DNA of 64,000 nt, from positions 1 through 64,000 of the forward strand of contig VFGZ01000026.1 in assembly GCA_009392215.1 (NCBI GenBank), given 5' to 3'. The stretch comes from SAR202 cluster bacterium. Lineage in GTDB: Bacteria > Chloroflexota > Dehalococcoidia > Lucifugimonadales > Lucifugimonadaceae. The translations under genes and the position numbers were made by a program. Below, one piece after another: positions 1 through 64,000 of the stretch. Under the pieces are notes generated by a model. It made no database searches, was not told where the DNA came from, and saw nothing but the letters and a program-made list of their open reading frames with translations. How positions within the stretch are numbered: the first letter of the stretch is position 1; every line of letters begins with the position of its first letter.

Positions 1-634
1 AGACGCCCCAGGGATCCAGCATTAAGACCATATCGTTGCCGACTGCTTCACGAACTGCAGCACATATCTCTACATCTTCTTTAGGAAAAGCAGGACGTCC
101 TGGTGCTGGTTGACGTGTGTGAGGATTCCAGAAAATATTTGCATGCACCTTGTAAGCGCTGTACCCAGCCTCCTTGCATTTAACTGCGTGGGCAGCATAG
201 TCATCCGGATCTCCTAGATTCGGAGCGGTACTCGCATAGGCTTTAATCGCATCACGTGCACGCCCGAGCATACGGGAAACTGACATCCCAGCAGACTTAC
301 CTGCCAGATCCCATAAGGCACAGTCGATATTCCCAACCAGTCCTTCGGGGAACCGGTTGTGTCTCGACATCAATTGCCAAAGTCGTTCACGATCCAAGGG
401 ATCTTCACCCAGTAGCAGCGGTTTGACGAGACCTTCGATTTCATCTTGGGTTGGAGTGTAGAAATAGAAAGGAAAGCCTTGCTCAGAATATCCTTCTAAT
501 CCGTCATCTGTTCTGATCTGGGTAAAAGACTGGACTTTTTCAGTTTCAGGTCCAAATTCCGAATAGCCCCACTTTGTCGCGCTCATGTTGGACTTGACTT
601 TGAAAGAGACTAGATCAACGTCGATTATCTTCAA
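1..634 (-). CDS. Enolase-superfamily (mandelate racemase/muconate lactonizing-like) enzyme, 3' end cut by window edge
   Basis: About 211 N-terminal residues are present and the C-terminal half lies outside the window. Translation gives the capping domain and the start of the TIM barrel: NIDCALWDLAGKSAG is the conserved family block, then AYKVHAN supplies the KxH-type strand-2 catalytic position, and VLMLDPWGV supplies the first metal-binding Asp. These enzymes abstract a proton alpha to a carboxylate with a Mg-stabilised enolate and are usually sugar-acid dehydratases or racemases. The start is taken as TTG at 634-632 because GGAG lies 8 nt upstream and it gives a typical LKIIDVDLV first strand; an ATG about 15 codons downstream would remove that strand. 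Substrate cannot be assigned without the C-terminal metal and acid residues. Confidence 0.85.
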   Translation of the reverse strand, partial: MKIIDVDLVSFKVKSNMSATKWGYSEFGPETEKVQSFTQIRTDDGLEGYSEQGFPFYFYTPTQDEIEGLVKPLLLGEDPLDRERLWQLMSRHNRFPEGLVGNIDCALWDLAGKSAGMSVSRMLGRARDAIKAYASTAPNLGDPDDYAAHAVKCKEAGYSAYKVHANIFWNPHTRQPAPGRPAFPKEDVEICAAVREAVGNDMVLMLDPWGV

Positions 635-765
635 CTGAATATCTCCGGTACGGCTTATAGATCCGTTTAGTTGAGTAAGGGATCATACATCCAATGGGGT
701 AGTGTGATGTAGATAATCTGATTAGTAATAACTTGAATGTCATTTTTGAACTAGAATTTACCAAT

Positions 766-841
766 GCCCCCGTAGCTCAGTTGGATAGAGCACCGGCCTC
801 CGAAGCCGGGAGCGTGAGTTCGAGTCTCGCCGGGGGCGCCA
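766..841 (+). tRNA. tRNA-Arg (anticodon CCG)
   Basis: A 76-nt cloverleaf with the CCA tail encoded. The acceptor GCCCCCG pairs with CGGGGGC at 831-837. The anticodon stem CCGGC/GCCGG encloses the loop CTCCGAA, giving anticodon CCG. The T-arm carries the GTTCGAGTC loop. It stands alone between the enolase gene (minus strand) and the addB-like gene. Confidence 0.95.
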
Positions 842-1008
842 TTTATGCGCCACTGCATCTGGCTATTCAATGGTTCTACCGATTATCCTTTTGGTTCGTT
901 GAAGGGTTGTATCCGTAGTGCGTATGAGCAGACCTAAACCGATACATCTTTTGAGAGCTGAAGACCGGTCGAGACTTCGTGTTTCGATGCCTTATACGAT
1001 GGAATCCA

Positions 1009-4000
1009 ATGACGATGACTAGGGTCGCAATAGCTGAACACAGCATGCCTGTGCATGCTGTGTTGCGACGCCTGATTAATGAGATTCGAGACCAGCGTAG
1101 ATTCGATCGGATTACGATTGTTAGTCCCAGCTATCAGGCGTCGTTTTACCTGCGTCGAGCCCTCGCTAAGGAAGGGTTATTCAACGTGGCTTTCACGCGA
1201 CTTGAGGATGTAGCCGAGTATCTGGCCGGTGATGATTTCAGACAACCGCTGCTTCATGACCTTCAGGCGTCGGAGTTCGTGTTTGACGCGGCACGTGACG
1301 AGAGCTTGGGTACGAAACTCGGAGGTGAACTGGTATCACCTCAGCTTCAGACCGCACTCCACTCCACATTCCGACAATTGGAACTATTGGATCGCGACCA
1401 ACTGGATGCGCTTGCTGCTAAAGATGATATTCAAGGTGAGCTTGTGGCTCGTTTTGAAAAGTATTTGGACCTGGCTGCGTCATATCGACGCGGCGCAATT
1501 GTTGCGGAACAGGCAGCCAAACATGTTCGAAGCGCTGCTCCCTCGGAACGATTAAAAGCACTTGGGACCGTACTGCCCATAGAGGCTTCCGCGGTTGCTC
1601 CCACACAAAGAAGCCTGTTCTATGCGCTGAGCGAGATGCCTGGTGCCGTTACTGTTAAGATCGCCCGTTCTAACTCAAAACCTGTAAGGCCGGTTCGTAA
1701 GAATTCTCAGAACCTTCGATTGAAACCGATTGGTGTTCCTGATGTCGCCATGGAGGTACGGAGTGTTGTCAGGGAGATCGTAAATCTAGCTCGCTCTGGC
1801 AAACGATTTAATCAATTGGCGGTTGTCTTCGAAGACGATAGTTATGCAAATCGCATTGCAGAGGCCCTTGAGCTGGCGGATATTCCTGTTTCGGGTCCGG
1901 ATCGCACAGCTCTGATCGACACTCCAGAGGGCCAATTCGTCAGTGGTCTTTTGGATGTATTTGAGAGCGATTTCAATCGGCTTCAGGTAACGGCATGGCT
2001 TGCCAGCTCTCCGATCAAAAACCCCAAGTCAGGTCAAAGCGTTACGGCTTCCAGGTGGGATGCAATATCGAGAACTGCTGGTGTGACGGTTTCAGTTGAA
2101 GACAGTTGGATACCCCGTCTTGATCGTTACTCAAGAAATGTTGTCAGGTATGCAGAACGCTCGGTTCAATTAGAAGAGGCAAATTCGAATCAGGTAGAGG
2201 CTGCCCGTTCAGATGCTGGTTACGCAGCAGATCTGAAAGATTTTATCGTTGGTCTGGCTAAGCGAAAACCGACTGATGCAGAAGACTCATGGTCAGGGTT
2301 TGGCAAGTGGCTGAGAAGGCTAGTTAACGATTATCTCTTGATCAATGATTCGGAAGCATCGCAATCAAGAGTAGAGCGCTTGCTTGATATGGTCGGACGC
2401 CTTGAATCTCTTGAAAGCCCCAGCTCCGAGTCACCTTCTTATGATCATTGCGCAGGGATTTTGAGGGAGCAACTTGGTCGACGATCAGCCGGATTGCGGT
2501 CATTGGGGGCAGGGATTTATGTCGGCCCACTTTGGACAGCCGCGGGTTGCCCGTTCGATACAGTGTTCATGCTTGGGATGGCAGAGGGACGTTATCCTAG
2601 CCCAGGTCTGACAGATCCTCTTTTACCCGATCCATTAAAAAGGGAAATCGATCCTGAAGGTATTGTTCTTAAGACTGTTGAGCGCAGGGTTGAGGAGAGT
2701 GCGCAGTCGTTTATTTCAGTACTGGAATCTGCTGGCCAGGTGTTTATGTACTGGCCGGGCGGTATACCTGGGGAACCGAGGCGATTCGGTCCTTCCCGTT
2801 GGTTCTTGGATGCTGTTCGAGAAGTCTCAGGAGAGAAATTACTTCAGGCAGGTCGGTTGGCAAACGAGGATATTTCAGGGCTGACTATTCATAGTGGGTC
2901 CGACAAAAGATTATTACTGGCTGAGCGAGCGGGTGACAAACATGAATACGATGTCATAAGCGCCAGGGGGTGGTCGAAGGACAATCAAGCTCCTGAGTCG
3001 TTTCCATTAGCTGACGCGGTGTCTTCGATCAAGGATTCTGTGAAGTTCAAGAAATCACAAGAGAGTGACGACTGGACTGAATATGACGGTAATGTCACCC
3101 CTGATTTATCAGGTACGAAGACGAGCGGTCGAAATGTCATTTCCGAAACGGTTGGATCCGCTACGGCATTTGAGACTTATGCTGCCTGTCCGTATCGGTA
3201 TTTCTTATCACGTCGCCTGCATATACAGCCCACGGATTCTCCCGAACAGGAAATCGCCCTTGATGCTCTTGAATTCGGAACCCTTATTCATGATTTGCTC
3301 GAAAAATTTGGTTTGTGGCGCATGGAGCTAAGCCCTGCTGATACCTCAAGGATTGAACAAGAGGCCTGGTTGAAAACCTCGATATCGGAGAAGATCGAAG
3401 AATTAAAAAGTACGGTTCCAGGTCGATCAGATGGGGCATGGAAGATCGAGGAATCCCGTGTCTGGTTGATCCTTCGCCATTGGCTCAGACGTGAATCGGA
3501 TACTGCAGAACAACCTGAGATGCGCCAAGTCGAAGCTGAATATTCATTTGGTGGAGACGGTACTGGATCAGGCGTGGGGCCAGCCGTAGAAGTTCGAACT
3601 ACAACCGGTGGTGTAGTCAGGTTTAGAGGCCAGGTAGATAGAGTCGACATTTCTTCGGATGGTAGTCGAATAATCGTTTACGACTACAAGTCAGGCGGGC
3701 ATACGGCATATACAAAGCTCGATGATGACCCGGTAAAAAAAGGTACGAAACTACAATTACCGCTCTACTCCAAGGCGATCGGAGAGAAGTATCCGGATGC
3801 GGAAATATCGGCATCATACTGGTTCGTCAGAGAATCGGATAATAATGAGCTGAAACCCCAGCCTGGTGACTATAAAAAAGACGAAGCTGAGACTGCGCTT
3901 ACACAAGCTGTTGGGACTATTGTCCAGGGCATAGACAGTGGAGTTTTTCCCGCACGACCGGGGGATTTAGCGGTCTGGGGCGAAAGCAGCGAACAGTATG

Positions 4001-4125
4001 AGAATTGCAAATTCTGCGAATACGCCAGGGTTTGTCCGAAGAGTAAATCGCGGTTATGGGATACAAAAAAAAGGTCTGATCCTGTGCTTGAGGGTTATCT
4101 GAATCTTGCGGAGGACAGCCCATGA
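1009..4125 (+). CDS. AddB-like PD-(D/E)XK nuclease / inactive-helicase subunit
   Basis: About 1038 residues, the size of AddB/RecC-like subunits of double-strand-break resection complexes. The C-terminal third has a RecB-type nuclease core: a QVDRVD strand followed by VYDYKSGG near residue 892. A four-cysteine Fe-S cluster is visible as CPYRYF near residue 727 plus CKFCEYARVC near residue 1000, as in AddB. The N-terminus has the helicase-like fold signature but no intact Walker A, so this subunit is probably not an active ATPase. The stop overlaps the start of the AddA-like gene by 4 bp (ATGA), indicating translational coupling and a 1:1 complex. An upstream in-frame GTG at 979 exists; ATG at 1009 or 1015 (MTMTRVAIAEHS) looks more natural. 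Family is clear; exact AddB versus AdnA-type grouping is not. Confidence 0.85.
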   Translation: MTMTRVAIAEHSMPVHAVLRRLINEIRDQRRFDRITIVSPSYQASFYLRRALAKEGLFNVAFTRLEDVAEYLAGDDFRQPLLHDLQASEFVFDAARDESLGTKLGGELVSPQLQTALHSTFRQLELLDRDQLDALAAKDDIQGELVARFEKYLDLAASYRRGAIVAEQAAKHVRSAAPSERLKALGTVLPIEASAVAPTQRSLFYALSEMPGAVTVKIARSNSKPVRPVRKNSQNLRLKPIGVPDVAMEVRSVVREIVNLARSGKRFNQLAVVFEDDSYANRIAEALELADIPVSGPDRTALIDTPEGQFVSGLLDVFESDFNRLQVTAWLASSPIKNPKSGQSVTASRWDAISRTAGVTVSVEDSWIPRLDRYSRNVVRYAERSVQLEEANSNQVEAARSDAGYAADLKDFIVGLAKRKPTDAEDSWSGFGKWLRRLVNDYLLINDSEASQSRVERLLDMVGRLESLESPSSESPSYDHCAGILREQLGRRSAGLRSLGAGIYVGPLWTAAGCPFDTVFMLGMAEGRYPSPGLTDPLLPDPLKREIDPEGIVLKTVERRVEESAQSFISVLESAGQVFMYWPGGIPGEPRRFGPSRWFLDAVREVSGEKLLQAGRLANEDISGLTIHSGSDKRLLLAERAGDKHEYDVISARGWSKDNQAPESFPLADAVSSIKDSVKFKKSQESDDWTEYDGNVTPDLSGTKTSGRNVISETVGSATAFETYAACPYRYFLSRRLHIQPTDSPEQEIALDALEFGTLIHDLLEKFGLWRMELSPADTSRIEQEAWLKTSISEKIEELKSTVPGRSDGAWKIEESRVWLILRHWLRRESDTAEQPEMRQVEAEYSFGGDGTGSGVGPAVEVRTTTGGVVRFRGQVDRVDISSDGSRIIVYDYKSGGHTAYTKLDDDPVKKGTKLQLPLYSKAIGEKYPDAEISASYWFVRESDNNELKPQPGDYKKDEAETALTQAVGTIVQGIDSGVFPARPGDLAVWGESSEQYENCKFCEYARVCPKSKSRLWDTKKRSDPVLEGYLNLAEDSP

Positions 4126-7100
4126 CAAAGGCATCACGCAAGGTTGACGGGGTTAGAGATCGCATTACCGGAGCAGGCGGCAGCTCGCTGGACGAGACTA
4201 TTTACGCTGGAGCTGGTGCCGGTACGGGTAAAACTCAGGCACTCGTCGAGAGAATCGTAAATCTCATCATTCATGGCGGGGTTCAACCAGGAAAAATTGC
4301 GGCGGTCACGTTCACTGTCGCTGCGGCTTCAGAGCTTATGCAACGGGTTCGTGAAGAGCTGGAAAAACGTCTGGATGAGGAGGTAGTCAAAAACGGTGCT
4401 GAGAACCCAGGTGATATTCAGATCACGTTATCGAATGCACTGAATAGTTTAGATTCTGCCTTCGTGGGAACTATTCATAGCTTTGCACAAAGCCTTTTGC
4501 GTGAGCGTCCGTTGCCGGTTGGATTACCACCAGTGTTCGAGTTATATGACGCTGTACAAGGTGACGAGCGGTTCGATGAGGAATGGTCTTCCTGGCTTGA
4601 TGTTGAGCTTGAGAATCCCGAGTTTTCTACCGCTGTCATAAACGCCCAGCGACTCGGATTGACTCAGCCTCTAGACAAGCTTCGTGACCTTGCAGAGGAA
4701 TTGCACGTTAACTTCGATCTTGCACAACGTGTTGGCGCACTGGCATCGGCCGACCAGGCAATCGATCTGGGAGGCATACTAGAATCGATACGAGTCGACC
4801 TTCAAAAAGCATTTGATTTGCGGGTCCATTGTAAGAATGTTGAAGACAAGCTCTTGATCCATATCGAATCGTCGATTCAAATGGCGTTAGATTGGATCGA
4901 TGAGTCGACTTCCAGTGGTTCATCCGAGGAACAAATCCTCGCGTTGACCCAACTTCCGAACTTCACAACTACTGGTGGTCGTAAAGGTGACTGGACCTCA
5001 CTTAGTAGCGGTCAAAGCAGTCTCGAGGAGGTGAGAGATTTACTGAAAGGTGCCCGCCGGACCCTGGAAAATGGGCGTAAATCCCTTGGCGAGAAGACCA
5101 TTGTTCCGTTGGTGAATGCAGTTTTGAGAATGGTGGTTGGTTACGCTACCAAGCGACGAGCTGAAGGCATGCTTGAGTTTCAAGATCTACTTGTCCTTTC
5201 AAGTGAATTACTTGATACAGACGACGAGGCGCTGAAATATTTTCAGGAGAGATATACACATATCTTGATCGATGAATTTCAGGATACCGATCCTCTTCAG
5301 CTCAAGCTGGCAATGCGACTCGCAGACCGTGATAGCGATTCTAAGACGGGTGGTACGCCTACAGCTGGAGCTTTGTTTGTCGTGGGAGATGAAAAGCAAT
5401 CTATATATCGATTCCGCAGGGCTGATTTCACCCAGTTACAGGGATTGATTCGATCGCTAGGAGCCTCTGAGTTGTCATTGAGTAAGAACTTTCGCTCTGC
5501 TCCTGGCATCCTGAGTTGGGTTAACTCGATTTTTGAGCCTTGGATGAACGGATCAGATGGCGTAAGCAAGAACCCAAATCAGGCGGAATATGTTGCACTT
5601 GAACCTGGACGGGAAGACAATTTTGATGCTGACAAGCCAAGGGTCATGATTGCAGGAGGTCCAGCTGACGGCAACGTGGATGTTGCACGAGCTTCAGAGG
5701 CCGAGGACTTTGCCAAATTAGCATTGAATGTCGGGGCTGGAGAATGGTCCCTGCCTGATGGTATAGGTGGCTTACGTCGATCAAATTACGGGGATCTATG
5801 TGTGCTAATGCCTCGGCGAACTGGTTTGAGCCTTCTCGAAGATGCTTTTTTCTCTAATGGAGTTCCATATGTACTCGAAGGGCAAGCTCCTATTTTTGAA
5901 ACGCAGACGATACATGAGCTTGGTAATAATCTTGCCGCTATAGACGATCCAACTGACCAAGTTGCAATTGTGGCCGCGTTGAAATCAGGTGCATGGGGAT
6001 GTTCCGATCAAGATCTTTATGAATGGGCGGAGTCTGGTCGGGAGTTCGAGTATGCACGCGAAACAGTTTCTCTAGACGAGTTTGTTGAGGGAACGCGGAC
6101 CTGGAGAGTGGCTGCGGGGTTAGTAGGATTGTCTGGATTTCATGACCGTAGACAACACATATCAACCCCTTACCTGATTGAACAATTTGTTCGTGAGCGT
6201 CGTCTTCGTGAGGTTGCGGCACTTTCGAATCCGGAAGGCGACATCGAACGACTCATCGACTTGCTAATAGAAATGAGTCGATCTCTGCAAGGTTCGGGGA
6301 TGGGTTCGCTTCGTCAGGTTGTCCGGTGGATATCTCGCCAATCTGCCGCGCGGGTTCGTATTGCCGAGGGAGCACTTGCCAGCACTGAGGAGAACGCGGT
6401 GCGAGTGATGACAATTCACGCTGCTAAGGGGTTAGAGTTTCCGATCGTTGCGTTGATGGGCATGCAAGTAAATGCCACTGTGCCTAAGGGTGCATCGATT
6501 ACTAAAGAGGAACATGGTAAAGCGGTCATTTCCGTCAAGTTGGGATCTTCAAAACTCGGGTTGTCGACGATCGATTATGCCGAGAGGTCAGATGAGGAAA
6601 AAGAAAGTGAAGCTGCAGAATTGATTAGACTTGCCTATGTCGCAGCTACTCGAGCCCGAGAACATCTTGTCGTTAGCGTTCATCGGTCGGCCAGAGATAA
6701 GTCCTCCCTCGCAGCCAAGATAGGTGAGCTGGACGAGTCTGCGGGTCAGTCAGAGATATTCGATATTGAGCAGGCTTTAGACCTGGGTGTGGACGTTGAC
6801 GCTACACGCCATTCCGATCCAGTTCGAACCGTTTCTTTAGACGATCGCACTAAATGGGTTGAACAAATTACCAGCACATTAACTTCGGCGTCGGAGCGAG
6901 GATACGTGACACCTTCGCAATTTGCTGACCACTCGATGTTCAGTCAACCAAAACCTGAAGACAACATGGAGTCTACAGAACACAATACCTCTCGACGCGG
7001 GCGTGGTGGCACTAAATTTGGTTCGGCTGTACACGCCGTATTACAGGATGTCGATTTTGATGACCTGACAAATTTCGATGATTTGGTTCGTTCCTCAGCG

Positions 7101-7535
7101 GCGGCTCATGAAGTGGTAGGCGAGGAAGAGGAAATTGCCAAGAGCGTGCGGAATACCCTGACGAGTCCGAGAATTGCGATGGCAACAACACAAAATACCT
7201 GGCGCGAGGTGTGGGTTGCTGCCGAGATTTCGGAGGGAATGGAAATCGAAGGTTCGATCGATCTGATCATTCAAAATGACGACGGCACGGTGACGATCGT
7301 TGACTATAAAACGGATCAGGTAGAGGGTGAAATACTTCAAGAACGCGCCAAGGGTTATGAGCCTCAACTCGCAGGCTACGCTATCGCATTGGAGATACTG
7401 GATATGAAGGTGCGGGAGGCCGTGTTAGTTTTTGCCACCGGCGGAGTTAATAACACGGCTTTTGAATATTGCGTCCAAGACTTGGAATCTGCAAAAACCG
7501 ATGTAATGAGCAATATTCGAGTTCAAGACTGTTAG
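4122..7535 (+). CDS. addA: AddA-like UvrD-family helicase-nuclease
   Basis: 1137-residue SF1A helicase fused to a RecB-type nuclease. Visible in order: Walker A GAGAGTGKT near residue 30; the IHSFAQSLLRERP block; Walker B LIDEFQDTDPLQ near residue 383; VVGDEKQSIYRFRRAD (motif III); LSKNFRS (motif IV); TIHAAKGLEFP (motif V); YVAATRAREHL (motif VI); then a C-terminal nuclease with GSIDLI and VDYKTDQ near residue 1060. It should unwind and degrade duplex ends to create 3' tails for RecA during break repair, with the upstream AddB-like partner. The start overlaps the partner's stop (ATGA). The gene symbol is by family and architecture; a RecB-like assignment is less likely because no RecC or RecD homologue is adjacent. 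Confidence 0.9.
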   Translation: MTKASRKVDGVRDRITGAGGSSLDETIYAGAGAGTGKTQALVERIVNLIIHGGVQPGKIAAVTFTVAAASELMQRVREELEKRLDEEVVKNGAENPGDIQITLSNALNSLDSAFVGTIHSFAQSLLRERPLPVGLPPVFELYDAVQGDERFDEEWSSWLDVELENPEFSTAVINAQRLGLTQPLDKLRDLAEELHVNFDLAQRVGALASADQAIDLGGILESIRVDLQKAFDLRVHCKNVEDKLLIHIESSIQMALDWIDESTSSGSSEEQILALTQLPNFTTTGGRKGDWTSLSSGQSSLEEVRDLLKGARRTLENGRKSLGEKTIVPLVNAVLRMVVGYATKRRAEGMLEFQDLLVLSSELLDTDDEALKYFQERYTHILIDEFQDTDPLQLKLAMRLADRDSDSKTGGTPTAGALFVVGDEKQSIYRFRRADFTQLQGLIRSLGASELSLSKNFRSAPGILSWVNSIFEPWMNGSDGVSKNPNQAEYVALEPGREDNFDADKPRVMIAGGPADGNVDVARASEAEDFAKLALNVGAGEWSLPDGIGGLRRSNYGDLCVLMPRRTGLSLLEDAFFSNGVPYVLEGQAPIFETQTIHELGNNLAAIDDPTDQVAIVAALKSGAWGCSDQDLYEWAESGREFEYARETVSLDEFVEGTRTWRVAAGLVGLSGFHDRRQHISTPYLIEQFVRERRLREVAALSNPEGDIERLIDLLIEMSRSLQGSGMGSLRQVVRWISRQSAARVRIAEGALASTEENAVRVMTIHAAKGLEFPIVALMGMQVNATVPKGASITKEEHGKAVISVKLGSSKLGLSTIDYAERSDEEKESEAAELIRLAYVAATRAREHLVVSVHRSARDKSSLAAKIGELDESAGQSEIFDIEQALDLGVDVDATRHSDPVRTVSLDDRTKWVEQITSTLTSASERGYVTPSQFADHSMFSQPKPEDNMESTEHNTSRRGRGGTKFGSAVHAVLQDVDFDDLTNFDDLVRSSAAAHEVVGEEEEIAKSVRNTLTSPRIAMATTQNTWREVWVAAEISEGMEIEGSIDLIIQNDDGTVTIVDYKTDQVEGEILQERAKGYEPQLAGYAIALEILDMKVREAVLVFATGGVNNTAFEYCVQDLESAKTDVMSNIRVQDC

Positions 7536-7622
7536 TTCAACGACTTTATGTATCCCTACGGCGATGACGCGAGTTAAGATCGTATTCTGATTATTTCTAA
7601 GTTGTGATTTTGGAGTTGTTTA

Positions 7623-8411
7623 ATGGGGTTGTTAGATGGCAAAAAAGCGCTGATAACCGGAGCCCGTAAAGGTATTGGGCGAGGTATTGCACTGACACTT
7701 GCAAATGAAGGTGCTGATGTTGGGATCAACGATATTGTGGAGGATGATGTATCGCATCGTGCCGTTGAATTGATTGCCAAACGGAATGTGAAGGGCACGT
7801 TTCATGCCGGGGACGTGAGTACTGTGGCCGGGATCAATTCGGTCATCGACTCTTTTCTTGATGAACATGGCCAAATAGATATTTTGGTCAATAACGCCAT
7901 ATTCCCTGATCAATCACGGCCTCTTTTCGATACTGACGAGGTTTTTTGGGATCGGATGATGGATCTTTCATTGAAAGGTTATTTTTTCGGTTCGCAACGT
8001 GCAGCCCGAGAGATGATTGCCCAGAAGACGGGCGGGCGTATCATTTGTCTGGCAAGTGTTCACGCGTATGTCGCAATTGAAAACTGGACTGCTTACGGAA
8101 CAGCCAAGGCCGGACTTCGCCGCATGATGAAGGGATTTGCTACTGATCTTCGGGGTCACAATATCACCGCAAACTGTATTGCTCCTGGAGCGATTTCGAA
8201 TGCACTGCCGGAAGGGGACGACGACGTAATTGACGGGCCTCCACATGATCCATCACGCTTTACCGAACATCTCCCGTCAGCCAAGGGCGGACTGCCAAGT
8301 GACATTGCAAATGCAGTGCTTTATCTGTCATCTGAGCTTGGTCAATACGTTAATGGCGAAACCATTCTTGTTGATGGCGGTATGATCGCGTCTAAGAAGA
8401 TGCGGGATTAA
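7623..8411 (+). CDS. SDR-family oxidoreductase (first of a tandem pair)
   Basis: 262-residue classical short-chain dehydrogenase. TGARKGIGRGIA near residue 17 is the glycine-rich dinucleotide loop, ILVNNAIFPD is the NNAG-type motif, LASVHAY carries the catalytic Ser and AYGTAKAG the Tyr/Lys pair. The C-terminus ends with GETILVDGGMIA, the common SDR tail. It probably oxidises or reduces a secondary alcohol or sugar with NAD(P)(H). It is 24 bp upstream of a close paralogue with which it shares the unusual SVHxY block and the DVGIND segment, so the pair arose by tandem duplication. Substrate unknown. Confidence 0.9.
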   Translation: MGLLDGKKALITGARKGIGRGIALTLANEGADVGINDIVEDDVSHRAVELIAKRNVKGTFHAGDVSTVAGINSVIDSFLDEHGQIDILVNNAIFPDQSRPLFDTDEVFWDRMMDLSLKGYFFGSQRAAREMIAQKTGGRIICLASVHAYVAIENWTAYGTAKAGLRRMMKGFATDLRGHNITANCIAPGAISNALPEGDDDVIDGPPHDPSRFTEHLPSAKGGLPSDIANAVLYLSSELGQYVNGETILVDGGMIASKKMRD

Positions 8412-8435
8412 GGCGGATAAGTAAAAGAGAGAGAT

Positions 8436-9266
8436 ATGACAGCGAAACTCCTCCAAGGTAAAAAAGCACTTGTAACTGGTTCACGTCGTGGGATTGGGGC
8501 GGGGATAGCCCAGCTCTTTGCCGAGCACGGAGCTGATGTCGGAATCAATGACCTCGTTCGTGATGAAGAAGCCGAAAAGACGATTGGTGTGATTAAATCG
8601 CTTGGGCAAAAAGCGTCCTGGCATCAAGCTGACATAGGCGATAAGCAGGATCGAGATAGGATGCTGGCGGAGTTCGTGTCCGAGCACGGTCGCCTCGACA
8701 TATTGGTTAATAATGCGGTCGCATCGCGAGATATGCACTTTACGGAGATTACAGAGGAGTTCTGGGATCATCTTGTGGGACATGCGTTGAAGGGATATCT
8801 TTTCCTGGCTCAGGGCGTGGCGAGGAGAATGATCGAACACAATCACGGTGGCAGCATCATTAACATAAGCAGTGTGCATAGCTATCGCGCTTGGCCGCAC
8901 GACACCGTCTACGGAATTGTGAAAGCAGGACTTAATCGCATGGTCAAATCTATGGCTAGTGACCTTGCCGGAACAGGCATTAATTCTAATTGTGTCGCAC
9001 CTGGATACATAGACAGCCGAGTGCTCACTGAAAATGAGGAGCCAAGCCGCGGCGGAGATGAGTACTTAGGTTCTGCGCTCGATTTCATTCCAAATCGCAG
9101 GGGTGGATTGCCTCGAGATATTGCCGGCGCATGCTTATTTTTAGCTTCTGAACTCGGTAGTTATGTAAATGGTCAGACCATTACTGTAGATGGCGGATTC
9201 CTGGCGGGTGGAGTCCCACCTGATGCAAAGCCACTTGAACCCGGCATGCCTGGGGCTGCTGAATAG
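8436..9266 (+). CDS. SDR-family oxidoreductase (second of a tandem pair)
   Basis: 276 residues, paralogue of the SDR just upstream. VTGSRRGIGAGIA is the cofactor loop, LDILVNNAVAS the structural motif, ISSVHSY the serine block and VYGIVKAGL the Tyr/Lys pair; GQTITVDGGFLAGG closes the fold. A proline-rich extension of roughly 18 residues follows the usual SDR end. The next gene (Nudix) begins 3 bp after the stop, so these genes are almost certainly cotranscribed. NAD(P)-dependent alcohol/ketone chemistry is expected; two diverged copies suggest related substrates or consecutive steps. Confidence 0.9.
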   Translation: MTAKLLQGKKALVTGSRRGIGAGIAQLFAEHGADVGINDLVRDEEAEKTIGVIKSLGQKASWHQADIGDKQDRDRMLAEFVSEHGRLDILVNNAVASRDMHFTEITEEFWDHLVGHALKGYLFLAQGVARRMIEHNHGGSIINISSVHSYRAWPHDTVYGIVKAGLNRMVKSMASDLAGTGINSNCVAPGYIDSRVLTENEEPSRGGDEYLGSALDFIPNRRGGLPRDIAGACLFLASELGSYVNGQTITVDGGFLAGGVPPDAKPLEPGMPGAAE

Positions 9267-9269
9267 CCT

Positions 9270-9860
9270 ATGCCAGAGCAGGATCGTCATCGTTCAAAAG
9301 GCAATAATAAAGAGAACCTTGTCTACGAAACTCCGTGGATAGATTTCTACTACGATGACATCACGCATGCGGATGGTCGTTCGGGAAAGTATGCCTGGGT
9401 GCGTACCCACTCTGGCAATGGTGCGGTTATGACGATTCCCGTTACCCCATCTGAACGCTACCTTTTGATCAAGGTATACCGTCATCCAGTCAAAGGTTAC
9501 ATGTGGGAGTTTCCGGCTGGATTGATCGAAGATGGAGAATCGCCAGAACAGACCGGGAAACGTGAATTAATCGAAGAGACAGGGATCGCGCCGATCCGAA
9601 CCAAACTGTTGGGTTCACAGACCCCGATATCCGGATTTGTAGGGGATACTTTTCATTCGGTATTGGCAGAAATTCGAGAAATTGATCCTGATGATCTTAA
9701 ACTGCAAGTTGAGGAGGGCATTGTCGATGCAAAGTTGGTAACCCGTTCGCAGGTTGCAGCGATGGCAGCGAGCCAGGAAATAGAAGATGGCGTAACGCTG
9801 ATGTGTCTGGCGCGTTACTGGGCATACAAGGAATCTGAGCAGGGCTCAGGAGAAGAATGA
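9270..9860 (+). CDS. Nudix hydrolase, ADP-ribose pyrophosphatase-like
   Basis: 196 residues with a complete Nudix box starting GLIEDGESPEQTGKR and continuing into ELIEETGI, around residues 88-110, which binds the catalytic Mg ions. The N-terminal strand ETPWIDFYYDD and the MWEFPAGLIE lead-in resemble the NudF/ADP-ribose pyrophosphatase branch, which cleaves nucleoside diphosphate-sugars to a sugar phosphate and a nucleotide. It sits between an SDR (3 bp gap) and an M20 peptidase (4 bp overlap), so it is translated as part of that operon. The role there may be housekeeping of NAD-derived nucleotides, but this is inference. Confidence 0.88.
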   Translation: MPEQDRHRSKGNNKENLVYETPWIDFYYDDITHADGRSGKYAWVRTHSGNGAVMTIPVTPSERYLLIKVYRHPVKGYMWEFPAGLIEDGESPEQTGKRELIEETGIAPIRTKLLGSQTPISGFVGDTFHSVLAEIREIDPDDLKLQVEEGIVDAKLVTRSQVAAMAASQEIEDGVTLMCLARYWAYKESEQGSGEE

Positions 9861-11227
9861 AAGATCTGTATTTACATATTGACTCTTATGTCGATGAGTC
9901 GATCGAACAGTTATTTGAACTGGTTCGACAGCCTTCCATATCCGCTCAAAAACTTGGTTTTGATAAAGCGCCCGGACTAATGAAGGACCTACTCGAACGT
10001 AACGGTTTCGAAGCTGAGATAGTTCCGGTGCCAAACGATGGTTTACCAAGCGTATATGGTTATATGCCAGCATCGGAAGATCCGGAAAACGCTCCGACCC
10101 TATTGTTCTATTGTCACTACGATGTACAGCCAGTTGATCCACTTGATCTCTGGGATACCGAGCCGTTTGAGCCGACTCGAATAGGGGATCGATTATACGG
10201 TCGTGGAATGTCGGACGATAAAGGCAATATCGGAGCCCGACTTGCTGCGGTTAGAGCGTTTATAGATGAGCGTGGTGGAGTTCCTTGCAATATCAAAATG
10301 TTTTGTGAGGGAGAAGAGGAATCAGGGTCGATCAACCTGCCGGATTTGATTGCAGAACGCGGTGACGATTTCAAGGCAGACGCCTGTATTTGGGAAGGCG
10401 GAGGTCGAAATCTGAATGATGATCCATTCATGTACCTCGGGCTGAAGGGCGTGCTTGGAGTCGGTTTCAGTGTACGTATGCTTTCAGGTGATGCGCATTC
10501 ATCCTATGCAGCGATTCTCCCATCTGCTGCGTGGCGGTTGCTGCAGGCGCTGCAGACTATCAAGGATGAAGATGAACGAATAAAGATCGATGGTTTCTAT
10601 GACGCGATAATGGAACCAACTCCTGAAGCTATAGCTGCAGTAGAGGCATTGCCGGACGACGCTCCAGAATGGCTCGAAACTTTTGGAGTTAGTGGATTCG
10701 TGAAGGGTCTTGATGGGGAGGATCTCAGAAAGCAGCTCACGTTTCAACCTACCGCGAACATAGCTGGATTGGATTCGGGTTATCAAGACGCTGGTTTGAA
10801 GACGGTTCTGCCGGCTGTCGCTAGCGCTAAAATGGACTTTCGATTGGTTCCCGAACAGCGCCCTTTCGATATTTTCAAGAAACTTCGTATCCACCTTGAT
10901 AAACATGGATTCGAAGACGTGGAAATTGAGGTTCTGGGTGCTGTGAATCCGTACCGTACTGACCTCAATTCACCCTGGGTACAGCTTGTTGCTGAGACGG
11001 CGGAGGAGATTTACGGCCGGAAACCGGTAATGACTCCCAATATGGCAGGAACGGGCCCGATGTTTGATTTTGGGGACACGCTGGGGATCCCGATAGCGAC
11101 TTCGGGAATTGATCACCCGTCTCACAAAATTCATGCTCCTAATGAGAACATTACCAAAGAGGATTTCCTGCTTGGTGCAAAACATGCCGCATTGATCATT
11201 GAAAGATTTGCAAAAGATTGGAGCTGA
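9857..11227 (+). CDS. M20-family metallopeptidase (dipeptidase-like)
   Basis: 456 residues. FYCHYDVQPVDP carries the first metal-binding His and catalytic Asp, GRGMSDDKGN the bridging Asp, and CEGEEESGS the general-base Glu and metal ligand; GTGPMFDF and GIDHPSHKIHAPNE supply the C-terminal His ligand. The order and length fit the M20A/carnosinase-like branch that hydrolyses dipeptides or N-acylated amino acids with two Zn or Mn ions in the cytoplasm. Its ATG overlaps the Nudix stop by 4 bp. No signal peptide is visible. The precise substrate is not readable from sequence. Confidence 0.9.
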   Translation: MKDLYLHIDSYVDESIEQLFELVRQPSISAQKLGFDKAPGLMKDLLERNGFEAEIVPVPNDGLPSVYGYMPASEDPENAPTLLFYCHYDVQPVDPLDLWDTEPFEPTRIGDRLYGRGMSDDKGNIGARLAAVRAFIDERGGVPCNIKMFCEGEEESGSINLPDLIAERGDDFKADACIWEGGGRNLNDDPFMYLGLKGVLGVGFSVRMLSGDAHSSYAAILPSAAWRLLQALQTIKDEDERIKIDGFYDAIMEPTPEAIAAVEALPDDAPEWLETFGVSGFVKGLDGEDLRKQLTFQPTANIAGLDSGYQDAGLKTVLPAVASAKMDFRLVPEQRPFDIFKKLRIHLDKHGFEDVEIEVLGAVNPYRTDLNSPWVQLVAETAEEIYGRKPVMTPNMAGTGPMFDFGDTLGIPIATSGIDHPSHKIHAPNENITKEDFLLGAKHAALIIERFAKDWS

Positions 11228-11336
11228 AATTGGCTGTCATGGAGATAAACGGAAATGCTTTTTATTTAACATGGGATGCCAATGTAGAATTGTCACGTTT
11301 TATTCCTAGATTCTAATTCTGAAAGTAGTTCAGCAA

Positions 11337-12080
11337 ATGGCCGTAATTCAGCCGACCCCTGATCACGTATTGGACAAGGCAACGATAGAACAACTGAAAC
11401 GAGTTAACACGACTGCAGTTGTTGATGTACTGGCGCGTAATGGCTATGAGCCCCATTACGTATATATGCCTAATGTTAAGACTATGAATCCTGGACAAAG
11501 GCTTGTAGCAAGGGCCATCACTGTTCGGTTTGTGCCGGCACGTCCTGATGGGATGGCTGAAAAACCCGGTGGGGAAGAGTCCCCCGAGTTTGCTGCGTTC
11601 GAGCTTGCTGGTCCTGGGGACGTGATCGTAATGGAATCTATGCGTACCAAACGCATGTCGATTGGTGGGGATATCAAATTCCTGAGACTTAAACAGCGCC
11701 AAGTAGATGGCTTGGTTTGCGACGGTGGGATTAGAGATATGCATACCGTCAAAGATTACGGTGTTGGTATGTGGGGGTTGGACAAAACTTCTAACTTGGG
11801 AACTCGGGTCGGCACACCGTATTCCACAAATGACACAGTTGCCGTGGACGGGATATTAGTTCGTCCCGGCGACTACATTGTTGCCGACGACGATGGTGTT
11901 GTGGTCATTCCTCGTGTTGTTGCTCCTGATATCGCCTTAAAAGCTATTGAGTATGATGATCTTGAAGAGTGGATTCGTCGACGATTAGATCAGGAGCAAT
12001 TGACGCCAGGTATTTACTACCCGCCTGATGACAAGGTGATCGCTCTGTACCGAAAATGGAAGGCCGAACAGCCCGACTAG
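11337..12080 (+). CDS. RraA-like protein (HMG/CHA aldolase-type or dimethylmenaquinone methyltransferase-like family)
   Basis: 247 residues. VDGLVCDGGIRDM contains the GGxRD motif in which Arg and Asp bind the pyruvyl substrate and the divalent metal in 4-hydroxy-4-methyl-2-oxoglutarate aldolases; GDVIVMES and GDYIVADDDGVVVIP are the flanking family strands. Members either cleave 4-carboxy-4-hydroxy-2-oxoacids or regulate RNase E. With no RNase E context and many sugar/aromatic-acid enzymes nearby, the aldolase or oxaloacetate decarboxylase role is more likely. It follows the M20 gene by 109 bp on the same strand and converges with the next gene 21 bp away. Confidence 0.87.
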   Translation: MAVIQPTPDHVLDKATIEQLKRVNTTAVVDVLARNGYEPHYVYMPNVKTMNPGQRLVARAITVRFVPARPDGMAEKPGGEESPEFAAFELAGPGDVIVMESMRTKRMSIGGDIKFLRLKQRQVDGLVCDGGIRDMHTVKDYGVGMWGLDKTSNLGTRVGTPYSTNDTVAVDGILVRPGDYIVADDDGVVVIPRVVAPDIALKAIEYDDLEEWIRRRLDQEQLTPGIYYPPDDKVIALYRKWKAEQPD

Positions 12081-12101
12081 AATCAGGGTCTTCTTGCTTT
12101 T

Positions 12102-12977
12102 CTATAGGTTGATCTCGATATCCATGCCATCGTAAGCGTACTGGATCTCTAAACCTTCTGATTCTTGAAGTTTTGCCAGTTGCATATTCACAGTTTCATG
12201 ATCAATATCGTGGGTTGCATCCGTTAACAATGTTCGCGCTGGTCGTAATCGTCTGGCCTGATCTATCGCCTCCTCTAAGGTGAAATGTGTGCCATGGGTT
12301 CGTTTTGGGCGCAACGCATCGAGTATGAGCAATTCGGATCCGTGAATTAAACCTGCAGTGTTCTCGGATATTTCAGATGCATCGGATATGTAACTGACTG
12401 GACCAAATCGATAGCCAAATACCTCGCGATTTTTACCATGTTCAACAGGGAGTGGAATTATTTGGAGGCCATCGATCGTGAATGGACTTTCGTTGATGGA
12501 TTTGAAATTCAGTTTTGCTACTCCGCCACCGCCAGTTTTTTTTGTTCGATCTACAAGGTAGTAAAACAATGATTGGACTTGTTTGTAATCAGGATCTCTT
12601 AGGTATATGGGTAGTGACTCTTGAGTGTTATTGGTCCAATCGCGAAGGTCATCTAACCCACCTATGGCATCGGCGTGTGCGTGTGTGATGACTAGCGCAT
12701 CGATGCATTCAACTTTGAATTTTGGAAACCATTGTATGGCAGCTTCGTAAAAGAATTTTCCTGCATCGATGACGATATTGTTGGTCTGGCCATCTGTAAG
12801 TTGCCGCTGTATTAGAATTGACGTGTTGCGCCGCCGGTTTGGTGAACCCTTCTTGATAGCGTCTGGACATACTTTGCATTGGCTAGCAGGGTTCGTCAGG
12901 CATGAAACCCTTGGTACACCTTCGGAGGTGCCAGTGCCCAAAAATATCATTCTCGATTTAGAAGTTAAAACGCTCAT
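12102..12977 (-). CDS. MBL-fold metallo-hydrolase, PhnP/cyclic-phosphodiesterase-like
   Basis: 291 residues. FLGTGTSEGVPR near residue 12 and a cysteine-rich segment (CLTNPASQCKVC) are the PhnP-type opening, where cysteines bind a structural Zn. The metal motif reads ITHAHADAIGGLDD: HxHxD is intact but the final His of HxHxDH is Ala, as in a known PhnP-like subgroup. VSYISDASE and LILDALRPKRTHGTHF carry later ligands. Such enzymes hydrolyse cyclic phosphodiesters or related phosphate esters. It is convergent with the RraA gene and divergent from the HpcH/HpaI aldolase. No phn (C-P lyase) genes lie nearby, so a phosphonate role is not supported. Confidence 0.82.
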   Translation of the reverse strand: MSVLTSKSRMIFLGTGTSEGVPRVSCLTNPASQCKVCPDAIKKGSPNRRRNTSILIQRQLTDGQTNNIVIDAGKFFYEAAIQWFPKFKVECIDALVITHAHADAIGGLDDLRDWTNNTQESLPIYLRDPDYKQVQSLFYYLVDRTKKTGGGGVAKLNFKSINESPFTIDGLQIIPLPVEHGKNREVFGYRFGPVSYISDASEISENTAGLIHGSELLILDALRPKRTHGTHFTLEEAIDQARRLRPARTLLTDATHDIDHETVNMQLAKLQESEGLEIQYAYDGMDIEINL

Positions 12978-13237
12978 ATAAAAAGGATAACCGTTACTTG
13001 GGAGTTTCTCGGTACTTTGATGGTGTTATGTGAGGAATCAGGATCTCTTAATGTCTGTTGTGATTCATCACATTGATATAGAGCGCAAAAATGGAAAATT
13101 GAATTCCTGTCGCTACTGCAGTTTCCTGAGTTGTAGTACAGCGTATTTGGTTTCGGGACGGTAAACTTTGTGCGGTCAAAAATTGTTATTACTCAGGTGG
13201 TGAGATTATTCCACTGGTTAACTGATTAAGGTGAAGT

Positions 13238-14008
13238 ATGAAAAAAAATATTCGAGGCGAACTTAAGAAAAGACTTCACAGTGGTGAGGTTGTCGTTGGT
13301 CCGTTTACGATCGTGCCATCTGCAACAATGATTGATGCACTCGGTTATGCAGGGATGGATTTTTGCATCCTAGACACAGAACACGGTCCTTTATCGATGC
13401 AAACCGTCACAGATTTGGTGATCGCAGCCCAGGGGACCGGAGTTGCCCCAATTATTCGGGTTGGAGGCAACGAGGAGTGGCCTATTTTACGGGCACTTGA
13501 TATTGGTGCTGATGGAGTACAGGTGCCACAGATTAACGAAATATCCGATGCTCGGAGGGTAGTTCATGCTGCTAAATACGCTCCATTAGGTGAGCGAGGT
13601 GTTTCAGTATTTACCCGCGCCGGTAATTATTACAAGGATGATGCAGTTGACCACCCAGCACGTCAGAATGACGAGACTATGACCGTTGTTCATATAGAAG
13701 GGCAAAAAGGGCTCGACAACCTTGACGAAATCATGACCGTAGACGGCATAGATGTTTTGTTCTTGGGTCCGTACGATATCTCGCAGTCGCTCGGTGTGCC
13801 TGGAGATGTCCGTTCAAAGGTGGTAGAGGATGCATTGAAAAAAGCTGCAGCGAAGGCGAGATCAAAAGGTCGGGTGGTTGGCTCATACGCTAAAGATGTA
13901 GAAATGGGTAAGTGGCTTATAGATTTGGGCGTTCAGTATTTGTCTATCAATGTCGACGCCACGATTTACATGCAGGCATGTGAGCGCATTGCGCGAGCTT
14001 TGAAATAA
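13238..14008 (+). CDS. HpcH/HpaI-type 2-keto-3-deoxy acid aldolase
   Basis: 256 residues, the usual length for this class II aldolase family. FCILDTEHGPLS supplies the active-site Asp/Glu/His region, IIRVGGNEEWPI the catalytic Arg, ALDIGADGVQVPQI the metal-site strand, and DVLFLGPYDISQSLG the closing substrate-binding block. These Mg/Mn-dependent enzymes cleave 2-keto-3-deoxy sugar acids (RhmA, GarL) or 4-hydroxy-2-keto-heptanedioate into pyruvate plus an aldehyde. Being some 2 kb from an L-rhamnonate-dehydratase-like gene suggests an RhmA-like role. AAGGTG a few bases before the ATG is the likely ribosome-binding site. The gene stands alone, divergent from the PhnP-like gene. Confidence 0.88.
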   Translation: MKKNIRGELKKRLHSGEVVVGPFTIVPSATMIDALGYAGMDFCILDTEHGPLSMQTVTDLVIAAQGTGVAPIIRVGGNEEWPILRALDIGADGVQVPQINEISDARRVVHAAKYAPLGERGVSVFTRAGNYYKDDAVDHPARQNDETMTVVHIEGQKGLDNLDEIMTVDGIDVLFLGPYDISQSLGVPGDVRSKVVEDALKKAAAKARSKGRVVGSYAKDVEMGKWLIDLGVQYLSINVDATIYMQACERIARALK

Positions 14009-14119
14009 CGACTTCTATAGCTGATTTCTTGAATGGCTCGCATTGAGCATTCTTTAGCGATTCATGTCGCGTGAAAACCACACCTCCCCGGATGTTTATG
14101 GGTAGCAGTATTTCTCTGA

Positions 14120-14156
14120 AATGCTCGCTTGGTCAGTTATAGGCAAGCGGGGCATT
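14120..14156. terminator. Imperfect hairpin between convergent genes, possible bidirectional terminator
   Basis: AATGCTCGCTTG at 14120-14131 pairs with CAAGCGGGGCATT at 14144-14156, with one bulge and a 12-nt loop. It lies between the ends of the HpcH/HpaI aldolase and the GYD gene. There is no clear T-tract on either side, so terminator function is only suggested by position and stem. Confidence 0.35.
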
Positions 14157-14168
14157 AAGTTATCGTAA

Positions 14169-14495
14169 TTACTGTCCGGGTGGGGTGTAAGTAACGCTTG
14201 CCGCGCCGCGTATTGCTTCAATACCCTCTTCATAACTTAGAAGTGGTGTCGTGGTGATATTTTGGACGGTGCCCGTTGATCCTACCGCGATAGCGACAGA
14301 TGCAACTGACACATTGTCCGGGCCTTCTATAATTGCCACAATATCGTTACCGCCGAACGCGAAATAGTACCCGTGTAACTTCCCGTTTATCTGTTCTAAC
14401 ATTTTTCCTACAACTTCACGACGGTCAGTATCGCTGGAAGCCATAGCTTTGAATGCCTCTTTAGACAGTCTTCCCTGAATCATATAGAAACCCAT
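14169..14495 (-). CDS. GYD-domain protein
   Basis: 108 residues with the GYD-family layout: an N-terminal beta strand (FYMIQGRLSKEAFKAM), then the HGYYFAFGGNDIVAIIEGPD block that resembles the G-Y-D signature, and a TVQNITTTPLLSYEEG end. GYD proteins adopt a ferredoxin-like dimeric alpha/beta fold; their biochemical role is not established. It lies 106 bp downstream of the E1-beta-like gene on the same strand and may be cotranscribed with it. AGAG about 10 nt before the ATG could serve as the ribosome-binding site. Confidence 0.8.
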   Translation of the reverse strand: MGFYMIQGRLSKEAFKAMASSDTDRREVVGKMLEQINGKLHGYYFAFGGNDIVAIIEGPDNVSVASVAIAVGSTGTVQNITTTPLLSYEEGIEAIRGAASVTYTPPGQ

Positions 14496-14601
14496 ATTTA
14501 ATCTCTTTTTCTACTGTGTTTTGATAGATCGTGAAATTTATCAGAACTTGAAGTACACATGTTTAATCAGTGCGTCAGTTTTTGGTTTTAGGCGGAGACG
14601 T

Positions 14602-15582
14602 TTAGAGTGTCTGTCGAACGGCTTCTATGACTTTTTCGGGCGTCGGATATACCAATGGTTCGAGTGCAGGAGAATAGGGGACGTTCACCTGTTCTGATGC
14701 GACTACTTGGATTGGAGCCTCAAGAGACCAGAACGCATGTTGGGATACTATTGCCGCAATTTCTGAACCGGCCGAGCACATCTTGTGAGCAGGATCGACT
14801 ACGACAAGCCTACCCGTTTTTTCGACGGATTCAAGGATGGTATCGGTATCCAGTGGCACCAGCGTTCTTGGGTCTATGACTTCTATTGAAATACCTTCCG
14901 GCTCCAGCGCGTTTGCTGCATCTATTGCATGCTGTACGCCGCCCGCTACCCCGACAATTGTCACGTCTGAGCCTTCGCGGACTCTGTTAGCCACTCCGAA
15001 CGGCACTAGTAATTCTCCGTTAGGTAAATCTTCGTTGTTGGGGACTTCGCATCGGGAGCTTATAGCGATTCCATCCTCGAAAATCATGCATACATCGTTG
15101 TCGCGAACCGCTGTCTTCATTAATCCCTTTGCGTCATAAGCATTTGTCGGGCAGATAATTTTCAGTCCGGGTGTATTCATAAAAACGGGGTAATTTCGGT
15201 CGGAATGATGAGCTGCTGCTCCACGCGCATAAAACATCCTGATTCTGAATGTGACAGGAAGTTGTGCTTGACCCCCAAACATGTACCGCATTTTTGCTGC
15301 TTGAGAGATCATTTGATCCATTCCGACCCAGAGGAAGCTCGTGACAGTTTCGACGATTGGCCGCATTCCACACAACGATGCACCTAATGCAGCACCGAAG
15401 AAACCATTTTCTGAAAGAGGGGTGTCAAGCACCCGATCTTCTCCGAAACGTTCTGCCAGCCCCGCAGTAGCACCGTAAACCGAGTGGCGCAGATCTTCTC
15501 CCATGGTGAAAACCGAAGAATCCCGTTCCATCTCTTCAACGGTAGCGTCGACAATTGATTCTATGTATGTCTTGACTGGCAT
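14602..15582 (-). CDS. Transketolase-like / 2-oxo acid dehydrogenase E1 beta subunit (orphan)
   Basis: 326 residues, the normal E1-beta length. TMGEDLRHSVYGATAGL, DTPLSENGFFGAALGASLCGMRPI and MRYMFGGQAQLPVTFRI are the pyrimidine-binding-domain blocks, including the Glu that activates ThDP (LSE), and IEVIDPRTLVPLDTDTI is the C-terminal transketolase domain hallmark. The partner alpha subunit carries the ThDP diphosphate site and is needed for activity, but no E1-alpha, E2 or E3 gene lies in the window. GAGAGGA precedes the ATG. It might pair with a distant alpha subunit, or act in an acetoin-dehydrogenase-like or DXS-like split system. Confidence 0.88.
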   Translation of the reverse strand: MPVKTYIESIVDATVEEMERDSSVFTMGEDLRHSVYGATAGLAERFGEDRVLDTPLSENGFFGAALGASLCGMRPIVETVTSFLWVGMDQMISQAAKMRYMFGGQAQLPVTFRIRMFYARGAAAHHSDRNYPVFMNTPGLKIICPTNAYDAKGLMKTAVRDNDVCMIFEDGIAISSRCEVPNNEDLPNGELLVPFGVANRVREGSDVTIVGVAGGVQHAIDAANALEPEGISIEVIDPRTLVPLDTDTILESVEKTGRLVVVDPAHKMCSAGSEIAAIVSQHAFWSLEAPIQVVASEQVNVPYSPALEPLVYPTPEKVIEAVRQTL

Positions 15583-15862
15583 TTATGTCCTCTCGATTGA
15601 TTCAATCGGTGGATCGCATTTAAATAAAGCTTTACGTGGATTGCCAGATTGTGAACCCTAAATTTCGCTGGTGCTCTACGTTATTTCAGACACAGGGTAC
15701 TTGTTATCACGTTGATATGGGTGTTCATTTAAAATTAAATCTTGATTTATTCAGTGATTGGGGAATCCATATGGTTACGTTTTTGCGTTCATTTGAGCGC
15801 CCAAACTGATCCAGATCTGCGCATTTAGATTCTAGTTGTGGGACATGGAGATAAATTTATAT

Positions 15863-16909
15863 CTACAGTAAATTTGTGTCTGGCTCGACGCCAAAACCTG
15901 GCGTATCCGTGATCTGTATATAACCGTTTTCAGGTTCTGGGCTACCGATCCAAAGATTGTCTTTTTTCAATGAACGCGTTCCCATGACTAGTTCTGCGAA
16001 ATCCTCACATTGTGAAGCAGCTATCAGATGTAAACCCCAAGGCTCTCCACCTCGGTGTGGTACTACCGCTGTTTTATCCTGAATCGCCATTTCAACTATG
16101 CGTAATCCTGCTGTGATTCCACCGCACCAGGTAATGTCAGGCTGCCAAATATCGTAGGACTGATTCTTGGAAATTTCAGCGAACCCACGGTCGGTAAATT
16201 CGTGTTCTCCACCAGCCATATTTACTGGATGTATTTGTTCTCGAAGTTTGCCAAGTTCTGTTAAATCGTCTGGCGTCAGGACATCTTCAAACCAATGAAT
16301 CCCGACATGCTGTAGCGCTGTATTCATTTGAATAGTTACGTCAGCATCCCAAGACATGTATACATCTAACATCACTTCTGCTTCTGATCCCAAGGCAGAT
16401 CGCGCTGCTTCTGTGCAGCTTACGGCTGTCTCAATTGAATCTTTACCTGTCCAGCGGTGTGGGATTTTTTGGGCTGTAAAGCCCGTTTCCGCGTACCAAT
16501 CGGTATCGACGCCTGTGGCGTAGCATCGCATGATTTGTTTGTTTACGGGATTTAAAAGTTTCGCTACTGGTTTTTTTTCAGCTTTGCCGAGAGCGTCGTA
16601 AAGAGACAAGTCGATTCCGCTTAAAGCCATGATTGCTATGCCTTTTCGACCATAAGGAATCGACTCGGTGTACAGGTAATCCCATATTTCAGAAATATCT
16701 GATAGAGAATTCAGTGGTCGGCCTACTAGGATTTCCGAAAAGTGTCCATTGACGATTTCTACTGCCGCTTTACCGCCACCGCCGAAACCCCATCCGGTTT
16801 GTCCGGTGTCGGTTTCTACCCGGACAACTATTTGCCACAAGTGCGTTCTCCAGGACGGTACGGTATGTTTATATTTTGGGTAAAGGGCCTTCACAGATGC
16901 AATTTTCAT
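15863..16909 (-). CDS. Enolase-superfamily sugar-acid dehydratase, L-rhamnonate dehydratase-like
   Basis: About 348 residues from the ATG at 16909 (MKIASVKAL); a GTG at 16945 would add 12 residues. The barrel motifs follow the L-rhamnonate dehydratase pattern: CYATG, then GFTAQKIPHRW, metal Asp in VMLDVYMSWDAD, metal Glu in HWFEDVLTPDD, GGEHEFTDRGF, DIWQPDITWCGGIT, and the catalytic-His segment VVPHRGGEPWG. E. coli RhmD has VVPHGSS at that last site, so substrate may differ. Expected product is a 2-keto-3-deoxy acid. An MFS carrier ends 173 bp upstream on the same strand and an HpcH/HpaI aldolase lies about 2 kb downstream, together a plausible uptake-dehydration-cleavage route. Confidence 0.85.
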   Translation of the reverse strand: MKIASVKALYPKYKHTVPSWRTHLWQIVVRVETDTGQTGWGFGGGGKAAVEIVNGHFSEILVGRPLNSLSDISEIWDYLYTESIPYGRKGIAIMALSGIDLSLYDALGKAEKKPVAKLLNPVNKQIMRCYATGVDTDWYAETGFTAQKIPHRWTGKDSIETAVSCTEAARSALGSEAEVMLDVYMSWDADVTIQMNTALQHVGIHWFEDVLTPDDLTELGKLREQIHPVNMAGGEHEFTDRGFAEISKNQSYDIWQPDITWCGGITAGLRIVEMAIQDKTAVVPHRGGEPWGLHLIAASQCEDFAELVMGTRSLKKDNLWIGSPEPENGYIQITDTPGFGVEPDTNLL

Positions 16910-17081
16910 AAGGCGATTATTCAGGTGATTGGCTTCCAAGAACACTCAGGGATCTGATGTTATATCGTCTGCTTCGTTCAAAACATTTCTGCGCTAAAAA
17001 TGCGTTGCAAATTTCTATGAAAAACGTCAGCCGATCGGGGGTTGACGATTTTTGGGTGTGAAAGAGTTAGCGCTGATCCGA

Positions 17082-18311
17082 CTAAGAACTGGTATCTGAC
17101 TTTACCGTGGGCAATATTCGTGATGCGATTTGCACCAACGTGAATCCAACGGCGCCCGTCCCTGCAATGATAGCTAACGCTATCGGAGCTCCAAGAGATT
17201 CGGCTGCATATCCCATAGTCAGAGCGCCCAATGGCATCATTCCGATAACGAGAAATCGGACACTAACAACCCGACCCCGTATATAGTCGGGTGTTGAAAC
17301 CTGAACCACAGTCATGTTGACGACCATAAAAGATGTTGCTGAAAACGCTGTGATACTCACCATAATGATTGACAGCGCGTACCAGGGAGAAAGTGCAAAG
17401 CTCGCGAGGGCAGCCGCGGCTGTAAGCCCAAATATCAGTTCGAGCTTTTCATGTCCGATACTATCCCCAATTGCTACGACACTGATCGATCCGATAAGCG
17501 CCCCAACACCAGCAGCGAGCATAAGCACTCCGAGGCCACCCGCTCCTACATTCAACACGTCTTTGGCAAAAACTGGCATAAGTGATTGGAATGGTCCTAC
17601 GGTTAAGATCATCACCATGGCACTTAACATAAGGAATCGAAGCGTTGGCGCGTTGAGTGCGTATGTCAGTCCGGCTTTGACGTTCTCAATTATTGAGCCT
17701 TTAGCCTGATTTACACTTGTGTGTTTTATTGGTTCAAGTGAGGAATAAAGTATTAAAGCTGGAATTACTAGGATCGCGCTAGCTCCAAGTGTCCACGTTG
17801 GTCCCAGTAACGGAAGCATTGCGCCACCGATTGCAGGACCTATTATTTGGGCTGAGTTGTATGTGGTAGACGAAAGACCTACTGCGGTGCGCAGTTGTTC
17901 TCTGTGCACTAACCCTGAAATCAAAGATTGTCGAGCTGAAACAGCTAAAGAGAAAGCGATCCCGTTAATTATCGAGACGCTGAGAATATGCCATGGGGCC
18001 ATCATTCCTGCGACAGAAATGGCGAATAAGCCGAGGAAACTTAATAAGAGACTGACATCCGAAACGATAGTGATTGTTTTACGATCTACCCGGTCTGCCA
18101 TTGCTCCGCCTATCAAGGATAGAAGTAACATAGGCATCATCATTGCAGCTGTGACCATCGTCACCATAAAAGGAGAATGGGTTAGATCGTACATCACCCA
18201 TCCTCTAATTAACATCTGCATGTTGAAGCCAGTGAAAGTTGTGAAGCCAGCGGCCCAATATCGGCGGTATTGACTATTTCGAAGAACGCCAAGAGGATGC
18301 CCTCTGCGCAT
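17082..18311 (-). CDS. Major facilitator superfamily transporter
   Basis: About 409 residues with twelve hydrophobic segments by eye and the MFS loop 2-3 signature GGAMADRVDRKTI near residue 77, preceded by PMLLLSLI. The second half repeats the pattern with IRGRVVSVRFLVIGMMPLG. The architecture resembles the MFS_3 / enterobactin-exporter-like (EntS/MdtH-like) group, which includes drug and siderophore exporters, so export is as likely as import. The start is ATG at 18311; an in-frame GTG at 18320 is possible. It lies upstream of the rhamnonate-dehydratase-like gene on the same strand. A promoter-like region and a dyad lie upstream. Confidence 0.85.
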   Translation of the reverse strand: MRRGHPLGVLRNSQYRRYWAAGFTTFTGFNMQMLIRGWVMYDLTHSPFMVTMVTAAMMMPMLLLSLIGGAMADRVDRKTITIVSDVSLLLSFLGLFAISVAGMMAPWHILSVSIINGIAFSLAVSARQSLISGLVHREQLRTAVGLSSTTYNSAQIIGPAIGGAMLPLLGPTWTLGASAILVIPALILYSSLEPIKHTSVNQAKGSIIENVKAGLTYALNAPTLRFLMLSAMVMILTVGPFQSLMPVFAKDVLNVGAGGLGVLMLAAGVGALIGSISVVAIGDSIGHEKLELIFGLTAAAALASFALSPWYALSIIMVSITAFSATSFMVVNMTVVQVSTPDYIRGRVVSVRFLVIGMMPLGALTMGYAAESLGAPIALAIIAGTGAVGFTLVQIASRILPTVKSDTSS

Positions 18312-18459
18312 GTGGCGCACCGGTCGGGACCTAGGGGCGTTATTGGCAATCGGTTGAGTTGTACTCTGCGATTGGATCGCCTGTGGAGAAGCCGTAGTAA
18401 AAACTCCGTCCTGACTTTGGTGTATCAGGGACTATACTCTGCAAAAAATTCAATTTGGA

Positions 18460-18472
18460 AGGCACGGTGCCT
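18460..18472. promoter_or_regulatory. Candidate operator dyad upstream of the MFS gene
   Basis: AGGCAC and GTGCCT flank a single G. It overlaps or abuts the possible -35 region of the MFS promoter, a usual place for a repressor. No regulator gene is adjacent. Confidence 0.3.
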
Positions 18473-18553
18473 GTTCCGTTGTTTAAAAACTTCGCGCTTC
18501 GTCTCTGAAATCTCAATAAATCTAGCATCGGGATTTCGGGATAAATGTTCGTC

Positions 18554-18577
18554 AACCTAAAAATTTAACTTTAGGTT
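18554..18577. other. 8-bp stem hairpin of unknown role
   Basis: AACCTAAA at 18554-18561 and TTTAGGTT at 18570-18577 form a perfect 8-bp stem around an 8-nt AT-rich loop. It lies between divergent transcription units, so a terminator is unlikely; an operator is possible. Confidence 0.3.
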
Positions 18578-18725
18578 AGTGGTCATATACTTACTTCCCA
18601 ATTGAGATTGAAAAAAATGATTACGAACTCCCGTGATAATTAATGCAGTTGGGTATGTGATTATGTGTTTACGTCTCTACAATGGTCGGGTTGCTCTGTT
18701 TGGCAAAGCAGAAACATCGCACGGT

Positions 18726-18800
18726 CGGGGCGTGGCGCAGTGGTAGCGCACCCGCTTTGGGAGCGGGGGGTCGCAAGTTCGAGCCTTGCCGCCCCGACCA
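18726..18800 (+). tRNA. tRNA-Pro (anticodon TGG)
   Basis: 75 nt with encoded CCA. The acceptor CGGGGCG pairs with CGCCCCG at 18790-18796. The anticodon stem CCCGC/GCGGG encloses TTTGGGA, giving anticodon TGG. The D-loop GCGCAGTGGTAGCGC and T-loop GTTCGAGCC are standard. Confidence 0.95.
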
Positions 18801-18876
18801 CTATACGAGCCACTGATCTGCCACGCATCAGACCGTCTTCTCAACCTGATTTTCCACCTCTAATACGGCGGTGTCC

Positions 18877-19977
18877 ATGAGAGTGAACGAAGAAAATTAC
18901 AGAACCATCTGGTTAGATGATTCAGAGGTTGAGTTATGCATAATCGATCAGACTGAGTTGCCGCATAAGTTTGTTATCAAACAATTATCAAAAGTAGAGC
19001 ATGCAGCGAATGCAATTAAACACATGCAGGTACGCGGCGCCCCGTTAATCGGAGTGACTGCTGCATTTGGCATGTATCTAGCGATGCTTCGAGATCCCTC
19101 AAACTACGGTATTGAGTCTGCATACGAATTGCTTTTGTCGACAAGGCCCACAGCAGTGAATCTCCGATGGGCCTTGGATCAGATGAAAGACAAGCTTTTA
19201 TTAACTGCGGAAAAACAGAGGATTAATATCGCGAAAATTGCCGCAACCCAATTGTCTGATGAAGACGTTGAGCTTAATCAAATGATCGGTGAACATGGGC
19301 TGAATCTCCTCAAACAACTCAGTATTGAACAGGATGAAGTCTCTCCTTTGAGAATCTTGACCCACTGCAATGCAGGGTGGTTAGCGACGGTTGACTGGGG
19401 TACAGCCTTAGCACCCATCTATAAAGCGCACGATGCTGGAATACCTGTTCATGTATTAGTAGATGAAACCAGACCTAGAAATCAAGGAGCTAGCCTCACA
19501 GCTTGGGAGTTAGGCCAACATGGTGTGCCCCATACGATAATTGCTGATAATGCAGGAGGGCACTTAATGCAGCACGGATTAGTGGATCTATGCATTGTAG
19601 GGAGCGATCGTACTACCTCTTCGGGCGATGTGTGTAACAAAATTGGCACATATTTGAAAGCTTTGGCCGCCCACGATAACGATGTGCCATTTTATGTTGC
19701 GGTTCCTAGCTCAACGATTGACTGGCGAATTTCAGACGGCGTTAAAGAGATACAGATAGAAGAAAGGGCACCCGAAGAATTATCCGTAGTAAAGGGCGTT
19801 GGAGAATCAGGGGAAATCATCGATGTCAAAATCTACCCTCAAGGTAGTGATATCTCAAATTTTTCATTTGATGTGACTCCAGCAAAATATGTGACTGGAT
19901 TAATAACAGAGCGGGGGATTTGCCAAGCATCAAGAAATGGTTTGCGATCATTGTTTGGAGACCAATCTTATGTTTAG
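18877..19977 (+). CDS. mtnA: MtnA-type aldose-1-phosphate isomerase (S-methyl-5-thioribose-1-phosphate isomerase family)
   Basis: About 366 residues from ATG 18877 (a GTG lies two codons upstream). Family motifs are complete: MQVRGAPLIGV near residue 51, THCNAGWLATVDWGT with the catalytic Cys, VDETRPRNQGASLTAWEL, and IVGSDRTTSSGDVCNKIGTY with the catalytic Asp. The enzyme converts an aldose-1-phosphate to a ketose-1-phosphate, classically 5-methylthioribose-1-P to 5-methylthioribulose-1-P in methionine salvage. Related enzymes act on 5-deoxyribose-1-P or ribose-1,5-bisphosphate. The gene overlaps a class II aldolase-SDR fusion by 8 bp, pointing to a route ending in aldol cleavage and not the full methionine salvage cycle. 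No mtnBCD genes are nearby. Confidence 0.88.
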   Translation: MRVNEENYRTIWLDDSEVELCIIDQTELPHKFVIKQLSKVEHAANAIKHMQVRGAPLIGVTAAFGMYLAMLRDPSNYGIESAYELLLSTRPTAVNLRWALDQMKDKLLLTAEKQRINIAKIAATQLSDEDVELNQMIGEHGLNLLKQLSIEQDEVSPLRILTHCNAGWLATVDWGTALAPIYKAHDAGIPVHVLVDETRPRNQGASLTAWELGQHGVPHTIIADNAGGHLMQHGLVDLCIVGSDRTTSSGDVCNKIGTYLKALAAHDNDVPFYVAVPSSTIDWRISDGVKEIQIEERAPEELSVVKGVGESGEIIDVKIYPQGSDISNFSFDVTPAKYVTGLITERGICQASRNGLRSLFGDQSYV

Positions 19978-22021
19978 CGAATGGTCAGATAAAGAATTCT
20001 CCGAGATAAAATCTCATATGCTTTCTCGAGAGTTGTCCGAAGACGTAGCACTTTGTGTTTACGTTACAAGATTAATTGGACGAAATGCAGATCTTGTTTT
20101 ACACGGCGGTGGGAATACCTCGGTTAAGACTACAAGAACTGATATTTACGGTAATAAGGAAGCAGTGCTTTGTGTTAAAGGTAGTGGTTGGGATATGGCG
20201 GAGATATTGCCAGCAGGACTTCCTCCTGTTCGCTTGTCACCACTTCAGAAATTGAAGTCCCTTGAGTCTGTTTCTGACGATCAGATGGTCAATTGCGTTA
20301 GATCCAATCTATTGGATTCTGCTTCGCCAACTCCTTCAGTTGAGACGCTTAGCCACGCGTTCCTTCCTCACAAATTTGTAAATCATAGTCATGCTTCAGC
20401 AATTTTAAGTGTCACCAATCAGGAAAACGGTGAGGAGCTTTGTAAAGAAATTTATGGCCAAAGGATGGGAATAGTTCCATATATAAAACCCGGGTTTGAT
20501 CTGGCAAAACGAACATTGGAGGTATTTGAACAGGATGTCGAGGTTGATGGCCTTATATTGCTGAATCACGGCATTTTCACTTTTGCGGACGATGCCAAAA
20601 CCTCTTATGAGTCCATGATTGATGCCATATCGACTGCTGAGAAAAAACTTGCTAATGGCAAAAGGAAGGTTTTTGAGTCCGTATCAGTCACTCCTCGACG
20701 GGAGAACATATCGACCTTCGCTCCGATAATTAGGGGCGTGTGTGTTTCTCAAGACGAGCGGGTTTCGAACGGGAAAAATGATTCGCTTAATAAATTGGTT
20801 ATTGAATCGCGAATCACTGATCGTATTCTTGAGTTTGTGAATGGAAAAGAGTTAGAGAGATATAGCCAAGCTGGTGTTGCTACACCGGATCACGTCATTA
20901 GGACTAAGAACAATCCATTGATTCTTGATCTGTCATCGATAAGTAAATCTGCAAATTTATTGGAACATGTTAAGCAATCGGTCAAATCGTTTCAGGAAAA
21001 ATATGACTCTTATTTTCATAGACAGGTGAAAAATAAGGGATTGGTGAAAACGAAATTAGATTCTATTCCTAGGATAATACTTGTCCCAGGTTTTGGATTG
21101 TTTGGGCTGGGACGCACACATAACGATTCAGTTATATCGGCGGATATAGCTGAAAGTTTTATCAACACAATTAGGGGCGCTGAGTCTATCGGAAAGTATA
21201 AGTCCCTCAATGAATCCGATGTGTTCGATGTCGAATACTGGTCTTTAGAACAGGCGAAACTCTCCACTTCTGACAATTTACCACTTCTTGGTAATGTTGT
21301 TGCGATAACTGGAGGCGGGGGAACGATTGGAAATGCGACCGCGGATGAGTTCAGTAAGCTTGGCGCTGAGGTGGCCGTTTTAGACCTGGATTTTCCGGAG
21401 GGTAAGGGATCATATTTGCAACTTTCTTGTGACGTTACCGATCCCGCAAGTGTCAAAAAAGCCTTCGAAAGAATATGTGAGCATTTTGGTGGATTGGATA
21501 TCGTGGTTTCGAATGCTGGAGCAATGTACCAAGGCAACATGGAAGATGTGAGTGGCGAGACTTTGCGGAAGAGTTTTGAGGTAAATTTCTTTTCGCATCA
21601 AACCGTCATGCAAAACGCTGTGCGAATAATGAAACTTCAAGGAATGGGCGGGAGTTTATTGTTGAACGTCTCGAAGCAAGCGGTGAATCCGGGAGTAAAA
21701 GCCGGTCCATATGGAATAGCAAAAGCGGCCACTCTGGCGTTGATGCGTCAATACGCGATAGAGGTAGGTCAATATGGCATACGGGTCAATGCAGTGAATG
21801 CAGATCGTATACAAAGTGGGCTTCTTACGAAAGAGATGATTCGTTCACGAGCATCTGCGCGTGGAGTCGATGCAGCAGAATATTTGACGGATAATATACT
21901 CGGCCGAGAAGTGACGGCTCAAGACGTGGCTATGGCATTTACAAACTTGGCGTTATCTCAACGTACTGTCGCCAATGTCGCCACAGTTGATGGCGGGAAT
22001 ATTGCAGCAGCTCTCAGGTGA
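19970..22021 (+). CDS. Bifunctional class II aldolase / short-chain dehydrogenase fusion
   Basis: 683 residues from ATG 19970. Residues about 1-420 form a class II (AraD/FucA-like) aldolase: LHGGGNTSVKT binds the substrate phosphate region, SVETLSHAFLPHKFVNHSHA carries a catalytic Glu and the HxH zinc ligands, and LLNHGIFTF the third His. Residues about 430-683 form an SDR: AITGGGGTIGNATA cofactor loop, VVSNAG, NVSKQAV with the Ser, GPYGIAKAAT with the Tyr/Lys, ending VATVDGGNIAA. This matches the YuxG/RhaE-type fusion, where a ketose-1-phosphate is split into DHAP and an aldehyde that the SDR domain oxidises or reduces. The 8-bp overlap with the MtnA-type isomerase means the two are cotranslated, so substrate could be a 5-deoxy- or 5-methylthio-ribulose-1-P or rhamnulose-1-P. 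Confidence 0.9.
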   Translation: MFSEWSDKEFSEIKSHMLSRELSEDVALCVYVTRLIGRNADLVLHGGGNTSVKTTRTDIYGNKEAVLCVKGSGWDMAEILPAGLPPVRLSPLQKLKSLESVSDDQMVNCVRSNLLDSASPTPSVETLSHAFLPHKFVNHSHASAILSVTNQENGEELCKEIYGQRMGIVPYIKPGFDLAKRTLEVFEQDVEVDGLILLNHGIFTFADDAKTSYESMIDAISTAEKKLANGKRKVFESVSVTPRRENISTFAPIIRGVCVSQDERVSNGKNDSLNKLVIESRITDRILEFVNGKELERYSQAGVATPDHVIRTKNNPLILDLSSISKSANLLEHVKQSVKSFQEKYDSYFHRQVKNKGLVKTKLDSIPRIILVPGFGLFGLGRTHNDSVISADIAESFINTIRGAESIGKYKSLNESDVFDVEYWSLEQAKLSTSDNLPLLGNVVAITGGGGTIGNATADEFSKLGAEVAVLDLDFPEGKGSYLQLSCDVTDPASVKKAFERICEHFGGLDIVVSNAGAMYQGNMEDVSGETLRKSFEVNFFSHQTVMQNAVRIMKLQGMGGSLLLNVSKQAVNPGVKAGPYGIAKAATLALMRQYAIEVGQYGIRVNAVNADRIQSGLLTKEMIRSRASARGVDAAEYLTDNILGREVTAQDVAMAFTNLALSQRTVANVATVDGGNIAAALR

Positions 22022-22031
22022 ATGTTGGCGT

Positions 22032-22847
22032 ATGGTTTCAATTCCATTAATTCTTTTACCCCCTTCCGAAGGTAAATCTTCGGGAGGTAAGGGGCGCACA
22101 TTAGATATAGCCTCTTTATCCTTTTCGTCGTTAAACGAAACTCGAAAGCGGATGATAAAGGATCTAATCGACGCAAATTCGAAACCGGAATATGCTCTGC
22201 GATTACTCGGCCTAAAAGGGAACTCTCTTGAGACAGCGAAACTGGATAATTTAAGTGTCGAAAACACCTTAACAAAGTCGGCTATTGAACGTTATACAGG
22301 AGTCATGTTCGACGCTATCTGTTATCCGACACTCACTGATGCAGAGAAAGTAAATTTCAATGAGTCTGTGTTTATTATGTCCGGTCTTTTTGGGATGGTT
22401 CGACCAATGGACATGATACCGGTATATAAGTTGAAGATGGGCGCCAAATTGCATAACGGTAAAGCCTGCTCTTGGATCTGGAAACCGTTATTGACCGACA
22501 TAATTGCCCAGGAAGGCAGAGATCGAGTCATATGGGATTTACTGCCGGTTGAACACAGTGCTGCATGGGATCCTTTGGGCGTCAATGCTGCAACTCGGTT
22601 TACGGTTAAGTTTGTACAACGTCGCCCAGACGGGAATCTTAAGACTGTCAGTCATTGGTCAAAAACGCTCAAAGGGGCTCTAGTTCGCTTTCTAATTTCC
22701 AACGCTGAAAAATCCGGTTCAGTCAAAACAGCGATGACATTAGTCTCAGGTTTCGTACATCCTGAAGGATATGAGTTGAGCGAAGAATATACCGTTGAAA
22801 GTGATTCGGTGACTCAACTTGTATTTGTTAGAGAATTGGTTGGATAG
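22032..22847 (+). CDS. yaaA: YaaA-family peroxide-stress protein (DUF328)
   Basis: 271 residues from the ATG at 22032, chosen because LILLPPSEGKSSGGKG is the diagnostic YaaA N-terminus; the open frame extends 19 codons upstream inside the aldolase-SDR end. SGLFGMVRPMDMIPVYKLKM is the second conserved block. In E. coli YaaA lowers intracellular free iron and limits Fenton damage during peroxide stress, and the fold resembles DNA-binding proteins. It starts 10 bp after the aldolase-SDR stop, so it is likely in the same operon, although the functional link is not obvious. Confidence 0.87.
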   Translation: MVSIPLILLPPSEGKSSGGKGRTLDIASLSFSSLNETRKRMIKDLIDANSKPEYALRLLGLKGNSLETAKLDNLSVENTLTKSAIERYTGVMFDAICYPTLTDAEKVNFNESVFIMSGLFGMVRPMDMIPVYKLKMGAKLHNGKACSWIWKPLLTDIIAQEGRDRVIWDLLPVEHSAAWDPLGVNAATRFTVKFVQRRPDGNLKTVSHWSKTLKGALVRFLISNAEKSGSVKTAMTLVSGFVHPEGYELSEEYTVESDSVTQLVFVRELVG

Positions 22848-23068
22848 TGCATCATTTGATCTAATAATTTTTAGTCAGGTGATGATTAGTCGCTATGCAT
22901 TTCCCTAAATAAATAACCTTGTATTGGTTTAATGGATTAGCCACAAATCCTGTTGTGAATCGATCTGTTGTTTGGTGGCGTTGAGGGTAAAATGTTGGTC
23001 CTTTTGACGGATTACTCTTCACCTTTCAGTATCAGTCATGAATTACGCATTAGGAGCGGTCAACGGAA

Positions 23069-24070
23069 ATGAAAGTTGGATTTAACATGGGAGTCGACCC
23101 GGTCGACTATAAAGCTGCCTCTGTGGATGAAGATGACTTGAAGTTTGCCGCTCAAATGGGCGCTAGTCATGTTGTATTACAGTCATACGCCGATGCAGGA
23201 ATCGTAAAAGGTGATGCACGTTGGGAATATGATGATCTGTTGCAGCTACGCGATAGGGTCGAATCAGCCGGGCTTGTATTGGAAGCCCTTGAGAATGTGC
23301 CTTTGAAATTTTACGATCAGGTAATGCTTGGTGGTCCGGATCGTGACAGACAGATTGAGAATATGGTTTACACAGTTCGCAATATTGCCCGGGCCGGAAT
23401 CCCTATTTTTGGTTATCACTGGATGCCTACTCTGGTTGGGCGTACCTCTCTTAGCACAGAAAATCGTGCCGGATCTCTGGTTACGTCCTTTGATCTTGAC
23501 GAGGCAAACAAAGAGCCATTACTTAGAGACCGATGCTATTCGGAAGAAGAGATGTGGGAGAATTTGGAGTATTGGATTAAGATCATAATTCCGGTGGCTG
23601 AGGAGGAAGGCATTAGAACAGGAATTCATCCTTGCGATCCTCCTGTTGAGTATCTGAAAGGGATTCCTCAACTGTTCCGTAGTTTTGATTCTTACAAACG
23701 ACTTATTGGGATTGTCGAGTCACCATCAAATTGCATTGAATTTTGTCAGGGTACATTCAGTGAGATGGATGACGCGAAAAATGGCGGTATTTATGAGATG
23801 ATCGAATATTTTGGCGAGCGTCAAAAAATCTTATATGTCCATTTTAGAAATGTATCCGATACGGTTCCGAAATTCCGTGAAGAGTTTATTAACACTGGTC
23901 ATGTCGATATGTACAAAGCCATGCAATCTTACAAAAAGGTGGGCTTCGAGGGAATGTTCGTGGATGACCATGTGCCTGTCGTAGTAGGTGACAGTAATTG
24001 GGGGCATCGTGGAAGGGCGTTTGCTAATGGTTACATCCAAGCATTAATGGATGTGGTTAACAATCGATAA
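23069..24070 (+). CDS. Mannonate dehydratase (UxuA)-like TIM-barrel protein, copy 1
   Basis: 333 residues. UxuA-family signatures are GYHWMPT, TGIHPCDPPV, IVESPSNCIEFCQGTFSEM with the metal-binding Cys, LYVHFRNV with the His ligand, and MFVDDHVPV with the Asp/His catalytic pair. Mannonate dehydratase removes water from D-mannonate to give 2-keto-3-deoxygluconate with Mn or Fe. The protein is shorter than E. coli UxuA (about 394) and its first residues are specific to this family, so another aldonate may be the real substrate. It stands alone, 221 bp after yaaA and convergent with the ThDP gene. A second, diverged copy lies at 51807-52832. Confidence 0.82.
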   Translation: MKVGFNMGVDPVDYKAASVDEDDLKFAAQMGASHVVLQSYADAGIVKGDARWEYDDLLQLRDRVESAGLVLEALENVPLKFYDQVMLGGPDRDRQIENMVYTVRNIARAGIPIFGYHWMPTLVGRTSLSTENRAGSLVTSFDLDEANKEPLLRDRCYSEEEMWENLEYWIKIIIPVAEEEGIRTGIHPCDPPVEYLKGIPQLFRSFDSYKRLIGIVESPSNCIEFCQGTFSEMDDAKNGGIYEMIEYFGERQKILYVHFRNVSDTVPKFREEFINTGHVDMYKAMQSYKKVGFEGMFVDDHVPVVVGDSNWGHRGRAFANGYIQALMDVVNNR

Positions 24071-24174
24071 TGAACCGCACATTGACTTTTCGTTATGTGG
24101 AGGTTTATGAATATCTGTCGTTCTGTCTTTTTAATCTATCTCGAAGTGCCTGGACTCGCATTTTCAGCATGTGA

Positions 24175-25833
24175 TTACAGCGAGCCATCTATAACCATGT
24201 CTATTACCGCCGGTTTTCCGGAATCGATGGCGGAGTTAATAACGGAGTCTATGTCAGCTGGGTTTTCAACTCTCCATCCCTGCATATCATAGGCTTGAGC
24301 TTGCGCTGCGAAATCAAGCGGATTTGGGAAATCCATAGCGAAATATGAGTTAGGCTGATCAAATCCGTTGAGGCGATGATAATGATTAGCGTTCACTTTT
24401 AAAACCCTGTAGGAAGCGTTATTACATATAACGAAGATAGCAGGGATATCGGAATTTACTGCAGTCCATAGCGCTTGGATTGTCATGATTGCGCTGCCGT
24501 CTCCGATCACGCCGATTGCCGGTTGTGACGGACTACCAAGCTTGACACCCATTATCGCGCCCATTCCCCATCCGATTGCCTGACCTCGGCAGCCGTAATA
24601 AGTGCCGTCTTTGGATGGAGACAATGCATCAAATAACAGGCCACCGGTGCTGACTGAATCATTAAATACTGCAGAATTCTCAGGTAAGGCTTTAGCTAGA
24701 TGATTTACCATCATTGCCGGAGACATTGGCCTGCCTTTTGTCGAAATACTTGCTAGTTTCCTAAAGGCTTCTGTATATGCTTTGCTTTCGGCGGCCGCTT
24801 CTTTTGATCGACCTTTCACCGCTTCTATGTCTGAGCCATTTAGTTCGAGTGTCAGCGCTTCAGCTAGTTGGGCCAGAGCTTTGCCAGGAGAGGCAACTAT
24901 CCCTATGTCCGTTGGTTCTGACTTCCCGATGGCGTCGGCGTTGATATCGATATGGACTAACTTTGATTTTGCTCCGATGAATTGTCCTGGTTGGTAGAAG
25001 AAATCTTCAAAGACTGGGCAGCCTACGGCCACTACGACGTCGGCTGAACGTACAGCATTGACGGCCTCGATTGTGCGCATGTTGAGATTGCCCTGCCATA
25101 ACGGATGGTTTGCTGGAAAGTTCACACCGGTGGAGCCGTGCCCGTAAGCCCGCATTCCACCTGCCTCTGCTACAGCGACGGCAGAACTTGTTCCGTTGGT
25201 ATCCAAAACCCGATCGCCTACTATCAAGATTGGCCGTTTTGCGCCGGATATTAATCGACAAATATCTTCGATCAGTTTTGGGTCAGCTGATGGTGAGATG
25301 GCTGTTTCGGATGATGGAATCAGATCGACCTCAGCGGTGTCATCAAAAGCATTTGCTGACATTGCTACGAAAGTTGGTCCTGTTGGAGCGGTTCTAGCTT
25401 CTTGGAATGCGCGGCGAATGACCGAAGGAACCTGCTCTGCGTGGGTTATCTCAGTGCTCCATTTGGCATAAGGGCGTGCCATATCTGCCAGGTCGGAGCG
25501 CCCAGGGGCTATTTTACGGATGTCCTTGTTCCCAGCGGTCATCACCATTGGGGTCCCCCCATAGAGTTGGTCGATCATCAGGGAGAGGCCATTTGACATT
25601 CCGTTATCAATATGGAGGCTGACTAGTGGTACTTTTCCCGTCGATCTTGCATAACCTTCTGCGAGACCGACGGCAACGCCTTCTTGTAGTACTAAGACGT
25701 ATTCGATCGATGGGTATTGATCCATCACCGCCATCATGGGTGCTTCGCTGGTGCCAGGATTGCCGAACATGTATTTGACGCCTTCTGCCTCGAACATCTT
25801 AAGTAGTGCGTGTTTGCCAGCGATATGTACCAA
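24175..25833 (-). CDS. ThDP-dependent decarboxylase/lyase, benzoylformate decarboxylase-like
   Basis: 552 residues, the normal three-domain ThDP-enzyme size. HALLKMFEAEGVKYMFGNPG opens the PYR domain and is typical of the MdlC branch; VLQEGVAVGLAEGYAR contains the Glu that activates the cofactor; IGDGSAIMTIQALWTA followed by VICNNASYRVLK is the Mg-ThDP motif. It likely decarboxylates an aryl- or alkyl-2-oxo acid. TTG at 25833 is the apparent start, with a GGATTTCAGGT region just upstream. It is the last gene of a minus-strand cluster containing an enolase-superfamily enzyme, a small membrane protein, an MFS carrier and a SelA-like PLP enzyme, which parallels the mandelate racemase plus benzoylformate decarboxylase pairing only loosely. 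Confidence 0.87.
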   Translation of the reverse strand: MVHIAGKHALLKMFEAEGVKYMFGNPGTSEAPMMAVMDQYPSIEYVLVLQEGVAVGLAEGYARSTGKVPLVSLHIDNGMSNGLSLMIDQLYGGTPMVMTAGNKDIRKIAPGRSDLADMARPYAKWSTEITHAEQVPSVIRRAFQEARTAPTGPTFVAMSANAFDDTAEVDLIPSSETAISPSADPKLIEDICRLISGAKRPILIVGDRVLDTNGTSSAVAVAEAGGMRAYGHGSTGVNFPANHPLWQGNLNMRTIEAVNAVRSADVVVAVGCPVFEDFFYQPGQFIGAKSKLVHIDINADAIGKSEPTDIGIVASPGKALAQLAEALTLELNGSDIEAVKGRSKEAAAESKAYTEAFRKLASISTKGRPMSPAMMVNHLAKALPENSAVFNDSVSTGGLLFDALSPSKDGTYYGCRGQAIGWGMGAIMGVKLGSPSQPAIGVIGDGSAIMTIQALWTAVNSDIPAIFVICNNASYRVLKVNANHYHRLNGFDQPNSYFAMDFPNPLDFAAQAQAYDMQGWRVENPADIDSVINSAIDSGKPAVIDMVIDGSL

Positions 25834-25878
25834 AACCTGAAATCCTTTTTAAAAAATGTTGTTAAGAGTGATCTGCCA

Positions 25879-27054
25879 CTAGAATCCAGAAGCGCCTTTG
25901 ATCAATAGTTCCCTAAGTTGAGTAGCAACGATCTCGACCTCACCATCCTGTAGATTAAGTGGGTCAATCCACATGCATTGAGCAGGGTCGCGATAATCTG
26001 TGGCTGTGTAAATGCGAGGCGATCCGGCCTTTAACCTTTCGGCAATTTCCGAGTATGTTGGTCCTTTCCAGTCTTTGTTCAACACTATCACTGCGTGTGG
26101 TATGTAGTGATCGTAATCATGTGTAACTTTTGCAGATAGCCCTGGAATTTCAGCAATCTGATCGACAATGAAATTCATTTGGGTGAGATAGTTTTTTGTC
26201 TCCTCTTTTTCATCAATTTCTGTGAATACTTTAAGGGCTGCGAGAAGTCCAGCTATTTCTTCTTTAGAGACTTTCTGTGCCCTCGTTACACCGGGATTTG
26301 GAGCGTTATTTAAACGCGCATATTCGATCCACTCGGTCTTGCCGACCAAGAATCCCGTACTTTGAGGTCCACGTACAGCTTTACCGCCAGAAAAACTGAC
26401 TAGATCGGCTCCTTGCCGGGTGTATTTCGTAAGATTTTCTCGTGGCGGAAGCATCGAGGCACAATCTGCTAGGACTGGAAGCCCATGGGTGTGGGCTAGA
26501 TCGGAAAGTTCTGTGAGTGGCACTCCAGTTTTTTCTTTGTACGGTGATTCGAGATGAATTAACGCTGCTGTATTTGGTCCAATTGCAGCATCGATTTCTT
26601 CAATAGTGCAGTCGGTAGTCCGGCCAACTTCAACGAAACGGGAACCTGGAGCAAGGTAAAGATGATCATATACAAATCGATGACCTCTTTGGATTATCAG
26701 CTCGTTGGGCATTCCATCCGTGATAGGCAATTGCGAGATGTGAGCGGGATCATCCTTGGCCATCGCAGCCGCTGCTTGTACTACCAGCCCTCCAGACGCC
26801 CCAGATGTTACTGTTGCAGCTTCGTTTCCTGTTAGTAGGGCAATTTCATTTCCTGCGGCGAGTAATAGTTCCTCTAGGTCGACAAATACTTCGCTCATTG
26901 CGTTCATCGCCTCGACGGATTCCGGACGGGGTCTAGAGCCCGAGTGTTTTGTGTTTGGACCTCCTGCATTTATGAGCGGAATGACTCCTAGTCTTTCGAG
27001 TATTGAATGACCGGTTGACCTGCTTGTTTCTCCGATTGAGTGAGTTTCATCCAA
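25879..27054 (-). CDS. SelA-like PLP-dependent enzyme (L-seryl-tRNA(Sec) transferase / DgaE fold)
   Basis: About 391 residues of fold-type I PLP enzyme. VTSGASGGLVVQAAAAMAK binds the cofactor phosphate; LPVLADCASMLPP holds the Asp that contacts the pyridine nitrogen; LVSFSGGKAVRGPQSTGFL holds the Schiff-base Lys. The layout fits DgaE/SelA-like enzymes that eliminate from amino sugar acids or act on selenocysteine synthesis; as no selenium genes are near, a lyase or ammonia-lyase on an amino acid is more likely. TTG at 27054 is preferred because GGAG lies 9 nt upstream; a GTG at 27069 would overlap the MFS stop. It sits between the MFS and ThDP genes. Confidence 0.82.
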   Translation of the reverse strand: MDETHSIGETSRSTGHSILERLGVIPLINAGGPNTKHSGSRPRPESVEAMNAMSEVFVDLEELLLAAGNEIALLTGNEAATVTSGASGGLVVQAAAAMAKDDPAHISQLPITDGMPNELIIQRGHRFVYDHLYLAPGSRFVEVGRTTDCTIEEIDAAIGPNTAALIHLESPYKEKTGVPLTELSDLAHTHGLPVLADCASMLPPRENLTKYTRQGADLVSFSGGKAVRGPQSTGFLVGKTEWIEYARLNNAPNPGVTRAQKVSKEEIAGLLAALKVFTEIDEKEETKNYLTQMNFIVDQIAEIPGLSAKVTHDYDHYIPHAVIVLNKDWKGPTYSEIAERLKAGSPRIYTATDYRDPAQCMWIDPLNLQDGEVEIVATQLRELLIKGASGF

Positions 27055-27058
27055 TTTA

Positions 27059-28396
27059 TTAGTCTCCACTTGCGTGACTGGATTCGGCTTTATTTGTTTT
27101 CATTTCCGGCCAATCCGGAATCAATTGCGCTTTAGTATTTTCTAGTAAAAGGATTGCAGCTGCACCGGCAAGGCTAAATACTGCGGAAAGTATGATTGCC
27201 CATGTATACACGCCTGTGATGTCAAACACCAGACCCGGAAGCAAACCCCCTAGTGCCATTCCCAATCCAGCTCCGAGTAGTTGCCAGCCGTATGTTGCCC
27301 CCATTGGAGAATGTCCGTAATACTGTCTGTTGACCACAGGAAACGCGGTTCCCTCTCCTCCGTAGGGTATCGCCCAAACTATTGCAAAAATGTAAAAGTC
27401 AAGGGTTGAATCCGCTGTAAGTAATAGAAGAACTCCTAGGCCCTGTCCAAGAAATGAAAAGAACATCACTGTTTTTGAATTGAACCTGTCGGCAAGGACT
27501 GGTGTGACAAATCGTGTGGTAACGCTGACCACTGATAGTGTGGTCAAGACTCCCGCTGCTGTGAGCGGTCCGAGTCCTTTCGATATGCCCAAAGGGATGA
27601 CCCCGACCAGTATCACAGCATGTCCGACACAACCAAGGAAATGGATGTTGATGAGGTTCCAGAAGGCATTTGTTTTGTAAACATAACCTTGAAATTCCTG
27701 CTGTGTAGAGATGAATATATTACCGCTGGTTATTAAGGGTTTGTCGGTTGATTTGATGCCATAGGCTTGACGTCCAGCTTCTTCCGGGGTGTTTCGGAAG
27801 AAAAGTAATATAAATAGCAGTATCGCAGTCCCTAGTGTTCCAACGAATATGAACGCCTGACTCCAGCCGACCGTATCAAACAGCACAGCGAGTATCTGGA
27901 CGACCAAGGCAGGGCCCAAGCTCCAGGAAACCATCATGATCCCGGTCCCCAGCCCTAAATGCCGACGGAACCATGCTGCCACGGCAGGCACAACAGGTAC
28001 TAGCAGCATCGCTTGTGAAATTCCGAAAATCAGTCCGTAAGCGATATATAGCTCCCATATCGCTTTAGTTTGAGAAGTCCACATCATTCCTATGAAGAAA
28101 AGTACAGTTCCGGCCAGCATGGTGCTTCGGGCGCCAAATCGATTACCAAGGTGTCCTGCAATTGGGGATGTCAAGGCGGTGATAACCGACATCAACGCGT
28201 ATGCAAGGCCTATGGCCCCCGGAGACCAGTTAAATGTTTCGACAAGTGGATCAATCAGTACCCCAAATGCCATGCGAATGGCTGCCCCGACCATTTGCAC
28301 TACGCCTGCTATTGCGACAATTACCCAGGCATAGTGAGCGATTGTGTGTTGGCTAAGTCCTAATTTGGTGTCGAGCCAGAGTGCAGCGTTTCGCAT
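27059..28396 (-). CDS. Major facilitator superfamily transporter, OFA/monocarboxylate-porter-like
   Basis: 445 residues with twelve hydrophobic stretches. The first helix is followed by AFGVLIDPLVETFNWSPGAIG, LTSPIAGHLGNRFGARSTM is the loop 2-3 motif, and LVPVVPAVAAWFRRHLGLGTGI is helix 4, all typical of the oxalate:formate antiporter/monocarboxylate branch. This favours uptake of a small carboxylate by the cluster. It starts 11 bp downstream of the small membrane protein's stop and runs into the SelA-like gene, so transport and catabolic genes are cotranscribed. Confidence 0.87.
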   Translation of the reverse strand: MRNAALWLDTKLGLSQHTIAHYAWVIVAIAGVVQMVGAAIRMAFGVLIDPLVETFNWSPGAIGLAYALMSVITALTSPIAGHLGNRFGARSTMLAGTVLFFIGMMWTSQTKAIWELYIAYGLIFGISQAMLLVPVVPAVAAWFRRHLGLGTGIMMVSWSLGPALVVQILAVLFDTVGWSQAFIFVGTLGTAILLFILLFFRNTPEEAGRQAYGIKSTDKPLITSGNIFISTQQEFQGYVYKTNAFWNLINIHFLGCVGHAVILVGVIPLGISKGLGPLTAAGVLTTLSVVSVTTRFVTPVLADRFNSKTVMFFSFLGQGLGVLLLLTADSTLDFYIFAIVWAIPYGGEGTAFPVVNRQYYGHSPMGATYGWQLLGAGLGMALGGLLPGLVFDITGVYTWAIILSAVFSLAGAAAILLLENTKAQLIPDWPEMKTNKAESSHASGD

Positions 28397-28407
28397 TTGT
28401 TAGGTGT

Positions 28408-28665
28408 TTAGTGGAGGGGGCAGGTCAGCAGTAAACCCTTTTCCCACCATTCAGGTTCAACGCCGGACCTCGTAATTCCAGCTTCTGTTGCGCGGTCTGT
28501 TATACGGTTTGAAGAAGCCCATGCTCCGAAATAAACAAGAATGGCTAATGTGCCAATGACCGAAGTCATCAAGAGTCCGAATCCTAGAAAAGGCCTGCCA
28601 GTTATCTGGAATCCATCTAAGACTGGACTGTCATTTGTTTGTCGATCTTGGGTACGGAATTTCAC
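28408..28665 (-). CDS. Small single-pass membrane protein, unknown function
   Basis: 85 residues starting GTG. One strong transmembrane segment (FGLLMTSVIGTLAILVYFGA) lies around residues 30-50, after a hydrophilic N-terminus, and the tail ends EPEWWEKGLLL. I recognise no family. It lies 11 bp upstream of the MFS gene and 34 bp downstream of the enolase gene on the same strand, so it may act with the carrier. Its size, frame and placement make it credible, although no homology is evident. Confidence 0.55.
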   Translation of the reverse strand: MKFRTQDRQTNDSPVLDGFQITGRPFLGFGLLMTSVIGTLAILVYFGAWASSNRITDRATEAGITRSGVEPEWWEKGLLLTCPLH

Positions 28666-28699
28666 TGAGAAATCTTACGCTAGATAAAATAAAATGACA

Positions 28700-29815
28700 T
28701 TAAGAAAGAGTGGTTACTTTATGGGATGAAATCCAGTCTTCATCGAGTTCGATTCCTAAACCGGGCTTGGTTGGTGCTTTAAGGTTCCCGTTCTGGTCGA
28801 TTTCCAACTGGTCGGTGATCCCCCATTGATGGACTTCTTTCGGAAGCCAGTATTCGAAATAAGTGCAGTTGATCGATGACATCATTACATGTAGGTTGGC
28901 CGCATTTAGCGCGGAGTTGCCTGCAAGGCCAATTTCGCAGAATTTATTGAATCCCTCAACAAGTGACATCTGTTTTTTGAGACCTGTAATTCCGATTTTT
29001 CTGACCGTTCCACGAATCAACCTGACTGCGTTCATTTGTATGAAATTAGCTGCCTCATGGAACAGGAACCCTGTCGAGTCGCTCATGTTGAGAGGTGTTT
29101 CAAGCCTGTTCGTTAGTTCACAGATGGACTGGATGTCGTTTACCGGAATAGGGTCTTCATACCAAAAATATTCGTTCGCATCCAAAGCATGACCTACATA
29201 AAGCGCCTCTCGAAATGAGTATCCGTGATTTCTGTCCAGCATTAACTCCATTTCACTCCCTACTGCCTCTCGGACTTTTTCTACGGTGATAGCGGCATCA
29301 TGTGCTGATAGGGGTCCTGGATGGATCTTGTATGCCTTAAATCCGGTTGATTTCAGCTGCAGAGCTTCTTCAACAAACTTTTCTGGTTTTGAATGGCGAG
29401 GAGGATAAGTTGCATAAACAGGGATTTCGGATCGTGCTGTACCGAGTAATTTGTGAATTGGCTTGCCTGCTGATTTACCCGCTATATCCCAGAGTGCTAC
29501 GTCTAGTGGTGCCCAGCTTGGTTCAATAGGGGAACCGTGACCGGCGATCACGGGGAGTTGATTCCATAGCCACTCCCTATCGGACCAATCGCGATTCATC
29601 ATCAACGGTTTCAATTTACTTATTATGGAGTTCATTCTTTGAGATGAATCTGCACCCTGATCCCCAATAAACGCATGTCCTTCTAACCCGTCTTCTGTAT
29701 TCACACGAAGCACGCCCTGACGGGTCATTCCACCTAGGTTTGCTCGTTCATCTTGGACGAGCACAGAAGGTGGGTCCCGTTCGATTACATCAATCGTGAT
29801 ATTGGTGATTTTCAT
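28700..29815 (-). CDS. Enolase-superfamily enzyme, atypical third metal ligand
   Basis: 371 residues. ALWDIAGKSAGKPIHKLLG is the capping-domain hallmark, AYKIHPG the strand-2 KxH-type catalytic position, LMLDRNHGYS the first metal Asp, YEDPIPV the metal Glu. At the third ligand the sequence is LNMSDST, where most members have Glu or Asp in a GE or GD context; Asp here could still bind Mg. The C-terminal block CEIGLAGNSAL stands where the HxxE/D dyad or H-P strand usually is, so the acid or base may differ. It is the first gene of the minus-strand ThDP/SelA-like/MFS cluster. Function is open: racemase, dehydratase or lactonising. Confidence 0.85.
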   Translation of the reverse strand: MKITNITIDVIERDPPSVLVQDERANLGGMTRQGVLRVNTEDGLEGHAFIGDQGADSSQRMNSIISKLKPLMMNRDWSDREWLWNQLPVIAGHGSPIEPSWAPLDVALWDIAGKSAGKPIHKLLGTARSEIPVYATYPPRHSKPEKFVEEALQLKSTGFKAYKIHPGPLSAHDAAITVEKVREAVGSEMELMLDRNHGYSFREALYVGHALDANEYFWYEDPIPVNDIQSICELTNRLETPLNMSDSTGFLFHEAANFIQMNAVRLIRGTVRKIGITGLKKQMSLVEGFNKFCEIGLAGNSALNAANLHVMMSSINCTYFEYWLPKEVHQWGITDQLEIDQNGNLKAPTKPGLGIELDEDWISSHKVTTLS

Positions 29816-29839
29816 GATTTAGTTCAGTTTTATCTCTCT

Positions 29840-29872
29840 AGAATATTCTTGTTAGATTATTCTAAGATATCT
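29840..29872. promoter_or_regulatory. Three clustered palindromes upstream of the enolase operon, candidate operator
   Basis: AGAATATTCT (29840-29849) is a perfect palindrome, AGATTATTCT (29854-29863) a near copy, and AGATATCT (29865-29872) a third perfect palindrome. They lie 25-57 bp before the enolase start, in the divergent gap with the serine hydrolase. This is typical of an operator, but AT-rich DNA produces such sequences by chance. Confidence 0.35.
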
Positions 29873-30101
29873 TCATCAGCAGGCTAAGCAACCAACACTA
29901 AATTTCTAGTAGATCGGACAGAATTAGGTGTACCTGGTCTCCTCTGGTAATTGTCAATATTCTCTTTCATGTTAATGAACTGGGCTCACCCGGCAGATTG
30001 AGCATAGGTAAGATGGATTTTGTCCGAACTGGAATTGCGCGTAGTCGCCTAGATCGGTGGATTGGCATATTTATTTGATTTCGGTTGATTTGGAGAACCC
30101 A

Positions 30102-31502
30102 TTGTCGTTTGATACAGATTTCAAGTTCATAAAAGGGCGAGTTGCTGTTCTCGCTGCTGCAGCTATGAAACAGGATAGGATGCCCGGGCTATCTATCGGT
30201 GTAGTTCGGGGTGATTCCTTGGCTGTACATTATTCCTTTGGAACCCAGAAACTCGGGCATCACTTACCGTTTACACCTCAAACAATTTCTCGTGTTGCGT
30301 CAATCACAAAGACTTTCACGGCGACAGCGATTCTTCAACTTAGAGATTTAGGCCAGCTCGAGCTTGATGACCCTCTGCTAGTGCACATGCCCGATTTCAC
30401 CGTAGCGTCCGCACTGAAAGGAACTCTTGAGAAGGTGACGCTGCGGCGTCTTATGACTCACCATGCTGGGCTAAGAACCGAGCACCCTCTTACAGATTGG
30501 GATGTTCCATCATTTCCGACGTCACGTGATTTACTAGACGGACTTGAGGGCCTTGAGGTGGTTATTCCACAGGATAGCCAATGGAAATATTCCAATGTTG
30601 GGGTGGGTTTATTAGGTCATGTGATCGAAGCTGTTAGCGGATTGCCATATGAGCAGTACATATTCGAAGAAATCACTGGTCCTTTGGGACTGCAAAACAC
30701 CCGTCTGGAATTAGATCCAGCCCAGGTTGACTTGAAGGCTACAGGTTATAGTCGACCGGTACCCGGCTCCGATGACCTTCGAGAAGCTCCGTATTCTTCC
30801 TTGCTTGGCATATCCGCAGCGGGTCAATTGCATTCTAATGTTGAGGATTTGGCAAAATGGATGTCATTTCAGTTCACATCCGGACGTAAGAATCACCGGA
30901 GTCAAGTTCTATCTGCAGCTTCTCTAGCGGAAATGCATCGTCCTAGTTACATGTCCAGTGATTGGACAACTGCCCAGGCGATTGGATGGCGAATGAACCG
31001 TCGAGATGACCTTGTGTTGCATAATCACGGTGGTGGGATTCATGGTTTCGCCTCGAACATGGTTTTCAGTTTGGAAGCACAAACCGGTGCTATCGTCCTA
31101 GCGAATGTATGGCCAGCACCTACTCCCGTTCGGTTAGCTGAAGAAATCACGGAAATGGTTATCAGGGAACTTGGCCCTTTGGCGGAACAAACGTCCTCAG
31201 ACTTAGAGGACGTTGACGAACAGCAGGTTCAACCTTTCCTTGGCCGGTATTGGGCCGAACCAGGTGTTTTTGTTGATGTTGTTTTCAGTGATACAGGGTT
31301 CGGACTCGGATCTCCCAAGGATGGTGATTACAGTTTGCATGGTCCCGCTTGTTTTAAACGAGATCCTAAAATAGTGAGCGATTTATCATTCCGGGTTGAA
31401 AGAGGACGAGCGGCTGGTGAGCTTGTGGAGTTTTCCCGAGAGTTATCTGGCAAAGTAAAAGATTTTCGTCTTGGTGGATTTCTATATAAACGGGTTGAAT
31501 AA
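30102..31502 (+). CDS. Serine hydrolase, beta-lactamase/PBP-like fold
   Basis: About 466 residues with class C beta-lactamase/DD-peptidase motifs: ASITKTFT holds the SxxK nucleophile, WKYSNVGVGLLG the YxN, and NHGGGIHGFAS the HxG third motif. Such proteins hydrolyse esters, amides or D-peptides; beta-lactam resistance should not be assumed. No signal peptide is visible, so it is probably cytoplasmic and not a wall enzyme, which fits a lineage without peptidoglycan. TTG at 30102 is preferred because GGAG is 6 nt upstream; GTG at 30057 also opens the frame. A DUF885 peptidase follows by 25 bp. Confidence 0.85.
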   Translation: MSFDTDFKFIKGRVAVLAAAAMKQDRMPGLSIGVVRGDSLAVHYSFGTQKLGHHLPFTPQTISRVASITKTFTATAILQLRDLGQLELDDPLLVHMPDFTVASALKGTLEKVTLRRLMTHHAGLRTEHPLTDWDVPSFPTSRDLLDGLEGLEVVIPQDSQWKYSNVGVGLLGHVIEAVSGLPYEQYIFEEITGPLGLQNTRLELDPAQVDLKATGYSRPVPGSDDLREAPYSSLLGISAAGQLHSNVEDLAKWMSFQFTSGRKNHRSQVLSAASLAEMHRPSYMSSDWTTAQAIGWRMNRRDDLVLHNHGGGIHGFASNMVFSLEAQTGAIVLANVWPAPTPVRLAEEITEMVIRELGPLAEQTSSDLEDVDEQQVQPFLGRYWAEPGVFVDVVFSDTGFGLGSPKDGDYSLHGPACFKRDPKIVSDLSFRVERGRAAGELVEFSRELSGKVKDFRLGGFLYKRVE

Positions 31503-31527
31503 CCTTGTTTCCGAAAAGGAAAGTCAT

Positions 31528-33216
31528 ATGACCGGCGTGTTCGAAATAGCTGACAACTTCGTAAGCACTGTGGCTAAACATAACCCACTTTCAGCCACCC
31601 ATATGGGTATCAGGGGTAGTGATCATATGATGCCGGATTACTCACCTGATTCTGCACATTCGTTTTATCGTGAAACCGCCAAAGCCCTAAAGGAGATGGA
31701 AGCTGCTGTTCCGTTGAATAACCGCGAGAGGATGTGTAAGGGCACATTTGTAGACGCGTTATCTGTTTCTGTTGAGCAATTTGAATCTCATGATTATCTT
31801 CGAGATATAAATGTTCTGTTTTCACCGGTTCAAAGCATTCGTTCTATTTTTGACCTTATGCCGAAAGATTCTGTAGAGGCATGGGAGAATATTGCCTCCA
31901 GGATGGAAAAGGTCAAGGATTCCCTGTCTACTTACCAAGATGCACTCGATAAAGGCCGTGCGGAAGGATTAGTTTCTTCCCGCCGTCAGGTGAATGGCTG
32001 TGCCGATCAATGTGCAGTTTGGGCAGGGAATAGGAACAGCCCACCGTTTTTTGATTCTATGGTCGACGCTTTCGATACCTGTGAAATTTCTGATGGATTG
32101 CTAGGCATCCGTCTTGAAAAAGCCTCCAAATCCGCTAGTAAGGCCTACGCTGAGTTTGGCAGTTACCTTAGAGATGCTTATCTGACGGATGCTACGCCCT
32201 TTGATGGCGTAGGACGTGAACGGTACGCACTATCAGCTAAGGGCTATTTGGGTATGAATATTGACCCGGAAGAAACATATGACTGGGGATGGGAGCAGCT
32301 TGAGTGGGCGAGATCGGAGATGCTGAAAACCGCATCCGCTATTTCGCCAGGGGCTTCGATAGACGAAGCTATAGAAATTCTTGATTCTGATCCAGAAAGA
32401 ATGATCAAGGGCGAAGACGAATTTCGCCAGTGGATGCAAGACTTACAAAATCGAACTATAGAGCAAATGGATGGTGTTCATTTCGATATCCTCGAACCGG
32501 TTCGTGAGATAGAGGCACTCATATCACCACCAGGTGGTGCTCTTGCCATGTATTACACAGGGCCATCTGAAGATTTTTCCCGCCCCGGCCGCACCTGGTA
32601 TCCGACTGGAGGGAAGACAGAATTTCCGATATGGCGTGAAGTTTCGATTGCTTATCACGAAGGTGTACCAGGCCATCATTTCCAGATTGCTACTAATGTA
32701 GCTATGACTGAAGAACTGTCGCGCTACCAACGCCTCTTGGCGGGGACTTCGGGATATGTAGAGGGATGGGGGCTTTACGCAGAGCGTTTGATGGGCGAGC
32801 TAGGTTATCTGGAAAACCCTGACTACTATATGGGCATGTTGGATGCTCAGGCTTTGCGCAGTGTCCGAGTTATTGTGGATATCGGGATGCATCTGGGACT
32901 TGAAATCCCAGGGCACTCAGAATTTCACCCAGGGGAAATATGGAGTGGTGATCTGGCTTTGGAGTTCATGCGCGAGCGTGTTCATTTCCCGGCTGATTTT
33001 GTAGCATCTGAAATAGATCGTTATCTAGGGATTCCTGGGCAGGCTATCAGCTATAAAGTGGGAGAAAAAGTTTGGCTTGAAGCACGTGATGCTGCAAAGC
33101 AATCTGAAGGGTCATCGTTCGATCTTAAAGCTTGGCATAACGATGCTTTGAAGTTAGGTCCTATGGGACTTGGCCAGATGAAACAAGAGCTTGGAGAGAC
33201 CCGAGGTACTGATTGA
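31528..33216 (+). CDS. DUF885-family metallopeptidase-like protein
   Basis: 562 residues from ATG 31528, which has AAGGA 7 nt upstream. The decisive motif is IAYHEGVPGHHFQIA, the HExxxGH metal-binding helix of the DUF885 family, with Glu downstream in GTSGYVEGWGLYAERLM. DUF885 proteins are considered zinc-dependent peptidases, possibly for oligopeptides, but few are characterised. No signal peptide is seen. It is cotranscribed with the beta-lactamase-fold hydrolase, so both may break down amide or ester substrates taken up by the cell. Confidence 0.85.
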   Translation: MTGVFEIADNFVSTVAKHNPLSATHMGIRGSDHMMPDYSPDSAHSFYRETAKALKEMEAAVPLNNRERMCKGTFVDALSVSVEQFESHDYLRDINVLFSPVQSIRSIFDLMPKDSVEAWENIASRMEKVKDSLSTYQDALDKGRAEGLVSSRRQVNGCADQCAVWAGNRNSPPFFDSMVDAFDTCEISDGLLGIRLEKASKSASKAYAEFGSYLRDAYLTDATPFDGVGRERYALSAKGYLGMNIDPEETYDWGWEQLEWARSEMLKTASAISPGASIDEAIEILDSDPERMIKGEDEFRQWMQDLQNRTIEQMDGVHFDILEPVREIEALISPPGGALAMYYTGPSEDFSRPGRTWYPTGGKTEFPIWREVSIAYHEGVPGHHFQIATNVAMTEELSRYQRLLAGTSGYVEGWGLYAERLMGELGYLENPDYYMGMLDAQALRSVRVIVDIGMHLGLEIPGHSEFHPGEIWSGDLALEFMRERVHFPADFVASEIDRYLGIPGQAISYKVGEKVWLEARDAAKQSEGSSFDLKAWHNDALKLGPMGLGQMKQELGETRGTD

Positions 33217-33264
33217 ACGAAGGTGTTTTTACGTTCAGGCAAAATACGTTTAGGTAAGACTTAC

Positions 33265-34128
33265 TTAGACGTCTATGGCCATTAATTCCTCGGCGTAAAT
33301 AACCTGTCCGTTATAGATTTCCCTGATGTCACCAAGTCCTTTTTCAAGTGGACCGTGTGAAGCTATATGCGCACCCATGTGTACCAATATTAGTTTCTTT
33401 ACCCCGGCTTCTTCTGCCATGCGGGCGGCTCCAGTTGTTCCGCACTGTCCAGGGGCTTCGCCATCGGCATCCATGTCTTCTTGGTCATCCCAACACATAC
33501 ACAACATCACATCGGCATTTCTTGCTAGGTCAATGACTGATTGGCAAGGTTGGGTGTCACCTGTGAATACAACCGACTTCCCTGACTTGGTTTCTATCCT
33601 GTAAGCCAGTGAATCTAGATAGGGCTGCACGTGCTCGGCGTTAGTGGAGGTTACTTCCCAGTTGTTTGCCGTATGCACTGTTCCGACACCGACATCAGTA
33701 GCTTGCACTTGCGGTGCTTTTCTTGGCAGCACACCTCCTCGATTCACATAGACTTTTTGTGATAACGGATGGTAGATACGGGCTTTCCAGTCGTGTGAGA
33801 AGATTCCGTTCTCTCCAATTACACCTTCGGTGATCATTTCAGTCAGCGTTGGGCCGAAAACTTGGAGCTTATTTTCCTTGCCAATTGACTGGTCGAATCT
33901 CGTGAGCAGAAAACATGGGTAATCGATGTCGTGGTCGAAATGATGGTGAGTGAAAAATATGTAGTCAATATCCGTAGGCCAGAGACCAGCTTTCACTAGT
34001 TTGTGCGTAGTGGCCGGTCCGCAATCAAACATTATTTTTTCACCCTCGATCTCCAGTACGTAGGCTGACCCGAATCGAGTTGGTGTTGGAGTGGGAGTAC
34101 CTGCTCCTAAAATGTACAGTTTTGGCAT
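33265..34128 (-). CDS. MBL-fold metallo-hydrolase, RNase Z/AtsA-like
   Basis: 287 residues. The opening LGAGTPTPTPTRFGSAYVL and FTHHHFDHDIDYP (intact HxHxDH) place it in the RNase Z/arylsulfatase-like MBL branch; VVFTGDTQP supplies the Asp ligand and LVHMGAHIA the last His. It would use two Zn ions to hydrolyse a phosphodiester, sulfate ester or lactone. It is not a clear RNase Z: the tRNA-binding flexible arm is not evident. Convergent with DUF885, and upstream is a 256-bp gap. Confidence 0.83.
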   Translation of the reverse strand: MPKLYILGAGTPTPTPTRFGSAYVLEIEGEKIMFDCGPATTHKLVKAGLWPTDIDYIFFTHHHFDHDIDYPCFLLTRFDQSIGKENKLQVFGPTLTEMITEGVIGENGIFSHDWKARIYHPLSQKVYVNRGGVLPRKAPQVQATDVGVGTVHTANNWEVTSTNAEHVQPYLDSLAYRIETKSGKSVVFTGDTQPCQSVIDLARNADVMLCMCWDDQEDMDADGEAPGQCGTTGAARMAEEAGVKKLILVHMGAHIASHGPLEKGLGDIREIYNGQVIYAEELMAIDV

Positions 34129-34384
34129 TAAGTGACACGTCCTCTAAGTCTGAGCACACTCTTGTGGTGTGTCGAGAGTGAGTTTGCTTATGTTTAACTA
34201 TTGGAAGCATAACTATGCCCCCGAGTTTTAGGATTCTCCGAAATCTCATAAATATGAAGATTCATCAAAACTCGTATAAAACAGTACTAGGAAATAATTA
34301 GCTGTTACCGGATAGTCTCCCGCCATTCGTTTAATCAAATTCATGAAACCAGAGAATTCATGATGAAAACTGGAGACAGGTGTG

Positions 34385-34687
34385 ATGCTGTATTTCCGAT
34401 CATGTATGCGATGTAAGGAAGGTACCGTCGAGCTAGGTTCTGATAACTTCGGATCTTTTCTGAGTTGTATCACTTGTGGCTACACAATTAATTCCCGGTC
34501 TATTCGTTCCAACGGTTCGATTGCCGAGCCAGCGACAGTTGATGAAGAGGTTGTAGTAGCACCTATGCTGGAGCCTGTATTGGTCGCAGAGGATGTGGTT
34601 GATATCGAAGTCGAATCAGAACCCGATATTGACTTGCTTCAGGAAGACCTTGAGGCTTTCAATTTAGAAGAAGCGACTGCTATTTAG
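34385..34687 (+). CDS. Small zinc-ribbon protein with acidic tail, unknown function
   Basis: 100 residues from ATG 34385, with GGAG 9 nt upstream. CMRC and, 17 residues on, CITC form a CxxC-CxxC zinc ribbon near the N-terminus. The rest is acidic and rich in Glu, Asp and Val, with a low-complexity EPVLVAEDVVDIEVESE stretch, presumably disordered. The protein could contact nucleic acid or RNA polymerase, as many small zinc ribbons do. It is a lone plus-strand gene between minus-strand neighbours. I know no named family. Confidence 0.65.
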   Translation: MLYFRSCMRCKEGTVELGSDNFGSFLSCITCGYTINSRSIRSNGSIAEPATVDEEVVVAPMLEPVLVAEDVVDIEVESEPDIDLLQEDLEAFNLEEATAI

Positions 34688-34728
34688 ACGAGGCTCACGC
34701 TGAGTTGTTTCCCCGCGGGAGCGAAGAT

Positions 34729-35829
34729 TCAGTGAATTTGGGCTAGCGGTTCTATTTTAAGTTCCTGGGTCGTCGTGTTGAACCATTCGATTACCTCGCG
34801 ATGGAGCGGTATGCCGTCACGTTCTCTTATCTGTGTTTCTTCGTGCTCTGGGAGTCCTGCGTAGTAAACTCGATCATTCCCAGGAGATGGAGGGGTTTCT
34901 ACAAGGTAGGTTAGAAACTGGTCCATAGAGGTCTTAAATTCACCAACATCGCGAAATGCATCGATGCTGAATGCTGCGACGAACTGTGATCCGTTACGCC
35001 GTGGTCCCGTTCCTGTCGGGTTAATGGCTCCGAAAATTCCGGCCGAAAGGATTCCTGAGAACACCTGTCCAATTACTGCCATTCCATACCCTTTATGTGA
35101 TCCAAGCTCTCGTGTTGAGCCCCAGGGTAATAATCGAGTTTTTTCGGGCACATCTTGAGTTTCCATTATCGGCGTTCCGTCTTCCTCTGCAAGTAATCCT
35201 GGAAGCAAACGCGCACCTGTTCGTCTGAGAAGTTGTATCTTATTGGCTGCTACCGATGATGACGAAATATCCAGAACAAATGGAGGCATCTTATCGGCAG
35301 GGATTGCCCAAGCGTGCGGAACAGCTCCGACTCTTGGGATTGCACCAAATGTCGGCACCATTATGGCCCCTCCACCGGTTATAGCGTAGCCGATCATGTC
35401 ATGGGGCATTGCTCGCATAGCGTGATAGGCCATCATACCTGCATGACCACTGTTATGGATTGTGACGGCTCCAATGCCTACTTTACTGGCTTTTTCCACG
35501 GCAATATCCATGGCCTGCGGGCATATGACTAATCCGTGTGAACCATCTGCATCAATAGTTGCTACTGCTGAAGATTCTCTTGTGATTGTCCACTTTGGCT
35601 GGGGATTGATACTTTCATCTTCGTATAGTTTTTTGTAGACACGGAGCATATTGGAGACTCCATGGGTTTCACATCCTCTGATGTCTGCTGTGACTAGCCC
35701 GTCAGCTGCGAGGCTTGCGTCTTCTTGAGAAAGCCCCATTTCGCTGAATATGTTGGTTGTCGTGCGATTTAAATCTTCTGGTTTGACTCGCACTTGGTCT
35801 TCTAACGGCACATGGAAATGATCAAGCAT
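34729..35829 (-). CDS. Ldh_2-family NAD(P)-dependent malate/lactate-type dehydrogenase, copy 2
   Basis: 366 residues of the malate/L-lactate dehydrogenase-like (YlbC/AllD-type) family, unrelated to Rossmann LDH. Motifs: ADIRGCETHGVSNM with the catalytic His, HNSGHAGMMAYHAM, FVLDISSSSVAANKIQL and ELGSHKGYGMAVIGQV. These enzymes oxidise 2-hydroxy acids (ureidoglycolate, malate, sulfolactate, 2,3-diketo-L-gulonate) with NAD(P). The ATG has GGAG 9 nt upstream. It is 12 bp downstream of a paralogue in the same operon, and the two share over half of their residues by eye. Confidence 0.88.
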   Translation of the reverse strand: MLDHFHVPLEDQVRVKPEDLNRTTTNIFSEMGLSQEDASLAADGLVTADIRGCETHGVSNMLRVYKKLYEDESINPQPKWTITRESSAVATIDADGSHGLVICPQAMDIAVEKASKVGIGAVTIHNSGHAGMMAYHAMRAMPHDMIGYAITGGGAIMVPTFGAIPRVGAVPHAWAIPADKMPPFVLDISSSSVAANKIQLLRRTGARLLPGLLAEEDGTPIMETQDVPEKTRLLPWGSTRELGSHKGYGMAVIGQVFSGILSAGIFGAINPTGTGPRRNGSQFVAAFSIDAFRDVGEFKTSMDQFLTYLVETPPSPGNDRVYYAGLPEHEETQIRERDGIPLHREVIEWFNTTTQELKIEPLAQIH

Positions 35830-35841
35830 TGGTTAAAACTC

Positions 35842-36918
35842 CTATCGTTCCAAATCTGGGATATTGAATTCAGCAGTTGTCTTGTCGAACCAGTCGATTA
35901 CTTCTTTATGAAGTGGTATCCCACGATTGTGTCGATCAATTGATTCTTCGTGTTCTGGGAGTCCTGCGTAGTAAACACGATCATGCCCTGGCGCAGGAGG
36001 AGTCTCACGTAGATATTTCAAGAATTCATCCATTGACGACTTGAATCTTGCCACGTCTGTGAATGCTTCAATTGAGTAGGCAGCAACAAAGTGTGACATG
36101 TGCCCGCCTTGGTATGGTCCGAAAGTCCCGTGGGAAAGAATACCTGCGAAAACTTGAGCCACAGCACTCATGCCGTACCCTTTATGAGAACCTAGTTCAC
36201 GTGTGGCACCATTCGGCAACAATATCGTTTCCTCGGGTACTGGGCGCTCATCCATTATTGGAGTGCCGTTTTCATCCGCCATGAGTCCGGGTATGGTCAT
36301 GGCTTCCATTCTTCTCAATAGTTGGATTTTATTAGCGGCCACAGATGAGGATGAAATGTCGAGTACAAAGGGGGCTTCCTTGTCAGCAGGAACTGCCCAT
36401 GCGTGTGGGTTGGGCGCTAGCCTCGGTTCGCTGCCAAAGGTTGGTGGCATTGATTGTCCCCCGGCAGTGATAGAGTAGCCGATCATATCGTGAGGCAAAG
36501 CCATCATCGCGTGGTAGGCGATCATACCGGCATGGCGTCCGTTTCCCATTGTAATTGCGCCGATACCGGTTTCTCGGGCTTTTTGTATGGCTATTTCCAT
36601 GACCTGTGGAATTACCGCTATGCCGAGACCGCGATCACAATCGACGTTTGCAGTAGTCGGGGTTTCGCGTGTGATTCGCCATGTTGGTCTTGGATTTATA
36701 CTTCCTTCTCCAACCATTCTTATGTAGTTTCGCATCATGTTGGAGACGCCATGAGTATCGACACCGCGTGTATCTGAGAGGAGGAGCACGTCTGTTGCTT
36801 GCCATGCGTCTTGTTCAGAAAACCCAATTTTCAAAAATAGGGCATTGACCGTCTTACGAAGAGAATCTGGCATAATCCTGACTTCATCTTCTTCGGGAAC
36901 ATGGAAGTGTTCGAGCAT
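35842..36918 (-). CDS. Ldh_2-family NAD(P)-dependent malate/lactate-type dehydrogenase, copy 1
   Basis: 358 residues. SDTRGVDTHGVSNMM holds the His, MGNGRHAGMIAYHAM, FVLDISSSSVAANKIQL and ELGSHKGYGMSAVAQV are shared with its neighbour. It should oxidise a 2-hydroxy acid. Differences near the substrate pocket, for example the RLAPNPHAWAVP stretch, suggest the copies have diverged in specificity. The pair starts at a 268-bp divergent gap with a strong inverted repeat. Confidence 0.88.
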   Translation of the reverse strand: MLEHFHVPEEDEVRIMPDSLRKTVNALFLKIGFSEQDAWQATDVLLLSDTRGVDTHGVSNMMRNYIRMVGEGSINPRPTWRITRETPTTANVDCDRGLGIAVIPQVMEIAIQKARETGIGAITMGNGRHAGMIAYHAMMALPHDMIGYSITAGGQSMPPTFGSEPRLAPNPHAWAVPADKEAPFVLDISSSSVAANKIQLLRRMEAMTIPGLMADENGTPIMDERPVPEETILLPNGATRELGSHKGYGMSAVAQVFAGILSHGTFGPYQGGHMSHFVAAYSIEAFTDVARFKSSMDEFLKYLRETPPAPGHDRVYYAGLPEHEESIDRHNRGIPLHKEVIDWFDKTTAEFNIPDLER

Positions 36919-37054
36919 TTTGAGTATTTACCTCACCGGCGTTGCACGCTTTGTTTTCGTATTGTTCAGGGAACCCTACTCTTGATTTTCAATTGAGTAA
37001 ATCGTCTTGTTATCAAGGTAGCTTCTTATGGCTATATTGATTGGTAAGATTCTT

Positions 37055-37090
37055 GAAAGTTTAGTTGCGTGAAGCATAGGCTAAACTTTC
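37055..37090. other. 10-bp perfect inverted repeat in a divergent promoter region
   Basis: GAAAGTTTAG (37055-37064) and CTAAACTTTC (37081-37090) are exact complements around a 16-nt loop in which TGC/GCA can also pair. The gap separates the Ldh_2 pair from the CinA-like gene. A terminator is not needed here, so an operator or structured 5' leader is more likely. Confidence 0.4.
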
Positions 37091-37186
37091 GCCGTGGTTT
37101 TACTGGATTTAACGTGTCGACCATGCGTCTTGCTTACGTTTCATGTTGACATAATCAAATAGATATAGATCTTGGAGGAATAGCCT

Positions 37187-37723
37187 GTGATGATGGAGGA
37201 ACTTGCGCAAAAGTTCCATACTGTTTCGGGTGCAGGTTGTGTGGTTGTAACCGGTGCTGGGATCAGTGCGATCAGTGCATTGTTTGCTCAGCCTGGCGCC
37301 TCTCGTACGCTACTTGAAGTGCAGGTCCCGTACACTCAAAAAGCACTTGATGAATTTGTTGGGACTCGGGCGGAGCAACACGTCTCTAAATCCGAGGCGA
37401 TTCTGATAGCAGAATCGGCTTTGAGCCGTGCCCGTTATCTTGCCGCTGACAACTTGAAGCAATCTCTTTTTGGTGTCGGTTGTACCGCAGCAATAGCTAC
37501 TGACCGGATCAGAAGGGGTGAAGATCGAGCGCACATTGCTTGGTCTGACGGAAAGCAAACGGGTGGTATGTCTGTATGGTTTGATAAAGAAACTCGGACT
37601 CGAATTGATGAAGAGCAGGTCGTTGCAGCAATGGTCATGAATTCTATTGCCGCTGTTTTGAAAATCGAGGATAGGATGGAAATTAACATTTTCGAGACGG
37701 AGCGGATTGATGAATTCGGTTGA
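37187..37723 (+). CDS. CinA C-terminal (PncC)-like protein
   Basis: 178 residues. VVVTGAGISAISALFAQPG, then VPYTQKALDEFVG and FGVGCTAAIATDR align in order with the CinA C-terminal/PncC blocks (ESCTGG, YSNxAK, GVSGIAGP), although the catalytic Ser-containing ESCTGG is degenerate here (TGAGIS). PncC deamidates nicotinamide mononucleotide to nicotinate mononucleotide. The GTG start has GGAGGA 7 nt upstream. The end overlaps the next gene, a nucleotidyltransferase, by 14 bp. Such an organisation suggests a joint role in pyridine-nucleotide salvage, but the active-site change leaves activity in doubt. Confidence 0.68.
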   Translation: MMMEELAQKFHTVSGAGCVVVTGAGISAISALFAQPGASRTLLEVQVPYTQKALDEFVGTRAEQHVSKSEAILIAESALSRARYLAADNLKQSLFGVGCTAAIATDRIRRGEDRAHIAWSDGKQTGGMSVWFDKETRTRIDEEQVVAAMVMNSIAAVLKIEDRMEINIFETERIDEFG

Positions 37724-38321
37724 CAGGCTTTACGCAGAGGAAATTGCGGGGCTGGTTATAGATGCTGATGGCAATCAGAGCGAATCGCTTCCCAAAAAAC
37801 CACTGGTGCTGGCCGGGTCCTTCAATCCGATTCACCGTGGGCACAAAGATCTATTGTCGGCTGCCATGGCGATGACGGGTGATAATGGATACTACGAGAT
37901 TTCGATAAGGAACGTTGATAAACCGTTACTCCTAAAAACAGAACTCGTTAAAAGATCTGAGCAGGTATTAAAAAATGGTAAATCTTTGATTCTCACAAGT
38001 GCCCCTCGCTTCACAGAAAAATCATCAATTCTGCCTGGCGCTACGTTCGTTATTGGATTCGATACTTGTGTTCGTCTTTTTGATGAAACCTATTATCCTG
38101 ATCATGCTGTCGGCTCAGAAGCAGCAGTGGATAATTCCCTGGATCTGATTGAAGAAAATGGGTGCAAATTTATAGTTGCAGGAAGAATTAACTCCAGAGG
38201 GGAATTCCAAGATCTTAGTGACGTTTCAGTACCACAACGATTTAGAAATATGTTCCGTGAACTGACCGAATCTCAATTCCGGTCGGATCTCTCGTCGACG
38301 GAGATGCGAGAACGCTTTTGA
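37710..38321 (+). CDS. HxGH-motif nucleotidyltransferase (NMNAT/CoaD-like)
   Basis: 203 residues from ATG 37710. LAGSFNPIHRGHKDLL carries the HxGH motif that binds ATP, and SSTEMRERF at the C-terminus matches the ISSTxxR motif of NMN/nicotinate-MN adenylyltransferases. Between them, ATFVIGFDTCVRLF resembles the NadD central strand. It therefore probably adenylylates a mononucleotide or phosphopantetheine-like substrate. It differs from canonical NadD in its ~30-residue N-terminus, and its immediate overlap with a PncC-like gene suggests nicotinamide nucleotide metabolism. Confidence 0.75.
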   Translation: MNSVDRLYAEEIAGLVIDADGNQSESLPKKPLVLAGSFNPIHRGHKDLLSAAMAMTGDNGYYEISIRNVDKPLLLKTELVKRSEQVLKNGKSLILTSAPRFTEKSSILPGATFVIGFDTCVRLFDETYYPDHAVGSEAAVDNSLDLIEENGCKFIVAGRINSRGEFQDLSDVSVPQRFRNMFRELTESQFRSDLSSTEMRERF

Positions 38322-38438
38322 GAGTCGTCGAATTGTTGGTTACGATCTGTGGTATACAGCAATAACGAGGAACGCTGAGTATCTGACAACACGGTCAGAT
38401 ACTGGCTCATGGGTTTATAGAAAGAGATACCAGTTGTT

Positions 38439-39029
38439 ATGGATGAAACTAACTTCAGCAACGATAGAGTTGCAAGTGACTTGCTAGACAGGATGTTTGT
38501 AGAACGTTGGTCTTCAAAAGCGTTTACCGATGACCAATTGTCTGAGCAACAGATTGCGGTTTTATTTGAAGCTGCTCACTGGGCCCCCTCATCAAGTAAT
38601 AGGCAGCCATGGCTTTTCGTCTACGCTACAGAGGGGCTGGATCGGGCTCGTTTTAACTCTGTTCTGAATGAAGGAAATGCGTTGTGGGCTACCAAGGCTG
38701 CAATGCTTGTTCTGGTATTTGCTCGTGTGGTTGATGAAGAAGGTAACGATATCCGTACCGCACATTTTGATACCGGAGCGGCTTGGATGTCATTGGCGCT
38801 GCAGGCTAATCGCATGGGTCTTAACACACGAGCGATGGGCGGTATTGATCTGGATGCGGCGTATACCGTTGCGGGGGTTCCCCCTGAGGAATTTCAAACG
38901 ATATGTGCGATCGCGGTCGGGCTGCCAGGTACATTAGACGACATTGATCCTAATATTGCAAAAGGCAACATTGCCAACGATCGGAATCCAATCACTGAAA
39001 TTGCGTTTTATGGCAGTTATCTGAAATAG
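38439..39029 (+). CDS. Nitroreductase-family flavoprotein
   Basis: 196 residues with the nitroreductase fold: RWSSKAFTDDQLSEQQ at the N-terminus, AAHWAPSSSNRQPWLFVYA (FMN-binding Arg/Ser/Asn block), and AVGLPG near the C-terminus with YGSYLK at the end. These dimeric FMN enzymes use NAD(P)H to reduce nitro groups, quinones or enones, or dehalogenate. It lies 117 bp after the nucleotidyltransferase on the same strand. Substrate is not readable. Confidence 0.88.
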   Translation: MDETNFSNDRVASDLLDRMFVERWSSKAFTDDQLSEQQIAVLFEAAHWAPSSSNRQPWLFVYATEGLDRARFNSVLNEGNALWATKAAMLVLVFARVVDEEGNDIRTAHFDTGAAWMSLALQANRMGLNTRAMGGIDLDAAYTVAGVPPEEFQTICAIAVGLPGTLDDIDPNIAKGNIANDRNPITEIAFYGSYLK

Positions 39030-39209
39030 TTGAAGTTTAAATTGGGAGCTTCGTATCGGGATTGTGACTCTCATAATTGGTTTGTCTTAATCCAAGTTTT
39101 TCTTGTAACTGGACAGATAGGCCGCCATCGGTTGCGTGCGTGTGACCATTCATGAACCCAGTAGACATGCTGATGGACTGCGACGTCATTAGATGTGGAA
39201 CTTTAACTA

Positions 39210-40301
39210 ATGTCAAATATTCCGATAAATAAGGAAGATATTTCGGTCAGGTGGCTGACTGATCGTTTATCCAATTTTGGCTACTGCAGTATTGATAAAC
39301 TTCAGATTGAGGTTATGACCGGCCATAATCCACATCTTTCACAATTATTTCGAATTCGAATTGAATACCTTGAACGGACAACTGATCATCCGGATGTAGT
39401 CGTATTAAAAATTCCGCCTGAAAATGACAATATACGGCTACGGGAAGCTGCGCTCGGACCATACGATAGCGAGGCTGGCTGTTATCGATTACTGAAAGAG
39501 TTCCAAGGCTTTAATTTGCCTAGAGTGTACTCGTTGACCCAAGATAGCGAAGAATCTACTGCGTGCTTTATATTCGAAGATATAGGTGCTATTTCAAAAG
39601 GTTGTAGATACCCGGGATTGGGATGTCCAGAGATCCTGCAGGTATTGGAATTCATTGCCGCTTATCAATCCAGATTTTGGCTTGACGAATCCCTATCTCA
39701 TTATGATTGGATTCGCGACTCCACTTGGTCGTATCTTTTCAATCAAAATCCGATGAAATCAATTTTAGGCTGGCAGGCCATTAGTCAGGACCATCAAATT
39801 GAAAAAACTGAAGGATTAATTGTCGCCGGAGAATTTCTTAGTTCACGATTGATAGAACTGATGGAAGTCATGAATGACCGACCTAATACACTAACCCATA
39901 ATGACCTACATCATGGCAATATATTGCTTCGTAAATCACACGGTTTATTTCAGCCAGTGCTAATAGATTGGCAGTTGGCCGCTTATGCTGGAGGAACGAA
40001 CGACTTAGCAAAATTCTTGATGACATCAGTGCCGTTTTATGTTCTTCTCCAGCGAGAGAAAAACCTTGTTAGATACTTTGTTGATTGTCTCCAGGGCAAT
40101 GGGATAACCGACTATTCTTTTGATGAGTGCTGGAGAGATTATCGACGAGCTCAAGTTATGGTGCTTGCTAACTACGCTATTAGCGGTGTTCGTCGATCGC
40201 CGAATGGCAAATTGGGGATATCCAAGGGGGATTCGACAACAGCGGTCATTAGAGCGTTTGAAATCGCTGATCCTCAGGAATTGGTTGAAATTCTCCCTTA
40301 G
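39210..40301 (+). CDS. Aminoglycoside phosphotransferase / ecdysteroid kinase-like small-molecule kinase
   Basis: 363 residues with the protein-kinase-like fold. VVLKIPP supplies the ATP-contacting Lys; LTHNDLHHGNILL is the catalytic loop (HxDxxxxN) with Asp as base; LIDWQLAAYAGGTNDLAKFL is the DFG-equivalent metal site and activation segment. Bacterial homologues phosphorylate small alcohols or drugs, and the EcKinase-like branch acts on steroids or choline-like molecules. It is a single gene, convergent with the FIST gene 9 bp away. Antibiotic resistance should not be inferred. Confidence 0.8.
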   Translation: MSNIPINKEDISVRWLTDRLSNFGYCSIDKLQIEVMTGHNPHLSQLFRIRIEYLERTTDHPDVVVLKIPPENDNIRLREAALGPYDSEAGCYRLLKEFQGFNLPRVYSLTQDSEESTACFIFEDIGAISKGCRYPGLGCPEILQVLEFIAAYQSRFWLDESLSHYDWIRDSTWSYLFNQNPMKSILGWQAISQDHQIEKTEGLIVAGEFLSSRLIELMEVMNDRPNTLTHNDLHHGNILLRKSHGLFQPVLIDWQLAAYAGGTNDLAKFLMTSVPFYVLLQREKNLVRYFVDCLQGNGITDYSFDECWRDYRRAQVMVLANYAISGVRRSPNGKLGISKGDSTTAVIRAFEIADPQELVEILP

Positions 40302-40310
40302 AAAATCAGA

Positions 40311-41507
40311 TCAATTTTCAACTTTTGATATTTGTTTAAACAGCGCGAAACTAGCTGAGTATCCGTGTAAAAATGTTTGATCGCCAATTGGCCCGATCTC
40401 TCCGTTTGAGAAGAAGCCTGCGATAGGGATGTCAGCCACCATGTCAGTAAACATTTTAGTGTCGTGATCTGGTGAACCGTACAAATATTGGCCTCGTCCG
40501 AGGCAACTGAACAACAGGGCAGATGCCGGGATGTCGCCTTCTAGGTTGCCTATGTATTCCTCTAGCATCATTCGTAGATCTTCATCGGCTGCTTGGGCAT
40601 CGCGAACGAAAAACTGTACAACTTGTCCTTCCTGTACAAGCTCTCCAACAGCAAGTGTGCCATCTTCTTCATCAGCGCCTAGTACATTTCTGATCAAAAA
40701 TTCACCTTGGCTTTGATCCTGAGCGAGGCGGTCCATGATGATTCCAATTTGCAAGGAACGGCGAATCAAACGTTTTTCGCGTGTCTCTGCGGCTTCAAAT
40801 AAATCTCGCAGAATCTCGAGTGGCGTTTGATCTCCTAACTTGGAAATGACGTTGAGGTCTGATTCAGTTACTACAACAGGTTCGCCTATTGGACGACAGC
40901 CTTGAGCTACTATGGTCTCTACCGCTAAGTCACCGGTAAATGCCACACCGACCGCACCTGAACGTGCGGGTTTGTTATTAAAGAAAAGGGCGTTAGCCCC
41001 TGGTTGCCCGCCTCCGCTGGCAAGCCCGCCGATTTTCACCGCTTCGGGATATGCGAAATCTAATCCGGATAGCAGATGGTCACTACGTATGGTGAAAGGA
41101 TCCGGTAACAGCATTATTGCGGGACAGTTCTCTGCTTGAATTCCTAATAGTGTTTGCCATTCTTCTGGACCTGCGTCTTGATTAGGTAACTCGTCTTGAT
41201 TGAGATGGAACGGGGTTAATTCAACATGCGGCAATGTAGCTGCAGAAATGGCGATACCTGGCCTACGTTCGACTTCTTGGCCTCCGCCGATGACTCCTGC
41301 GGCGGAACACCCGATGAGGACCTTGGCCCTGAGAGATTTGGTTAAAAGGTCGGGCGCTGCTAAATAAGACGGTATATGGTGGGCGGAAATGAATACCACT
41401 GCTAGGTCGGGGGATTGACCGTTTAGATTGCCCAGTATTTGATTCGTTACCTGAGTCACAGCCTCGGTGAAAGAGGGTGAGTCAGAAACGGCGGAACTCC
41501 AATGCAA
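40311..41507 (-). CDS. FIST-domain (FIST_N + FIST_C) sensory protein
   Basis: 398 residues. The N-terminal half (AVVFISAHHIPSYLAAP, then VLIGCSAAGVIGGGQEVERRPG) matches FIST_N and the C-terminal half (ALLFSCLGRGQYLYGSPDHD and PIAGFFSNGEIGPIGDQTFLHGY) matches FIST_C. FIST domains bind small ligands such as amino acids and usually sit in signal-transduction proteins; here the protein has no HAMP, kinase, GGDEF or other output domain. TTG at 41507 is supported by GGAG 9 nt upstream. Role unknown; it may sense a ligand and act via a partner. Confidence 0.85.
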   Translation of the reverse strand: MHWSSAVSDSPSFTEAVTQVTNQILGNLNGQSPDLAVVFISAHHIPSYLAAPDLLTKSLRAKVLIGCSAAGVIGGGQEVERRPGIAISAATLPHVELTPFHLNQDELPNQDAGPEEWQTLLGIQAENCPAIMLLPDPFTIRSDHLLSGLDFAYPEAVKIGGLASGGGQPGANALFFNNKPARSGAVGVAFTGDLAVETIVAQGCRPIGEPVVVTESDLNVISKLGDQTPLEILRDLFEAAETREKRLIRRSLQIGIIMDRLAQDQSQGEFLIRNVLGADEEDGTLAVGELVQEGQVVQFFVRDAQAADEDLRMMLEEYIGNLEGDIPASALLFSCLGRGQYLYGSPDHDTKMFTDMVADIPIAGFFSNGEIGPIGDQTFLHGYSASFALFKQISKVEN

Positions 41508-41613
41508 GTTTTATTTCTCCCGTCCTGCTCGAAGCGAGTTGCTCCTGCAGAAAAAACCTGTCGCTATGTGAATTGTCCTGTTCTGCTCGGTTACAACTCA
41601 GAGTTGGATTGCC

Positions 41614-42921
41614 CTATAGAGTCGGTAAAACGGTAGCAGCGGCAGCGATAGTCTGGTCTAGATCTTCGTATGTATGCGCTGAAGAAAGATGGGTTCGACC
41701 ATTCGCAGATAGTCGAATGCCTTGCTTCAGCATTTCCTTGGCGAATTGCTGGTACTTCTCATCATCGCAATTTCTAGCATGGTCTCGCCAATTAGTTATT
41801 TCTTGTCTAGTGGTGAACGATATCGCGAAAACAGATCCGACGCCTTGTACATGTAAGTCCGACTCTAGCGATTTTGATATATCGCGTAGTCCTTCCATCA
41901 GATACAGGCCTTTTTCATTGAGATCTTTGTAAAAGTCGGGACCGCGTTCTTGAATATGCTTGAGCGACGCGTAGGTTGCTGCGATTGACATTACGTTCGA
42001 ATTGAAACTGCCCCCGTGGTACACAGTCCCATCTCCTATGTAGTTCATAATGTCCCGGCGTCCGACAATCATGGAGATCGGGAAACCGCCAGCCATAGAT
42101 TTAGCGTAGGTTGCTATATCAGGAGTAATCCCTAACATTTCTTGGGCTCCACCTGCTGCGACACGGAACCCGGTAATTACTTCATCGAATGCCAGAAGTG
42201 CACCATTTTCACGCGCGATGCGTTGTAAGCCTTCCATGTAGCCCTCTTTGGGCATAATGCAGTTTGTGTTGGCGAGGATGGGTTCAGTGATCACCCCGGC
42301 GATTTCAGCCGGGTGGTTGGCAAAAGCCTTTTCAAGTTTTTCAAGGTCATTCCATTGACATATCACAAGACCCTCAGCCGTTGATGGGTTCATCCCTTCG
42401 GATTCACCTACCGGTACAGGAGCATCCTCCGGTCCTGCCTGGTCAAGAGGAGGATGAACACTCCAGTTCACTGAATCCATCCAGCCGTGATAGTGCCCCT
42501 CGAATTTCAAAATCTTCGGTCGGTTGGTGAATGCTCGCATGGTGCGAAATAGCAGTTGATCTATCTCTGTCCCCGAAGACGCAAATCGGACTGTAGCATC
42601 TTCCATTGGGATCATTTCTAAAACCATTTCCGCAACTTCTAATTCTCTCTCAAATTGTCCGGCAAATATGTAGCCTTTTTGCATATCTTCATTGACCTGT
42701 TCGTTTATGAAATCAGGTGAATGACCGAATAGGTTTGGACCCATGCCCTGGATGTAATCGATATATTCGTTCCCGTCGGCGTCCCACATACGTGAACCAG
42801 CTGCATGTGTAAAAAAAAGTGGAACATCTGCAGGCTCTAAAACCCGTATTTGGCTGGATACGCCACCTGCTACAAGATTTGTTGCTTTATCAAATAAAAC
42901 CCTAGATCGGTTATGATTCAT
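41614..42921 (-). CDS. Class III aminotransferase, glutamate-1-semialdehyde aminomutase-like
   Basis: 435 residues. RFASSGTEIDQLLFRTMRAF is the PLP-phosphate block, LLAFDEVITGFRVAAGGAQ the Asp site, and YAKSMAGGFPISMIVGRRD the Schiff-base Lys. The closest known match is HemL-like proteins and beta-amino-acid or omega-amino acid transaminases of that clade. The true HemL makes 5-aminolevulinate from glutamate-1-semialdehyde; no other heme gene is near, so this may be a paralogue acting on another amino or semialdehyde substrate. It follows the HAD gene by 153 bp in the same direction. Confidence 0.83.
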   Translation of the reverse strand: MNHNRSRVLFDKATNLVAGGVSSQIRVLEPADVPLFFTHAAGSRMWDADGNEYIDYIQGMGPNLFGHSPDFINEQVNEDMQKGYIFAGQFERELEVAEMVLEMIPMEDATVRFASSGTEIDQLLFRTMRAFTNRPKILKFEGHYHGWMDSVNWSVHPPLDQAGPEDAPVPVGESEGMNPSTAEGLVICQWNDLEKLEKAFANHPAEIAGVITEPILANTNCIMPKEGYMEGLQRIARENGALLAFDEVITGFRVAAGGAQEMLGITPDIATYAKSMAGGFPISMIVGRRDIMNYIGDGTVYHGGSFNSNVMSIAATYASLKHIQERGPDFYKDLNEKGLYLMEGLRDISKSLESDLHVQGVGSVFAISFTTRQEITNWRDHARNCDDEKYQQFAKEMLKQGIRLSANGRTHLSSAHTYEDLDQTIAAAATVLPTL

Positions 42922-43074
42922 AAAGGCTGGTCTTTCGTTGAGTATGGGGTGAGGGAATCAGTCAAGTCCCATGAATTGTAGCGCCCGTCGAACTCTAATT
43001 CCTTAGCTATAGCTTACTTACTTAATGGTTAAGTTTTGATCAGTTAGCTTTCCTTCATCTAACAGAGATGGTGG

Positions 43075-43815
43075 TTACTCAAGATAGTTGTTATTAGACG
43101 TTTTGGGAGGGTGGGCTATGAATTGTCGAATAACTTGTTCTAATTCTCTGGGATCACGAACGTCCGCATCAGGCCGTTCGTACCCTGAACGGGCCTGCTG
43201 GTTTGCATGACGGCCGGAGATTAGCCTTATAGCAATCATCCCAAGAGTTTTGGCTGGCACAATATCATTGTCAATTCGGTCTCCCACCATGATTGCTTCT
43301 TTGGGATTTACTCCTAGACCTTTACAAGACTCAAGTAGTAGACGAGGGTCAGGCTTTCGTAAACCTGTTAAACCAGATACTTCCTTATATTTGAAATACT
43401 GCAGAATGCCCAGATCTTCCATTATTTCAAGAGACCCTGCTGGCTGGTTTGCGGCTAGTCCTAAAAGAAAATTTTCATTCCAAAGTTTTTCTATAAGTTC
43501 CAACATGCCCTCCCTCAGTTCGAACCCCCCGCGAGCATCATTGCGATGATCCACTGTTTGTAGCAATTCCGATTCCACTGCACTGACCAGTTTGTGAGAG
43601 CCTTTAGAAATTCTCCAGATAATTGCTTGGTACGGGTTTGGGGCAAATGCTTCTATCGCCCAACGGTTTGCATCAGCGTACTCATCAACGGAAATATCAA
43701 TTCCATGCTTGTGGAATGATGACATGATCTGATCATCGATCATGTCATCCATGATCACACATGTATCTAGCGGGCCGCCGACGTCAAACAGGATGGCTTT
43801 GATGGATGGTCTCAT
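43075..43815 (-). CDS. HAD-superfamily hydrolase-like protein lacking the second Asp
   Basis: 246 residues. AILFDVGGPLD begins at residue 7; Asp-11 is the HAD nucleophile, but the usual acid/base at +2 is Gly-13. Later motifs are ANQPAGSLEIMED, RKPDPRLLLESC (Lys) and AIMVGDRIDNDIVPAK (metal Asp pair). Loss of the +2 Asp is known in some HAD subgroups and usually weakens phosphatase activity, allowing phosphonatase, dehalogenase-like or non-catalytic roles. It starts 13 bp after the acetamidase stop, so they are probably cotranscribed. Confidence 0.8.
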   Translation of the reverse strand: MRPSIKAILFDVGGPLDTCVIMDDMIDDQIMSSFHKHGIDISVDEYADANRWAIEAFAPNPYQAIIWRISKGSHKLVSAVESELLQTVDHRNDARGGFELREGMLELIEKLWNENFLLGLAANQPAGSLEIMEDLGILQYFKYKEVSGLTGLRKPDPRLLLESCKGLGVNPKEAIMVGDRIDNDIVPAKTLGMIAIRLISGRHANQQARSGYERPDADVRDPRELEQVIRQFIAHPPKTSNNNYLE

Positions 43816-43828
43816 AAGTATCTCAGCG

Positions 43829-44752
43829 TTAGATCAAATACTTTTTATCTACTTTTGCGATATAGGTATAACTTGGATTTACGAACTGGGTTACCCTGGC
43901 TTCCAGACACTGTGATAAAAACATGTAAGCTTCGCCCCTGCTCATTTCGTAGCTTGCTTCCAGCCATAAGATCATTTCTGACAAGGCGATTCTGAAAGCG
44001 TCTTCTGCGGGTTTTTCACACGCTGTTGTCATTATGTATTGGTCATTTTCAATCCGAGGCCAGGTCATTTCGGTTGGCGTCTCACTCACTTCTACTTTGA
44101 TAGTGGCTGTGCCACCGGTTTCGATCCCGCCACCGCCGCATATTTCACCGTCTCCTTGTCTGGCGTGCATATCTCCGATGTGCAACAGTGCTCCTTCATG
44201 GTGAATGGGAATACTGATCCGAGCACCCGTTGTGACTTCTTGAATGTCAAAATTTCCTCCCCATTCCCCAGCCCAACCGTTATGTCGGGCTTCACGGCTT
44301 GGTGCAACCCCCACAACGCCGAGCATAGGTTCGACGGGAAAACGAAGTTTGTTATTCCATATGATTTCGTTGTTTTCAATGCGACATACTCTGAATTGAG
44401 GACCTATGTTTGAGACCCCGAGATAGCCGGGCATTGCACCGGTTGAACCCCCATATCGAGTCCAGCCGACAGGATGCACCTTTATATCTTTAATATGTAC
44501 AGTTAGTAGATCACCCGGCTTGGCGCCCTCGACGTATATACAACCAGATGAAGCATTCCCCTTATCTAAAGGTTGATTATCGGAGCGGTATTGGTTATAC
44601 AGGGTACGAATATCTTCAGGCACTAGATTTGCATCTGGACCGCGGTTCATTTGTGTTTCCACTTGGAACCATTCACCTGGCCGAACTTTCATTGTCACAG
44701 CGTTACTTGAGGAGTGTTCGTAATAAAGGGTATGTGTGGTGGCTTTCTTCAT
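43829..44752 (-). CDS. Acetamidase/formamidase-family amidohydrolase
   Basis: 307 residues from ATG 44752, which has a strong GGAG 5 nt upstream; a TTG at 44785 opens the frame earlier but lacks this. The start of the FmdA/AmdA domain (KPGDLLTVHIKDIK), the HIGDMHARQGDGEICGGGGI block with metal-binding His/Asp, and AEDAFRIALSEMILWL are seen. These Zn enzymes hydrolyse formamide, acetamide or short amides. They release ammonia plus a carboxylate. The HAD gene follows by 13 bp in the same direction. Confidence 0.88.
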   Translation of the reverse strand: MKKATTHTLYYEHSSSNAVTMKVRPGEWFQVETQMNRGPDANLVPEDIRTLYNQYRSDNQPLDKGNASSGCIYVEGAKPGDLLTVHIKDIKVHPVGWTRYGGSTGAMPGYLGVSNIGPQFRVCRIENNEIIWNNKLRFPVEPMLGVVGVAPSREARHNGWAGEWGGNFDIQEVTTGARISIPIHHEGALLHIGDMHARQGDGEICGGGGIETGGTATIKVEVSETPTEMTWPRIENDQYIMTTACEKPAEDAFRIALSEMILWLEASYEMSRGEAYMFLSQCLEARVTQFVNPSYTYIAKVDKKYLI

Positions 44753-45031
44753 TTCATCTCCTTTATGTGAGCAAGACACGGGCAAACACCTGTGTGTTTA
44801 ACGATTGGATGGATTATCGCAGGTATGTACTTCATACTCTTTCCGATTGATATGCTGTTTACCATCACTTCTATGGTGGTTGCACTTGCTGCTGTTCCGT
44901 GTGATCAATTCGAATTTCAACAGATACCATGAGCGGCAGAAAAATATCTAGAGTGGAGCGCGGTTATCGATTTTGAAAGATGTGCTGGCTCGTTTGAAAA
45001 TATCGGGTCTGTAATAAGGCATATATCAGTT

Positions 45032-45793
45032 GTGTCTTCAACGATGGATTTGGCTTGGGAAATGGCTCGAGATGATGCTCCAGACGGGACTGTGATCATT
45101 GCTGACGAGCAGTCGGCTGGGCGTGGTCGCTACGAACGTTCATGGATTTCAGCAGGGGCTGAAGATATCTTATGTTCGATTGTGCTCAAGCCGCGGTTAT
45201 CGCTGGTGCCCGAATTACTGATGCTAGCGGCCCTGGGGTGTGTTGACGTCGCTGAAAATTATGGACTCACAACTGGAATTAAGTGGCCCAATGATGTGCA
45301 AATCAATGGTAGAAAACTTGCTGGGGTTATAGCTGAGTCCATAACCGGGCTAGGATCGCCTGACGACACTGACGACTCTTCAGTCTGCATCAGTGGTTCT
45401 GAGTCTACAGGGGTTATTGCTGTCATTGGTATCGGATTGAATGTGAACCTCAATCCGATGGATCATACCGAAATCAGTGGTGGATCTACGAGCTTGCGTG
45501 TTGAACTGCATCGGACTGTGGACCGTGCTGAAGTTTTTGGCATATTAATAGATTCGATTGATAGGCATTACTCCTATCTTTTGTCGGGCGGGACTGTGTT
45601 GCCGGCTTGGCGTGAGAGATTGACCACATTAGGTCGAGAAGTGACTGTAGTCCATGGTAGCCCCGGGTGTTCGGCAGTATTGAATGGGCTGGCAGTGGAT
45701 GTTGATTCAGCTGGCAGACTGATAGTCCGAGACCCAAATCACAGGGATTGGCCGGTATCTTCCGGTGAAGTTACGATCCGTGAAATAAAATGA
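45032..45793 (+). CDS. birA: Biotin--[acetyl-CoA-carboxylase] ligase (BirA), 5' end uncertain
   Basis: At least 253 residues of catalytic BirA without the DNA-binding domain. QSAGRGRYERSW is the biotin/ATP loop, TGIKWPNDVQINGRKLAGVI the catalytic strand pair, and IGIGLNVNLNP follows. It attaches biotin to carboxylase carrier proteins. The odd feature is the start: GTG 45032 encodes only one residue before the SSTMDLA motif, whereas other short ligases have about ten residues of core strand before it. The same frame stays open upstream to 44933 and encodes IGSVIRHIS, which looks like that strand, but has no ATG, GTG or TTG. A +1/-1 shift in TTTT at 44971-44974 would join it to ATG 44929. See findings. 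Confidence 0.82.
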   Translation: MSSTMDLAWEMARDDAPDGTVIIADEQSAGRGRYERSWISAGAEDILCSIVLKPRLSLVPELLMLAALGCVDVAENYGLTTGIKWPNDVQINGRKLAGVIAESITGLGSPDDTDDSSVCISGSESTGVIAVIGIGLNVNLNPMDHTEISGGSTSLRVELHRTVDRAEVFGILIDSIDRHYSYLLSGGTVLPAWRERLTTLGREVTVVHGSPGCSAVLNGLAVDVDSAGRLIVRDPNHRDWPVSSGEVTIREIK

Positions 45794-45857
45794 TTTGTGG
45801 TGAGCTTCGACGCAATGAGGCCTTAAAGTTCGAAGTTTCAGTGTTGCCGTAACCGTG

Positions 45858-46121
45858 TCAGAAATCGGCTGTATCTCCAGTGAGTTGGCGAGAGATCCAA
45901 AATAAGATCAGTATCACTATCATAGGACTGATGTCTATCATTCCAATCCGAGGGATGAAACGTGAAGCAGGAACCATTATTGGGTCGGTTATCTGATACA
46001 ACAATTGAACGATTGGGTGGCGTCGGGCATCGGGAAACCAAGAAGTTAATGCTCGGGCGATGATTAGGTATCCATAAATTCTGAGTAACCAGCCGATATA
46101 TGCAAGTAGTTCATTACTCAC
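45858..46121 (-). CDS. YggT-family membrane protein
   Basis: 87 residues with two hydrophobic stretches flanking ALTSWFPDARRHPIVQLLYQ and ITDPIMVPASRFIP, the YggT signature. Such proteins are small inner-membrane proteins of unclear role, and are often encoded beside proC, as here; the start overlaps proC's stop by 4 bp (ATGA). Osmotic-stress or cell-division links have been suggested for homologues. Confidence 0.9.
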   Translation of the reverse strand: MSNELLAYIGWLLRIYGYLIIARALTSWFPDARRHPIVQLLYQITDPIMVPASRFIPRIGMIDISPMIVILILFWISRQLTGDTADF

Positions 46122-46918
46122 TTGCCACCAGCCAAATCTTCGCCTCGTTCGAAAGCCGCTCTGACAGCGTCAGCGATTATCCCTCTGAAACCACCGTTTT
46201 CAAGTGAGGCCAGACCCGCTGCGGTGGTTCCCCCAGGGGACGTGACCATGTTTCGTAGTTCGGCAGGGTGTTGGCCTGATTCGCGTTGGAGGGCAGCACT
46301 CCCTAGAACAGTCTGAGATGCCAGGTCACGTGCTGTTTGAACCGGAAGGCCCAACTCTACACCAGCATCTGTTAATGCCTCGATAAATACGAATACATAC
46401 CCGGGCCCACTTCCGCTAAGGGCCGTTGCTATATCTATGTGCTTCTCATCGCTAAATCGTATTTCATCACCGATGGCTTGGAGCATATCCCTGACAAAAT
46501 CAAGTACAGGTTGGTCAACCTCTTTTGAGGCCGTCCATGCAGAAATGCCTTTGCGGATTTGAGTGGGCGTATTTGGCATTACCCTGATCAGTTTCTTGTG
46601 ATCAAGTTTCAAGCCAATGGTATGCATCTTTACCCCGGCCATTATTGACATCACTGTCTGGTCTTTGCTCAGAGTGCTTTTCAAGTCCGCTTGGATGGCG
46701 TCAAGCTGTTGTGGTTTGACTGAAATTACGACAATGTCAGCTCCTGACACCGCATCTTTGTTGCTCGAGGTTGTTTCCACCTTGAGATCGTTCTGGAGTG
46801 ATTCGCGCTGATTCTCAACGGGTTCTCCGACAATGATGTCGGCGCTGATCCCTGCGTCTTTCAAACCGGCGATGATGGCTCTTGCCATCACTCCGCCACC
46901 AATAAATGCTAATCGCAT
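46118..46918 (-). CDS. proC: Pyrroline-5-carboxylate reductase
   Basis: 266 residues, normal for ProC. LAFIGGGVMARAIIAGL at the N-terminus is the NAD(P) fingerprint; SVKPQQ and VMPNTPTQIRKG are the middle motifs; ALSGSGPGYVFVFIEALTDAGVELG starts the dimerisation domain, and MVTSPGGTTAAGL is the family signature. It converts 1-pyrroline-5-carboxylate to proline, last step of proline biosynthesis. Cotranslated with yggT downstream. Confidence 0.95.
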   Translation of the reverse strand: MRLAFIGGGVMARAIIAGLKDAGISADIIVGEPVENQRESLQNDLKVETTSSNKDAVSGADIVVISVKPQQLDAIQADLKSTLSKDQTVMSIMAGVKMHTIGLKLDHKKLIRVMPNTPTQIRKGISAWTASKEVDQPVLDFVRDMLQAIGDEIRFSDEKHIDIATALSGSGPGYVFVFIEALTDAGVELGLPVQTARDLASQTVLGSAALQRESGQHPAELRNMVTSPGGTTAAGLASLENGGFRGIIADAVRAAFERGEDLAGGK

Positions 46919-47059
46919 GTTAAAAAAGCCATCTTTACTTTACGCTGAGCACCCGATGATAAAATTGCGTATGGTCAAGTTAAATCTGACCCGTGTTTAG
47001 ATTACACGTCTAAGCGTCGGTTGAGTTAGTTGAAAATGGATCAGAATTCTGTTGTCTGA

Positions 47060-48067
47060 TCAGGTATCAAGGCCTTTACGTGATGCCAGCGAGGCTCCGA
47101 GTTTGAGAGCCTCAATCATACTGGTCTCATCTGCGATACCTTTTCCCGCTATATCGAACGCGGTGCCGTGGTCAACGGAGGTGCGCAGGAAGGGCAGTCC
47201 TAAATTGACCGTTACAGACTCTTCCGCTCCATAAACCTTAATAGGGATATGACCTTGATCGTGGTACATGACTAAAACCACGTCATATTTGCCATTAGCT
47301 GCTTGGTTGAAAATTGTGTCAGCAGGGTGCGGCCCGGTTACGTTTAATCCCTTTTTTTTCGCCAGTTCGACTGCTGGTGATATTTCACGTGCTTCCTCTT
47401 CGCCTATTAAACCATTGTCAGAGGCATGAGGATTGAGGGCTGCAACGGCTATGCGGGGACTTTTAAATCCCCATTCTTTAAATGTTTTATTTGTAAGTTG
47501 CAACGCTGTGATGATGTTTTCGGTCGTAACGTATTTGCACGCCTCCATGAGTGATTTGTGAGTTGATAGATGCATGCATCGCAATGGCCCGCTGACCAAC
47601 ATCGTGGCAACGTAATTTGAGTTGGAAAGACGCTTGAACACTTCCATATGCCCGGTGTCTGTGCTTCCCCCCATATGCCACGACTCTTTGTTTACTGGTG
47701 CGGTCACCATGCCTGCTACTTGCCCTGACATACACATTTTCGCTGCTTCCTCAACCCATAGATGTGATGCAGATCCAGACCGAGCGTCATGCTTGCCTGT
47801 CGGAAATTTAGTTTCTTCCCAATCGCCAGACGACACCACCTCAACCACTCCTGGTTCTCCTTTGGCGTCTGCCGGAGAACTCACACCAATTACTGTACTG
47901 GGGGATTTGATATCAATGTGCGCTTCTTGTACGCAAGAAACCGATCCAATCAACACAGGTCGCATTAAACTGTAGATGGAACTATTTTCAAGTGATTTGG
48001 CTACGACTTCAGGCCCTATGCCCGAGGGGTCGCCGATAGTTACTGCAAGTAGAGGTTTGTCTGACAT
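47060..48067 (-). CDS. pdxA: PdxA-family 4-hydroxythreonine-4-phosphate dehydrogenase-like
   Basis: 335 residues. VTIGDPSGIGPEVVAKSL opens the protein, TAPVNKESWHMG and STDTGHMEVF hold the substrate Lys/His contacts, NPHASDNGLIGEEE and YHDQGHIPIK the metal sites, TSVDHGTAFDIAGKG the NAD site. PdxA oxidises 4-phosphohydroxy-L-threonine in de novo pyridoxal phosphate synthesis. No pdxB, pdxJ or serC is in the window; PdxA2-like paralogues instead oxidise 4-phospho-threonate or erythronate in sugar-acid catabolism, and the sugar-acid enzymes nearby make this a real alternative. A 20-bp hairpin separates it from nrdJ upstream. Confidence 0.85.
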   Translation of the reverse strand: MSDKPLLAVTIGDPSGIGPEVVAKSLENSSIYSLMRPVLIGSVSCVQEAHIDIKSPSTVIGVSSPADAKGEPGVVEVVSSGDWEETKFPTGKHDARSGSASHLWVEEAAKMCMSGQVAGMVTAPVNKESWHMGGSTDTGHMEVFKRLSNSNYVATMLVSGPLRCMHLSTHKSLMEACKYVTTENIITALQLTNKTFKEWGFKSPRIAVAALNPHASDNGLIGEEEAREISPAVELAKKKGLNVTGPHPADTIFNQAANGKYDVVLVMYHDQGHIPIKVYGAEESVTVNLGLPFLRTSVDHGTAFDIAGKGIADETSMIEALKLGASLASRKGLDT

Positions 48068-48175
48068 ATACTGAGATTTAGACCGCCATTACGGATAAGA
48101 ATTGAACTGATAGTGAAAAACTTACATTAGAGATGTAAATTTGTGTTTAACTTTAGCTTATTCGTGTAAATCAAC

Positions 48176-48223
48176 AAGCAGTACAGAGCATAGGTGTCGA
48201 TAAACCTGTGCCCTGTATTGCTT
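48176..48223. terminator. Strong 20-bp hairpin between nrdJ and pdxA
   Basis: Arms at 48176-48195 and 48204-48223 pair over 20 positions (17 Watson-Crick, two G-T, one A-C mismatch) around an 8-nt loop. It follows the nrdJ stop by about 49 bp in the direction of transcription and may end that transcript. The T-rich tail is weak (GTTGATTT), so it is not a textbook intrinsic terminator and could be a processing or stability element. Confidence 0.55.
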
Positions 48224-48271
48224 AACTGAGATTGTAGTGACGGTTTGATCAGCCGTGGAGAGCTTGCTGGA

Positions 48272-50710
48272 TCAGCATTTGCTGTATCCACAGGAGAAGC
48301 ATTTCAGGCAACCTTCTACGTGCGCTACAGCTGATGAACATTCGGGGCATAAGTCTGCTGTGGACGCTCCGACAGGAACAGTTATTTTTTGCTCCCCGCC
48401 GATCACTTGTATTGGTTGGGCTGTAGGCATCCCGAGTTCTTTAGGTGAAGGGGGATCAAACATTCCAACCTGACTGGACTCACGGTCGCTTAGTTGTTCT
48501 TGACCCGGGAGTGAAGTTGTTTCTCTGTTGATGCGATCGAGAACTGATGCGATAGCATCTGGCACTGAACGAATCATTTCTCCTTCATCCCATGCCGGGA
48601 CATCTGTGATTCCTCGGAGTTGCTCGGAAACATCTACAGGGTCGATGCCAGATCTGAGAGCTAGCGAGGCCATCCGAGAAACTGCTTCTGCCATCGCAGC
48701 ATCGTTACCCCCGGCTTTACCGTGGGTCGCGAATACTTCGAATGGTCTGTTGTCGTTTGCCATGTTGACGGTTACGAACAAATTTCCTCGACCTGTACGC
48801 ACTCTTCGGGTTATTCCATTCAGCATCGCCGGTCGCTCTGAGGGAGTGATGTATTGTGGAACTCCCTCATCCGTCGCAGAACTTTCAAGATCCGTTTTTG
48901 CATTATCAGATGTACCTGCGGTGAGGACTTCTTTCTCTCGCGATCCAGCACGATATACCGTTATGCCTTTACAACGAGTTTCCCAAGCCAGAAGGTAAGC
49001 ATCTTCAACATCTTCTACGGTTGCCTCGTTTGGGAAGTTGATTGTTTTGGAGATCCCGGCGTCGGTACTCTCTTGGAATGCAGCTTGCATAAGAACATGA
49101 TCACGCGGCGAAATATCAGATGCAACGTGGAAAAGACGTTTGATATCTTCAGGAACGTCCTCTCGATCTTGCAGCGACCCCCCATCTGACAGGTGTTCAA
49201 GTAGGTCATCACTGTAGAAACCGCGTTCTTTAGAAATGCGTTCGAAATTTTTGTCGACGTAATACAGAGTTTGTCCTTCAAGGATGTTTTGCTTGCGGAA
49301 AGCTAGAGAGAAGATTGGCTCGATGCCACTTGATGCGCCGGCGATCATAGAAATTGTTCCGGTCGGGGCAACAGTTAGTCGGCAAGCATTCCTGTATGGC
49401 TTATCTCCTCGTAGTGCTGCTGCGGAATCGTGCCAGGCAGGGAATGCTCCGCGTTCTTCTGCCAGTGCTAGAGATTCTTCGTCTGCGTTGTCGCGTATGA
49501 ATGCCATGAGTTTACGACCAAGTTCAACGGCCTCTTCTGTGTCATAAGGAATGCCTAATTGAACCAGCATGTCTGCGAAACCCATTAGGCCCAAGCCTAA
49601 TTTACGAGTGGAATGAGTCATCGATTCAATCGCTTCAACTGCATACTTGTTGGCGTCTATCACATTATCGAGCATGCGAGTGGCAAGGCGTACTGTTTGA
49701 GCAAGTCGGTCCCAATTGATTTGCGTAATACCGTTGTGGTCTTCATCAATGAATTTTGCAACGTCAATCGAACCAAGGTTGCAAGATTCATTAGGCAATA
49801 ATGGTTGTTCGCCACATGGGTTGGTTGCGGTGATACGTCCGAGGTGTATGACCGGGCTATTACGATTGACTTCATCCAAAAAAATCATACCGGGCTCACC
49901 ATTCCGCCATGCTCCCTGAACGATTTTGCTGAAGACTTCGCGGGCGTCGAGTCGATCGATTTCTGACATCTGACTGTCTGGGTTAGAAGGATCAGAAAGC
50001 GCACGTAGAGGATATGTTGTACCGTCTTTTACCGCTTGCATGAATTCATCCGATGCACCGACAGAAATATTGAAGTTGTGAATTTCACCTTCAACCTGTT
50101 TGCAGTCTATGAATTCCAGAATATCCGGGTGGTGTACATCCATGACGGCCATATTGGCGCCGTCGCGCTTACCCCCTTGTGTAACCAGGGTAGAAACCGA
50201 TGATAGGTGGCGAAGAACACCTATGGGACCGCAAGCCTTGCCATGGGTCGTAGCAATTCCGGCTCCCTTTGGTCTAAGGTCTGACAATGCAAAACCTGTT
50301 CCTCCCCCAAATTTTTGGACCATTGCAGCATCATGTGCTGCTCCCATGATCCCCTCCATGCTGTCGCGAAGGGGGAGAACGAAACACGCCGAGAGTGTTC
50401 CTGCCCCTGTGCCCGCATTCATCATTGTTGGTGAATTTGGCAGGTACTCTAAGCTTGCCATTGCCTGAAAGAAACCTTCTTCCAGTTCTGCTACCTCATT
50501 CGGGGTCTTTTCATACTTGAATTCCGGCGATGCCAATGCCTTGGCTACCCTTCTAAACATTCCAGTGGGGGTTTCGATAATCTCGCCAGCTTCGTTTTTT
50601 TGCAAATAACGTTTTTCTAAAACTACACCAGCATTTTCGGAAATTACAGCTGGGGTAAATTCTGCTGGGGAGTCGTTGTTGCTGACTGGTTTGTCTTGCG
50701 TCGTAGTCAT
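48272..50710 (-). CDS. nrdJ: Vitamin B12-dependent (class II) ribonucleoside-diphosphate reductase
   Basis: 812 residues, monomeric class II size. [21 protein letters not shown] begins the catalytic core; [13 protein letters not shown] contains the first redox Cys, [14 protein letters not shown] follows, [20 protein letters not shown] is the active-site Cys/Glu loop, and [19 protein letters not shown] is the conserved barrel end. The C-terminus has a zinc-finger-like [20 protein letters not shown] with further Cys, typical of NrdJ. It makes deoxyribonucleotides using adenosylcobalamin and no oxygen. Expressed after nrdR, with tandem NrdR boxes upstream. Confidence 0.95.
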
Positions 50711-50801
50711 TGATTATTCGATCTTCTTTTCTTGGACTTAGGTGTTTGTATTTTTGTAGCTTTATTTAATAATCTCTTGGGTTTTTCCGAACGTGGAAAC
50801 G

Positions 50802-51341
50802 TTAACTGTGTTTCGCCATTCGCCTGTTTCGTTGTGACAAGCGTGGGACATCATCTTCTATGAGCCGTAATTGGCTTTTTGTTTCATCGTTGTATTTGAG
50901 ATGATTTAGTGCCTCTACTTCTTTTGTAAAGGAATCAACATCTTTGAAATCCCGATATACCGATGCGAACCTAATGTAGGCAACGCGATCCAATATCTTT
51001 AATCGCTCAACACACATTTCACCAAGTACACGAGCTTCAATTTCAGCTTTTGACAATTTGTGCAACTCGTTTTCTATGTCGACAACGATCTTAGAAATGG
51101 CTCCGACTTCCAACGGGCGTTTGGCACAGGCTGTCTGAAGTGATCTTGAAAGCTTGTCCCGTGAGAACGCTTCACGCCGCCCATCTCGCTTTGCGATCAT
51201 AAGTGGCATAGAGTTGACCCGCTCATATGTAGTAAAACGAAGCTCGCAGCGAATACATTCTCGCCGTCTTCGTACACCATCTGTCGATTCTCGTGAATCG
51301 ATTACGCGGGATTCATTATTTCCACAGAACGGGCAATGCAT
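50802..51341 (-). CDS. nrdR: Transcriptional repressor NrdR
   Basis: 179 residues. Zinc ribbon cysteines C3, C6, C29 and C32 (MHCPFC, ECIRC) are followed by RFTTYERV, then an ATP-cone (MIAKRDGRREAFSRDKL) that senses ATP/dATP. It represses ribonucleotide reductase genes when deoxynucleotides are abundant. It lies immediately upstream of nrdJ (91 bp gap), a common pairing, and two NrdR-box-like dyads are 140 bp or more before its start, so it probably autoregulates. The length is slightly above the usual ~150. Confidence 0.95.
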   Translation of the reverse strand: MHCPFCGNNESRVIDSRESTDGVRRRRECIRCELRFTTYERVNSMPLMIAKRDGRREAFSRDKLSRSLQTACAKRPLEVGAISKIVVDIENELHKLSKAEIEARVLGEMCVERLKILDRVAYIRFASVYRDFKDVDSFTKEVEALNHLKYNDETKSQLRLIEDDVPRLSQRNRRMAKHS

Positions 51342-51806
51342 GAATTGAAAGTGCCTGTCACATTATTGTCCGCAAATGCCGATGTGAGACGAACTCAAAA
51401 TCAAGACCGTTACCTTAGTCTGAACAGGGTATCTAGGCGAAATGTTGAATACGACACCGAATGGCTGCGGACACAGCCAACCACTACATTTAGTGGTGTC
51501 AACTGAGGTTACCACTAGTACTAGGACATTTGTCAATCCCGCCTGTCTCACAGATTTACTGAGTTATTCGAGAAAACATCGATATGCAAGTAGCATAAAA
51601 TTGATTGTTGAATAAGGTTCTAAACGTCACGTGTTTAAAGACGTTTTTCGTCGTGCCATGGCGATGTCAGTTCAAGAAATCCGTTTCCCAAAGTCAGGGG
51701 AACGAATTTTCTTATTTGATGATTTTTGCTGATCTGAGCATTCCAATTTGCAGGAGTGGCTTTGAAGATTTTGATCCATATCAAAAAATAGAGAGGTTAC
51801 TGATAT
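51342..51806. other. Divergent regulatory gap of nrdR and the second UxuA-like gene
   Basis: 465 bp without a gene. The left part carries the NrdR-box pair and two TTGACA hexamers on the minus strand (51503-51498 and 51536-51531). The right part, nearer the plus-strand gene, is AT-rich and holds no signal I can defend apart from a GAGAGG ribosome-binding site just before 51807. Confidence 0.5.
51480..51527. promoter_or_regulatory. Tandem NrdR-box-like operators
   Basis: Box 1 at 51480-51497 is ACCACTA-CATT-TAGTGGT with perfect 7-bp arms; it matches the NrdR consensus (acaCwAtATaTwGtgt) at about 12 of 16 positions. Box 2 starts 31 bp away (51512-51527, CCACTAGTACTAGG) with a CTAGTACTAG core. 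A ~31-bp, three-turn spacing is characteristic of NrdR sites. On the minus strand each box follows a TTGACA hexamer. Confidence 0.6.
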
Positions 51807-52832
51807 ATGAAAAATTCTTGGGCGGTACGCAATGCGACTGACGAGGTTCTTGATCTCTCTGCCCAGTTGGGCGTTAAGAACATTGTCGTTTATGGAGGTC
51901 CAGGCCTCAATGCACAAATAGGGTCTGCTGATCTTCCCAATGATTATAGGAATACTTTTGATGATTACGTCGCGATACGTAAGCGCATCGAGTCTTATGG
52001 GCTAAATTTGGTTGCTTGTGAAGGCGGGTTTATTGCTAATCCTAGATACCATGACTTGGTGTTTGGGGGACCCAAAAGGGACGCGATTATTGATGGATTG
52101 TCCTCCGAAATTACTGATATGGGTCGGGCTGGTATACCGATATTCGGATATCACTGGATGCCCGCTTCTGTCTGGCGATCTGAGGCGGTAAAAATTCGGG
52201 CTGGTGCTGATGCCACAGCTTGGGATAGTAATTCAACACATCAGACTGCGATCCAAGATATTTCAATTGCAGATCATTACGACGTTTCAATTGAAAATAT
52301 GTGGAGTTGTTTAGAGTATTGGATAAAGGCGATTACACCGGTAGCCGAGGCCGCAGGTATTAGGCTAGGCATACACCCAGACGATCCTCCTGTCCCTGAA
52401 CTGGCAGGAATTCCGAGACTTTTGGGTAGCTTCGAAGCTTTCAAAAGACTGGTCGCTATCGTGGACAGTCCTAGTAATGCTATTGAGTTTTGTCAAGGCA
52501 CGTTCTCCGAGATGGAGGGCGAGGACTTATATAAGATGATTGAGTACTTTAGTACGCGACAAAAAGTGCTTTATGTTCACTTTCGAAATGTTTCGGGTAC
52601 TGTTCCGACATTCAATGAAGAATTTATTAACACTGGTTATGTAAATATGAAACGTGCAATGGAGATTTACCATTCTGCCGGATATACAGGGGTTTTTATG
52701 GATGACCATTGTCCTTTGGTCAATCATGATGACGAATTCCCTGGCAATTGGGGGGGTTACCGTTCAAGGGTGTTTGCACAAGGATACATACAAGCGATGA
52801 TAGAAGCGGTCACTGGCGAGCGACTTGAATAA
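51807..52832 (+). CDS. Mannonate dehydratase (UxuA)-like TIM-barrel protein, copy 2
   Basis: 341 residues. FGYHWMPASVW, GIHPDDPPV, VDSPSNAIEFCQGTFSEM, LYVHFRNV and FMDDHCPLV repeat the metal and catalytic motifs seen in copy 1. The N-terminal strand and the first loop differ (WAVRNATDEVLDLSAQLG), and the first barrel strand seems about 9 residues shorter. These are diverged paralogues with the same fold and metal site; the substrate of either is unknown. It is a lone plus-strand gene between nrdR and ftsZ, an odd location for a catabolic enzyme among core genes. Confidence 0.82.
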   Translation: MKNSWAVRNATDEVLDLSAQLGVKNIVVYGGPGLNAQIGSADLPNDYRNTFDDYVAIRKRIESYGLNLVACEGGFIANPRYHDLVFGGPKRDAIIDGLSSEITDMGRAGIPIFGYHWMPASVWRSEAVKIRAGADATAWDSNSTHQTAIQDISIADHYDVSIENMWSCLEYWIKAITPVAEAAGIRLGIHPDDPPVPELAGIPRLLGSFEAFKRLVAIVDSPSNAIEFCQGTFSEMEGEDLYKMIEYFSTRQKVLYVHFRNVSGTVPTFNEEFINTGYVNMKRAMEIYHSAGYTGVFMDDHCPLVNHDDEFPGNWGGYRSRVFAQGYIQAMIEAVTGERLE

Positions 52833-52957
52833 GGCAAGTGCTTATTAGCGTGTGAACGCGTTTAACATCGATTTATATTTGATTTCCGGCTTCAGAATCC
52901 ATGTTTCTATAGAGTATTAATCATTGCAATTGCCGGGTTTGGGTTTAGATTCAAATG

Positions 52958-54070
52958 TTATTCGCTTGCTGATAGATCACGTGTAGATCGCCGGCGCGCC
53001 GATCTGTGGTGCCGGAGGAACGGTGGGAGATCTATCGCTTCGTCATCGCTCATTACTTCTCCAAGAGCTGCAGTTGCAGCAGCTTCCTGTTCGGCAGATG
53101 CTTCAGCGCTTGGGAAGCCAGTTGCGATTATGGTCATTTTGACCTCGTTTTCCATTTTGGGATCTGTGACCATACCGAATATTATGTTGCAATCAGGATC
53201 AACCATATTGGACACGACTTCGGAGGCTTGCTGAACTTCCTGAAGGGTTAGATCGGTTCCACCAGTAACGTTGAAAATCACGCCACGTGCTCCCTCGATT
53301 GACACTTCTAGAAGTGGGCTATCGATTGCTGCCTCTGCTGCCATAACCGCTCTGTCTTCGCCGGATCCTTGTCCTATAGCCATCCATGCGGGCCCCGCGT
53401 TAGACATGATTGTTTTGACATCGGCAAAGTCTAGGTTTATTTCACCTGGCATGAGAATGAGTTCTGCGATTGATTGGACACCTTGACGGAGAACGTCATC
53501 GGCCATGCGAAATGCCATTTCCATTGAGAGACTCTCATTGGACATTATTAACAATCGGTCATTTGGAATGACAATTAGAGTGTCGACGACATCTGCCAGG
53601 GATTTGATTCCTTCGTCTGCTTGTTTTTTTCTTCGCGCTCCTTCGAAGTTAAACGGTTTTGTGACGACGCCGACTGTTAGTGCACCTAATTCTTTTGCTA
53701 CTTCAGCGACAATTGGTGACCCGCCTGTGCCAGTGCCTCCGCCCATCCCAGCAGCGATGAACACGAGGTCAGCGCCATTCAGTGCGGACTTGATTTCGTC
53801 GCGATCTTCCTCATGACATTCTCTGCCTTTTGCCGGATCCCCCCCGACACCGAGACCTCGAGCTGTTCGGTCTCCGACCCGTATTCGCATAGGTACATCT
53901 GATCGTGAGAGGGCCTGCGCGTCGGTGTTTACAGTAATGTATTCCACCTCTGGAATTCGCTCACGGTACATACGCGACACCGCGTTCGAACCACCTCCGC
54001 CAACACCTACCACTTTTATTGCGGCTAATCCGATTTTTTCTTCGATTGCTGTTACTGTCTCGTCGACCAT
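52958..54070 (-). CDS. ftsZ: Cell division GTPase FtsZ
   Basis: 370 residues from ATG 54070 (AGGAG 9 nt upstream). [15 protein letters not shown] near residue 18, the tubulin signature [22 protein letters not shown], and [21 protein letters not shown] are conserved. The tail [11 protein letters not shown] is the C-terminal peptide that contacts FtsA and similar partners. FtsZ polymerises at midcell into the division ring. It is immediately downstream of ftsA in a reduced division cluster; a 115-bp gap separates the two. Confidence 0.97.
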
Positions 54071-54185
54071 TACTTGTTTCTCCTGGGGATCACCTCGCTC
54101 AGATTGAATGAGGCAGATTTTTGGTTTCATCATTCAGCTGAATGACGTGTTTAGTTGTGGCGGTAGGGGGTTACATTTTGTAGAT

Positions 54186-55475
54186 CTAAGCGCCAGCCGT
54201 CTCCTTTTCCAGAGATTGCCTTTCTTTAGGTTTATCTTTTGAAAACCATTTGCGGATTACTGAGACAGCACTTGTCCATAGGTTTTTGGATTCTGAAGCC
54301 TTAGGGCGTTCGACGTGACTGCTATCTGGCAGGTTTCGCATGCCCCACAAGGTGATGCCCGCTGCAGCGGAGTACGCAGGATCATCAGTTCCAGGTGGCA
54401 TTCCGTCGAGGCCCCGCGGTTTGGCCAGCCTTACCTTTTTTTGGAAAATATATTTTGCTATGTTTAAAAACCCTTCAAGTTTGGCGCCACCACCGGTGAA
54501 TATGATCCGATCGAGCGGTATATCTGCTAAATGCGGTTCTTCCAATTTGAATTGGATCATCCGGAATAACTCAGATGCCCGTTCTTTCAAAATCTGACCG
54601 ACCTCGCGTTTAGTGATAATCAGTGGTTGTTGCATAGAATGAGGATTAAGGGTGATTTCCTCTTTCATTCCTGTCAGTTCTGGAGCAGCTGTGCCATGTT
54701 TGATCTTTAGTTGCTCAGCTTCGTCAAAGTTGATATCAAATGCGATGCTCAAGTCGTTTGAGAATTGGTATCCACCTACGGGTACTACAGCGGTATGTAT
54801 GATCGTGCCTTCGTGGTATACGGCGATATCTGAGGTCCCTCCTCCTACGTCGATTAATATCGCACCTTCTTCTCGTTCATCGGCTGTTAATACTGCATAT
54901 GCACTGGCTAGGGGTTCGACAACCATCGAGGAGATAGCAACACCAGCTTTTGAAATAGCATCTTCAAGGTCATTGATTTTTGAAATTGATCCCGTAATCA
55001 CGTGGCTTTGCACATGTAGTTCACCGGTATGCATGCCCAACGGATTGCGAACACCATGAAGTCCATCCAGCGCGTAGCTGCGGGGAATTACGTGGAGTAA
55101 TTTGCGATCATCTGCGAGGTCAATAGCACTGGATGCTGCCATTGCAGAAGAAAGATCGGCGTCAGTGATGACGCGCATCCCTTCCCCTCGGGGAACTTTG
55201 GCCCATCTATTGATCGATTCAACATGATTACCAGTTAGCCCGGCATAAACAGCATCTACATCCACTCCGGCAACTTCGCTGGCCGTTTGTATAGATTTCG
55301 CCACCGCGGATGTGACGCCTTCGGAGTCTACTACTAACCCCTTACTCATGCCCTGACACGGGACCACACTGATTCCAGTTACATCAATTCGATGATCCGG
55401 ACGCTTTTGGGCAATGATCGTGCATACTTTGGTTGTGCCTATATCTATGGCTACTTTGAAGTCTTCTTGCAACAT
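54186..55475 (-). CDS. ftsA: Cell division protein FtsA
   Basis: 429 residues of actin fold. VAIDIGTTKVCTIIAQ is phosphate 1, ILIDVGGGTSDIAVYHEG phosphate 2, and IIFTGGGAKLEGF the adenosine motif. DGLHGVRNPLGMHTGEL lies in the 1C/2A region. It should tether FtsZ to the membrane, though the C-terminal amphipathic helix is not obvious in KEKTAGA-type tail. Upstream is rsmH (166 bp gap) with no ftsL, ftsI, ftsW, ftsQ or mur gene between. Confidence 0.95.
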   Translation of the reverse strand: MLQEDFKVAIDIGTTKVCTIIAQKRPDHRIDVTGISVVPCQGMSKGLVVDSEGVTSAVAKSIQTASEVAGVDVDAVYAGLTGNHVESINRWAKVPRGEGMRVITDADLSSAMAASSAIDLADDRKLLHVIPRSYALDGLHGVRNPLGMHTGELHVQSHVITGSISKINDLEDAISKAGVAISSMVVEPLASAYAVLTADEREEGAILIDVGGGTSDIAVYHEGTIIHTAVVPVGGYQFSNDLSIAFDINFDEAEQLKIKHGTAAPELTGMKEEITLNPHSMQQPLIITKREVGQILKERASELFRMIQFKLEEPHLADIPLDRIIFTGGGAKLEGFLNIAKYIFQKKVRLAKPRGLDGMPPGTDDPAYSAAAGITLWGMRNLPDSSHVERPKASESKNLWTSAVSVIRKWFSKDKPKERQSLEKETAGA

Positions 55476-55641
55476 GATGGTCTCCTATATCGGTCGGATG
55501 AGATAAAAAATAGACAGGGATTGCTGAGAGGTGTCCTTCTATCAGGAGGTTCGGTACTCATTCTGGCGTCGGTTAAAGTTGTAGATGAAATTTGCGGGTA
55601 ATGAATTTGGCGCCCGATATAGGCTGAGTTATCTGCGATGC

Positions 55642-56568
55642 TCATATCCTTTCTGCCACTCTCAATTTGGCGCTGCGGGCGCGTCGGTTTGTTTCGATTT
55701 CTGATTCAGTTGGAGTCACAGGGCGTCGAGAGATCATTTTCAAAGTGGCTAGATGATTACACTTGCAAATGGGAGTGCCAGGTGGGCAAGTGCAATCAGA
55801 AGCTTGTTTGCGGATGAAATTTTTGACTATGCGGTCTTCAAGTGAATGGTAGGAAATAACAGCTAGGCGCCCACCTTGTCCAAGTAGAGAAACAGCCTGT
55901 TCTAGGGCGGTCTCTAACGCTGATAATTCGTCATTCACTGCTATACGAATAGCTTGGAACGTTCGAGTTGCGGGGTGCGTGCGCTTTCCGCGTCGCGGAC
56001 TCACAGTTTCAATCAACTCTGCCAACTCCAACGAAGTGTTGATCGGACGGTTATGTACGATCGCTTTGGCGATTCGTCGTGCGGCTCGGTCTTCACCGAG
56101 GTGGAAAATTAGATTGGCAAGTTCAGATTCTGCATATTCATTGACTATGTCGGCAGCTGTCAACTGTTGTTCAAAGCTGAATCGCATGTCGAGCGGGTCG
56201 GATCGGCGGAAGCTGAATCCGCGTGATTCCCGATCGAGTTGAAGTGACGAAACTCCGAGGTCAAAAAGCACTCCGTGTACCGGTACGAATTCATATCTTA
56301 GTGCTGTTGCTCGAATGTCTCGGAAATTAGTGTTGATGGCCAGAAACGCATCTCCATGGTCCCTCAGCCGTTCGGTAGCTACGGTTATTGCTTCTGCATC
56401 TGCATCCATACCGAGTACCTGACCGCCTGGCTCAATTGTATTCAATATGGATTTAGCATGTCCGCCTTCGCCTAGAGTTCCGTCAATATACCTACCGCCT
56501 GGCTGCGCCTTCAGTGCCTGCATAATCTCCGGTATCATCACCGGAGTGTGATGAAGTTCAAGCCCCAT
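55642..56568 (-). CDS. rsmH: 16S rRNA (cytosine(1402)-N(4))-methyltransferase RsmH
   Basis: 308 residues from ATG 56568 with GGAAGAG 8 nt before. HHTPVMIPEIMQAL opens RsmH, DGTLGEGGHAKSIL binds SAM, FDLGVSSLQLDRESRGFSFR is the family block, and FQAIRIAVNDELSALE the recognition helix. The enzyme methylates N4 of C1402 in the 16S decoding centre. It follows mraZ with the SD inside the mraZ end, a usual dcw-cluster arrangement. Confidence 0.95.
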   Translation of the reverse strand: MGLELHHTPVMIPEIMQALKAQPGGRYIDGTLGEGGHAKSILNTIEPGGQVLGMDADAEAITVATERLRDHGDAFLAINTNFRDIRATALRYEFVPVHGVLFDLGVSSLQLDRESRGFSFRRSDPLDMRFSFEQQLTAADIVNEYAESELANLIFHLGEDRAARRIAKAIVHNRPINTSLELAELIETVSPRRGKRTHPATRTFQAIRIAVNDELSALETALEQAVSLLGQGGRLAVISYHSLEDRIVKNFIRKQASDCTCPPGTPICKCNHLATLKMISRRPVTPTESEIETNRRARSAKLRVAERI

Positions 56569-56573
56569 TAGAA

Positions 56574-57041
56574 TCACTCTTCCGTCTCCACTTCGGTTTG
56601 TGTTAGTAACTTGTTGATTTTCGGCGCTGATTCAGCGATTTCACTTGCTTGGGAAATCAACGATTTTCGTTCGAGGTCCCAGGCGTTGGTTGACCAAATT
56701 TCTATGAATCTGCCCGTGCCGACTATGATCACGTCTTCGCCTAACTCGGCATATTCACGCAACTGTGATGGAATGACGATTCGTCCGCTGCGGTCGAGTT
56801 TTCCCGTGAAAGCCCCTGAGAATGTCAGGCGAGCTAGTTTCCGCGCTCTTGCGGATGTGCTCGGTTCCCGGGATATGTCGCTGGCGGCCCGTTCCCATTC
56901 TTTGGGAGTGTAGACAACTACACACTTATCGTAGGCACGTCCTAGGATAATGCCATGCTCGAACGCTATTCTGAAACGTGCAGGAATAGCGATCCTACTT
57001 TGAGGATCTATTCGATGTTCGTATTCGCCAGCAAAAATCAT
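56574..57041 (-). CDS. mraZ: Transcriptional regulator MraZ
   Basis: 155 residues with the duplicated MraZ fold: EYEHRIDPQSRIAIPARFR and, about 60 residues on, GKLDRSGRIVIPSQLREYA are the two DXXXR-type AbrB-like repeats. MraZ binds DNA upstream of the dcw operon and represses it. It is the first gene of this set; a 10-bp repeat array lies just upstream. Confidence 0.95.
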   Translation of the reverse strand: MIFAGEYEHRIDPQSRIAIPARFRIAFEHGIILGRAYDKCVVVYTPKEWERAASDISREPSTSARARKLARLTFSGAFTGKLDRSGRIVIPSQLREYAELGEDVIIVGTGRFIEIWSTNAWDLERKSLISQASEIAESAPKINKLLTQTEVETEE

Positions 57042-57084
57042 GAGGTTCTCTTCGGTAGAAAATCTGCTCTGGGTTATCTTGATT

Positions 57085-57134
57085 TACACCCTTTTTAACC
57101 CAATACGCGACAAATTGTGCCATATTGCCACTTT
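57085..57134. promoter_or_regulatory. MraZ-box-like array with 10-bp period upstream of mraZ
   Basis: Read on the minus strand, five consecutive 10-mers from 57134 are AAAGTGGCAA, TATGGCACAA, TTTGTCGCGT, ATTGGGTTAA and AAAGGGTGTA; each has G in the fourth position and GTG/GGG-like cores. Known MraZ sites are 10-bp direct repeats of AAAGTG or TGGG type. It lies 44-93 bp before mraZ. Confidence 0.45.
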
Positions 57135-57308
57135 AAAGGGCAATAGATTCGGGGTCTGCTTTAGTGTAATTTCTGCGTGACCAACGTACTCCTGGACGTG
57201 CTAGGATCGAGAGAGCTAACTATGAACATCTATGATTTGAGTTCAGCAAGTCCTGCATCCGCACGCTAGTACTATGAGGCAGGCTAATTATGAGAATCGC
57301 TTGTTCGA

Positions 57309-57818
57309 GTGAAGGGAGATAGAGCAATAGTTGCCTATGCGGTTTTAACTAGTAGTGATAAAGGTTCGCTTGGGAAACGCACCGACACGAGTGGTGATGC
57401 TGTTGTCGAAATGATGCAAGACGCGGGACACACGCTCGTTGCGCGTATTATTTTGCCGGACGAATTTAACGAACTATATGAACAGATAACTGCGTGGTCT
57501 GATGCCGGCGAAACTGATGTTATCCTCACTACAGGCGGTACGGGGCTTTCTAGAAGGGATATCATGCCGGAAGTGATGAAGTCGTTGATTGACTTTGATA
57601 TACCAGGCATGGCGGAGGCGATGAGATCGGAATCCTTGAATTTAACGAAGATGTCTATGATTTCAAGGGCTGTCGTCGGAGTGCGTGGATCAACGCTAAT
57701 CATTAATCTCCCAGGGAGTACTGCAGGGGTTAAGGATAATCTGGCAGTTGTAGTCCCAGTGATCACTCACGCTGTAGAGGTTCTTCAGGGTCGCCAGTTA
57801 GGACCTCACCCTGCTTGA
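57309..57818 (+). CDS. MogA/MoaB-family molybdopterin-binding protein
   Basis: 169 residues. YAVLTSSDKGSLGKRTDTSG starts the fold, LTTGGTGLSRRDIMPE is the MPT/ATP-binding signature, and NLPGSTAGVKDNLAVVVPV the closing strand. It should adenylylate molybdopterin before Mo insertion in molybdenum cofactor synthesis. The GTG start at 57309 has no strong SD; AAGGGAGAT occurs just inside the frame, so a later non-standard start cannot be excluded. Divergent from mraZ. Confidence 0.9.
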   Translation: MKGDRAIVAYAVLTSSDKGSLGKRTDTSGDAVVEMMQDAGHTLVARIILPDEFNELYEQITAWSDAGETDVILTTGGTGLSRRDIMPEVMKSLIDFDIPGMAEAMRSESLNLTKMSMISRAVVGVRGSTLIINLPGSTAGVKDNLAVVVPVITHAVEVLQGRQLGPHPA

Positions 57819-57966
57819 CCCGACTGGATTTTTGGTAGAAAGTCGCTGTTATCCACAAAAATAACGATGTCTGGGGTTGGATTGGTGATTTGGTGTGGAT
57901 GATTCCGGGATAAACCAGCGTGTTTTATTACAAACTCTGAGCATGGGAACTATTCGTTTATAAGCC

Positions 57967-58683
57967 GTGAAGATTTCGATAATAACGTTATTTACAGATA
58001 TGTTTGAAGGTCCATTTCGCACCAGTATTGTTGGTAGAGCCATTAAGTCTGGTTTACTGGAAATTGATCTTGTGCAGTTACGCGAATTTGCGACAGACGA
58101 TCGCAGAACAGTAGATGAAGCTCCATTTGGCGGTGGTCCTGGTATGGTCCTTAAGGCAGGGCCATTGGCTGACGCTGTTGATTCAATCGCTGCCAATTCA
58201 CCAGATGGAAAGAAACCACATGTGATTCTTATGTCAGCACAGGGGCTTCCGTTAACTCATCGCCGAGCACAGCAACTTTCTCAAAAAGATGAACTTGTGT
58301 TGGTGTGTGGGCACTACGAGGGTGTTGATGAGCGCTTTATAGAAATTTGTGTGGATGAAGAAATTTCGATTGGTGATTTCGTCATGACAGGTGGTGAGAT
58401 ACCTGCGATGGCTCTTGCTGATGCTGTCGTTAGATTAATACCTGGAGTGCTCGGTGGAGAGGATTCCAATAAGTACGATTCATTCACTTCTGGAGCGGAT
58501 GCGTTGCTTGAAGGTCCGGTCTATACCAGACCTGCGAACTATCGCGGGATGAAAGTGCCGGAGGTTTTGTTAAGCGGTGATCATTCGAAAATTGATGCAT
58601 GGAAACGCACTCAAGCTTTACGTAGAACTGAGGCTCGCCGACCTGATCTACTAAAAGGCTGGCCACCAGATGGCGCGTCTTGA
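57967..58683 (+). CDS. trmD: tRNA (guanine(37)-N(1))-methyltransferase TrmD
   Basis: 238 residues with a GTG start. ISIITLFTDMFEGPF opens TrmD, DDRRTVDEAPFGGGPGMVLK is the knot region, and VCGHYEGVDERFIE plus SIGDFVMTGGEIPAMALAD are the SAM-binding trefoil-knot loops. It methylates N1 of G37 in tRNAs, preventing frameshifts. In many bacteria trmD follows rpsP and rimM, here it does not, but rplS follows as usual. Confidence 0.97.
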   Translation: MKISIITLFTDMFEGPFRTSIVGRAIKSGLLEIDLVQLREFATDDRRTVDEAPFGGGPGMVLKAGPLADAVDSIAANSPDGKKPHVILMSAQGLPLTHRRAQQLSQKDELVLVCGHYEGVDERFIEICVDEEISIGDFVMTGGEIPAMALADAVVRLIPGVLGGEDSNKYDSFTSGADALLEGPVYTRPANYRGMKVPEVLLSGDHSKIDAWKRTQALRRTEARRPDLLKGWPPDGAS

Positions 58684-58701
58684 TTTATGTTTTTTTCTCA
58701 C

Positions 58702-58719
58702 AGTCGTAAAAAAACGACT
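58702..58719. other. A-loop hairpin downstream of trmD
   Basis: AGTCGT at 58702-58707 and ACGACT at 58714-58719 form a 6-bp stem around six A. It sits after a T-rich stretch and before rplS. It may be part of the L19 leader or a weak terminator; no T-tail follows. Confidence 0.3.
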
Positions 58720-58782
58720 CTGATTGGTATTGCTGCTGAGAGCTATGACGTTATAGAATTTGTCTCTGCATTAAAACAATTC

Positions 58783-58802
58783 GACGCCTATGGGCGTCTT
58801 TT
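58783..58802 (+). terminator. Terminator-like hairpin in the rplS leader, possible attenuator
   Basis: GACGCC-TATG-GGCGTC (58783-58798) is followed by TTTT, the shape of a short intrinsic terminator, and it ends 20 nt before the rplS ATG. A terminator inside a ribosomal-protein leader suggests attenuation or autogenous control by L19, or simply the trmD end. Confidence 0.5.
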
Positions 58803-58822
58803 CGCGATGAAAGAATTTAGAT

Positions 58823-59176
58823 ATGGATGCCGCATCATTGATTGAGCGAAAAGCGCTTGACCACATCGATGACTTCCAGCCTGGCGATACTGTTACGGTC
58901 AACCTTCGAATTGTTGAGGGAGATCGTCAGAGAGTTCAGGCTTTTCAGGGTAACGTAATTTCCGGACGACATCTTAATTCAAGGAGTCCATTACCGGGAG
59001 ACACGTTTGTGGTTAGGCGTGTGTCATATGGGGTCGGTGTTGAACGAATCGTTCCGTTTCATTCTCCAAATGTCGAATCTGTAAAAGTTACTCGTCGTGG
59101 TAAGGTTAGGCGTTCCAGACTCTACTATCTTCGCGGGCTTACAGGGCGAAAAGCGCGAATCAAAGAACGGCGTTAG
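58823..59176 (+). CDS. rplS: 50S ribosomal protein L19
   Basis: 117 residues, normal for L19. [20 protein letters not shown] is the family start, FQGNVISGR and [18 protein letters not shown] the core, and [17 protein letters not shown] the basic C-terminus that contacts rRNA at the 30S-50S bridge. It follows trmD in the usual order. The upstream hairpin may control it. Confidence 0.97.
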
Positions 59177-59341
59177 CCTTAATTGAATTTCTTGCATTAA
59201 CTCCGACGCGGATAACTCAACATTATCTTTCGTTTGAGATATGTTGCTTAATTCAACTTTGTATCTGGTTTATGGTTGACCACTTCAAGTCATATCCGAT
59301 AATGGGCTAGGCATCAGACCACTGATCATTTGGAGTAGCGA

Positions 59342-61813
59342 GTGCTGTTCGCTGAAGTAGCCGTTGATTTCCCTGATGAACGAGCACGTACTTTCACATA
59401 TAAAGTACCTGATGCTCTTGAACTTGCGGTTGGCGATTTAGTATGGGTCCCTTTTGGCCCTCGCACTCTTCAAGGTGTGGTTTTTGAGATAAACACATTT
59501 GAGTCTACCGGTCTTCAGAAAATCCGTTCAGTCAATGCACGTACTGTCGGTGGTCCGTTCATCTCACAGGATTTAATCGATGTTGCCCGATGGGTGGCCA
59601 AGTATTACCGGACAACACTTTTTGCTGCCTGTTCTTTACTACTACCGCCTGGTGCCTCTTCCAGATTGCGTATTTGGTTATCCGTTGGAGATTCTCGCGG
59701 TGATTTCTCAAAACAGGAACAACGGGCTTTCAACTACATTCTAAAGCGGGGTCGAGCGACCAAGTCACGTGTGATTCGACTATTGGGTAAGAGAGGGGTC
59801 TCGATTGTTGAACGTATGATTCGGCAGCGTTTTATTGTTGCTGAATCAGAATGGCAGAAACCGCGCGTGTCTGCTGTCTTCACAAGTCGCATTGAGATGA
59901 CTGCTAGCGAATCACAGGCAAAGCAATTAATTGACCGGTTTGCAAATAGTAGGTCATACAGGCGGGCTGAATTACTTGTTTGGTTTCAGTCTGGGAAAAT
60001 TGCTCAAACTAAATCTGCATTGAACAGTTTGTTTGGTGTCGCTGCGGTTAACTGGGCTTTTGATGAAAAACTTTTGCGAATACGAAAAGTCAGAAGAGAT
60101 CGCGATCCATTAGCAGATCATTTTTTTCAACAGGTATTTCCTCATTCCCCTACCGTTGCTCAACATGCAGCGATAGACCAGATAGTGACGCAAATTCAAT
60201 CAGGGAAATTATCAGACGACCCCACTGGAAGGCGTTTTTTGCTGCATGGAGTGACCGGCTCTGGTAAAACGGAAGTTTACCTACAGTCGATTGAGGCCTG
60301 TATTGCAAATGGGAAAAAGGCCATATACCTAGTCCCAGAGATTGCATTGACTGCACAAACTCTGGAACGTATTGCATCTCGATTTCCTGGAAAAGTTGCA
60401 CTACTGCATTCAGGACTGACTGTAGGGGAGCGTTATGACCAATGGTGGCGTGTTAAACAGGGGGATTTTCAGATTATTTTGGGCTCGCGAGGGGCGATTT
60501 TTTCACCGGTGGATAACCTCGGACTTATCGTAATTGATGAAGAGCACGAATGGACTTACAAGCAAGCGGACCAAGCTCCTAGATATCACGCTCGGGTAGT
60601 TGCTGAACGCCTTTCGCAACAGACAGGGGCTGTTTTGGTTTTAGGTAGTGCTACTCCTGATGTTTCGAGTTATCGATCTGCGCGTTCTGGGCGCTATCAG
60701 TTACTTGAACTTCCTGATCGATTAGGCTCCCAATCTGAAGGACGAAATTTAAAACTTAGTTCATCTTTGGCGGAAACTGAAATTATCGACATGCGGCAAG
60801 AACGTGCTGAAGGACATTTTGACATGCTCAGTCGTAAGTTGATTGACCGGATGCGGGATTCTTTGGACGAAGGCGGGAAAGTAATTTTATTTCTTAATCG
60901 TCGTGGTTCTGCATCCTTTATACAGTGTGTGGAATGCGGTAAAGTCCGTGAGTGTCCAAGGTGCGATACCTCACTTACTTTTCATCGTGATTTCGATAAT
61001 GCACGTGTCCGCGGTGCTCAACTACTTTGCCACTATTGCAATTATAGAGTTAGATCTGACTCGGTATGTCCGGTATGCGCAGGCAAACAGATGAGAAGGT
61101 CATCGCCTGGTACGCAGATGGCTGCAGAAGCTGTCCGCCAGTGGTTTCCTCGAACTGAAGTCATACGTTGGGATTCAGACACCGCTAGAACCGCCAGGGA
61201 CCATAAGAGGATATTGAATGATTTTGTGCAAAGTGACTCTGGGGTTCTTATCGGGACTCAAATGGTTGCAAAGGGTCTGGATATTCCAACTGTAACGTTA
61301 GTTGGGGTAATTTCTGCTGACACTGGATTGGCCGTGCCTGATTTTCGAGCAGGCGAACGTGCTTTTCAGGTTCTTACCCAAGTGGTGGGAAGGAGTGGTA
61401 GAGGTGTATCCGATGGTAGGGGGCTTATTCAAACATTTAATCCTGACCACTATGCTATTCAGGCAGCTGCAGATCAAGATTATGGGCTGTTTTACGATAT
61501 TGAAATTCGTATGAGGGCTTCTTATGCAAACCCACCTTTTACGAAAATAATCAAACTCACCCATTCGGCTGCAGACCCCTCAAAGGCTGAAAATGAAGCT
61601 AAACGCATGTCTGAAATGTTGGGAAATGTCCGTGAATCTTATGGCGAAACGGGCGTTGTGGTTATCGGCCCAACACCCGCTTATCCTTTGAAGTTGCGCA
61701 ATATGTATCGCTGGCAAATATTGATCAAGGGCTCGCATCCTGACAGACTTCTTGAATTGGTGCCCGCCAGCTCCTTATGGGTCGTGGATATAGATCCAGT
61801 GATGATGGGTTAG
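59342..61813 (+). CDS. priA: Primosomal helicase PriA
   Basis: 823 residues. AEVAVDFPDERARTFTYKVP opens the 3'-end DNA-binding domain; LLHGVTGSGKTEVYLQ is Walker A, IDEEHEWTYKQ the DEEH box, LGSATPDVSSY motif III; four to eight Cys form two zinc sites (CVECGKVRECPRCD, LLCHYCNY, SVCPVC); and QVVGRSGRGVSDG is motif VI. PriA reloads the replicative helicase at stalled forks. The GTG start has GGAG 6 nt upstream. Confidence 0.96.
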   Translation: MLFAEVAVDFPDERARTFTYKVPDALELAVGDLVWVPFGPRTLQGVVFEINTFESTGLQKIRSVNARTVGGPFISQDLIDVARWVAKYYRTTLFAACSLLLPPGASSRLRIWLSVGDSRGDFSKQEQRAFNYILKRGRATKSRVIRLLGKRGVSIVERMIRQRFIVAESEWQKPRVSAVFTSRIEMTASESQAKQLIDRFANSRSYRRAELLVWFQSGKIAQTKSALNSLFGVAAVNWAFDEKLLRIRKVRRDRDPLADHFFQQVFPHSPTVAQHAAIDQIVTQIQSGKLSDDPTGRRFLLHGVTGSGKTEVYLQSIEACIANGKKAIYLVPEIALTAQTLERIASRFPGKVALLHSGLTVGERYDQWWRVKQGDFQIILGSRGAIFSPVDNLGLIVIDEEHEWTYKQADQAPRYHARVVAERLSQQTGAVLVLGSATPDVSSYRSARSGRYQLLELPDRLGSQSEGRNLKLSSSLAETEIIDMRQERAEGHFDMLSRKLIDRMRDSLDEGGKVILFLNRRGSASFIQCVECGKVRECPRCDTSLTFHRDFDNARVRGAQLLCHYCNYRVRSDSVCPVCAGKQMRRSSPGTQMAAEAVRQWFPRTEVIRWDSDTARTARDHKRILNDFVQSDSGVLIGTQMVAKGLDIPTVTLVGVISADTGLAVPDFRAGERAFQVLTQVVGRSGRGVSDGRGLIQTFNPDHYAIQAAADQDYGLFYDIEIRMRASYANPPFTKIIKLTHSAADPSKAENEAKRMSEMLGNVRESYGETGVVVIGPTPAYPLKLRNMYRWQILIKGSHPDRLLELVPASSLWVVDIDPVMMG

Positions 61814-61870
61814 CCAAATCTAAGTATTCAAATAGAATTTTGTTTACTGTTCTTCTTGAAAGGTGAAATT

Positions 61871-62575
61871 TTGTCACTTAGGCGAATAAGGGTATTTCCC
61901 GATCCTATCCTGCGGAAGAAGTGCAGAACCGTTCGTCGGGTAGATGGCAAAGTGCGCGAGTTAGCTCAAGATATGCTTGAGACCATGGATGCCGCCGGTG
62001 GCGTGGGACTAGCTGCAAATCAGGTGGGTGCGCTGCAGCGGGTAGTGACGCTACATTTGCCAGGGGAGGAGTCAGGAATAATCCTAGTGAATCCTGAGAT
62101 TAGAGATTCTCAAGGGGAAAGAGAAGTCATAGAAGGTTGTCTGTCCCTGCCGGGATACGAGGGCATGGTCAAACGATCGATGATCGTTAAGGCTCGATGG
62201 CTTGATCAGCATGGTTCAAGAATTAAAGTTACGGCTGAAAACTTATTCGCTCAGGCTCTTGAACACGAAGTGGATCACCTCAATGGGATCTTGTATGTTG
62301 ATCATTTGTTGGAACATGAAAAACTAGCTGCCGCAGGAACGCATATTGCTGAAGGCCAGCCGCATATGCATGATTTAGAGGTTGAATTACACGTTGAGCA
62401 TAATGATGAAGATTCCAAGTCTTCAGAATCTGATGTAGAAGTTGTTCACAGCACCATTAAATTCAGTGAGCTTTATTCCGAATCATCTGTTGATCAAATG
62501 CAATATGACCTTAGAATTGCTGGGTATGTTTCAGATTCGATTAAATCTCTCGAATCTGAAACCGATTCCACCTAG
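61871..62575 (+). CDS. def: Peptide deformylase with acidic C-terminal extension
   Basis: 234 residues from TTG 61871 (AAGGTG 7 nt upstream). All three motifs are present: GVGLAANQVG, EGCLSLPG with the metal Cys, and HEVDHLNG with the metal His pair and catalytic Glu. It removes the formyl group from nascent proteins. The last ~75 residues after LLEHEKLAAAG are a Glu/Asp/Ser-rich, probably disordered tail not found in ordinary deformylases of ~170-190 residues. The tail has a second, more structured-looking C-terminal patch (QMQYDLRIAGYV). Confidence 0.95.
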   Translation: MSLRRIRVFPDPILRKKCRTVRRVDGKVRELAQDMLETMDAAGGVGLAANQVGALQRVVTLHLPGEESGIILVNPEIRDSQGEREVIEGCLSLPGYEGMVKRSMIVKARWLDQHGSRIKVTAENLFAQALEHEVDHLNGILYVDHLLEHEKLAAAGTHIAEGQPHMHDLEVELHVEHNDEDSKSSESDVEVVHSTIKFSELYSESSVDQMQYDLRIAGYVSDSIKSLESETDST

Positions 62576-62920
62576 CCGGTGTTCAGGGATGCAAATCCTG
62601 TTAGCTAATTGAGTACTTTGACGTTCATCTGGGTTATATATTTCATCTGTTCAGTTTTGAATTTGCTCAAAATCCGAGCTTATTTCAACAGCGAATTTAG
62701 ATTAATCGAGTGTTATACTTCGACCTTGCCTGAACCGCCTTGGCGGTTGAGGCCTGATTTCAAAGTTTTCTTATCGGTGCCGATTTTGCCAGCATTTCAT
62801 GATGGAATCGGGGTTAAGCTTTAGCGGTATCCCAATGCAATAATGATCGGTATTGAGCGTTGTAATAAATCACATATACACGCCGCCTCTGCGGCGCGTT
62901 TCGCGTAAGAGTCTGAGTTA
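62576..62920. other. Non-coding gap before secD with two inverted repeats
   Basis: 345 bp with no credible gene; yajC, often before secD, is absent. AACCGCC-TT-GGCGGTT (62733-62748) and CGCCGC-CTCT-GCGGCG (62881-62896) are GC-rich inverted repeats. The second has only TTT nearby; it may terminate def or precede secD as leader structure. I could not place the secD promoter. Confidence 0.4.
62881..62896. other. GC-rich hairpin before secD
   Basis: CGCCGC and GCGGCG pair exactly around CTCT, 24 nt before the secD start. Possible def terminator or leader element; the T-run is short. Confidence 0.35.
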
Positions 62921-64000
62921 TTGAGTAGATTTAGAGGTTTGATCCTCACAGGAATAATGGTTGTTAGTGCGGTTTTCGCACTAGCTATTTCGGAAGTTAA
63001 TATTTTCGGATTTGTTAGAGGCAGTGATAGTCCGCTGGGTCTAACACTTGGGCTGGATTTAGAAGGTGGGACTCATCTTGTGTATAAAGCCATGCCGGAG
63101 GATGGGAGAGAGCCGACTAAAGATGACATGGAAGGCTTGCGAAACATAATTGACAAGCGTGTCAATGAGTTCGGAGTTAGCGAGGCTAGTGTTCAACTCC
63201 TTGGTGGGGGCGTCGATTCTGTGCCTGACCGAGTGCTTGTTCAAATTCCAGGGCAGACTGGTGCAGCAATTACATTGAATTTCGATGCTGATACTGTTAC
63301 TCCTGAAACACTTCAGGCGTTTTTCAGAAGTGAACTTGGGCGTCCGGAGGCGGTGGTTATCCGAAACGATAATGGCTCTTTGACCGTTCAGCTTGAGGAT
63401 ATTCAAGGTGAATCTGAAGCGGATGAATGGCGGGACGCTATTATTTCGCAATATCCAGTAGCACTGCAGGTGGGATACGTGTTGCCACAAACGGATTCTC
63501 CGACAGTTGTCGAGGGTAATGCGGAAGAGTCTAAATCAGATGAAGAGATAGGGACTCTTCCAACCTTAGACGAGGTTAAGGGAGCATTTGCCTCCGTGGG
63601 CCGAAATGATGCAGTAGTTGATGCTGTCGATGGAGCCGAGGGACTCTTTTCAATCCTCATGTACGGTATGGATCTAAATACCACTGATGACACTGGCAGG
63701 CCTGTTCTTGGCGAAAACCAACGTATCATGGCTGCACTACGAGAAATTGGCACTGTCCAGTTCACTTCCAGCCAAGGGACTTTGACTCAGTGGACACTTG
63801 GTGGGGGCGTGCAAGAAGCTAAGAATCTGATTGGTAAAACAGCCCAACTCGAATTTCGGTATCGAGAGTGTGGCGATATTTTGGCTCCATCAGAAGATAT
63901 GCCTTGGCCACCTAATGGTCTCTCACAGGATGAGTGGGCGATTGAGAGGTGTTCCAACCCTGCGTATTTTACAGAATCTGCGACTGAAATTGATGCGGCT
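62921..64000 (+). CDS. secD: Protein translocase subunit SecD, 3' end beyond window
   Basis: 360 residues present, gene continues past the window. TTG at 62921 gives LSRFRGLILTGIMVVSAVF, a positively charged N-terminus and first transmembrane helix. LTLGLDLEGGTHLVYKA is the SecD P1 opening signature and IDKRVNEFGVSEASV its second. The periplasmic (P1) domain follows, with a negatively charged insert ESKSDEEIGT and the later LGGGVQEAKNLIGKTAQLEF block. SecD with SecF uses the proton gradient to drive late steps of protein export. The start was found by hand since it has no ATG or GTG. Confidence 0.92.
   Translation, partial: MSRFRGLILTGIMVVSAVFALAISEVNIFGFVRGSDSPLGLTLGLDLEGGTHLVYKAMPEDGREPTKDDMEGLRNIIDKRVNEFGVSEASVQLLGGGVDSVPDRVLVQIPGQTGAAITLNFDADTVTPETLQAFFRSELGRPEAVVIRNDNGSLTVQLEDIQGESEADEWRDAIISQYPVALQVGYVLPQTDSPTVVEGNAEESKSDEEIGTLPTLDEVKGAFASVGRNDAVVDAVDGAEGLFSILMYGMDLNTTDDTGRPVLGENQRIMAALREIGTVQFTSSQGTLTQWTLGGGVQEAKNLIGKTAQLEFRYRECGDILAPSEDMPWPPNGLSQDEWAIERCSNPAYFTESATEIDAA

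Follow-up and report, generated by a model that had tools for sequence, protein, structure and literature searches.

Do the overlapping genes ORF A and ORF B, which resemble a CinA-type NMN deamidase and an HxGH nucleotidyltransferase, respectively, form a unit that handles pyridine nucleotides, and what would the first half do in it if its catalytic residues are gone? The preliminary description of the window (the whole stretch of 64,000 nucleotides analysed here) had suggested a coupled pair in which the CinA-like protein is a partner and not an amidase. We followed up this suggestion with structure prediction, profile searches, and comparisons across related and more distant genomes. The best explanation of the results is that ORF A and ORF B are two halves of one functional unit, and we hold the joint reading developed below at an even balance between belief and doubt. 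The features on which it rests are collected in Table 1.

Table 1. Features of the gene pair and its immediate surroundings, in window coordinates
Feature	Position	Strand	Basis or remark
GGAGGA, Shine-Dalgarno-like	37174..37179	+	7 bases upstream of the ORF A start codon (GTG); read directly
ORF A, 178 aa, CinA/PncC-fold protein without the deamidase dyad	37187..37723	+	GTG start
VTGAGI, residues 21-26 of A, where PncC has ESCTGG	37247..37264	+	T22 aligns with catalytic S31 (HMMER alignment to 2A9S)
PGAS, A residues 36-39	37292..37303	+	G37 = G46 and S39 = S48 of AtCinA, both phosphate-binding there
Y49 to L54 of A	37331..37348	+	Y49 = Y58, kept; L54 = K63, catalytic Lys lost; from alignments and counts
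K134 to R139 of A	37586..37603	+	conserved in 95/102 and 101/102; R139 = R145/R377 inferred from alignment end offsets
Overlap of 14 bp, 3' end of ORF A and start of ORF B	37710..37723	+	same length in 17/17 same-genus loci
ORF B, 203 aa, HxGH nucleotidyltransferase, NadD/NMNAT fold, probably nearest to yeast Pof1	37710..38321	+	ATG start; fold from the fused homologue L092, not the window protein; Pof1 sequence checked by length, H43, and R227
HRGH, HxGH motif of B (residues 42-45)	37833..37844	+	both His in 116/116
SSTEMR, SSxxxR motif of B (residues 195-200)	38292..38309	+	S196 in 116/116, R200 in 113/116
Nitroreductase-family gene, next downstream	38439..39029	+	PF00881 2.3e-19; lineage-specific neighbour

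The gene pair and its fused relatives

We took the ATG at 37710 as the start of ORF B; the ORF listing gave a TTG at 37707, three bases earlier. The 14-bp overlap reported in the preliminary description is exact, both in the window and in each of the 16 further loci of the genus where the pair occurs. An overlap by chance was also considered and is ruled out by this conservation together with the fusions described below. Purifying selection acts on both genes, with dN/dS values against the two nearest relatives of 0.16 and 0.11 for ORF A and 0.21 and 0.16 for ORF B.

The constant pairing of the two genes was likewise borne out: of 60 related genomes, 44 carry B, and exactly these carry A. Among 45 close loci, including the window, 15 encode A and B as one fused frame, 28 have two separate same-strand frames, and in 2 only B was seen on the first pass. 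One of these last two (L079) starts at a contig end and has an A fragment on another contig, and the other (L101) has a weak A match immediately upstream. With script-picked starts, 24 of the 28 loci with separate frames show an overlap of 4 to 46 bp, and the remaining four a spacing of 1 to 67 bp.

For a wider sample we used one genome per species, which confirmed at least 146 relatives and left 80 loci from named genomes, many of these being metagenome bins. In 79 of the 80 kept loci A and B form a single frame that matches both domain profiles, with L149 as the split exception, and the fused chain is about 380 residues long. The search for natural fusions proposed earlier was thus successful in both samples, and because the single frame is so prevalent among the kept loci, we regard the window's pair as a split version of a fusion that is widespread. 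By NCBI phylum, the kept loci belong to Chloroflexota (28), Planctomycetota (23), Pseudomonadota (22), Rokuibacteriota (2), Latescibacterota (2), and Deinococcota (1), with 2 unassigned. A tree of 116 B domains clusters the split rows; seven label changes are needed, and the supported branches are compatible with one origin. The B domain of L093, from the window's own order, is identical to that of L133, a SAR202 cluster bacterium, which makes a SAR202-type Chloroflexota the probable source of the window.

Relatives were also sought beyond these genomes. One IMG/VR scan with the window's B for viral relatives gave no match and a plasmid scan with the L140 fusion found no relative, though distant relatives could escape either scan. 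At2g01220 may be a plant homologue; the literature search found no paper naming this gene. For the 83 members checked, no fusion-specific NCBIfam model appeared, and titles and abstracts yielded no paper that describes or names a fusion of a CinA fold with a NadD fold. CinA is not mentioned in PMC9503650. Each half is a known fold, and their combination is widespread and, within the literature searched, unstudied.

Folds and residues of the two halves

The AlphaFold2 model of the window's A protein (102 sequences, pLDDT 96.2) has CinA proteins as its best structural matches, with a Z score of 18.4 and an rmsd of 2.4 over 150 aligned residues for AtCinA (2A9S) and a Z score of 16.6 for TtCinA (4CTA). 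Structure prediction thus places A in the CinA fold, as had been proposed. By sequence, a profile of A picks up 2A9S with an E value of 0.00067 (HMMER). When A was aligned, profile to profile, with 18 PncC-like domains of related genomes (probability 96.7, E 4e-10), the alignment covered residues 27-134 and agreed there with that from HMMER. The window's A had no PF02464 match at E ≤ 1 and no Pfam match above the cut-off; PF02464 matched 40 of 83 fused homologues at E ≤ 0.01, and its cut-off was passed by the fused frames of G045, G046, G058, and G059. Neither half was classed as PncC or NadD.

The HMMER alignment to 2A9S sets T22, G37, S39, Y49, and L54 of A against S31, G46, S48, Y58, and K63 of AtCinA. 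Passages of PMC5384747 state that S31A and K63A mutants of AtCinA have no detectable activity and that G46 is a phosphate-binding residue, and passages of PMC5384747 and PMC4246079 describe Y58, S48, and R145 as gripping the phosphate of NMN. We counted these positions in 102 of 122 A domains. Most of the 20 that were dropped are near-duplicates; L087, L092, and L175 were dropped as incomplete at the start and L097 and L103 as divergent split forms, in both of which the Tyr is followed, five positions on, by a Leu (read by eye). The A of L149, also a split form, is not in the set. Neither Lys nor Arg occupies the K63 position in any of the 102 domains, the S31/K63 dyad is intact in none, and the S31 position holds Thr in 53, Ala in 31, and Ser in 18. 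The positions that contact the NMN phosphate are kept, with G46 in 102, S48 in 101, and Y58 in 100 of the 102.

The conserved R139 would correspond to R145 of AtCinA and R377 of TtCinA according to alignment end offsets, not coordinates, and on the assumption of a gapless last helix (161 to 167 in 2A9S and 156 to 394 in 4CTA for the window's A; 158 to 165 and 155 to 394 for L092, where the Arg is residue 138). E142 is also conserved (97/102), and T105, R107, G111, K134, and E142 are conserved beyond the PncC set. Read from these alignments, the pocket of A is one in which the residues that would grip NMN are kept and the cutting pair is lost. The earlier remarks that the ESCTGG motif is degenerate and that A is a partner instead of an amidase both agree with this residue-level picture.

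Compared with the PncC/CinA C-terminal NMN deamidases (PF02464; AtCinA 2A9S, TtCinA 4CT8/4UOC), A shares the fold, the PG(A/S)S turn, the Tyr, and probably the phosphate-binding Arg, whereas its family has TG(A/G)G for ESCTGG, never the catalytic Lys, and seldom the nucleophile Ser. Its fusion partner is a nucleotidyltransferase and not COG1058. The A model also matches HcgF with Z scores of 10.9 and 10.6, and a structure of HcgF bound to guanylylpyridinol exists, as given in the structure title. HcgF, which we take to be an FeGP cofactor biosynthesis protein, is archaeal and 9% identical to A, and it may set a precedent for proteins of the CinA fold other than PncC that hold a pyridine-type nucleotide.

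The window's B protein matches CTP_transf_like at 1.3e-7. In the model of the fused homologue L092 (pLDDT 94.6), whose pTM of 0.67 leaves the domain arrangement loosely defined, residues 206-380 match NadD/NMNAT chains (NaMN/NMN adenylyltransferases) with Z scores from 12.7 (5VIR) down to about 10, and PPAT with 8.4. Across 116 B domains (38 of the 45 from close loci and 78 of the 79 from named genomes), both His of HxGH, K71, K104, D118, T119, R122, R159, and S196 are invariant. The usual nicotinamide-stacking Trp is absent, as only 1 of the 116 has a Trp between the positions of window B residues 119-135, and because of this absence B may use another substrate. Against the NadD model TIGR00482, the window's B scored 20.2 bits, with a cut-off of 112.45. 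A yeast Pof1 sequence, checked only by its length, H43, and R227, scored 38.0 bits (E 1.1e-9 at Z=20000) when searched with the B profile, compared with 11.9-19.5 bits for nine NadD from related genomes and 3.9 bits for the best of 200 shuffles.

These results divide the earlier view of B as a typical NMN or NaMN adenylyltransferase. The NadD/NMNAT fold (on L092) and the HxGH and SSxxxR motifs stand, and so does the likeness of the latter to SSTxxR of NadD/NMNAT, but B is far below the NadD cut-off, lacks the Trp, is extra to the genome's own NadD, and is probably closer to Pof1 than to NadD. In that comparison B shares with Pof1 (YCL047C, an atypical NMNAT) the motifs HxxH, NxDK, FxxK, GxDTxxRxxDExYY, and SSxxxR and the missing stacking Trp; unlike the unit, Pof1 is eukaryotic, has 258 residues, and carries no CinA-like domain. 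Passages of PMC13191266 describe Pof1 as an NMNAT of low efficiency that needs H43 for NAD synthesis, propose that it limits access to NMN, and call its NMN-binding site elusive. That Pof1 is without the Trp conserved in other NMNATs is stated in a passage of PMC12470169.

Genome context

Canonical NadD proteins that score above the cut-off are encoded by 57 of the 60 relatives. The window's own genome encodes one too, as well as PF02464 proteins on two other contigs (C24 and C44). Since both kinds of protein are encoded elsewhere, the pair is an addition to the genome, and the separate canonical NadD means that NAD synthesis would not depend on the pair alone. The small PncC-like protein of the genus and its kin (L220, on C24 of the window genome; L214-L219 and L224) has ESSTGG and either Arg (7) or Leu (1) at the K63 position, at which the set of 18 PncC-like control domains is mixed (Lys 10, Arg 7, Leu 1). 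Because of this Arg or Leu, the small protein may be atypical and not a standard NMN deamidase.

The nitroreductase noted in the preliminary description does follow the pair on the same strand, and in the genus it comes directly after the pair at 16 of 17 loci. As a general member of the unit it was rejected, being next in only 19 of 125 loci in all and seen only in the window's family and in L149. A second neighbour, which we take from its sequence to be ubiD, is the next gene downstream in 20 of the 125 loci, only 2-16 bp away in 16 of them, and is usually followed by ubiA and ubiX. These loci (L087, L090, L092, L093, L095, L098, L099, L101, L102, L104, L106, L108, L110, L112, L119, L121, L122, L124, L127, and L133) are all Chloroflexota or relatives from the window's order, and they include the duplicate or near-duplicate pairs L093/L133 and L098/L099. 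In other phyla, ubiD was adjacent in no locus examined, although L175 has it 3.5 kb away; in the window genome it lies on another contig.

Upstream, same-genus loci (L063-L075) carry a carbon-nitrogen hydrolase-like gene, presumably of the nitrilase family, that ends about 2 bp before ORF A. Among the 17 same-genus loci it is full length in 5 (L064, L065, L066, L070, and L074), truncated by internal deletions that vary between loci in 7 (L063, L068, L069, L071, L072, L073, and L075), and was not found in 5, including the window. All seven shortened copies keep their frame open until near the pair, as if translation through the gene were needed. Just upstream of the pair in the window, two similar adjacent paralogues occupy 34729-36918 on the minus strand and recur in most same-genus loci; we take them to be LDH2-type, malate/lactate dehydrogenase-like proteins.

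Proposed role and rival readings

We propose that the unit combines a pseudo-deamidase that binds an NMN-like nucleotide with a Pof1-type adenylyltransferase, working besides canonical NadD. We infer the ligand, the catalysis, and the physical association, and would put this proposal midway between probable and improbable. The salvage or damage-control function suggested in the preliminary description is hypothetical. In it, A would use the retained pocket to grip the 5'-phosphate and ring of NMN, binding an NMN-like nucleotide without deamidating it. B would place ATP via HxGH and SSxxxR and adenylylate the nucleotide bound by A, most likely converting NMN to NAD, while A might hold, sense, or hand over the substrate, or gate B. 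The unit would then be a second, specialised NMN-handling activity beside canonical NadD, and in the window's lineage the gene is split, its halves still coupled via the overlap.

One observation that speaks against NMN is the ubiD-ubiA-ubiX series directly after many Chloroflexota members, which NMN chemistry leaves unexplained. It raises the alternative, which we consider rather unlikely, that the substrate of the unit is some other phosphorylated small molecule, such as a flavin or quinone-pathway intermediate, and that the NMN-like features of the unit are owed to fold ancestry only. The nitroreductase neighbour, the absence of the nicotinamide-stacking Trp from B, and the A residues conserved beyond the PncC set would fit this alternative as well. 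However, the ubiD link is limited to Chloroflexota and the window's order, all four phosphate and ring contacts of the NMN site are kept (with R139 taken as R145 from the end offsets), and Pof1, which has the odd features of B, is an NMNAT in the literature.

Another possibility is that A remains an amidase with relocated residues, T22 as the nucleophile and K134 as the base, so that one protein would convert NMN to NaMN and then to NaAD. In its favour, 71 of the 102 domains have Thr or Ser where the nucleophile would be, 96 have Thr at the probable T105 position, and 95 have the new Lys K134, which could be catalytic. In addition, a passage of PMC4246079 puts forward a mechanism in which water attacks and no Ser serves as nucleophile. 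We nevertheless judge it decidedly unlikely, as the base K63 is lost from every domain, the nucleophile position is Ala in 31 of the 102, and the S31A and K63A mutations abolish the activity of AtCinA, as stated in a passage of PMC5384747. In a last reading, B would be an ordinary NadD that has no functional link to its neighbour A; the shared fold class and motifs speak for this, but we find it highly improbable given the low TIGR00482 score, the canonical NadD encoded separately, and the A-B fusions.

Returning to the pseudo-deamidase with its Pof1-type partner, a broader claim, which we put forward only as doubtful, is that many bacterial phyla have a dedicated NMN-channelling or NMN-sensing enzyme, in which the pseudo-deamidase captures NMN and passes it to, or gates, the attached adenylyltransferase. 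If this is true, NMN would be shielded from deamidation and breakdown, and cells would have a second, regulated entry to NAD that is undescribed in bacteria. An NMN-binding pseudoenzyme attached to an NMN-adenylating domain would be a candidate for sparing NMN wasteful deamidation, and the unit would be a bacterial counterpart of yeast Pof1.
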